A stretch of 35,123 nt of DNA from Kangiellaceae bacterium (lineage in GTDB: Bacteria > Pseudomonadota > Gammaproteobacteria > Enterobacterales > Kangiellaceae), in contig JAPHTP010000026.1 in assembly GCA_026196875.1 (NCBI GenBank), positions 1-35,123 on the forward strand, given 5' to 3'. The notes beneath the pieces were generated by a model, which was not told the origin of the DNA, searched no databases, and saw nothing but the letters and a program-made list of their open reading frames with translations. Positions 1-35,123 of the stretch are shown in pieces; the stretch's first letter is position 1; the number at the start of each line of letters is the position of its first letter. The translations under genes were made by a program, and so were the position numbers.

Positions 1-520
1 AGCGAGACAATCCAACCTGGTATGAAACACTTTGATTTTGCTTATCGACAAGTACAAACTCTCCTTTGTTCCCGGAACCACTTGCCTCAACTGAGAATAA
101 ATCAAGCCCCATATTGTTGATACAGAGCGGATCACTCAACTGACTTTGAGTATTAGATGAAAACTTTAAACTGTCATTTCCATTGACTACCGACTTAGGC
201 AAGATAGTCACAGAAATCTGACTACTCGCTGACGAAGATTTACCAAGTGTACCTTGCGAAGCGGCAAATGCAGGGCTAAAGGGTGCAACGACTAACGCGA
301 CACCTGCGGCAATAGAGCGTAACCAGCTCTGGCGACGAAGCGCTCGTTTAAGTTGCTTTGAATCGATAAATCCCAACTCAATCAGCGCTTCACCCAATCG
401 AACACCATGTTCCATTTGATAACTCAATGCTTGGGTAAGTTGTGACTCAGTAATGTATTTCCTGTTGGTTAGAATAGTTCCTAAACGGGATTTTTGTTGT
501 AATTTATCGTTATCAATCAT
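1..520 (-). CDS. Partial exported protein with MshEN/GspE-N-like N-terminal domain
   Basis: This minus-strand reading frame starts at ATG 518-520 and stays open to the left edge, so its C-terminus is missing (about 173 codons visible). AGGA lies 10 bases before the ATG. Residues about 10-60 (including LGEALIELGFIDSKQLKRAL) resemble the small helical MshEN/GspE N-terminal domain found on type II secretion and pilus ATPases and on some c-di-GMP-responsive proteins. A basic stretch (RRQSWLR) and a hydrophobic segment ending in PAFAAS follow, which looks like an internal membrane anchor or late signal peptide, then a Ser/Thr-rich region probably outside the cytoplasm. The function is unknown. The domain resemblance is recognised by eye and is moderate; the existence of the gene is well supported by the long open frame and start signals. 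Confidence 0.7.
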   Translation of the reverse strand, partial: MIDNDKLQQKSRLGTILTNRKYITESQLTQALSYQMEHGVRLGEALIELGFIDSKQLKRALRRQSWLRSIAAGVALVVAPFSPAFAASQGTLGKSSSASSQISVTILPKSVVNGNDSLKFSSNTQSQLSDPLCINNMGLDLFSVEASGSGNKGEFVLVDKQNQSVSYQVGLSR

Positions 521-707
521 TCAATCTTTATTCCTGTATCCTTTATTTCGGTATCTTGGACCTGCAGACTGGAGTACAAAACTGGAAAACTTTGTTAGGC
601 AATAAAAGCAGACTACCGATGAAACAGATATCGGCTAAAAACGAAAATCCTTGAGGAAAAAATGCTAATAAATGTTGCTTTAATAACAAAAAATTAAAAT
701 GTGTACG

Positions 708-2246
708 TTAATTGTCAATGTTCACAAGCGGTGTCAAAATACTGTCGCGATATTGATGGCCCTGGTGCTCAGTTAGTACGACTTTATCGGCGACAACTTT
801 TATTCCTAGGCCGTCAAGTGCAGGTTGGATGTTAGGAAATGATTCACTGTAAGCAATCTCTTGGTAGAGCTCAGAAAAAATTGAGGTCTTTGATAACTCA
901 TCCAGTTTTTCGGACAACTCTTTTCCGCCCCACTCTTTTCCAGACAGCACGCAACATTGATTAAACTTGGCTAAAACCTGGGCCAAGCCAAGCTTGTTTT
1001 TGGATGTTTTTCTAAGCTGCCAATCGGCTAGTAAAAAATAAGCAGCCCCGCTCCAGTATATCCTCATGGTTCTGCCACTTCGCCAGCTTCCTTTCTTGCG
1101 GCGGTTTTCGACTACATCTCGAAGAATTTCCGGGCCTACATCTTTGGTCCCTTTAGCCCCTCTCATTAAACCTTCATAGAGTTTTTGCCATGCCAATTCA
1201 CTGGGAATATTTCCAGCTTGCGCCATTAACAAATACTGTAGATATGAAGCAAGGCCCTCAGATAACCAAGAATCACGGTAATCGATTTTAGGAGCTAATA
1301 AATGGCTGAATTCATGGGTTGCAGTCCAGTCTTGATAGAAATTATCGATTGGCTGACTACTGTCGACGACAAATCGAATACCAATCCCACCACCTCGATT
1401 AACTTCCCCCCAGGGCACAGGGCTCTTCCTAAAGCGACGGTTTTCGATCAATACAACTTGAATCATTGGCAGTGGATGTTTACCTAAGAAATCAACCAAT
1501 GCCCTCTCAGTTTGTCTAATCCATTCAATCAAGTTGTCTTTTTGCTTCAACTCGCCTAATAAAACTATGTTTAGAATTGAGTCGTCTTTACTTTTATAAA
1601 AGTGATTATCAAACTCACCAATTATCAGCGTCATGCCCCAATCATGTGGAGATCGCCCCACCAGAAATTTCCGATACTGTTTGTCTAAAGGACGCCAAGG
1701 TGTCGAAACTTGATAATCACCAGGCAGCTCGAAGGAGACTACGGCTTGTTCGGTAAGACTCAGTTTTTCGGGTAACCACAACCAAGTATTGTCGACTTGA
1801 AAACTGAGTTTCTTGTTGTGTGTTTTGCGAGGGTCGACTATGTGTCCGGAAATATCAGAAGTATATTGAATACAAGCATTGTCTTTTAAAAATGAGGTCT
1901 TCCAATAACGTCCCTGAAATTCAATATGTCCATCCGATGCTTCAGGAAATTTCAATAAGCTTTTAGTCGCCTTGCGGTAATCCACGGCTAAGTATTCAGG
2001 TGCTTCTCCATCAAAACACAGCTTAACTTGGGCTTGAGATAATTGCTTATTTATTTTTACCTGGTAATGGTGAGTCCTTACCCCTTCAGCATAAGCAAAG
2101 CTATTTATGAAAGCAGGCGAGACTCCCAAAATGGAAACCAACAAAAGCTTTGAAAAAGTTTTTGATTTATGAGGAGACTCGAAGCAACCAATGCGACTGA
2201 ACGCAATTTTTAGCCATTCTTCGACTCTTCCTAGGCCAGAGTTCAT
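708..2246 (-). CDS. Putative secreted gluzincin-type zinc metallopeptidase
   Basis: The product is 512 residues. After a charged 30-residue leader comes a hydrophobic stretch ending SFAYAEG (about 33-54), which looks like a signal peptide, so the enzyme probably acts in the periplasm or outside the cell. The catalytic signature is HEFSH at 311-315 (two zinc-binding histidines and the general base Glu312), followed by WLSEGLASY with the likely third ligand Glu330. The order HExxH...E-G-x-A is that of M1/M61-like gluzincins, but the gap before the third ligand is 14 residues instead of the usual 18 of M1 aminopeptidases. A beta-rich N-terminal half precedes the catalytic domain, as in those families. 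Substrate is unknown. No Met closer to the signal peptide is available as an alternative start, so the long leader may be real or a TTG/GTG start may be used. It is not obviously linked to the Pil-Chp operon upstream. Confidence 0.75.
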   Translation of the reverse strand: MNSGLGRVEEWLKIAFSRIGCFESPHKSKTFSKLLLVSILGVSPAFINSFAYAEGVRTHHYQVKINKQLSQAQVKLCFDGEAPEYLAVDYRKATKSLLKFPEASDGHIEFQGRYWKTSFLKDNACIQYTSDISGHIVDPRKTHNKKLSFQVDNTWLWLPEKLSLTEQAVVSFELPGDYQVSTPWRPLDKQYRKFLVGRSPHDWGMTLIIGEFDNHFYKSKDDSILNIVLLGELKQKDNLIEWIRQTERALVDFLGKHPLPMIQVVLIENRRFRKSPVPWGEVNRGGGIGIRFVVDSSQPIDNFYQDWTATHEFSHLLAPKIDYRDSWLSEGLASYLQYLLMAQAGNIPSELAWQKLYEGLMRGAKGTKDVGPEILRDVVENRRKKGSWRSGRTMRIYWSGAAYFLLADWQLRKTSKNKLGLAQVLAKFNQCCVLSGKEWGGKELSEKLDELSKTSIFSELYQEIAYSESFPNIQPALDGLGIKVVADKVVLTEHQGHQYRDSILTPLVNIDN

Positions 2247-2370
2247 AATACTGCCTAAATAACTTCAAGGAATATAGATGATAGATTAGAAAATCTAAGT
2301 AGGGGCGTCGACTTTATAATTGTAAGAGAATCATAATAGAATACTAACCGATAGCCTTTATCAGATCGAA

Positions 2371-3726
2371 TTACAGCAAAGCAACTAAAATATTCTCCAG
2401 CCCTTGCACCGACTTTTGTTTCGCAAGACGCTCACAAGCTTGATGAAGTTCTTTTTGAGTAGACTTTTCTAACTTGTCTATTTTTGCTTGTAATTGACCC
2501 GTCTCAATTATCACTTTGTCGCGGTTGGCATGGTTTCGTCGGCTTATTTGATCGTAAAAATAAATAAAGCGACCGATAATTACATAGGGAAAATTACGAT
2601 TCTGAATTGGGCCGATTACCGCTTCATAGCCTCCCAATGGGAGTCCTTTAAATTTGGCTTCAGTAATTTTATCTGCACCAAACCAGGCAGAACTAAATCC
2701 TGCAACCCCTCCCCCAATCGCGCCTAGCATAAAACTATGCCCAGCCACCGCCGCATCTAACATTGCACCGGCAGTTGCTCCGGCTACAGTTGCAGCAACT
2801 GCCAACTGTTTTTTATCTAACCCCCACATATACCACTGTTGCTGGTCAAATAAATTATGTGGGATGGTAATTTGATCGAATTCTAAGTCCAACTGGTGGT
2901 GAGAGTAATTGGTTAATAATTCATTTAACGCTCTTTGCTCTCTTTGCTCCATCCAGTTTTGATAACGTTTTTCGAGAACTGGTTTAATCGCTTCGGCTTG
3001 CTCTTCAGCGAGTAGTTTCTGTTTGACTTGATAACAACAAAGATCTTCAACTAAGCGGGCGAGAATAATCGCACTAACATGCCTTTTACTTTCTTTTTGC
3101 TGGACCAAATCACTTACTACAAGATTTAGTAATCCATCCCAGTCAGGATTTAAATGGGCGAAAGTCTGCAATAACGATGTTTGCTTTTCGAAATCGGCCG
3201 TCATAGGGTTAAAGACTCGCACCGTTTTAAAAAATTGAGCTAACGCATCCTGCCATTGTTGAACATATTCGTTATTCTCAATCGGGTTGATCAGCGCCAT
3301 ACTCGGTTGACCGGTCCATTGCAAAATTTCCATTTCAGCTTCATATTCAATGCCGTATGGTCTGGAGCCATCAACCACGTACAAGATGGCGGCACCATTT
3401 ACAATGGGTTGCAGTAATTCGACTTCATCAGGAAAGCTCGCTTGGCATTCGGGGGATTCTACAAACTGGCGCACGGCTTGCGCTCTCAGGTGGGCACCAT
3501 CGGCATTATTTTTGAGCCACCTTAATACTTTACTTGGCCGCTGAAACCCTGGGGTGTCGACTAGTTGGTAACCCGAATTTTCGGTTTCCACACGATATCG
3601 ATTGGCATGTTCTGTAGTACCACTACGAGCTGAAATATGTATCGCGTCGTTTTGCGATAGTGTGGAAACTATCGAAGACTTCCCTTTATTAGGGTGACCG
3701 ACTACAGCAAAAGTAGCTCGTTTCAT
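2371..3726 (-). CDS. Era-like GTPase with DUF3482 C-terminal domain
   Basis: The product is 451 residues. The N-terminal half is a TRAFAC-class GTPase: P-loop GHPNKGKS at 10-17, a switch I threonine pair in SGTTEH around 35-40, and Walker B/G3 DTPG at 57-60. The usual NKxD guanine-specificity motif is degenerate (LINPIENN lies near its expected place), as I recall for this family. The C-terminal half matches DUF3482 and contains a Gly/Ala-rich hydrophobic stretch (about 310-355) that could insert in or lie on the membrane. The start overlaps the stop of the preceding DUF2868 gene by four bases (ATGA), so the two are almost certainly translated together; such pairs are known in other gammaproteobacteria. 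The role is unknown; membrane-associated GTP-dependent regulation is an inference. Confidence 0.85.
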   Translation of the reverse strand: MKRATFAVVGHPNKGKSSIVSTLSQNDAIHISARSGTTEHANRYRVETENSGYQLVDTPGFQRPSKVLRWLKNNADGAHLRAQAVRQFVESPECQASFPDEVELLQPIVNGAAILYVVDGSRPYGIEYEAEMEILQWTGQPSMALINPIENNEYVQQWQDALAQFFKTVRVFNPMTADFEKQTSLLQTFAHLNPDWDGLLNLVVSDLVQQKESKRHVSAIILARLVEDLCCYQVKQKLLAEEQAEAIKPVLEKRYQNWMEQREQRALNELLTNYSHHQLDLEFDQITIPHNLFDQQQWYMWGLDKKQLAVAATVAGATAGAMLDAAVAGHSFMLGAIGGGVAGFSSAWFGADKITEAKFKGLPLGGYEAVIGPIQNRNFPYVIIGRFIYFYDQISRRNHANRDKVIIETGQLQAKIDKLEKSTQKELHQACERLAKQKSVQGLENILVALL

Positions 3727-4847
3727 CTGTTACTTTGTCCTTTTACCGAAAAAACTTTCCATTGTTTCAAGGGAAAAATAAATCTACGCCATTCGAGTAA
3801 ATGCTGTTTTTTAGGAATAACCATCTCGCCATTTTTCCAATCGATTGGAAAAACCACTCCCTCGGAATTTTCTAGATAGTCTTCAAGTTCTCCTAACGGA
3901 GGCTCCCAACTTTTAACGATAACTAGCTGAGGTCCGCGCCACCTTTCAGCAATTGATTGTTCGGCATCATTTGCTGACGGCCCTGCTTTCAGCAAATTAT
4001 CTTTACTACAGTCTACAAACGGCAGATCCTCTACTAAGGACAAGTCGATATCTGCCCAGTTAGTAACGGTAAGTCCCCTCGGTAAATTATCAATTAGTTC
4101 CGCTAATTGGTAATCGTCAGAGGTAGAACTTTTGTTAGCGTAACCAGTTTGTTGTAACTTATACTCAACGTCGTCTTGTAACTTTCTCCTACCAATTAAG
4201 CCAATTAACGCTAGCAATAAAACACGCGGAATAAAGCTGTAAAAAATTTGCACCGCCAAAATAAACTGCCACCAATTTGCATAAACGCCAGATTGGGTTG
4301 ACTGACTTATCAAACGAGAATCTTGAGTACTTTGCAACAGCTCTAAACTGGGTTGCGCCTCGGGCCAGAATTGCCAGGGACTTGCCACCAACTCCAACAA
4401 GTGAAGTAGATCTTGCGCACTCAATATAGTACTGCGCCAAACGAAATTGATATCTGTGGCCAACAGCAACAGGAAAAAGACTAGCAAACTAATGATGGAA
4501 AATGCGATTGCCGCTAATTGACTTTGCCATAGTAGCCAGTGCTTATCTACGCCGAGTTGTGAGTTTTTTCTGAAAAACTGTTTTGTTTCGGCAGACCAAA
4601 AGGGCATTTGGGAAAGTAAACTAGCGAGATTAACGCCTTTAGAAAAAAGTAATGAGCTCAACGAAAGAGCCAGGCTGAGAATTGGTATTAACAGGTACAC
4701 TAAGAGCAAATAAAGAATATTTACTCGACCTTGAGCATCTCCACCAAGCACACTCCAGCTTAGGCCGATGCCTAACAAGACACCGACAAAGATGAAAGGC
4801 CAGAATACTCGATTAAATTGACTGAATTCTGAAACTTTAGGCAGCAC
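3723..4847 (-). CDS. DUF2868 integral membrane protein
   Basis: The product is 374 residues and starts at GTG 4845-4847, eleven bases inside the end of chpC. Four hydrophobic segments are visible: about 14-35, 41-66, 108-132 and 200-222, with a soluble C-terminal third that has Trp/Pro-rich patches such as KSWEPPLGELEDYL. The pairing with an overlapping DUF3482 GTPase gene is typical of DUF2868 proteins. No enzymatic motif was recognised. The double overlap (chpC/this gene and this gene/GTPase) places it in the same transcript as the Pil-Chp signalling genes, which suggests but does not prove a link to surface sensing or pilus control. Confidence 0.8.
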   Translation of the reverse strand: MLPKVSEFSQFNRVFWPFIFVGVLLGIGLSWSVLGGDAQGRVNILYLLLVYLLIPILSLALSLSSLLFSKGVNLASLLSQMPFWSAETKQFFRKNSQLGVDKHWLLWQSQLAAIAFSIISLLVFFLLLLATDINFVWRSTILSAQDLLHLLELVASPWQFWPEAQPSLELLQSTQDSRLISQSTQSGVYANWWQFILAVQIFYSFIPRVLLLALIGLIGRRKLQDDVEYKLQQTGYANKSSTSDDYQLAELIDNLPRGLTVTNWADIDLSLVEDLPFVDCSKDNLLKAGPSANDAEQSIAERWRGPQLVIVKSWEPPLGELEDYLENSEGVVFPIDWKNGEMVIPKKQHLLEWRRFIFPLKQWKVFSVKGQSNR

Positions 4848-5313
4848 TACTCTGGGCCGCCAAGATCATTTCTTCCAGTTTATCCAGATCTGGAATCGAA
4901 GCACCAACATTATCAACAGTGACTCTTAATTTTTCGGCCTCAGAAAGATCTTCATCCTGAATAGATTTTATATTCTCTGGAGTTACATGAGAAAGTCTAG
5001 GGATCCCTTGTACCACTATCGCAACATAAGGTAACTCTCTGTTTGAGTTAAGCGTATGAGCAACGGCAACACGAGATCGGTTATTCGCTTGAGGATCTTC
5101 TTCCCCACTAATAACGTCGATTGAAATCAAAGGAATATCTTGGCCACGCCATAGAAGATGCCCTAAGAACCAAGCAGGTCTTTCCGCCTGATCTTCAAAT
5201 AATTCTACGTTACTGAATGGAACTATTTCGGCAACATTGGAGTTAGGCAGCAAGATGTTGCCCTTAACGGTTGGAATCATCAAGCTATACACTTCATTTA
5301 ACTCAGCTGCCAT
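4837..5313 (-). CDS. chpC: CheW-like adaptor ChpC
   Basis: This 158-residue protein is made almost entirely of one CheW-like domain. CheW adaptors couple chemoreceptors to the histidine kinase; ChpC is the second adaptor of the Pil-Chp system next to PilI. Visible hallmarks are the N-terminal strand VYSLMIPTVKGNILLPNSNVAE, the middle WFLGHLLWRGQDIPLISID (CheW: G-x-x-x-x-RG-x-x-x-P-x-x-D), and a C-terminal YVAIVVQGIPRL strand pair. ATG 5311-5313 is preceded by AGGA at a good distance. It directly follows chpB and overlaps the next gene by eleven bases. Identity rests on both domain and position. Confidence 0.85.
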   Translation of the reverse strand: MAAELNEVYSLMIPTVKGNILLPNSNVAEIVPFSNVELFEDQAERPAWFLGHLLWRGQDIPLISIDVISGEEDPQANNRSRVAVAHTLNSNRELPYVAIVVQGIPRLSHVTPENIKSIQDEDLSEAEKLRVTVDNVGASIPDLDKLEEMILAAQSSAA

Positions 5314-5379
5314 AGTTTATTCCTCAAGTTTTTATTTCATTGCCACGATATGCGAATAAATCATACCACGGTTTTTGCT

Positions 5380-8307
5380 TTAGCTCGCAACAGTCAAGAG
5401 CTGAACTAATTTTTGCGCCAACTCTTCGGGAGAGCCAATAAAGTCAGCTTGCCCACCTTCGATAATCGCTTGTGGCATCGAAGCATTAGCACAGGTATCA
5501 ACTGATTGTGCCCAAACTTGACCGCCTTTTTCACGCATTTTACGTGCGCCGTTTAATCCATCTTGACCCATTCCTGAAAATATAATCGCGCCAGCTATAT
5601 CGCCATATGCCTGACTAACTGATTCGATAACATCATCAATACAAGGTGAATATGGACCGCTCCACTTTTGAGAATGGTCCACCAACATCGAGCCATCCTG
5701 CAGGAATACAGTTTTACCTTTGAGCGGAGCTAAGAAGACCTTGCCCGGTGCCATCTCATTGCTTCCATTAGCAACACTTACATCAAAATGACTATTATTT
5801 GTCAAAATCTCGGCCAATACAGGTAAAAAATTCTCGTCGATATGTTGCGCGATAATGAAGCTCGCTTGAATATCCGCGGGTATCGCTTGCATAAACCGCT
5901 TAACGGCTGCAGGCCCTCCTAGAGATGCGCCGATCACCCAACATGGGTATTTACCCTGCAATGGAGATACTGGTTGCATTTCGAACTCAATCCCAGAAGC
6001 AGTATCGTCAAGCATAGGAATATCAAATGCAGATTCAGCTGAATCTTCCTCAGATACATTTTCTTGCGCATTAGCTCCTGCTATTGATTGACTAGAGTCC
6101 TCAACTTTATCGTTACTATCACCTGTAGCAACTTCTGTCACTGCTTGCTGAGCAATTTCAGTAATTGACTGAGGGTCAATCTCTAGCTCTGGGTCTTGTT
6201 CAAACTCTTGTTGAAGCTCGGGAACATCTAATGAATCCAACGAAATATTTTCAACTCCAGACTCATTTGTGTTTTCTAATTGCGCTTGACTCCCTAATGA
6301 TTCTTCTAATGAAGATGCTTCAAGACTAATCTCATCTATCGTTGTTTCGTCTAAACTCTCTTGAGTAAAATCTTCGTCTAATACCAGCTCATCACCCAAA
6401 CTAGACGATAACTCCAGCTCTTCATTGTCTAAAGTGAATTCATCAGAAGATGATTCATCTATTTGACTTGACGGTTCGTCGAGTTCTAAAGTTAATTCTT
6501 CTTCAGCATTTGACTCGTCTAGCGATAACTCGAACTCGCTATCTAGCTCCTCGCTCTCACTAACATCTTCGCCATCATCAAAATTGTGTTCAACTTCAAA
6601 TTCGCCGCTTGTTCCAGACAAATCAACAACTTCAGCGTCAGCGTGCTCAATATTTGAATCTTCTATGCTGGCAGCTGGACTACTGTTTTCATCTGTTTCA
6701 TTAGACTCATCAAGGAAATTTACTTTGCCAGTTTGAGCTATCGACTCTCCTTCGATTGGTTCCAACGAGAGTCCACCAGCCCGCTCTTCCGGGATATCAG
6801 CTGCGACACTACTGACTTCCTTTAGCGCTGTTTCTTGTTGCTCTTCTTCTGGCAACTCACCTTCATCAATTTGATAAACGGCCCGACCGGTAATAGGTTT
6901 GTCTTCACCGTCAATAGAGACTAATTCTAAATCGCTTGATAACCCACCTGAGTCCGCGAGAGAATTTTCATCGACATCAGTAGTTAAACTTTGCTCTTCT
7001 TCAGGCGCTTCAAATTTAATCTCTTCTTCAGCATCTACATCATCAAGTTGTAATTCCAGAGAGTCGCTAGCGGCTTCTCCATCTAGTGACAGCCCACTTG
7101 ACTCAAGATTTTCTGCTACTACTTCACTTGCTAATGATTCATCATCAAGCAAATCTAAAACTAGTTCGGTTTGTAATTCACCACCAGAAAAATCTTCAGC
7201 GTCATCCTCATTCGCAACTTCATCCTTTGCTGCATCTTCATTTACTACTTCATCAATTGGAGATTCATCTATCGACAGATCAAGCAATTCGATGGATTCC
7301 TCAACAGCAGATTCAGAATCTTTACCAGGCGCTTCGACCTGCAGACTTTCTTCATCATCCTCTAATTGGAAATCGCCAAAGTCTGCCAGCTCAATTTCTT
7401 CACTTTCAACCTCTTGCTCTTCAATCGACTCGTTTAACTCTGCGGATTCTTCAGCTTCAGCAGCAACATCAAAACTGGCAACCTCTATTTCAATTTCTTC
7501 ATCTTGCCTCTCAACAGGCTCTTCAAGGCCAGCTGTTGAAATCGTATTCGGCGAAGTTTCATCGGTTACTGTTTCGTCGGTTATTGTTTCACCTGACACT
7601 GTTTCACTTAATTCGGTTTCGTTCAGTGTTGTTTCGTCCGATGCTAAAACAGGCTCATTAACCGCTGTAGATGGCTTTTCGTTGGAGCTGGTCAACTCTT
7701 CACTTAATACAGGCGAAATATCTTCTAGTTCAGAGACCAATTCGGCCGCAATATCACTTGGCAGATCTACAGTAGATAATTCTAAGGCTTCGATCGAAGC
7801 GTCAAGTTCGGCTTCGAGTTCTCTTACATCTGAAGCTGCTGTGCCTGGAGTGATTGTTGGCGCGGAATCAACTGATTTAGAAGGAGCAGGCTGGGTCGCT
7901 GAAGAACCTGAGGACGCAACATGCGAAACTTCGCTAGTTTCATCATCCGGTGTTGTTTCGTTATGACTCTCAACTTCGTCTTTAGTCAAGCCGGTGATTT
8001 CGTACAAGCGATCGAGTAAGTTACTGCACCAAAATTCTGGGTGAGACTGCTTAGCCAAAGTACCTGGCTCACTGAAGTAAACAGGGACTTCCGATTCATC
8101 TAATAAATGATCAACCGCATCATGCCAAGAATCATCATCAACATTAAGTAACCACACATGAAGGTCTGATTCCTCCACATGTTTGTCGGTGATTTCAGAT
8201 GGTGAAATATTATAGACAATTTCAGCCCGGTTGTTCTGCAACAACTCAGTTAACTGTTCACTCTCATCGTTAACTGAGGTAACCAACCCAATTTTTAAAC
8301 CGCTCAC
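5380..8307 (-). CDS. chpB: CheB-type protein-glutamate methylesterase ChpB with giant acidic linker
   Basis: The product is 975 residues, versus roughly 340 for the usual ChpB. It should demethylate PilJ, opposing PilK. Residues 1-110 form a degenerate receiver-like domain. Residues about 787-975 are a complete CheB methylesterase domain with the catalytic triad Ser795 (GASLGGP), His822 (AQHID) and Asp916 (GMGQDG). Between them, about 115-780 is a low-complexity region dominated by Glu, Ser, Asp, Leu and Val, with almost no Lys or Arg. The frame stays open throughout and the amino-acid bias is that of an acidic disordered tether, so I see no frameshift. The start is GTG 8305-8307 with GAGGAA upstream, eight bases after the chpA stop. 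The large antisense frame at 6899-7966 is a by-product of this biased sequence. Confidence 0.88.
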   Translation of the reverse strand: MSGLKIGLVTSVNDESEQLTELLQNNRAEIVYNISPSEITDKHVEESDLHVWLLNVDDDSWHDAVDHLLDESEVPVYFSEPGTLAKQSHPEFWCSNLLDRLYEITGLTKDEVESHNETTPDDETSEVSHVASSGSSATQPAPSKSVDSAPTITPGTAASDVRELEAELDASIEALELSTVDLPSDIAAELVSELEDISPVLSEELTSSNEKPSTAVNEPVLASDETTLNETELSETVSGETITDETVTDETSPNTISTAGLEEPVERQDEEIEIEVASFDVAAEAEESAELNESIEEQEVESEEIELADFGDFQLEDDEESLQVEAPGKDSESAVEESIELLDLSIDESPIDEVVNEDAAKDEVANEDDAEDFSGGELQTELVLDLLDDESLASEVVAENLESSGLSLDGEAASDSLELQLDDVDAEEEIKFEAPEEEQSLTTDVDENSLADSGGLSSDLELVSIDGEDKPITGRAVYQIDEGELPEEEQQETALKEVSSVAADIPEERAGGLSLEPIEGESIAQTGKVNFLDESNETDENSSPAASIEDSNIEHADAEVVDLSGTSGEFEVEHNFDDGEDVSESEELDSEFELSLDESNAEEELTLELDEPSSQIDESSSDEFTLDNEELELSSSLGDELVLDEDFTQESLDETTIDEISLEASSLEESLGSQAQLENTNESGVENISLDSLDVPELQQEFEQDPELEIDPQSITEIAQQAVTEVATGDSNDKVEDSSQSIAGANAQENVSEEDSAESAFDIPMLDDTASGIEFEMQPVSPLQGKYPCWVIGASLGGPAAVKRFMQAIPADIQASFIIAQHIDENFLPVLAEILTNNSHFDVSVANGSNEMAPGKVFLAPLKGKTVFLQDGSMLVDHSQKWSGPYSPCIDDVIESVSQAYGDIAGAIIFSGMGQDGLNGARKMREKGGQVWAQSVDTCANASMPQAIIEGGQADFIGSPEELAQKLVQLLTVAS

Positions 8308-8315
8308 TTTATTCC

Positions 8316-11300
8316 TCAGGCTTTACTCGGCAACAAAGACGAAATCGCATCAAGCAAATCAACTTCATTATAAGGTTTACCCATATATTGATTAACACCA
8401 ATTTGTTCTGCTCTTTCTCTGTGTTTTTCTCCAGTTCGAGAGGTAATCATTATAATTGGTAAATCTTTTAGTGCCTCATCATGGCGAATAATGGTTGCTA
8501 ATTCGAATCCATCCATACGCGGCATTTCAATATCTAGCAACATAACATCTGGCTTTTGTTCGCCTAGCACGGTTAACGCGTCTACCCCATCTTTTGCAGT
8601 GATCACATCAAAGTCATGACGCTCAAGCAATCTGGTAGTAACTTTTCTTACCGTGATAGAATCGTCCACCACCATAACCACTGGTGCGGTATCTTCTTCT
8701 TCCTGAATAATCGCAGCAACATCTTGAGTAATTTTTGCATCGATACGACGGATCAAGGCAGGCATATCCAAGATGAGTACTACACGTCCATCCCCCAGTA
8801 TAGTTGCTCCAGACAAACCACTAATGGAACTAAGTTGGCTTCCCAAAGATTTTACAACAATCTCTCTACTTCCTAGCAATTCATCAACTTGCAAAGCAGT
8901 TGGATGGTCCGCGCCATGTAACAATAAGACTGGCAACGGCTGAGTAACACCATGCAGATTAGCTGTTCTACTGTGGTCAAGTAGCTGACCTAAATAGTAC
9001 ATTGAATAATCGATGCCGGCATACTCGAAACTGGTTTCTTCGTTATTGTAGTACTCTTCAAGTTCAAACGGACTGACTCGGACAATACCCTCGATATTAG
9101 CCAGTGGAATGGCAAATACTTCGTCGCCCAATTGCACCATTAACGCATGGTTAACCGAAACGGTGAAAGGTAATTTAACAACGAAAGTAGTGCCTATACC
9201 TTGAGTGGAATCGATTTCAATGACGCCGCCCATTTGTTTAATTTCACTACTCACCACGTCCATACCAACACCACGACCAGAGATTTGAGTCACTTGCTCA
9301 GCGGTACTGAACCCAGCTTCCAGGATCAATTGTTGTAGCTCGTGATCGGTCAACTCTGAGCTTTCAGTAATAAGTCCTTTTTCGATCGCTTTCTGCCGAA
9401 TAGCAACAAGATTTAGGCCACGACCATCATCCTGAATTCTGATAAATACTTCACTACCTTCACGGAAAAGAGAAATTTTAACACTGCCGGTTTCAGGCTT
9501 CTGATTAGCACGACGCTCTTCAGGTGGCTCTATTCCATGGTCCATTGCATTACGCAACATGTGCTCAAGCGGCGCTATCATTCGCTCAAGAACAGTACGG
9601 TCCATCTCACCTTCAGCGCTAATAGAAAGTTCAATGGTTTTACCCAGCTCCGTGCTGATTTGACGAACCATTCTACGCAGCCTAGGTACCAAACTTTCAA
9701 AAGGCGTCATGCGAGTGCGCATTAAACTCTCTTGCATCTCAGTATTAACTCGACCTTGCTGAAGCAAAAGAGTTTCCGAGTCAGAAGTCAGCGTATCCAG
9801 GGTCTCCTTTAAACTCATCAAGTCGACCGCACTTTCGCCGAGACCCCGAGTTAATTCTTGTTGGCGAGTATAACGGTCCATCTCAAGTGGATCGAAATCT
9901 TCATATTCGCTACCTCCAGAGATCTCTCGACGATACACGATTTGTGCTTCTGTCTCGATATCTAGATTCCGTAACTGATCACGTAAACGTTCAATAGTGG
10001 AACTCATTTCCTCCAGGTTATATTTGAGTACCGACATTTGTTGCTCAAGTCGCGAACGGAAGATACTTGTTTCACCAGCGAGATTTACTAATCCTTCTAA
10101 TTGATCGGCAGGTACTCGGACAACTTCTGCAGTTTGCGCAGGTTTTGCTTTAGCCTCAACTTGCTCTTGTTTTTTCTTTTCAAACGAAACAACTTCTGCT
10201 ACCGGCTTAACTTCTTCGGCTTTCTCCTGATCCATTTCAATTGCTTTTTGCACCGAAGGCGCTTCGGCAGGCGCTTCATCTTTAGCAATAACCTCTTTGC
10301 CTTCAATTAATGCTAAAAGCGATTGCATGTATGCTTCAGGTACAGTCATTTGACGGTGTTCACTTACTTCTTTAACTAAGCTTGCGATTACGTCATATCC
10401 TTGCAATAGGAAGTCAACGTCAGACTGTTTGGGCGTTAACTGCCCGCTATTTACTCTCTCGAAATAAGTCTCCATCTCATGGGTTAAATCCCCTAAGACA
10501 ACTAAGTCAGAAAGTCTTGCGCCACCTTTAAATGTGTGGAGAGTCCGTTGCAACATATCAATTGCATTCTTATTCTCAAGTGATTCTAACCACTCGTGTA
10601 ATGCCTCGTCCAAGGCTACCAGTAATTCTTCTGCCTCTTCCAAGTAAATTTCAAGAACTTCTTCGCCGTCTTCATCCAGTTCAACTTTGTGCAGATTGCC
10701 AGTGACAACAACAGGCGCAGAAGGCGCTATAGTATTCTCGACAAAAACAGTTTCAGAAACTGGAGTTTCAACTTTCTCGAATTCTACTTCTTCAACTTCA
10801 GATATTGCGGGAGTTTCTTCAATTTCTTCTGGCTCAAACTCTTCCGTTTTTACTGCTTCAATCTCGGCAACTTCCTGTTCAGCATCCTCAGTTTTTACCT
10901 CAATTTCTTCAGCTACCGATGGCTCAGCAGGTTCCTCAATTACCTCTTCAAAAGATTCGACATCCAGAGTCTCGGTCTCAGCTTCTTGTACCTCTTCAGC
11001 TGCTATCTCAGTTTCTATTGTCTCAGTTTCAGCAGTCTCAGTAACGTCTAGAGCTTCTAAGCTTATCTCTTGCTCATCTTCAGCAACGGCATCGTATGTT
11101 TCATCAACTTCGCTTTCTTCGACACCACTAATCTCTATACCAGGAGCTTCTAACTCTGGCTCTTCTTCCACATCTAATAGAGGAATTTCTTCCTCAACTG
11201 TTTCAGACACAAAGTCTTCGTCAGCGTCTACCGGCAAAGATTCAATTTCTTCTGCAGGTTCAATGGTAAGCTCAGGCTCGTCTTGTGATTCAACCTCGAG

Positions 11301-14300
11301 CGTTAATGAATCTTCAATTGGCAGTTCTGGAATTTCTTCTTCAACAGATTCAAGGATAAACTCTTCAGCTTCTTGTTGTGGCGTTTCATCTAGAGGCTCT
11401 ACTTCCTCAATGGATTCAATCGCATCAAGTTCTAGCTCGGAAGCCTCTGAATCTTCTGTCTCAAACGCAGGAGCTTCTAATTCAGAAATAATTACTTCGG
11501 GAGTTTCAATTTCAAGCGCTTCTTGCTCAACAGTTTCCAATTCTGATAGTTCTAATTCTGTCGACTCCAATTCGGTCGACTCTAGGTCGGCAACTTCGGC
11601 TTCGGCGCTTTCTTCCACAGCAGGAATATCTAATGGCACATCAGTAACAACAACTTCTTCGATGCTAGGCTCAACCTCTGCGGGTTTACCTGCCAGATGA
11701 TTACGAATAATCTCGACATCGCGAGTTGCATCCGCAGGCCATCTTAGCGTTTTTAACTCCGCAATCATTGCTTCCAATTTATCGGTAGTTGCATCAATGA
11801 TTTCACAATCTTTACCTGACTGCTCGCGACCAAAATCGATTACCGTGTTGAACATATCTTCCGCAGCATAACCCAGATCTCCAACAGCCATAGCACCGGC
11901 CATACGAGAGCTACCTTTAAGCGTATGATAGATCCGGCGTAATTCTGCATTGAGCTCTTTGCTATTAAGATTTTCTTTCCAGCGAGGGATCAATTCGCGC
12001 GCAGTTTCAATTAGCTCTTCGCCCTCTTCAACGAATAACTCAACCAACTCAACATCCATATCTTCTGGTGGAGAATCGCTGGTCGGTCCGGCGATCCACT
12101 GATCGATTTTTTGCAATAAGTCTTCCGGCGAAGCGAGGTCTTCTTCCGATGCGATTTTATTGAGCATTGCGTTAAGGCTTTCTACCGCTTCAATTAAAAC
12201 CAAGGTAAAGCTCGCTTCCAATGAGTCTCGATTGGTAGCGAAAGTGGCTAACTTCTCTGACGCCGCAGCCAACTTTTCCAGCTCCGGAATCGCCAACATT
12301 TCCGCGCCACGGCGGAATGTGTGAAGTTCTACTCTAATAGCTTCACAGGTCTCGCTATCAGAAAGATCTCGCTCAAGCTTCTCATTTAACTTGGTAACTT
12401 CATGCAGGATATCCAAACCTTCAGTTAAGAAGATAGAAACAAATTGCTGGTCGCGTTGCGCAGTTGTCGCTTCTCCAGAAGCCCCTGTGGATGCTTTAAG
12501 TGAAGCAACTTGATTTTGAATTTCGTTTAAACCTTCAACGTCAAGCGGTTGACTAGCTTTGAGTTTTTCTAAAGTTTCATTTAATACTTGATGAGTAGAT
12601 TTCAGTAACGCGACAATGTTTTGGTCAAATCTTTGATTACTGCCTTTAGATAGACGTGCAAATTTTTCCCATGGCCCAGTGAGCGACGCGATCACATCTA
12701 CACCCGCCATATGTGCACTACCTTTGAGGGTATGCAATGCTCTGATCAATTCGTCCGTAACTGCCACACTACCTTCTGCGGGAGCATCGTTTAAGTAACC
12801 TGCAATGGCTTGTAAATGAGTTTCCGCCTCGGTAGAAAAGATCTCCAATAAAACAGGGTCAATCGCTTCACCGGTAGTTGAAACTTCTTCGATAGATTCC
12901 TCTGCCTCAGCAGGCTCTACAATAGCTTCGGAAACGAAACTAAATTCACTAAGCGGTTTACCGGAAGCAATATGCTCCGCCTTGGCTGCAAGTTGTTCAT
13001 AGTCACAATCGGCTGTTCTCTGCTCGGCAAAAGCCTTCACCAATTTAGGCAACATGGCGTGAATTTCATTTAATACACTGATGACCGGCACTTCAGCAGG
13101 AATAGACTCTTCGATTACTTTGTTGAGCATATTTTCAACCGCCCAACTAACTTCACCAATTACTTTTGCGCCAACTAACCTTCCGCTTCCTTTTAACGTA
13201 TGAAATGACCTTCTTAAAGTATTAAGAGCCTCTTCATCTTGAAGGTTATTTATCCAACGCGGCAACATTTCGTCTATTGTTTGGTTTTCTTCTTCAGCTT
13301 CTTCGAGGAATATCTCTAACACTTCTTCGTCAATTAAAGTTTCATCAACTTCTTTTTCTGCCGACGAAATAAGTGGGATAACTTCTGCTTTTTCTTTAAC
13401 AACAGGCTGCTCTGATATAGGTTCACTTTGAACGCCTTCTACTAGCGTTTCAGTAGACTCGACTTCAGCAATAGGCGCGACTGTAGCTTCAATAACTTCA
13501 GCAACTTGAGGTTCTTGTGCCAAAATATCATCAAGTTTACTAATACTATTTTGCGCCCCTTTTAATATTGAATTGACGCCTCGGTGCTTTCCTTCCTCAG
13601 AAGCTTCTAAGTAGTACTCAACACTAGTAATCACGTCTGCCAGTGCGTCAAGGTAGAGTTCATCAGGTTGAACTTGAGCGTTGATAATTCTCTCGTCAAT
13701 AAATCGTTTGGTCGTTTCAAGGAATTCAGCAGCTTGATTAAAACCTACAATTTTAACGGCCCCTAAAACTTCTTCTAGTAGCCCTGGTACATCAGATAAT
13801 GCGTTTCGCTCAAATCCCGACGCGATATAGTTAATCATTTGATCTTTAGCAGACTGCATACTCTTACGCGCCACTTTGATCAAGGTTTGCGTTGCTTCAT
13901 CAACTTGCGACTCTTTGGCTTGAGTTTGGCTTCTCTCTGTTGACTCTTCTTCAGTAGCAGCTTGCTCACCAACTTCAAGATTTACATTTTTCAAGTTAGC
14001 TTCTACAAACAACAATGCACCAGCTACATCCATCACTAATGCATCATCCGGTACTTTGTCCAAGTCGATTAATTTTTGGATAGCTTTAATTTGTTGCTTG
14101 ATTACATCGCGTGGAATGGCAAGTTCGAGCAAAGTAAGCGTGTCTGCAATTCGAGTGAGCGACTGCACTAAATTTTGCAGTTGAGCAGAATCTTTACTAG
14201 CTGCTCGCACAAATAAATCGAGCTGATCTTTAACCAGCGCGAGCTCTTCATTTATAGCCCCAACAACATTGGTAACTGCGCTTGAATCAGGTCGCGCCAG

Positions 14301-15227
14301 TTTTCTTTGACTCTTCTGAATTTTTTCGCTATCGGATAATGAATCTTCGAGGTTAAATTCTTTCTTAAGCGAAACGACACGTTCATTTTTAGATTTAGAG
14401 CGTGCAACAAAATATAGCAATTGCGATAGCAAAGATTCTGGAATTTCATCTTCCAGCGCTTGCGAACCGCTATCAGATAAGCGCCTAATTTGCTTATCGA
14501 TTTGGGTGAATAACTGATGAACTTCTTTTTTCTTATACAACCCACCCTCAGTGGTTGAAAAAAGGAAACCATCGGCAACCCACCACAATCTCGCCACCGG
14601 GTGGCCTTCGGTCAGCGCTTCCAGTCTTAATAGTACTTTATGTATTCTTGAAAGAGACTCTTTGATATTCTCGCCACGAATAATACCAGCCAGTCCTTTT
14701 TGGTAATGCGCACGGAGCTTTTTGGCATTATCTTGGAGTGCGGAAGTTTTATCTTTTTCCGAAACCGTTTCTAGAGCTTTAGGTGGTAATACACCACGAG
14801 TATCCGCACTAAACAATTCGCGTTCAGATATGGGCGCTCGATTACTGGCAGCCCTCAATTCGTTGATGAGCGGAAGTAATATGACAGGAATATCTTTTTG
14901 CCCTTCTTCAACTCTTTCTAAATACCCGGGCATTTGCAATAGAGCGCGCATCAATACTTCGAACGCATCTTCAACAGCATATTGGCTGTCATTAGCCATT
15001 TTCTCGGCTAGGCCTTCCATTTCTGCCGCTAGTTTCGCCGCGCCGGCAAACTCAAGCATTTGTAATGTACCTTGCACTTGATGCAGGCAGTTTATACAAA
15101 ATTGAATTTGAGTTTGATCCTGGCTATCTTCAGCGAAATTTTCTAAGCCCTGGCGCGCTTGTTCCAGCGTATTATTGATTTCTTTTCTGACCCAGCTCAG
15201 TGCCAACTGGTCGTAGTTGTCAGTCAT
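8316..15227 (-). CDS. chpA: ChpA, multi-Hpt hybrid chemotaxis histidine kinase of the Pil-Chp system
   Basis: The product is about 2303 residues. I chose ATG 15225-15227 over GTG 15231-15233 because GGAG lies five bases before the ATG, and MTDNYDQLALSWV aligns with known ChpA starts. Domains in order: a FimL-like N-terminus; Hpt domains with phosphorylatable histidines at about 676 (HTLKGSGR), 832 (HTLKGSAH), 1101 (HTLKGSSR) and 1564 (HTFKGGAR), plus a degenerate HTFRRG at 969; an acidic Glu-rich linker about 1175-1510; the CheA dimerisation and ATPase core about 1703-2022 with N-box HMLRNAMDHG, DDGRGL and GRGVGMD; a CheW domain; and a C-terminal receiver from about 2181 with phospho-acceptor Asp2232. 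It autophosphorylates in response to PilJ and passes phosphate to PilG and PilH. It has fewer recognisable Hpt sites than the P. aeruginosa protein. Confidence 0.93.
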   Translation of the reverse strand: MTDNYDQLALSWVRKEINNTLEQARQGLENFAEDSQDQTQIQFCINCLHQVQGTLQMLEFAGAAKLAAEMEGLAEKMANDSQYAVEDAFEVLMRALLQMPGYLERVEEGQKDIPVILLPLINELRAASNRAPISERELFSADTRGVLPPKALETVSEKDKTSALQDNAKKLRAHYQKGLAGIIRGENIKESLSRIHKVLLRLEALTEGHPVARLWWVADGFLFSTTEGGLYKKKEVHQLFTQIDKQIRRLSDSGSQALEDEIPESLLSQLLYFVARSKSKNERVVSLKKEFNLEDSLSDSEKIQKSQRKLARPDSSAVTNVVGAINEELALVKDQLDLFVRAASKDSAQLQNLVQSLTRIADTLTLLELAIPRDVIKQQIKAIQKLIDLDKVPDDALVMDVAGALLFVEANLKNVNLEVGEQAATEEESTERSQTQAKESQVDEATQTLIKVARKSMQSAKDQMINYIASGFERNALSDVPGLLEEVLGAVKIVGFNQAAEFLETTKRFIDERIINAQVQPDELYLDALADVITSVEYYLEASEEGKHRGVNSILKGAQNSISKLDDILAQEPQVAEVIEATVAPIAEVESTETLVEGVQSEPISEQPVVKEKAEVIPLISSAEKEVDETLIDEEVLEIFLEEAEEENQTIDEMLPRWINNLQDEEALNTLRRSFHTLKGSGRLVGAKVIGEVSWAVENMLNKVIEESIPAEVPVISVLNEIHAMLPKLVKAFAEQRTADCDYEQLAAKAEHIASGKPLSEFSFVSEAIVEPAEAEESIEEVSTTGEAIDPVLLEIFSTEAETHLQAIAGYLNDAPAEGSVAVTDELIRALHTLKGSAHMAGVDVIASLTGPWEKFARLSKGSNQRFDQNIVALLKSTHQVLNETLEKLKASQPLDVEGLNEIQNQVASLKASTGASGEATTAQRDQQFVSIFLTEGLDILHEVTKLNEKLERDLSDSETCEAIRVELHTFRRGAEMLAIPELEKLAAASEKLATFATNRDSLEASFTLVLIEAVESLNAMLNKIASEEDLASPEDLLQKIDQWIAGPTSDSPPEDMDVELVELFVEEGEELIETARELIPRWKENLNSKELNAELRRIYHTLKGSSRMAGAMAVGDLGYAAEDMFNTVIDFGREQSGKDCEIIDATTDKLEAMIAELKTLRWPADATRDVEIIRNHLAGKPAEVEPSIEEVVVTDVPLDIPAVEESAEAEVADLESTELESTELELSELETVEQEALEIETPEVIISELEAPAFETEDSEASELELDAIESIEEVEPLDETPQQEAEEFILESVEEEIPELPIEDSLTLEVESQDEPELTIEPAEEIESLPVDADEDFVSETVEEEIPLLDVEEEPELEAPGIEISGVEESEVDETYDAVAEDEQEISLEALDVTETAETETIETEIAAEEVQEAETETLDVESFEEVIEEPAEPSVAEEIEVKTEDAEQEVAEIEAVKTEEFEPEEIEETPAISEVEEVEFEKVETPVSETVFVENTIAPSAPVVVTGNLHKVELDEDGEEVLEIYLEEAEELLVALDEALHEWLESLENKNAIDMLQRTLHTFKGGARLSDLVVLGDLTHEMETYFERVNSGQLTPKQSDVDFLLQGYDVIASLVKEVSEHRQMTVPEAYMQSLLALIEGKEVIAKDEAPAEAPSVQKAIEMDQEKAEEVKPVAEVVSFEKKKQEQVEAKAKPAQTAEVVRVPADQLEGLVNLAGETSIFRSRLEQQMSVLKYNLEEMSSTIERLRDQLRNLDIETEAQIVYRREISGGSEYEDFDPLEMDRYTRQQELTRGLGESAVDLMSLKETLDTLTSDSETLLLQQGRVNTEMQESLMRTRMTPFESLVPRLRRMVRQISTELGKTIELSISAEGEMDRTVLERMIAPLEHMLRNAMDHGIEPPEERRANQKPETGSVKISLFREGSEVFIRIQDDGRGLNLVAIRQKAIEKGLITESSELTDHELQQLILEAGFSTAEQVTQISGRGVGMDVVSSEIKQMGGVIEIDSTQGIGTTFVVKLPFTVSVNHALMVQLGDEVFAIPLANIEGIVRVSPFELEEYYNNEETSFEYAGIDYSMYYLGQLLDHSRTANLHGVTQPLPVLLLHGADHPTALQVDELLGSREIVVKSLGSQLSSISGLSGATILGDGRVVLILDMPALIRRIDAKITQDVAAIIQEEEDTAPVVMVVDDSITVRKVTTRLLERHDFDVITAKDGVDALTVLGEQKPDVMLLDIEMPRMDGFELATIIRHDEALKDLPIIMITSRTGEKHRERAEQIGVNQYMGKPYNEVDLLDAISSLLPSKA

Positions 15228-15246
15228 GACCACTCCGTCGTTGTTG

Positions 15247-16128
15247 TTAATTCACATCGTCTTTCTTTAAAAAAGCAAGGCAATGTTTGTTATCTACTCG
15301 CGTTAATTCTTCGCTTTCTACGTGGGTTATCTCTCCATGCCCCAATACTAATAAGCCTCCTGGCTTGAGTCGCTTCGTTAGCTGATCTATAACTTGACGC
15401 TTGCGTTCTTGTCGAAAATAAATCAGTACATTTTGACAATAAATAACGTCAAACTTTTGAGTATTCTTTTTTCCCAATTCCAAAACATTACTTTGGATAA
15501 AACAAGTTCTCTGACGAACTTGTTGCTTTATCTGATAGTACTCATCTTGCAGTCGATTAAAATAAAAATTTTTAGTCGACTGCGGCACAAAATCTAATTG
15601 CCTGGCAGCATAAATACCTTCCCTAGCAACAGCTAAGGATGGATAACTAATATCCACCGCCGTAACCCCGTAATATATTTCCCTATCGCAAGATTCCTTT
15701 AACCCCATATTGACCTTGTCTAGCTCAATTGCCAGGGTATAAGCCTCTTCACCAGTAGAGCAACCAACACTCCATACCTGAATGTGCTGTGGTTTATTCG
15801 GCTCGTTTTGGAATCCGTTCAGTGCCTTATTTCGACAATAGCTTGATACGACTTTAAGTGACGGAATATCTCTGTAATAACACGTTTCATGGACGGTTAA
15901 AGAGTCAACTAAAGTCGCCCAATCCAAAACAGAAATTGCACCAGCATCAAGTTTTGAATACAGCTCAGAATAATTACTGAGTCCTTTTTCTTTAAGATGC
16001 CTGGAAAGCGCGGCAATTAAAAATACCTTACGGCTTTCCGGCAACCATAATCCGGTCCTTTTCTCCAAAAGAGTTTGCCAAAGGGCAAACTCTTCGGATT
16101 CCATTTCTGGAATTTTGTAAGTAGCCAT
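15247..16128 (-). CDS. pilK: CheR-type chemoreceptor methyltransferase PilK
   Basis: This 293-residue protein has the two-part CheR fold: a helical N-terminal domain (1-85) and a SAM-dependent methyltransferase domain. Motif I is VWSVGCSTGEEAY at 118-130. VHETCYYRD at 79-87 corresponds to the CheR NETxFFR motif, and FDVIYCQNVLIYF matches the CheR FDxIxCRNVLIYF motif. It is expected to methylate glutamates of PilJ, the counterpart of ChpB. It sits between pilJ and chpA, its normal place in Pil-Chp operons. The Shine-Dalgarno sequence is weak: AGG directly abuts the ATG. Confidence 0.9.
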   Translation of the reverse strand: MATYKIPEMESEEFALWQTLLEKRTGLWLPESRKVFLIAALSRHLKEKGLSNYSELYSKLDAGAISVLDWATLVDSLTVHETCYYRDIPSLKVVSSYCRNKALNGFQNEPNKPQHIQVWSVGCSTGEEAYTLAIELDKVNMGLKESCDREIYYGVTAVDISYPSLAVAREGIYAARQLDFVPQSTKNFYFNRLQDEYYQIKQQVRQRTCFIQSNVLELGKKNTQKFDVIYCQNVLIYFRQERKRQVIDQLTKRLKPGGLLVLGHGEITHVESEELTRVDNKHCLAFLKKDDVN

Positions 16129-16154
16129 CCTAAATCTTACTTACTCTTAATTAA

Positions 16155-18227
16155 TTAAGCTTCTTCAGGTAATTTGAAACCTGCGATGGAGTTATTCAAC
16201 TCATCTGCTAGTTCAGCCAATTTACCGATAGAACTTGCAGTGTTTTGAGTACCTTCAGAAGTTTGGTTTGTGATTTCCTGGATTACGTTCATCGTATTTG
16301 ATACGTGACCCGCGGACGCTGCTTGTTGACGAGCTGCATTGGATATATTCTGGATCAAGTCCGCCAAACTTTTCGATACGCGTTCGATTTCTTCCAGGGC
16401 AACACCCGCGTCTTGCGCCAGGCGAGCTCCATGTACCACCTCTGCAGTTGACGCTTCCATCGAAATTACCGCTTCATTTGTATCGGTTTGGATGGTTTTT
16501 ACCAGTGCCTCAATCTGCTTCGTTGCGTTACCAGAACGTTCCGCCAGTCGTTGTACCTCATCCGCAACAACCGCGAAACCACGACCGGCTTCCCCTGCCA
16601 TCGATGCCTGGATTGCAGCGTTAAGTGCCAGAATGTTCGTTTGGTCAGATATGTCGTTGATCAGAGATACGATATCCCCGATTTCCTGGGATGATTCACC
16701 CAGTCGCTTAATACGTTTTGATGTTTCCTGAATTTGCTCACGAATCGTGTCCATCCCGGAGATTGTATTCCGTACAACCTCACCACCTTTCTTCGCGATA
16801 TCTACCGATTTTTCCGCAACCGTTGACGATTCAGATGCGTTTGCAGATACCTGTTCAATGGAAACCGCCATTTCGTTGATCGCCGCCGAAGCTCCGGTAA
16901 TTTCTTGTGCTTGGTTACGCGATGCCTGGGCTAATTCCATCGAGATGTTTTGGGTTGCGTCGGTCGCGTTGGCTAGCTTGGCAACCGACTCTTTGATGGT
17001 CGATACCAGACTTCTCAATTGGTCGATGGTGAAGTTCATCGCATCCGCGATTGCTCCCGTGAAATCCTCGGTTACGGTTGCATTGGTGGTCAAATCACCA
17101 TCTGCCAGTCCTTCCATCTCATCCAGTAGTCGGATGATAGCTTGCTGGTTTCTTTCGTTTTGTAATTTCTCATTGTCTGCCGTTACACGAGCTTTTTCGG
17201 TACGATGTTTATCATCTTTACGCTGACGACCATAAAGTAAAATCAGGAATAAGATTACAAGCCCACCAGCAACGGCAGACCAAATTTCATGGCCTGGACG
17301 CTTAAAGTCATCACCTGCAGTTTCATAAGCAGTTTGCAGTTGCTCAGTTAACGCCAGCATATCACTCGCTTGAGTAAAGATTTCGTCAGACGCTTGGTGA
17401 ACACGGAATAATTCTTCGGTAGAGCGGATTACGTATTCTACGTTCTCTTTAACCAGCGCATATTGATTAGCTATTTCTTCGAGTTGCTGTCTTGCTTCTG
17501 CGTTAGTTACTCGAGTGATACCAAGCATTGGGTCACCCTCAAGCATCCCTGTTAGAACTTCACCAAAAACATCCACGTCATGACCAAAGTTTTCTGCCGC
17601 TGCTGCTGCATCTTCACCACCAGTCAGAACTTTCTGGAATGAGCGCAATATCCTTTCTGCATAGTGGGATTGGCGAGTCGCGAACATAACCTGCTCCGAC
17701 TTACCCGTAGAATTAGGCGAATCGAGCAAAATGTCCTGAACGTTTTGATACAAGAACTGCATTTGCGGGATGCTAGCCGACAACTCATCTGAAATATCAT
17801 GTAAACCGATTACCGTTTCCTGACCGTTCGATACGATGCCAGCGTTTTGGTTCAACAATTGCCACAGATCTTTTACCCTTTGAACCTGATTGGCTCGAAT
17901 AAACTCCGGCGACGCGGGCAGTCCTTTCGAATCATCCCCTCTTTCAAGGTGATTGAACTGAGCTTGGAATTCTTTAGTCGAAGCGGTTAGCTGTTGAAAT
18001 GCCTCTCGTGTTCCCTGCGATGCCTCAGAGGCATTTTTCGCCACCTGCTGCGAAAGTACACGTAAGTTACCCGCTTTAGTTAACCTTGACTGGTTAAAGC
18101 CACTTTCTCTTAATCCCCACCAAAGGTTTAGACCCCCGGCGAGAATAAAGATAAATAGCAACCAGATAAAGGTACCAGTATTCGACCCCGTATCTATCTG
18201 ACTTTTTTTATCGTCTGCTGCGCTCAT
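16155..18227 (-). CDS. pilJ: PilJ methyl-accepting chemoreceptor of the twitching-motility pathway
   Basis: The 690-residue protein has transmembrane helices at about 19-38 and 317-333 enclosing a periplasmic helical PilJ-type sensor with two similar halves (each contains an R-x-x-x-x-x-x-Q-rich helix: LRVLSQQ and [11 protein letters not shown]). A HAMP-like segment follows, then a long MCP signalling coiled coil whose tip reads [19 protein letters not shown] and continues [15 protein letters not shown]. The tip is where CheW-type PilI and ChpA bind. In Pseudomonas PilJ senses pilus or pilin state during surface contact. The ATG is preceded by AGGA at eight bases. The high-scoring plus-strand frames inside it are antisense artefacts. 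Confidence 0.95.
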
Positions 18228-18274
18228 AGTTCAATTCCTGAATGCAAAATTGTTTCAAAAAAGATTGCCCGTCT

Positions 18275-18823
18275 TTATAGTAGTGCAACCTGGCGAAATG
18301 ACGGTGTTTCTGCCAAGGTATTGAGACTGAAAACTGTCCATAGTTTTTCGCCTGCGTAAAAACCACCACTTAAATATGGCTTCATAGCTTCGTCTTCGAC
18401 CGGAATTTCCTTGATCCAGTTTTCATCCTCAAAGTGGTTTAATCCAAGAACTTCATCAACGACGACTCCGCAATGAACTCCTTCATGATTAACCACCAAA
18501 AGACGCTGGCGACGTAGAGCGTGTGGCGCTTTACGTCCTAAAAATCCATGTAGATCCATGATGGGTAATAAAGTACCGCGAATATTGGCCAGCCCCTTAA
18601 CCCAGTTTTTAGCCCCTGGTACTTTGGTATAACGAGGTATCGATATAATTTCAGCCACCTCGCTTAGTTTTACGATGTAATCTTGACCGGAAACGCGAAA
18701 CCCAACTCCAGTCCAAAATCGACTTAAATCTTCTTCACGCGTTGAAACTGAAGCACTTTCAAAACTTCTTTTCTCGATGCCCTGGAGGGTTTCAAATGCC
18801 TGTAAGTCAGCGTTTTCAGTCAT
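18275..18823 (-). CDS. pilI: CheW-type adaptor PilI
   Basis: The product is 182 residues: a short polar N-terminus followed by a CheW domain (about 35-178). Signature pieces are GFRVSGQDYIVKLSEVAEI, VKGLANIRGTLLPIMDLHG and CGVVVDEVLGL. It should bridge PilJ and ChpA. It begins eight bases after pilH ends, in the canonical pilG-pilH-pilI-pilJ order. Confidence 0.93.
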   Translation of the reverse strand: MTENADLQAFETLQGIEKRSFESASVSTREEDLSRFWTGVGFRVSGQDYIVKLSEVAEIISIPRYTKVPGAKNWVKGLANIRGTLLPIMDLHGFLGRKAPHALRRQRLLVVNHEGVHCGVVVDEVLGLNHFEDENWIKEIPVEDEAMKPYLSGGFYAGEKLWTVFSLNTLAETPSFRQVALL

Positions 18824-18831
18824 AAATTATT

Positions 18832-19197
18832 CTAGCGTCCTAAAATTGCTTGGATAGTGTTGATTAAGTTACCTTCTTCAACTGGCTTAGTTAGGTAATC
18901 TTTAGCGCCTTGACGCATGCCCCAAATTTTGTCAGTTTCCTGATCCTTGGTGGTTACAATTACCACTGGTATATGGGCTGTTGCCGGGTCTTTTTTCAGT
19001 TGACGTGTCGCCTGAAAACCGTTGAGGCCAGGCATAACCACATCCATAAGGACTAAATCAGGAAGCTCTTCTTTAGCCACTGACACCCCAGATTCACCGC
19101 TTTCGGCAGTAACAACCTGATAGCCGTTTGATTCCAAAATGGTAGACAAAACGTGAATTTCTGTTGGTGAATCATCTACGATTAAAATTTTAGACAT
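18832..19197 (-). CDS. pilH: Response regulator PilH
   Basis: This is a single-domain CheY-like receiver of 121 residues with acidic pocket Asp8/Asp9, phospho-acceptor Asp52 (LMDVVMPG), Thr82/Thr83 and Lys104 (YLTKP). In Pseudomonas PilH takes phosphate from ChpA and counteracts or tunes PilG, affecting pilus retraction. A purine-rich GGGGGA lies upstream of the ATG. It is the second gene of the operon. Confidence 0.95.
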   Translation of the reverse strand: MSKILIVDDSPTEIHVLSTILESNGYQVVTAESGESGVSVAKEELPDLVLMDVVMPGLNGFQATRQLKKDPATAHIPVVIVTTKDQETDKIWGMRQGAKDYLTKPVEEGNLINTIQAILGR

Positions 19198-19265
19198 TTA
19201 TCTATTTCCCCCGCGTAGCTTTACTCTTCGGAAAGCATACTTGTGAAAGTGAACTCAAGAATTCG

Positions 19266-19652
19266 TTATACGTGGCTCACATGTTCTGTGATAGCCCCTA
19301 ATAACTCATCTCTGCTAAATGGTTTGGTCAGGTATTGATCTGAACCGACAATTCGTCCTTTGGCCCGGTCAAATAGCCCGTCTTTACTCGACAGCATTAT
19401 AACCGGGGTATCCTGAAAGTCCTTGTTGTTTTTTATTAACGCACAAGTTTGGTATCCATCTAATCGTGGCATCATAATATCGACAAAGATAATGTCAGGT
19501 TTATGATCCGCAATTTTCGCAAGTGCATCAAAGCCGTCGACTGCGGTCACCACTTCACACCCGACTTTTTTAAGCAAGGTTTCTGCGGTTCGACGAATTG
19601 TTTTACTATCGTCAATTACCATTGCTTTTAGACCTTGAAAGCTATTTTCCAT
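19266..19652 (-). CDS. pilG: Response regulator PilG
   Basis: This is a single-domain receiver of 128 residues. Asp14 and Asp15, phospho-acceptor Asp58 (FVDIMMPRLDG), Ser88 and Lys110 (YLTKPF) are all present. In Pseudomonas PilG promotes pilus extension and cAMP production. It is the first gene of the minus-strand operon; AGGA stands seven bases before the ATG. A 68-base gap separates it from pilH. The 358-base region upstream, shared with gshB, must hold its promoter. Confidence 0.95.
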   Translation of the reverse strand: MENSFQGLKAMVIDDSKTIRRTAETLLKKVGCEVVTAVDGFDALAKIADHKPDIIFVDIMMPRLDGYQTCALIKNNKDFQDTPVIMLSSKDGLFDRAKGRIVGSDQYLTKPFSRDELLGAITEHVSHV

Positions 19653-20010
19653 CGATCATTCCTCATCAGGCAAATTCAGTTCGCCTGCTATTCAATGTTG
19701 AAACATGCACTTTAGCTACGAATAGCACAAAGCTTGGCCCACTTTTAACACAAATAACTTCGCTATTCCACACAGAAATGTGCAATTTGCGAGTTCAACG
19801 CAAAGAGATTTTTGGTTTTTATTCATTGTAAGCTTAAAAAAGAAAACTATAAGAATCAAGCTTTTAAGACACATGACAACCATTCGACTTTAAGAAACAA
19901 AGATAACCCCTTGAATTAAATACAAAAAAGCTTGATTTGGAAATTGGGCTATCTATAATAAAATAGTCATAGTAACCTTCCCCAGAATTTCATTATAGCT
20001 GAGAAACAAA
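19653..20010. promoter_or_regulatory. Divergent intergenic region between pilG and gshB
   Basis: This 358-base AT-rich spacer separates two divergent operons and so carries both sets of control signals. For gshB a strong sigma-70-like promoter is visible (listed separately). For pilG I see only its Shine-Dalgarno region and no convincing -35/-10 pair. The short frame 19598-19831 on the plus strand is not credible as a gene. Confidence 0.6.
19932..19959 (+). promoter_or_regulatory. Sigma-70-type promoter for gshB-tonB-yqgE
   Basis: TTGATT (19932-19937), a 16-base spacer and a consensus TATAAT (19954-19959) lie about 50 bases before the gshB ATG. The hexamers fit the sigma-70 consensus well (4/6 and 6/6). 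Assignment is by inspection only. Confidence 0.65.
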
Positions 20011-20970
20011 ATGCCGTTGAAAATCGCAATCTTAATGGACCCAATTGAGCAAATTAACATCAAAAAAGATAGTAGTTTTGCCATGCTTTTAGAAGCTCAA
20101 CAACGTGGTCATCAACTTTACTATTTTGAACAAAGCGATTTGATTTTAGATGAAGGCCAGCTGCTTGCCCACTCTTGTGAGCTGCAAGTAAAAAATGATG
20201 CGGACAATTGGTTTCATAAAACGCCAACCAAGACACGCAATGTGGAGTCCTTTGACGTTATCCTTATGCGCAAAGACCCGCCTTTTGACATGGAATTTGT
20301 GTATTCAACCTATTTGCTTCAACTGGCGGCGGAAAAAGGTGTGTTAGTTGTCAATGACCCACAGAGTATCCGTGACGCCAATGAAAAATTGTTTACCGTC
20401 TGGTTTCCCGAATGCTGCCCACAGACTCTGGTTAGTAGAAACGAGGCAGATTTTCGAGCTTTTGTTGATAAACACCAGGACGTAATTTTAAAACCTCTAG
20501 ATGGAATGGGTGGTAGTTCAATTTTCCGGGTAAAAGATTCGGACCCAAATACCGGCGTTATTATCGAAACACTAACTCAACTGGGCAGCCAAACCGCAAT
20601 GGCGCAAAAATTTATCCCTCAGATAAATGACGGAGATAAGCGAATTTTAATGGTTAACGGTGAGCCGATTCCCTATTGTCTGGCACGTATTCCAGCTAAG
20701 GGAGAAACTCGCGGCAATTTAGCAGCAGGCGGAAGGGGCGAAGCGAGGCCTTTAAGCGAAAAAGATCTCTGGATTGCTGAACAGGTGGGGCCGGAACTGA
20801 AGAAAAGAGGTCTAATGTTTGTTGGGTTAGACGTAATTGGAGATTATCTTACAGAGATTAATGTTACTAGCCCTACTTGTATTAAAGAAATCGATGCAGC
20901 TTACGATACCAATATTGCAGGTAAGCTGTTCGACGCAATTGAAGAGAAACTTAGTAGTAGAAGATCTTAA
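20011..20970 (+). CDS. gshB: Glutathione synthetase
   Basis: The 319-residue ATP-grasp ligase joins gamma-glutamylcysteine and glycine to give glutathione in the cytoplasm. Family motifs are MRKDPPFD at 86-93, the nucleotide-binding KPLDGMGGSS at 161-170, the glycine-rich loop AAGGRGEARPL around 238-248, and NVTSPTCIKEID at 284-295 near the metal site. Length and motif spacing are those of prokaryotic GshB. The Shine-Dalgarno sequence is poor. The gene lies divergent to pilG and 18 bases before the tonB-like gene, as in Pseudomonas. Confidence 0.96.
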   Translation: MPLKIAILMDPIEQINIKKDSSFAMLLEAQQRGHQLYYFEQSDLILDEGQLLAHSCELQVKNDADNWFHKTPTKTRNVESFDVILMRKDPPFDMEFVYSTYLLQLAAEKGVLVVNDPQSIRDANEKLFTVWFPECCPQTLVSRNEADFRAFVDKHQDVILKPLDGMGGSSIFRVKDSDPNTGVIIETLTQLGSQTAMAQKFIPQINDGDKRILMVNGEPIPYCLARIPAKGETRGNLAAGGRGEARPLSEKDLWIAEQVGPELKKRGLMFVGLDVIGDYLTEINVTSPTCIKEIDAAYDTNIAGKLFDAIEEKLSSRRS

Positions 20971-20988
20971 GACAATATAGAAGTAAGT

Positions 20989-21882
20989 ATGCAGAGCCAC
21001 CAAGGTACCATCGACGACCAAAACCAGCCTAAGATTAGTCAGAAGGACAAGGTCCTGTTTTGTGCATTTCTAGCGATAGCATTTCATGCGATGGTGCTGT
21101 TTGGCATCGGTTTCAAGTTACCAGAGCTGGAGTCTTCGAGTTACGACAAGACCTTTAATGTGGTGCTAGCCCAATTTGAAACAGACAAAAAACCAGAGAA
21201 AGCAGATTTTATCGGCCAAGCCAATCAAGAAGGAGGGGGCGAAAGTGAGGAATTACTTACCCCAAGTGCTACTGAGATGGCCCAGTTTAATGATCCGAAC
21301 AAACAAGCTTCAGAACCACAACAGATGCAATCGGCTCAACCGGAGCAGCTAAATTCACAGGAATTGTTGGCGGCCTTGGGTGATGATAGCTATAGCGCGA
21401 AGCCAAACGAACAAAATGAAGCCAATAAAGCCATTCCGGATACAGCTTCTCTAATAAACAAAAGCTATGAGCTTTCGGGGCTCATCGCTAATCTTGATAA
21501 CCAAAATGTTAACCAAGCGAGAAAGGCACGTAAAAGACAAGTATCGGCATCAATTCATCGCGCGACAGACGCGTTATATCTAGATACATGGCGACGTAAA
21601 ATTGAACGAATTGGCAACTTGAATTACCCAGAAAAGGCCAAAACAGACAAAATTTATGGCAATTTAACTTTAAAAGTATCTATCAATAAAAATGGCACTA
21701 TTAACCAACTTCTAATTATGGAGAGTTCCGGTAAGAAAATATTGGATGACGCGGCGGTCAGAATTGTACGTATGGCAGCCCCATTTGCGCCTCTCACGGC
21801 CGAGATGACGAAAGACACCGATATCTTGGAAATTATCAGAGTTTGGAGATTTCAACCCAACTATCGCCTGAAAACCCAATAA
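20989..21882 (+). CDS. TonB-family energy transducer
   Basis: The 297-residue product has a short cytoplasmic N-terminus, one membrane helix at about 22-41 (VLFCAFLAIAFHAMVLFGIG), a long polar Gln/Glu/Asn-rich periplasmic spacer and a TonB C-terminal domain from about 195. That domain shows NLNYPEKA, GNLTLKVSINKNGTI, the SSGKKILDDAAVRIVR helix and the closing VWRFQP. It lies directly between gshB and yqgE, the place of tonB3 (PA0406) in P. aeruginosa, a gene linked there to twitching motility. Whether this protein energises an outer-membrane receptor or serves pili cannot be told from the sequence. Confidence 0.88.
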   Translation: MQSHQGTIDDQNQPKISQKDKVLFCAFLAIAFHAMVLFGIGFKLPELESSSYDKTFNVVLAQFETDKKPEKADFIGQANQEGGGESEELLTPSATEMAQFNDPNKQASEPQQMQSAQPEQLNSQELLAALGDDSYSAKPNEQNEANKAIPDTASLINKSYELSGLIANLDNQNVNQARKARKRQVSASIHRATDALYLDTWRRKIERIGNLNYPEKAKTDKIYGNLTLKVSINKNGTINQLLIMESSGKKILDDAAVRIVRMAAPFAPLTAEMTKDTDILEIIRVWRFQPNYRLKTQ

Positions 21883-21942
21883 AACCGTACATTTATCCCT
21901 ATTCAACTTGTTTTTTGGCCTTGCAGGACCAACAATAGAAGT

Positions 21943-22503
21943 ATGAGCAAGTTTCCCAGTCTAAAAAATCATTTATTAATTGCGATGCCTACTTTGAAGG
22001 ACATCCATTTTAGCCGCAGTGTAACCCTACTATGCGAGCACAATGAGGATGGGGCTATGGGATTAGTAATTAATCACCCACTAGAGTTTTCCACGACTGA
22101 GTTACTCGAACATATGGAAATTCCTTGCTCCTTAAATCAAAATATTAATCCTGTTTTTGCTGGCGGTCCGGTGCAAGTTGATCGTGGGTTTGTGGTGCAT
22201 CGCGCTGAGAACATCTGGAAATCGAGCATTATCTTAGACAAGGATATTTCTATCACAACTTCCTCGGATATTTTGCATGCAATTGGCAGACATGAGATTA
22301 GCGATGAGGCTTTTATCGCGCTCGGCTATGCTGGTTGGGAAGCGGGTCAGCTTGAGCGTGAAATAATGGAAAACTCCTGGTTAACTGTTCCTGTCGATCC
22401 CTCCATCATTTTTAGTACCGACATTGAAAAGCGCTGGGAAAAAGCGGTAGAAATTCTTGGTATTGATCCGAATAATTTGAGCGAATTTGCCGGTCACGCA
22501 TAG
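21943..22503 (+). CDS. yqgE: YqgE/AlgH family protein (UPF0301)
   Basis: This 186-residue protein shows the family pattern: an N-terminal LLIAMPTLKDIHFSRSVTLL, then GAMGLVINHPLE, VFAGGPVQVDRGFVVH, ALGYAGWEAGQLE and a closing ENSWLTVP...W segment. The biochemical function is not established; AlgH was named from alginate regulation. It is nearly always next to ruvX, as here. The start is ATG 21943 behind a purine-rich AGAAGT. Confidence 0.93.
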   Translation: MSKFPSLKNHLLIAMPTLKDIHFSRSVTLLCEHNEDGAMGLVINHPLEFSTTELLEHMEIPCSLNQNINPVFAGGPVQVDRGFVVHRAENIWKSSIILDKDISITTSSDILHAIGRHEISDEAFIALGYAGWEAGQLEREIMENSWLTVPVDPSIIFSTDIEKRWEKAVEILGIDPNNLSEFAGHA

Positions 22504-22596
22504 AGTTTTTCATTTGAATATTTTTCAACTTTTATTTCTCAAGCCAAGCTCTTTTGGTAGCATTTCTAATATTCACTCTAAGCATTCAATATTTTT

Positions 22597-23007
22597 ATGA
22601 GTCAAATTCTTGCTTTTGATTTTGGGCTTGCCCGTATTGGCGTTGCGGTTGGCCAATCAATTACTCAAACCGCGAATCCGCTTGATACTTTAAAAGCCAA
22701 AGATGGAAAGCCCAATTGGGATTTAGTAGCGCAACTATTGAAACAGTGGCAGCCAAATAAAGTGATTGTGGGAGAGCCTTTTAATATGGACGGAACCGAT
22801 CAAGAAATAACTGAACGCGCACGTAAATTTGCCAATCAAATTCATGGCCGTTTCGGGGTGCAAGTAGAGATGTTAGATGAGCGGCTCTCCAGCGCTGCAG
22901 CTCGGGAAGAACTATTTGAATTCGGTGGCTACCAAAAACTAAAGAAGTCTCAAATCGATAGTATTGCGGCGGCTCTGATCTTAGAATCTTGGTTTGCTAG
23001 TCAATAA
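22597..23007 (+). CDS. ruvX: RuvX/YqgF putative Holliday-junction resolvase / pre-16S rRNA nuclease
   Basis: The 136-residue RNase H-fold protein carries the acidic active-site residues in [11 protein letters not shown] (Asp8), DERLSS (94-99) and [13 protein letters not shown] (Asp121), plus [11 protein letters not shown] near 58-68. Members are implicated in processing the 5' end of 16S rRNA and resemble RuvC-type resolvases. A 93-base spacer separates it from yqgE and no Shine-Dalgarno sequence is evident before the ATG, so it may be weakly translated or leaderless from its own promoter. Confidence 0.94.
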
Positions 23008-23182
23008 CATTTGCCTGAATAAGAACTCAGAAACGCTGTATTCGCTACAAATGATTCGGAAAAATTTTATCTACTAATAACTCGCCTGCTACTAGCATTC
23101 ATTAAACTCATGATTTTCAAGACAAATTCACTTAACCCATTGCTTTAGTAACCTCCAACTTTAATCGATTTGGCTAAAATGA

Positions 23183-23199
23183 ACCGCCTTAAGGTCGGT
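23183..23199. promoter_or_regulatory. Imperfect palindrome, possible operator
   Basis: ACCGCCTTAAGGTCGGT is a near-perfect inverted repeat around CTTAAG, with one unpaired base. It could be a transcription-factor site, but it is about 400 bases from the next gene and no factor can be named. Confidence 0.25.
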
Positions 23200-23273
23200 A
23201 TAAATGATAAAATAGAGTTTTTCAAAATTGCAAAAAAACAGCCGCAACAGTGGAATGCCGCTGAACCCGCGAT

Positions 23274-23303
23274 ATTCAATAAAAATTCAATAAAAATTCA
23301 ATT
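23274..23303. repeat. Short tandem repeat, unit ATTCAATAAAA
   Basis: Two exact 11-base units and a partial third stand in tandem. AT-rich micro-repeats of this size can arise by slippage; no function is implied. Confidence 0.8.
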
Positions 23304-23596
23304 GAAAAGCCAGCTCAAATCTCTACTCTGGGTTTGAATATAAAAGGATGATTGAAAACTCGCTCAAAACTGTTGCTTTAACAACTAAAAAATCTCCGCA
23401 GTAAACAAATGAACTTTCGAGTTTCTCGGAATTACTCGAACACGTTGATCACCAATTATTCAAAATAACGTAAAAATATTAGCTCAAACTTGGCTAACAA
23501 ACGTTGTTCAAGCTTTTGCTTCCTTTATAGATTTCATTTACGACCTAAAGCATAAAACGACCATTTAATCGACACCAGGGATAACTAGCAATTAAT

Positions 23597-25111
23597 ATGC
23601 AAAATGTAAAAGACATTATCATTCTCGGCGGCGGCACAGCGGGCTGGATGGCGGCAAATCTGATGGCTGCTCAATGGCATGAAAAAGGCATCAACATCAC
23701 ACTGGTAGAGTCACCCGAAATTGGCGTAATTGGTGTGGGAGAAGGTTCAACGCCAAAGTTAAAAGATTTTTTCGATACGTTAAATATTGAAGAAAGCGAA
23801 TGGATGCCAGCATGCAACGCAACCTATAAAAATGGCATTGATTTTCGCGACTGGTCAACGATTCCGGGATTCGAGTCATATTTCCATCCTTTCGGCTCTA
23901 CTATTGATAGCTTAACTTATAAATTTTTTAAGACTAACGCCATCCTGCGTAGAAAAAATGTGGATGTTAGTGCACATCCTAACCACTTTTTCTTGATGAC
24001 AAAGCTCGCGGCGAAAAAGTTAGCACCAATAGCTCCACCCAATTTTCCATTTCAAATGGATTACGCTTACCACTTTGACTCGGTGTTACTGGGACAGTTC
24101 TTAAAGAAAAAAGCTATCGAACGTGGAGTTAAATATGTTGAGGGGACGGTCGAAAATGCCCAGCTTTCTGAAAACGGCAAAATTGCCAGTATTCATTTAA
24201 AAAATGGTGACGAGTTATCTGCTGATTATTTTGTTGATTGCTCAGGTTTTTACTCTTTCCTGTTGCAAAAAACCTTGGGCGTTCCTTTTAAGAGTTTCTC
24301 TGACAATCTATTTAACGACTCAGCTGTTGCAATGCCAACAGAGATTACGTCTGAAATACCCTCTCAAACAGTTTCTACCGCATTATCCAATGGCTGGGCC
24401 TGGGAAATCCCGTTAACCAACCGCTTTGGTAATGGCTATGTATACAGTTCAAAATTTATTTCATCTGATCAAGCGGAAACTGAACTAAGACAAACGCTCG
24501 GATTGCTTGATGCTGATGTTGAAGTTAGACATCTTAAAATGAAAGTAGGCCGCGCCGAAAAATCATGGCATAAAAACTGTGTTGCAATAGGTCTTTCTCA
24601 AGGATTTATCGAGCCATTAGAAGCGACGGCCCTGCAATTTGTACAAACAACGATTGAGTCTTTCATCCAAGCATTTGAGATGGGCAATTTTTCTGAGACT
24701 CACCAAACGCAGTTTAACGAGCAGATAAACCGAAACTTTGAAGGTATTCGTGACTATATAGTTCTACATTACAAGACCAATTCAAGAAACGACACTGAAT
24801 ATTGGAGAGCAAACCGGGAGAACACAAATATTTCATCCAATTTACAAGCTATGCTTAGTTGCTGGGATAATGTGCAAAACCTGGAAGAAGCATTGCAACG
24901 CCTCGATATTGGAAAGTACTACACTTCAATATCCTGGAACTGTCTACTTGCGGGCGTTGGTCGATTTACTCAAAAAGACAAACTGATCCAACTAGATAAG
25001 CAACCACATGGAGTCGATCTCGATTACGTCGACAACTTTCTAAATGGCTGCTCGTTAAATTTTGGCGATCATAGAGAACAGCTCAATAGTTATTTGGCTA
25101 TGACTGCGTGA
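23597..25111 (+). CDS. Flavin-dependent tryptophan-halogenase family protein
   Basis: The 504-residue protein has the FAD-binding GGGTAGWMAA (11-20), GEGSTP (48-53), the halogenase lysine in ACNATYK (Lys78, equivalent to Lys79 of PrnA/RebH that forms the chloramine), the diagnostic WxWxIP motif as WAWEIP (267-272), and EPLEAT with Glu342 (PrnA has EPLEST, so the serine is alanine here). These features separate it from plain monooxygenases. Family members use reduced FAD from a partner reductase, O2 and halide to halogenate aromatic substrates. Many proteobacterial relatives sit beside TonB-dependent receptors and SapC or cupin genes and have unknown substrates. Here no such partner, reductase or biosynthetic gene is adjacent. 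The start ATG 23597 has a distant AGGG. No terminator was seen downstream. Confidence 0.87.
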   Translation: MQNVKDIIILGGGTAGWMAANLMAAQWHEKGINITLVESPEIGVIGVGEGSTPKLKDFFDTLNIEESEWMPACNATYKNGIDFRDWSTIPGFESYFHPFGSTIDSLTYKFFKTNAILRRKNVDVSAHPNHFFLMTKLAAKKLAPIAPPNFPFQMDYAYHFDSVLLGQFLKKKAIERGVKYVEGTVENAQLSENGKIASIHLKNGDELSADYFVDCSGFYSFLLQKTLGVPFKSFSDNLFNDSAVAMPTEITSEIPSQTVSTALSNGWAWEIPLTNRFGNGYVYSSKFISSDQAETELRQTLGLLDADVEVRHLKMKVGRAEKSWHKNCVAIGLSQGFIEPLEATALQFVQTTIESFIQAFEMGNFSETHQTQFNEQINRNFEGIRDYIVLHYKTNSRNDTEYWRANRENTNISSNLQAMLSCWDNVQNLEEALQRLDIGKYYTSISWNCLLAGVGRFTQKDKLIQLDKQPHGVDLDYVDNFLNGCSLNFGDHREQLNSYLAMTA

Positions 25112-25189
25112 TATTCAAATAGATCTTGCCATAGTAATTAAAACTTACGCAGCCCAAAGTGGTAAAGCGAGACCTACTCCCATTTACCC

Positions 25190-25222
25190 AATAAAGAAAA
25201 GCCGGACAGAGGATGTCAGGCT
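25190..25222 (-). terminator. Intrinsic terminator, minus strand, after the immunity-like pseudogene
   Basis: Read on the minus strand, AGCCTGACA and TGTCCGGCT form a 9-base stem (one mismatch) with a 5-base loop, followed by TTTTCTTTAT. It lies 70 bases past the pseudogene stop, just beyond hairpin repeat copy A. Confidence 0.75.
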
Positions 25223-25237
25223 GTGCCCACGATGGAA

Positions 25238-25281
25238 CTAGCGGTTACTTTGTGTAGCCGCCTGTGTTCATCTGTTTTTTT
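25238..25281 (-). repeat. Hairpin repeat, copy A (3' of immunity-like pseudogene)
   Basis: The stem GCGGTTAC/GTAGCCGC (25241-25248 with 25254-25261) is followed on the plus strand by TGTGTTCATCTG and a T-tract. The 28 bases at 25252-25279 recur exactly at 28315-28342, and a diverged copy lies at 25961-26006. The element sits 11 bases beyond the stop of the minus-strand gene, so on the transcript it reads A-tract, then hairpin. It is not a standard terminator in either direction, because no T-tract directly follows the stem. Confidence 0.85.
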
Positions 25282-25291
25282 ACGATTTTTC

Positions 25292-25585
25292 TTAGAGGTT
25301 GGACTCGCTTCGAAACTCATTCAGCAGCTCAAAAAATAACTTTAATCCCTCTCTCTCATCGTTTGAGAAAAACATTATGATTTGCATCCAGTTCTGGGAT
25401 GTTCTAACGCTGTACTTTTCTGCTACCTATTGTTGAAATTGGTTCCAAAATTGTTCTTCGTTATCTACGTTTTCTCTTAAAAAATAATAGCCATCAAGAA
25501 AACTCTTAAGTCTTACAATAGAAGCTGCTCCCAAATACATTCCCGCACGCTGCTTAATTTTTTCTAATATCTCAAAAATATTCAT
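25292..25585 (-). pseudogene. Small immunity-like gene interrupted by an in-frame amber codon
   Basis: From ATG 25583-25585, with a strong GAGG seven bases upstream, a 97-codon frame runs to TAA 25292-25294, broken only by TAG at 25427-25429 (codon 53). The two halves read as one compact protein: MNIFEILEKIKQRAGMYLGA near the start, YYFLRENVDNEEQFWNQFQQ before the stop codon, then VAEKYSVRTSQNWMQIIMFF and LFFELLNEF after it. One base change from TGG or CAG would explain the stop. The pattern RxGMYLG...FLDGY...FF.LL.EF reminds me of small proteins found near polymorphic toxins, but I cannot name the family. Position and the 3' hairpin repeat group it with the DUF2750 and SUKH genes. Confidence 0.65.
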
Positions 25586-25673
25586 AGTAATCCTCAAAAT
25601 TTAGAGCCACTGACTTTAAAAGTGCTAAAAAAGCGAAAAGAAGGAAAAGGGGTCAAAAGGATAGAGAAAATGG

Positions 25674-25860
25674 TGATTTAACAACTCTGCCACTTAAAAG
25701 CCTCCATATAAACATATGGGGCGCTTAATCTCGCTATGTACTATTCGGCAAGTACCAAATAGCGTCGTATAGGAGATTGGGTTAGGAGTTTCCTCCCACA
25801 GGCTTTCGACCTAAGAGATTTGCGAGAATCTCTCCCTAAAATGTAACGGTTAGATATTAG
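25674..25860. other. Hairpin-rich non-coding segment of unknown type
   Basis: No frame is credible here, yet several inverted repeats follow each other. They are CTCCATAT/ATATGGGG (loop AAAC); CGCTAT...ATAGCG enclosing GTACT/AGTAC; GGAG/CTCC (loop TTT); and AGAGATT/AATCTCT (loop TGCGAG). On the minus strand it lies upstream of the immunity-like pseudogene and downstream of the DUF2750 gene's terminator. It could be a structured RNA, a recombination site or a remnant of a mobile element. No known riboswitch or intron family was recognised. Confidence 0.4.
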
Positions 25861-25919
25861 CAATAATACTACTAATGATCTAATTGTAGATTGGACATGA
25901 AAAGCTCAGTCTTTGCTAC

Positions 25920-25950
25920 AAACAAAAAGCACCGTCTAATGACGATGCTT
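25920..25950 (-). terminator. Intrinsic terminator, minus strand, after the DUF2750 gene
   Basis: On the minus strand AAGCATCGTC-ATTA-GACGGTGCTT forms a 10-base stem with a single G-T pair and a 4-base loop, followed by TTTGTTTG. It stands about 100 bases past the DUF2750 stop, directly after hairpin repeat copy B. Confidence 0.85.
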
Positions 25951-25960
25951 TCAAATGAAG

Positions 25961-26006
25961 CTTAACGGGCAGCTACGTGTTTAGCTGCCTGCGATCGTCT
26001 GTTTTT
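25961..26006 (-). repeat. Hairpin repeat, copy B (3' of DUF2750 gene)
   Basis: This is a diverged copy of the element at 25238-25281. The stem GGCAGCTA/TAGCTGCC (25968-25975 with 25982-25989) is perfect, and the conserved tail TGCGATCGTCTGTTTTT aligns with TGTGTTCATCTGTTTTT of copies A and C. Stem bases differ from copy A but compensate to keep pairing (GCGG/CCGC against GCAG/CTGC), which suggests the secondary structure matters. It starts about 40 bases after the stop of the DUF2750 gene. Confidence 0.75.
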
Positions 26007-26046
26007 AATGGGGTCCTTTATCTGCTTCCCTATCTTTATATCTTTT

Positions 26047-26442
26047 CTATCCCCACAACTCCTCATGCTCTTGAATCAACTGCGCTTTAAGCTTACTCGG
26101 CTCACAGGTATAACCTTCTCTGGACTTATCATAGAAAATGCCAAATAAAACACCGTGCTCTTCCATATCTGAAATACATTCATTCACAAATACTTCAAAT
26201 GATATCATTTGAGGCTGAGCATTCATTTCGACATGCTCACTGAAACAACATTCTTGAGCTAATTCTTTATGCGGCCATAAAGGAAATATCTCATCTCCTT
26301 TGTTATCTTTAAATATCACCCAATTATCCTCTCCAACAACGAGCCCCCATACTTTTTCAGAATCTGCACACGTTCGAATGAAGTAATCAAATCGCTCTTC
26401 TGGAGATAATGCAATTAAATTAATAATTTTTTTTGGATGCAT
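26047..26442 (-). CDS. DUF2750 family protein, probable orphan immunity protein
   Basis: The 131-residue product starts at ATG 26440-26442, with AAGGA upstream; a TTG one codon earlier is less likely. The features SPEERFDYFIRTCADSEKVWGL, then GDEIFPLWPHKELAQ and the acidic C-terminal half match my memory of DUF2750. There is no signal peptide or membrane segment, so it is a small acidic cytoplasmic protein. The molecular role is unknown. DUF2750-like genes occur in clusters of toxin-immunity genes, and the setting here (downstream of an Rhs toxin and its SUKH gene, same strand, own terminator, same 3' repeat) supports the immunity reading by inference. Confidence 0.78.
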   Translation of the reverse strand: MHPKKIINLIALSPEERFDYFIRTCADSEKVWGLVVGEDNWVIFKDNKGDEIFPLWPHKELAQECCFSEHVEMNAQPQMISFEVFVNECISDMEEHGVLFGIFYDKSREGYTCEPSKLKAQLIQEHEELWG

Positions 26443-26554
26443 CAATTTTATTCCTTATTTTTACCGTATCTGTGTCGATGAAGTTTAGTTTCTACTTTAT
26501 GATCAGCGTGATTTTTTAGTAATGAACCTTTATAGCCGTGCCCATCACTTGAGC

Positions 26555-26618
26555 AAAAAAGGGGTCAAGTCACTTTTTCTACTTAGAAAAAATAAAAGGG
26601 GTCAAGTCGCTTTTTCTA
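26555..26618 (+). repeat. Two tandem REP-like sequences at the RAYT 3' end
   Basis: GGGGTCAAGTCACTTTTTCT (26561-26580) and GGGGTCAAGTCGCTTTTTCT (26598-26617) are direct copies differing at one base, both preceded by an A-tract. The second overlaps the stop codon of the transposase gene. Related copies occur inverted at 27613-27642 and direct at 28294-28315. Confidence 0.85.
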
Positions 26619-27591
26619 TAATAAATTCCTTCAAACGCTTTAGTTCCTGTTGCGCTATTCTACTCTGTTCGATTTCTTTTCTGACACTAGTCGTCGCAAA
26701 ACTAACCGAGCCGATATTACTCAAACCAAAACAATAACCGATTTCTTTAAGCGAATAACCACCAAGTTGCTGACAAATATACATTGCAATTTTTCTTACG
26801 GGATGACTTGCCTTTTTACCTTTAATGACTTTCACGAATGATTCGACCTTGACATCGTAAAACTGAGCAATGAGCTCTAACAAAATATCCATGCTCAACT
26901 CTTTTTGTAGTACCTGATTAACAACAACTTTTTCTTCTAACTGTGGAATCTTTTCCTCTCTTAACCAACTGACAAACTCCTTCTCTCCAATGACTGATGC
27001 CATGTTGCCCCTGTTGTAGAAACGTAAGAGCTCTTCACTGTTCCCACAGGCGACATAATCTCGATAACCTTGGTATTTCTGTTTTTTACCGAGCATCTGA
27101 TAGGTTTGATCTCGATGGAGCCAGTTTGGCGCAGGGACTTGATTAACGTAAGCAGGATAGCTTGACCAGGCATAATCCTCTAACTTCTCAACCATCGGCC
27201 ATCTAGTCTCTATTGGATTACGATGAATGTAACGTGACAATTGTAGAAGGTAACTATCCTCATCCACCAAAATCGACTTATATCGCCCCCGAAATAGTGG
27301 GCCATCGGTTCGTTTGAGACGATTATGTCGTTGTGTATAAACGCCGTTGATATGCCTCATCGCTCGCCCCAAGTTTCCCTCAGGCGTTTGAACCAGCAAA
27401 TGATAGTGATTTGTCATTAAGCAATAGCCGTGAATAACGAGATTAAACCGTTCAATGGCTTCCGCCAAAATATCAAGAAATGCTGCGTAATAAGCTTCGG
27501 AATGGAAGATGTTTTGACGACCGCGGTCACGCCCACGACTCATGACATGATAACAAGCATCCTCATATTCTATACGAAGTGGTCTAGGCAT
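26602..27591 (-). CDS. REP-associated tyrosine transposase (RAYT, Y1 family) with DnaA-like C-terminal HTH
   Basis: The 329-residue protein opens with MPRPLRIEYEDACYHVMSRG, typical of RAYTs. The HUH motif is HYH in LMTNHYHLLVQTPEGNLGR, and the catalytic tyrosine is probably in LSRYIHRNP. Residues about 215-329 form a second domain with ELIAQFYDV, SHPVRKIAMYICQQLGGYSL and FGLSNIGSVSFATTSVRK. These resemble the DnaA DNA-binding domain attached to one RAYT subgroup. RAYTs cut single-stranded DNA at REP palindromes and are generally domesticated. The frame looks intact. The stop codon lies inside the adjacent REP-like repeat. Confidence 0.88.
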   Translation of the reverse strand: MPRPLRIEYEDACYHVMSRGRDRGRQNIFHSEAYYAAFLDILAEAIERFNLVIHGYCLMTNHYHLLVQTPEGNLGRAMRHINGVYTQRHNRLKRTDGPLFRGRYKSILVDEDSYLLQLSRYIHRNPIETRWPMVEKLEDYAWSSYPAYVNQVPAPNWLHRDQTYQMLGKKQKYQGYRDYVACGNSEELLRFYNRGNMASVIGEKEFVSWLREEKIPQLEEKVVVNQVLQKELSMDILLELIAQFYDVKVESFVKVIKGKKASHPVRKIAMYICQQLGGYSLKEIGYCFGLSNIGSVSFATTSVRKEIEQSRIAQQELKRLKEFIIEKAT

Positions 27592-27612
27592 ACCGGAACA
27601 ATATCATGAGCA

Positions 27613-27642
27613 ATTAATATAGAACAAGCGACTTGACCCCTT
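27613..27642 (-). repeat. Inverted REP-like copy at the RAYT 5' end
   Basis: The reverse complement contains AAGGGGTCAAGTCGCTTGTT and matches the copies at 26594-26624 with about three differences. It lies 22 bases upstream of the RAYT start and ends exactly where IS30-like coding sequence begins. Confidence 0.8.
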
Positions 27643-28236
27643 ACCTCCTATCTGCCTCGCGCGCATAAGCATCGACGCCTCAAACGACCTTACCGCACTC
27701 AGCCTACACGCATTAAAAATAGGGTTTCCGTAAGTAAGCGGCCAAACAATGCGGAGCAACGAAAACGCTTCGGACACTGGGATAGTGACTCAATCATATC
27801 AAGCTGTAGAAAGCTGGCATTAAATGTTCTGATTGAACGCAAAACTCGACTTACACACATCTCTTTGATGCCTAATAAAACTGCTGAAACTAATCATAAA
27901 TTCATTGTTAATCGGTTAAAACACTACAAACAAAAAACAGTTTTGTCGATTACCTATGACAATGGCTGTGAAAATGTTTTGCATGAAAAAACGAATCAAC
28001 AACTGAAGTCTAAATCGTACTTTTGTGAGCCTTATCATAGTTGGGAGAAAGGCAGCGTAGAACGAGTTAATGGATTAATACGCCGATTCATTCCGAAAGG
28101 AACTGATTTCAAAGAAATCACTCCTAGCTTTATCAATAAAGTTGAAAAGCTATTGAACAACAGGCCTCGCAAGTGCTTAAATTATCAAACGCCTTACGAA
28201 GCTTTCAGAAAAGAGTGTGGTGCACTTACTGATTGA
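27643..28236 (+). pseudogene. 5'-truncated IS30-family transposase
   Basis: From 27652 the frame reads LPRAHKHRRLKRPYR, then RKRFGHWDSDSII, NVLIERKTRLTHISL, TYDNGCEN and CEPYHSWEKGSVERVNGLIR to a stop at 28236. These are the classical IS30 blocks, and all three catalytic acidic residues (in HWDSD, DNG and VERVNG) are present. The N-terminal helix-turn-helix half is absent: a TGA at 27634-27636, in the REP-like end of the RAYT element, closes the frame immediately upstream, and no matching 5' part was seen left of the RAYT. The listed ATG/TTG around 27865 is internal and not a true start. The remnant should be inactive. Confidence 0.85.
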
Positions 28237-28293
28237 GCGTGGCCTTTTAGACTATTGTCTACTTTTTGGAGTGGCCGTCAAATGTGGGGAAGA

Positions 28294-28315
28294 TCAAGTC
28301 ACTTTTTCTACTTAG
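28294..28315 (+). repeat. REP-like sequence, third direct copy
   Basis: These 22 bases (beginning TCAAGTCACTTTTTCTA and ending CTTAG) are identical to 26565-26586. The two copies flank the whole RAYT plus IS30 segment, about 1.7 kb apart, in direct orientation. Confidence 0.85.
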
Positions 28316-28342
28316 TGTAGCCGCCTGTGTTCATCTGTTTTT
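28315..28342 (-). repeat. Hairpin repeat, copy C, truncated (3' of SUKH gene)
   Basis: Twenty-eight bases are identical to 25252-25279, including GTGTAGCCGCC and TGTGTTCATCTGTTTTT. The other arm of the stem is missing: at 28314/28315 the sequence switches to the REP-like repeat. The copy lies 15 bases past the stop of the SUKH gene on the minus strand, the same relative place as copies A and B. No terminator follows, consistent with its loss by insertion or deletion. Confidence 0.85.
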
Positions 28343-28357
28343 ACTTCCTTCTTTAGA

Positions 28358-28813
28358 CTATTGTGCCCTTAATTCTAAATATTCAACAAAAAAATCTTTA
28401 AAACTCGATGACATTTCTCTATCAACACTCTTGTTAAAAAGATTATAGCTAACGACAGGACACTCATTAAATTCGTTTAACAAGTTACAATCTAAACACC
28501 AACATACTTCGTCATCTTTGAAAAAAATAACAGCTAAGTTATCCGGTAACTCATAATCTTCTCTGCAAGTAACAGTATCTCCCCAGACAGTTCCGCCATA
28601 ATCCAATTCTGCGTCATTATCCTCAATTCCAGAAATTTCAGATTCGACGATGCCTCCTCCGCCATAATTTTCTAAGAACTCTTTAAATGAACTTGGTAAG
28701 ATAAGTCCTAGCATAGACTCTAACTTTTCAACTTGAACAATATCCGTTTTGCCAAACCAGAAAGTTTCGTTGCCTTTGCTTTCAACTTGTTGTATCAATT
28801 TGTCGTAATTCAT
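28358..28813 (-). CDS. SMI1/KNR4 (SUKH) family immunity protein
   Basis: The 151-residue protein shows the SUKH core: VQVEKLESMLGLILPSSFKE followed by FLENYGGGGIVESEI, then an acidic region with VCWCLD and a C-terminal SSSFKDFFVEYLEL helix. SUKH proteins bind and neutralise nuclease toxins, often HNH/EndoVII types (Zhang, Iyer and Aravind). It starts six bases after the stop of the Rhs gene, with a GAG at the Rhs gene's end as ribosome-binding site, so the two form a toxin-immunity operon. It contains several cysteines and no signal peptide, hence is cytoplasmic. Confidence 0.87.
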   Translation of the reverse strand: MNYDKLIQQVESKGNETFWFGKTDIVQVEKLESMLGLILPSSFKEFLENYGGGGIVESEISGIEDNDAELDYGGTVWGDTVTCREDYELPDNLAVIFFKDDEVCWCLDCNLLNEFNECPVVSYNLFNKSVDREMSSSFKDFFVEYLELRAQ

Positions 28814-28819
28814 AAGTTT

Positions 28820-31800
28820 CTACTCAAAGTCTTTCGCTCTCAATTTCCAATAATCTTTTCTAAATGTATCATACTGGTATTTTAGAGCGGAGTCATTTCT
28901 AAAACTCCTTCCATTTTCTATTAGACCATGCAGCGCTTTGTGGTGTGTTTTGTGTGTGCTCGATAACAATTCGACCATGGGTCCGGGTTCTTTTCCCAAT
29001 ATATGATGTAAATTAATTTGCTTTCCGTCTACTCCGATTGGTGCGTATCCCTCTTTCATTAAGTCTAAGTTTGCCCAACCGTCATCAACCTTCTTTCGAA
29101 TACTTTTGTGGACGCTTTTATGTACAGTTTCTGGAGCGCCTGCAAAAACGTCTTTTGTATTCTTATATACTTTTCGCCCTAGAACACTTTTAGGTATGTA
29201 TTTGGTTCCTCCAGTAATAACCTTTTGAACAGCCCTAGCTGCCTTACTAGCCTTATACGTCTTATACGTCTTATACCCAGCATAAGCAATACCTCCAGTT
29301 GCAACTCCCGCAACAGCAAAGAGACCTTCAGTTGCAGCAGACTTAAATGCTCCCCAGTAATTACCTTGAGCAGCTTGTTGAATAGCTTCTCCAAACGGAA
29401 CTATTGCAGCGGCAACATTACCAGCTCCCCTCAAGAAGTTTTCAATTCCTAGTCTCGAAGTGATTGAAGTATTCCAGGAACCACCTCCTGATGTAAAGGA
29501 TGCTGCTGACGAATTGTCAATATCCTCAGGATTGATTATTGGGTTGCCTTTAACAACAGTAATATTTCCATTTCCACCATTATCAGTTTCTTGTTTCTTC
29601 TTTCCGCCTGAAATAATGAAGTCGCATAGATAATCACCACATTTTATTTTTTTACCTTGTGAGTCTTTGTCTCCCTTAGGAACATCTTTGTCACAATCGG
29701 GATTGTTAGCTCCACATCGAATAATTATTTCAATCTCGTAACCACTAGGATCAGTTCCAGAAAGAGGGTTATTCATTATGTACGAATACGGATTGATTCC
29801 TTGTGAGTTACCTACTATCTGAATAAACGGATCAACCGACAAGAATCTCCCCAGGTTATAGTCATAAACCCGTCCATTCATATGAATCAGCTGAGCATCA
29901 TCCAAATGTTCGTGGTCGGTAAATCCTCGTGTTGTTTTGGGGTCATCAAGTACATTTAAACTCACCGCACTATGCCAATTGTCCCGCATTTGTGGGTCTC
30001 TCGGTTTACCAAAGGGATCGTAACTATGTCCTTTGACGATATTTTTACTCGCATCGACGCTCGCAATCATTGACCCCAATCGGTCTCGATGGAAATACGT
30101 GACTTCTTCGCTTGATAAGCCATCTGGCTTGGTTACAACGGCAATGTCATCCACATAGGATTTATGAGTCACCTGTCCATTAGTTGTCACCCGCTCATAT
30201 TGTTTATCAATATAAATGGTCGTTGTGGTAGTACCGCTTGTCGTCTTAGTTTGCTTATAACGCATTTGGTCAGCACCATAACGGAAGTTAATCGTTCCGC
30301 CTAGATTCAGCGTCGCATCACCCGGATGGACTCTGACATTTTGCGCAATGGTAATCTGCGTTGGCTTATTAAACGCGTTGTAAATAATATTTCTCGCACC
30401 GTCGTTTTCTAAATTGCCGTTGTTATCGTAGGAGTAGTTACGGTAAGTTCCATTTTTCAGTTGCACCTGACGGACCGCATTCGGACCAGCATTACCGCCA
30501 ACACTTTTAGTTGCGTCACCGACGGCATAAGCCGATAACGTATTCATCGAGAAGTCGGTTTTATATTTAAAGTTACCAACTTTGTCATAACCGTAATCGA
30601 CGGATGGTTGGGGTGAACCTGATAAGGTTAAAGCTGAACGGATTAATCTATGCAAGTCATCATAAGCATAACTTTCCGTATCCAAACGATAGCTCCCTCC
30701 TTCATAGGTCCCCATCGTTTGGCCTTTCAAATTACCAAATCCGTCATAACCGCTGTAAACCACGGCCTGTTGCTGAGTGGAGTAGCGGTTTAAAATGGAG
30801 CTTTTCATCTGTCCGGTTTCGGCATAAAACTCGCGCTCGATATTCGAGGAATTTCCTAAACTTGCTTGAGTCCAATTCCCCCAATGGTCCATCGAAGTAA
30901 TGGTTCGATAGATAGCATTAGTTTGCGCATTTTTGGTGCGGTTTTGATAACCGTAGCTATTAAAATCATAAGCTACGATTAGGTCACTCGGATATTGTTT
31001 TCCTTTAACCCGGCCGTAGTTACCGTCGTAGAAAACTTTAGACGTAAAGCTATCTCCGTCGATATTGGTGATGGCACTGCTTGGACGACAGTAGTTGTCG
31101 TACTGATAGGTACGGTTGAAACTTTCACCGCTGGGTAAATCATTTCTGATTTCTTTATCTGGTACACCGCTACAGCTTGCGCTGCTTCCGTGATAACTAA
31201 ATGTGGCTTCAAGGTTACCGCTGGCCGTGCCGTTTAGATAACGATTCGTTAAACGCCCCAGTGCGTCATAAACATAATAGTAAGTATCATTATTCGCATC
31301 GGTCTCACTATAGACTTCACCATGTGAAGTGTAAGCAAAAGTTTTCACCCCCATGTTTGGATCATTCACTTCTAATTTCTGACCGAGGGCATTGTATTTG
31401 GCAGTTATTCGATTGCCGTTAGCATCCTGAATCACAATCGGGTTATCTAGCGCATCATAAGCATATTGAGTTACACCGTTAAGCGCATCGGTGGTTTTTA
31501 TCAGCTGCCCCTGAGCGTTATGAGTGCGACTCATTGAAAGCACTTTCAGACTTGTCATATCTTTGGCGGTAATATCCGTGCGGTGCTTGACATAAGCATA
31601 AGTAACTTCCATAGACTGACCATCCGACTGATCAACTTTACGTTTTAGCAACCTTCCCAGAACGTCGAATGCCAAGTAATTTGTGCCACGAGTCTCTAAA
31701 TGATTGGATGATGGGATCGATTCAAAGATAGTTCTGCCTAATCGATCATAGTCAATGAAACTGTAAATCGGATAGCCATCAAAACCTTCAGTCACCGTGG

Positions 31801-34800
31801 CTTTTACCCGGTTAAACTGATCTTTATAAACACTCGACTGAGGCGTGCCCGCTTGATAGGTGGTGACTTTATAACGAATATTACTATCAGTTAAATTACC
31901 GCAGCCTCCCTCACAAGCCGCGAATCGGCTATACGCCGGCTGACCAACAGGTGGCGTCACTTGCTCAATTCGGCCAAACGCATCATATGAAGTCTCGGTC
32001 ACGAAACCATTGACATCGATGACCTTTTTCATTTGACCATGTTCAGGATAAGTTTGAGTAATGGTTGATTGACTTAATGCATCAGTCACTTTGTAAATAA
32101 AATAACCATCCTCACTTTCCGTTTCACCATCATTGGAGTATTTAGTAGAAACCGTGCGGAAGTCTCCCGGTTTGTCTTGCTGATAAGTTTTTACTACTTC
32201 CGGTAAGCCATAGTCGTTATAAGTAGTTTCAACCACCTGAGTGGGGCTTTCATCATGGAGAGAATCGGCCACTACCTTGATCGGCTGTCGCGCACTATTG
32301 TACGTATAAGTCGTTGTAATTTCTTTTTCCGGATTTAACGTTGCATCATAAACCGGATTAAGCGACGACCAGTGCCGTTTTCTGACCATCGTGTTTTCTA
32401 ATTTACCAATCCACCAGTTGTCTACATCCACCGTGTGTTCGTTTAATATGCGCGTCTGAATTTCCCCTTCACCAGTGTTAATGTAAAGACTCACTTTGGA
32501 GAAATTCCCATAGTTATCGCTATGTTTTAGCCGCCTAACATTAGCGCGCACTGATAGTTGCTCTGTTCGATCCGCCAGGTCAAAGGTCGTAACTATTTGA
32601 AATTCAGGCCAAACCCAATACACATCAGCGCTGCTGTTGTCAGTCGACTCTGCAGTAACCTTCTCTGTCGCTGCCATTTCAGTTTTGCTGATGGGCGCTT
32701 CTCTACAAGTTTCATCTTCATCGCTTGCCAAACAGGTATGTATCCACTCAACTTGGCCAGATTGCGGGAATATCTGATGAAAGTCGGTTACCGAGCGCAT
32801 TTTATCGGAGACTTCTCCGGCACCATTAATTATAGTGGGAGAGTCAACAATTATCGTTCTGAAGCCTTGGAAACCACGGCCTTTACGATTGTAGATCGCT
32901 TCTTTATAACGATAAGTCGTTTCATTGGTTCCGCCGACACCATTAGATTGGCGGAAGTTAGTCACTACGGGCATGGATGAAGTAAAGTAGAAATGCTCGC
33001 GCTTTGAGTCTTTATTGGTATACCAAACCTCTCTGTCTTCTGGCACGGTATAAAGCTTGTTGCCATTAACTAATTCAGGTCTTGAAATTGGTGCAAAATC
33101 CCACTGCACTTCATTTAGCAAACCATCAACCACCTTGAACATAAAATCTGGCCGATAGGAAGAATGGGTTACGGTATTTTCTTGGAAGAACATGCCATCA
33201 GCCGGTTTATTGGTACCATTAAAGCTCCCGCCAAAAGAGCCTCTGACGCGATAGCCTTGTTCGAAAATTTCTCCGTTGTTACCCGGTGTTGAAAACGCAC
33301 TAACCGTCACAAATGAAATATCTAAATTGCCATCGTTGTTATAGTCTTTAAATGACAGTGGGGAAAAAGCCGTCCCATTTAAGAACTTAAAACCATTGAT
33401 TGGCGCATAGGCAATATCCGCAATCGTTCTTGCATGAGTTAAGCTGCCACTTTCCGATTTAAAATCAACCACGGACCAATAAAAACGACGGAAGTCATAC
33501 TGACTTAAGTTAATCGTCATTTCATCGCCCTGACCAGCGCCGTCACAGCCTAATGTTGTGGTTTCTTCGACATATAAATATTCATCCGAAACACACATGT
33601 TCATTGTATCTTTGAAATTGCCCTCATGAGTTAACCACTGACCAAGCATACGCATGGTAAAGCTATCAGTGGTATGAGTGGCGATAACCAGTTCTTCTGC
33701 ACCATCACCATCTAAATCAGCAACGGTTACACGACCATTTTTGTGAATTTTCTTTAACTCCGGCGTACCCGCTGGATAAGAATACATGTCAGCTAATCCA
33801 ACATCCGTATCCAAAGAGTAAGCAGCTGCAAAAGAACGATTACCTTTATTAATTTGCACGTGCCATTTTCTGACACCTGAAGTAACTTCTTTAGCAAATA
33901 CATAATCTTTCAGACCATCACCATTAAGGTCCGCGTATACCGCTTTCTCTGCTGTTCCGTCTAATCCCAAACTCGCACTGGATACACTGCTTAAACTTAA
34001 TATGCCATTGGCATCACGCTGAGAAAAATAAATCTTTTCAACTCGGGAGCTTTGCCCGCTGAGTAACAATCGACTAAAGTCAATTAAACCGTCGCCATCC
34101 AGATCGATTGCTGACACTGGCGGTGTACCACCTTGACCTAGTCCAAGATCTTCTAAATCGTGAGGACCGGTAAAGTCTACGGTCCCATTAGCTTTATTTC
34201 GATAATAGGTTATTTTATAGGTCGAATTGATCCCTAATGTAGCGAATAAGATGTCCTGATAACCATCTGCATCAACGTCAACAATTTGAAGACCTTGGCC
34301 GCCGTAGATCTTGTCGTATCCAACGGTGAAATAGAAACTTGTTGCATGACGGACTAAATTGAAATTTTGATCGAATTGAAAATAAACCAAGCGACGATTG
34401 TCAGAAGTGACAAAGTCAGTGATCCCATCACCGTTGATATCTCCTTCAATGCCACCATATACAATATGGTCGTAGTTATTTAAGTTAGCGGTTGTTTCCT
34501 CAACATACTTGCCTTGAGTGTTTATCGTGTAGACACGAACGTCATAAGTACCATCGTTTTCACTACCGTCTTTTATTTCATCAAGATAAAGCGCTTCTGA
34601 AATGCCATCACCATTTAAATCTTTAAGAAGAATTTTGTCGTTGTTTTCAAGCTTACCTAAATTGGCGATAGGCGATTGATTGACATCTCCGCTATTGACG
34701 GATTCCCAACCAAGAGCCGGTGTATAGGTCGAGTAATTGGTTGCTGGTAAACAGCTCTCTGAGCCACTTTCGTTATAAGCACATTCTTGAATTGAGCTGA

Positions 34801-35123
34801 CAACCTGACGTTTACTGGTCGTACTCGTTTGATAATTTAACTGGTATTTTCTGACAGGTGAACTGCTATATTTGGTTGTAATTGATTCCAACAATTTGGT
34901 TTTAGTCATTTGGCCGCCAGCCAGATAAGACAACGAGGCATCGCTCCTTTCGCCGCTGCCATAACCCAAACCATTGCCATAACTGAATACTACATGGCGA
35001 TTACCATGGCTCGAACCGCTCCCCGTATAATCAATTGACGTTAAAAGATGCTCACCTGAACCAAAGTTGGTGTAGTTGTAATAAATATTATTTTTATTGG
35101 TCGCTCTATCTTCTTCTTTTTTA
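28820..35123 (-). CDS. Rhs/YD-repeat polymorphic toxin with FG-GAP repeats and C-terminal LHH nuclease (5' end outside window)
   Basis: The frame is open to the right edge (over 2100 codons), so the true start lies beyond 35123; the TTG near 34969 is internal. The visible N-terminal third carries seven calcium-loop FG-GAP/VCBS motifs (for example DLNGDGISEALYLDE, DVDADGYQDILFAT), as in SpvB/TcB-type shells. The middle holds YD repeats (YDAFGRIEQV, YDALGRLTNRY) and the Rhs core RDRLGSM, GRVYDYNLGRFLSVDPF and NPYSYIMNNPLSGTDPSG near 29750. The last about 305 residues are the variable tip: an Ala/Gly-rich hydrophobic stretch, then NLHHILG and STHKTHHKALHG, matching the LHH subgroup of HNH/EndoVII nucleases. 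The YD shell should encapsulate the tip until delivery. No PAAR or VgrG sequence is visible; the delivery route is unknown. Confidence 0.9.
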   Translation of the reverse strand, partial: KKEEDRATNKNNIYYNYTNFGSGEHLLTSIDYTGSGSSHGNRHVVFSYGNGLGYGSGERSDASLSYLAGGQMTKTKLLESITTKYSSSPVRKYQLNYQTSTTSKRQVVSSIQECAYNESGSESCLPATNYSTYTPALGWESVNSGDVNQSPIANLGKLENNDKILLKDLNGDGISEALYLDEIKDGSENDGTYDVRVYTINTQGKYVEETTANLNNYDHIVYGGIEGDINGDGITDFVTSDNRRLVYFQFDQNFNLVRHATSFYFTVGYDKIYGGQGLQIVDVDADGYQDILFATLGINSTYKITYYRNKANGTVDFTGPHDLEDLGLGQGGTPPVSAIDLDGDGLIDFSRLLLSGQSSRVEKIYFSQRDANGILSLSSVSSASLGLDGTAEKAVYADLNGDGLKDYVFAKEVTSGVRKWHVQINKGNRSFAAAYSLDTDVGLADMYSYPAGTPELKKIHKNGRVTVADLDGDGAEELVIATHTTDSFTMRMLGQWLTHEGNFKDTMNMCVSDEYLYVEETTTLGCDGAGQGDEMTINLSQYDFRRFYWSVVDFKSESGSLTHARTIADIAYAPINGFKFLNGTAFSPLSFKDYNNDGNLDISFVTVSAFSTPGNNGEIFEQGYRVRGSFGGSFNGTNKPADGMFFQENTVTHSSYRPDFMFKVVDGLLNEVQWDFAPISRPELVNGNKLYTVPEDREVWYTNKDSKREHFYFTSSMPVVTNFRQSNGVGGTNETTYRYKEAIYNRKGRGFQGFRTIIVDSPTIINGAGEVSDKMRSVTDFHQIFPQSGQVEWIHTCLASDEDETCREAPISKTEMAATEKVTAESTDNSSADVYWVWPEFQIVTTFDLADRTEQLSVRANVRRLKHSDNYGNFSKVSLYINTGEGEIQTRILNEHTVDVDNWWIGKLENTMVRKRHWSSLNPVYDATLNPEKEITTTYTYNSARQPIKVVADSLHDESPTQVVETTYNDYGLPEVVKTYQQDKPGDFRTVSTKYSNDGETESEDGYFIYKVTDALSQSTITQTYPEHGQMKKVIDVNGFVTETSYDAFGRIEQVTPPVGQPAYSRFAACEGGCGNLTDSNIRYKVTTYQAGTPQSSVYKDQFNRVKATVTEGFDGYPIYSFIDYDRLGRTIFESIPSSNHLETRGTNYLAFDVLGRLLKRKVDQSDGQSMEVTYAYVKHRTDITAKDMTSLKVLSMSRTHNAQGQLIKTTDALNGVTQYAYDALDNPIVIQDANGNRITAKYNALGQKLEVNDPNMGVKTFAYTSHGEVYSETDANNDTYYYVYDALGRLTNRYLNGTASGNLEATFSYHGSSASCSGVPDKEIRNDLPSGESFNRTYQYDNYCRPSSAITNIDGDSFTSKVFYDGNYGRVKGKQYPSDLIVAYDFNSYGYQNRTKNAQTNAIYRTITSMDHWGNWTQASLGNSSNIEREFYAETGQMKSSILNRYSTQQQAVVYSGYDGFGNLKGQTMGTYEGGSYRLDTESYAYDDLHRLIRSALTLSGSPQPSVDYGYDKVGNFKYKTDFSMNTLSAYAVGDATKSVGGNAGPNAVRQVQLKNGTYRNYSYDNNGNLENDGARNIIYNAFNKPTQITIAQNVRVHPGDATLNLGGTINFRYGADQMRYKQTKTTSGTTTTTIYIDKQYERVTTNGQVTHKSYVDDIAVVTKPDGLSSEEVTYFHRDRLGSMIASVDASKNIVKGHSYDPFGKPRDPQMRDNWHSAVSLNVLDDPKTTRGFTDHEHLDDAQLIHMNGRVYDYNLGRFLSVDPFIQIVGNSQGINPYSYIMNNPLSGTDPSGYEIEIIIRCGANNPDCDKDVPKGDKDSQGKKIKCGDYLCDFIISGGKKKQETDNGGNGNITVVKGNPIINPEDIDNSSAASFTSGGGSWNTSITSRLGIENFLRGAGNVAAAIVPFGEAIQQAAQGNYWGAFKSAATEGLFAVAGVATGGIAYAGYKTYKTYKASKAARAVQKVITGGTKYIPKSVLGRKVYKNTKDVFAGAPETVHKSVHKSIRKKVDDGWANLDLMKEGYAPIGVDGKQINLHHILGKEPGPMVELLSSTHKTHHKALHGLIENGRSFRNDSALKYQYDTFRKDYWKLRAKDFE

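Follow-up and report, generated by a model that had tools for sequence, protein, structure and literature searches.

The Rhs locus in the window, which is the whole stretch of 35,123 nucleotides analysed here, is a variant of the known Rhs C-terminal displacement, and the new part of it is a repeated 3' terminator module. The reading favoured here, with a probability of about 0.7, is that the repeated element is the 3' end common to a group of Rhs tip-immunity cassettes in Aliikangiella, that it is carried with each incoming cassette, and that older units have been stacked downstream by displacement. A preliminary description of this DNA had proposed one element in three copies behind three unrelated small genes, and this is confirmed; the genes lie downstream of an Rhs toxin gene. 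The features are as follows, in descending order of position.

28820..35123, minus strand: Rhs toxin gene with FG-GAP and RHS repeats in its core (Pfam FG-GAP_3, RHS_repeat)
28358..28813, minus strand: SUKH-family immunity gene that adjoins the LHH tip (SUKH_5, 3.4e-22)
28309-28342, minus strand: copy C of the 3' element, cut within the hairpin loop (97% to copy A)
28286..28310, minus strand: end repeat of RAYT type, joined to copy C within its loop (family D2, 72% to the reference copy)
27865..28236, plus strand: weak IS fragment, integrase-core like (rve_3, 19.2 bits, below the cut-off of 26.5)
27620-27642, 26594-26618 and 26557-26581: the RAYT's own end repeats (I2, I1 and D2)
26602..27591, minus strand: RAYT (REP-associated tyrosine transposase; Y1_Tnp, Bac_DnaA_C)
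26448..26552, minus strand: C-terminal remnant of a displaced Ntox8 toxin (translation; similarity to the G013 tip)
26047..26445, minus strand: DUF2750 (= Imm16), an orphan immunity gene (PF11042, 9.9e-25)
25973-26006, minus strand: copy B of the 3' element, belonging to a second subfamily (sequence comparison)
25925..25952, minus strand: predicted intrinsic terminator of copy B, a 12-pair stem and T run (pattern scan)
25292..25585, minus strand: immunity-like gene broken by one internal stop codon (reading frame)
25246-25279, minus strand: copy A of the 3' element (sequence comparison)
25196..25222, minus strand: predicted intrinsic terminator of copy A (fold; stem kept with changed pairs in relatives)

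The frame of the Rhs gene is open to the contig end (~2100 codons), thus the 5' part of the gene is missing. DPSGY marks the boundary between core and tip near 29738, and the tip has an LHH (HNH/EndoVII) nuclease domain at ~28829-29071 (Pfam LHH PF14411, 1.6e-24). The earlier calls of a SUKH_5 gene and a DUF2750 gene are borne out by Pfam, and the third gene, described as a pseudogene, does have one internal stop in its frame. Neither half of this broken gene has a Pfam family; for its first half a distantly related open frame (32%, E 6e-5) lies within a row of small genes at C50 of the same genome, and a plasmid search with that half gave one weak match. The tandem same-strand set consists of SUKH, Imm16 and this single broken gene, with IS and RAYT sequences intervening. 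SUKH and DUF2750 have no mutual similarity at E 1e-5, the broken gene standing outside that comparison, and PADLOC gave no match for the four proteins submitted.

A 20-base motif of the element has three matches in the window, every one exact, against a shuffle mean of 0.01 with up to three mismatches allowed. Copies A and C agree at 97% of 34 bases and, as previously described, have 28 identical bases in common as an exact run, with copy B at 71% identity in the same element comparison. The spacing from stop codon to CAG is 20 bases in C, 45 in B and 17 in A, and the similarity between the gene-plus-module units starts at the A-tract. Copy C is cut within its loop and the sequence that follows matches the end repeat of the RAYT element, therefore this copy is without a second arm and without a terminator, and the proposal of a second stem arm in every copy fails for C. 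The compensatory stem changes attributed to copy B come down to only one of the ten predicted pairs of the upstream hairpin. The core sites of attC have the motif RYYYAAC / GTTRRRY, and paired sites of this kind were found in none of the eight stretches scanned; Rfam likewise gave no matches in the window or in the eight loci submitted.

Judged from its sequence the element is a 3' module, a conserved hairpin followed by a putative intrinsic terminator that varies in sequence whilst its stem is kept. Terminators had been described behind both A and B; that of B is the only one found by a pattern scan (the fold of its region has a z of -4.32), and that of A is seen in the fold. Within four hand-picked sequences 97.2% of the cells of the terminator stem are paired, which is reached in 10 of 500 shuffles, and slid versions of the stem reach 61.1% at most. 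Double-change pairs number two, a count also reached in 332 of 500 shuffles. A GC-rich stem, then a U run, with changed pairs that keep the stem, is what is found in these few sequences, and the module is predicted to end transcription.

Across the seven genus genomes searched there are 10 copies at eight places in Aliikangiella, and at seven of the eight it comes immediately after a small gene that itself lies downstream of an Rhs tip. The four copies found in the window's own genome all follow small genes behind Rhs tips. The repeat is thus not scattered genome-wide behind ordinary genes in these genomes, although the idea that copies always lie 3' of small immunity-type genes or Rhs tips has one exception, at G003:C1:960963, where the copy follows a Sel1-repeat gene and no Rhs was seen in the 14.5 kb read. 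In these searches 7 of 15 rows (E of at least 0.058) and 9 of 11 rows (E of at least 0.038) were set aside. Most Rhs loci are without the element, it being present in four of the 29 examined, a count in which two 5-mismatch matches were set aside; these 29 come from 35 Rhs core matches, five distant ones of which were unfetched and one of which ran off its contig. The A-type module is found behind different core classes (C165, the orphan tip at C76 and the G003 loci, with 60% core identity), and modules at different loci are 82-88% identical over 64-72 bases, whilst the only other good match to copy B is in G001. At G003_C23 the element is a plain 59-base tandem triplication and at G003_C1 the frame of the small gene ends inside the module. 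A Phage_integrase gene adjoins the C76 copy.

An exact degenerate scan of genome contigs found the element at two Rhs loci of Aliikangiella sp. G2MR2-5. A match from the same scan in Amphritea lies inside a parA-like gene and was read as chance. A further scan gave five 2-mismatch matches and its backward control three matches in 40 genomes, with no Rhs over the 1.2 kb read at L010 and L017 (L014-L016 were left out). The element was found in none of the plasmids, phages and viral contigs searched.

It is the remnants of toxins ahead of orphan immunity genes that give direct support to stacking by displacement. In the window a stub of an Ntox8 toxin, its final ~33 residues, ends just ahead of the DUF2750 gene, with 79% identity over 28 residues to the end of the Rhs-Ntox8 tip of G013, a related genus. 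There the tip is intact (PF15545, 28.5 bits, cut-off 25) and precedes a DUF2750 gene whose product is 53% identical to that of the window. Among the 29 other DUF2750 loci read G013 is the only one with the Ntox8 tail, the rest having more distant DUF2750 proteins. Ntox8 is reported as a toxin paired with Imm16, which is DUF2750, in the part of Zhang et al. 2012 (PMC3482391) consulted.

A comparable arrangement is apparent in the congener G001, where locus G001_C2 has a 143-base repeat with a terminator hairpin in two copies (89.5% identical), one 108 bases past the first small gene and the other 14 bases past an orphan SUKH gene. Between them lie the tail of a displaced LHH toxin, a weak match (E 0.02 in a small search, against 0.044 for the best reversed control), and the orphan SUKH gene. 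The junction falls within the old toxin, a short way beyond the repeat of this locus, and the repeat recurs in the G001 Rhs loci C4c and C6a (80-87%, in the comparison among 29 loci). LHH/SUKH is the kind of pair that is attached to the Rhs core in the window. At G000_C61 a CdiA_C toxin tail is followed by a small gene and then by a repeat copy. Ntox8 is attached in G013 and displaced in the window, and LHH/SUKH attached in the window and displaced in G001, in both cases between species and at the family level only. The earlier suggestion that older immunity-type genes are stacked behind the Rhs tip with a common 3' module is supported, as are these toxin traces ahead of the orphans.

At the other side of the cassette, the window and G000_C66 are 80.9% identical across the 1.8 kb that lead to the core end, and identity then falls to ~36-42%, which supports a sharp 5' boundary where the Rhs core stops. 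Short conserved core-end blocks (112-193 bases, 76-90%) are found between the window and five of the eight loci compared. No fragments of the window core were found by protein in 25100-28357 (E <= 1), one 15-base DNA match (E 0.05) being the only one by DNA, and a core scrap was seen at G001_C4c. In four of the six other genus genomes the yqgE-ruvX site was read, and the ~15 kb after ruvX matched neither the Rhs core end nor the halogenase. The comparison between loci comprises 110 inter-locus rows among the 29 loci; the window and G000_C66 have one shared 3' stretch, within the RAYT (72% over 243 bases). In the window, IS and RAYT insertions mask the junction behind copy C.

In the favoured reading a new tip-immunity cassette, when loaded onto an Rhs core, would bring its own copy of the 3' module, with its 5' end joining by homology in the conserved core and its 3' end joining past the module, inside the old toxin tip, by what would be an illegitimate joining. 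The old toxin would thereby be beheaded, with the old immunity gene and its 3' module remaining downstream, and repeated rounds would produce immunity gene and module, immunity gene and module. In the window the order would be LHH/SUKH on the core, Ntox8/Imm16 displaced and an older unit broken; this order of events, like the function of the toxins and of the orphan genes, is what we infer. The retention of old immunity genes during stacking is still a model. The tail apparently marks the place at which one toxin-immunity unit came to be stacked on another. With the displaced toxin stubs and the 3' module of each unit both visible, it becomes possible to read the breakpoints of individual displacement events. 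A module that travels with the cassette helps to put these events in order, and if it is used in the exchange a cassette boundary would be built from a terminator.

The latter, that the module is itself a recombination site, is considered unlikely. It would work by short RecA-dependent homology, core to module or module to module, similar to an integron without an integrase, with one-module circles inserting into a resident module so that units are added, deleted and swapped. The similarity of gene-plus-module units from the A-tract onward, the same module on different core classes, the frame in G003_C1 that runs into the module and the short conserved blocks at core ends are all in keeping with this. 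However, were core and repeat to recombine by a double cross-over, the outcome would be replacement of the old pair and not stacking, which speaks against the repeat as second arm, and the identity available is short (28-34 bases between A and C, and the 64-72 imperfect bases between loci). Copy B being of another subfamily and the G001_C2 junction lying past the repeat, inside the toxin, also count against it, and both fit a module carried by the incoming cassette with illegitimate 3' joining. Of the cassette exchange in the preliminary description, the stacking and the 5' core boundary are supported, whilst the 3' repeat as its second homology arm is not supported, given that same junction and subfamily. 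It is distinctly doubtful that the terminator also serves as the handle for exchange in an integron-like system that works without a recombinase. In such a system units of tip, immunity gene and module would be added behind Rhs cores through module-to-module homology, whatever the core lineage, as an inherited record of past toxins.

REP/REPIN sequences are hairpins with RAYT genes nearby, and a REP-like sequence spread by RAYT transposases could accumulate in the dispensable space behind Rhs genes. RAYT genes do occur within a few kb of the copies in the window, at the G003 Rhs locus and at G001_C7a, the stretch before G003:C1:960963 is the separator of the G003_C23 tandem copies and is taken as a RAYT-type end, and other Rhs loci have REP-like repeats. 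Yet the window RAYT, the one compared, has end repeats that differ from the element, no RAYT match was found at C76 (6.9 kb read) or around G003:C1:960963 (14.5 kb), a terminator closes the intact copies, and the few copies have nearly one genomic context, in the window's own genome exclusively so. Copy number and context rule out REP as the main reading, and this origin is very unlikely. Most improbable is local duplication only, the terminator being copied in tandem within one locus with no relation to cassette replacement. This would account for copies A and C being almost identical and for the triplication at G003_C23, but not for the dissimilarity of SUKH and DUF2750, the Ntox8 remnant, a copy B of another subfamily, or the presence of the module at several loci per genome (G000, G003).

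DUS sequences act genome-wide as signals for DNA uptake, whereas the window module was found at a few Rhs loci only. The inverted-repeat DUS terminators of Neisserial vgrG effector-immunity clusters (PMC10210955, in part) are alike in being a repeated terminator tied to DNA exchange. Rhs C-terminal displacement, as set out in the main text of Jackson et al. 2009 (PMC2935791), involves a conserved core, an exchangeable tip and old tips shunted downstream, and the window resembles this in its core, sharp core/tip boundary, variable tip with immunity gene, and displaced tip remnant downstream (Ntox8 before DUF2750). The units described there keep core fragments as direct repeats, with a circular intermediate proposed, whereas no core piece was found in the window array, which repeats a 3' terminator module instead, the words 'terminator' and 'intergenic' being absent from that main text. 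The orphan immunity arrays of the V. cholerae T6SS (Kirchberger et al. 2017, PMC5361080) are alike in that immunity genes are kept and effectors displaced, illegitimate joining having been proposed for them, but a common 3' repeat is not described in the parts examined ('intergenic' 0 occurrences, 'repeat' 1). The same part of Zhang et al. 2012 (PMC3482391) deals with polyimmunity loci and with strings of immunity genes behind toxins; polyimmunity genes lie close together there and are presumed to be on a single message, whereas each unit of the window closes with a terminator module of its own. The orphan cdiA-CT/cdiI modules of Poole et al. 2011 (PMC3150448, in part) are likewise toxin-immunity orphans downstream, with a 5' VENN region as the repeated part and not a 3' element. 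No report of a 3' repeat or terminator was found in the literature on such arrays, in a search with subscription papers mostly outside it.

Some Rhs loci have repeats of another kind, and genome-wide searches cover the window element and the repeats of G002_C2b, G000_C61 and G000_C174. A broader suggestion, with a separate 3' repeat for each Rhs locus, was cut back. The repeats of G002_C2b and G000_C61 are partly REP-like, both queries also matching short stretches elsewhere, many in G005. With the G002_C2b query 17 of 18 matches in G002 are in two stretches, one around the G002_C2b Rhs locus and the other, L161, which holds a second Rhs-type gene. The G000_C174 repeat is confined, with four matches at E <= 0.01, three in C174 and one in C61.

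Immediately upstream of the DUF2750 gene (26047-26445), in the array behind the LHH/SUKH pair that is attached to the Rhs core, the window has a 33-residue tail with a stop codon before the gene. A matching tail, 79% identical over 28 residues, ends an Rhs tip in G013, a genome from a different genus in the family. That tip carries an Ntox8 domain (PF15545, above the cut-off), and the next gene encodes a DUF2750 protein 53% identical to that of the window. This was the one locus with an Ntox8 tail among the 29 other DUF2750 loci read. DUF2750 is listed as Imm16, paired with Ntox8, in PMC3482391, and two plasmid records have a toxin-type-8 or Rhs gene directly ahead of DUF2750. Therefore the DUF2750 gene is most likely the former immunity gene of an Rhs-Ntox8 tip, its predicted role being protection.

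A mirror case of this displacement is G001_C2, an Rhs locus of a congener, where a 143-base repeat with a predicted 9-pair terminator hairpin occurs twice, 108 bases past the first small gene and 14 bases past a SUKH gene, the copies being 89.5% identical. The stretch that separates the first repeat from the SUKH gene holds a tail resembling that of the predicted LHH toxin of the window. A 24-residue query matched 16 plasmid records (best E 2e-3), and among the 15 listed of these, seven are annotated as HNH/ENDO VII nucleases (H27, at E 0.7, and H30, at E 4, among them), one as a hemagglutinin-repeat protein and seven have no annotation there. The same repeat is also found, at 80-87%, in two further Rhs loci of this genome, in C6a 102 bases past the first small gene, and in C4c with no intact gene recognised right before it.

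It had been claimed in the preliminary description that three small genes of the array are each followed by a copy of one element, and this holds, with three copies against 0.01 expected from shuffles of the window:

25246-25279, minus strand: copy A, behind the broken immunity-like gene (25292-25585), 17 bases from stop to CAG
25973-26006, minus strand: copy B, behind the DUF2750 gene, 45 bases from stop to CAG
28309-28342, minus strand: copy C, behind the SUKH gene, 20 bases from stop to CAG

Copy C is interrupted in its hairpin loop by the end repeat of a REP-associated tyrosine transposase (RAYT; 28286-28310). Copies 1 and 2 in G003_C23 (L011:7330-7470) are likewise broken near this position, by a different stretch which is taken as the end of another RAYT, as if the hairpin loop were a target. 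The module as a whole is a conserved hairpin followed by a predicted intrinsic terminator, an intact terminator being missing from copy C and from the copy at G003:C1:960963. Of the 10 pairs predicted for the upstream hairpin, one shows a double change. In the A-type terminators (n=4) 97.2% of cells are paired, against at most 61.1% in slid versions, and two pairs have double changes, each in two sequences. Of 500 shuffles, 10 reach their values for pairing and for cells with double changes and 332 reach their number of doubly changed pairs, and these statistics are modest evidence for conservation of the stem. In G003_C1 the reading frame of the small gene stops within the module. The interval from terminator B to the broken gene (25590-25880) contains further stem-like sequence, with no Rfam match.

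A two-mismatch search of the window's own genome (G000) returned the three window copies only. A BLAST-type search of seven genomes of the genus with the 81-base A module added G000:C76, G003:C1:1516647, G003:C23 (three tandem copies) and G003:C1:960963, and the B module added G001:C7:2559, giving 10 copies at eight places, although more diverged copies may have escaped. In the repeat search proposed earlier for the host and its relatives, seven of the eight places (three in the window, C76, two in G003 and one in G001) are downstream of an Rhs tip, with the element directly following a small gene. At C76 the tip is an orphan and belongs to a different core class, and the G001 copy is some 2.9 kb past the Rhs end with a RAYT in between; the eighth place (G003:C1:960963) is behind a Sel1-repeat gene, and no Rhs was seen there. 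The element thus nearly always implies an Rhs cassette, whilst most Rhs cassettes are without it, four of 29 Rhs loci examined having a copy (G001_C7a among these, with 4 mismatches). REP-like repeats in other Rhs loci can mimic its pattern. At C76 (L102:4740-6860) the orphan Rhs tip, small gene and module copy are next to a Phage_integrase gene, close to where the contig ends.

The preliminary description had proposed recombination between the Rhs core on one side and the 3' repeat on the other. The core boundary stands: across the 1792 bases that lead to the core end, the window shares 80.9% identity with another Rhs locus of the genome, G000_C66, with 73 to 92% per 100-base interval in the last 1.4 kb and 36-42% thereafter, and their 3' sides have a RAYT stretch alone in common. 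Core homology would provide the 5' end of an exchange. The repeat is not supported as a constant second end: were a 3' module always the other end, the old pair would be replaced rather than stacked upon. The incoming piece would instead bring its own module and join at its 3' side inside the old toxin, leaving a beheaded toxin and stacked units. Stacking with a beheaded toxin fits this better than module-to-core exchange each time, and joining inside the old toxin has been proposed for V. cholerae (PMC5361080). Exchange mediated by the module may be an alternative 3' route. The A-type module is common to loci of 60% core identity and to another core class, thus module and core seem, from their sequences, to have separate histories. 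The nearest match of copy B is a module in G001, at 84% over 69 bases against 71% to copy A, which fits units of different origin.

The array and Rhs gene lie on the minus strand after 25111 of contig C165, which is complete in the window, the Rhs gene being truncated at the contig end; the genome is 6.28 Mb. Up to 25111 are pilus/chemotaxis-type genes, gshB, a TonB-like gene, two genes which we take to be yqgE and ruvX, and a tryptophan halogenase. The yqgE-ruvX pairing is kept in four other genomes, and the halogenase and Rhs genes (23597-35123) had no match in the some 15 kb behind ruvX in four other genomes of the genus.

Other arrays vary in content. In G001_C4c an Rhs core scrap lies between small genes behind the tip, some 1475-1530 bases beyond the core end (L065), as such scraps do in published displacement loci, and G000_C61 has a CdiA_C tail and small gene followed by another repeat copy. 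Several arrays are filled by small secreted-looking proteins instead of known immunity families; those of ~110 aa, with a weak DUF5992 match in one of two scanned, lie behind Rhs-type genes with repeats in between in five stretches (L059 and L161 of G002; L053, L054 and L055 of G000), and in L161 also ahead of the Rhs-type gene. Elsewhere in the same genome (L162:5282-8879) a row of small same-strand genes, three of which had no Pfam family when scanned and one of which is akin to the broken gene of the window, looks like a polyimmunity locus.
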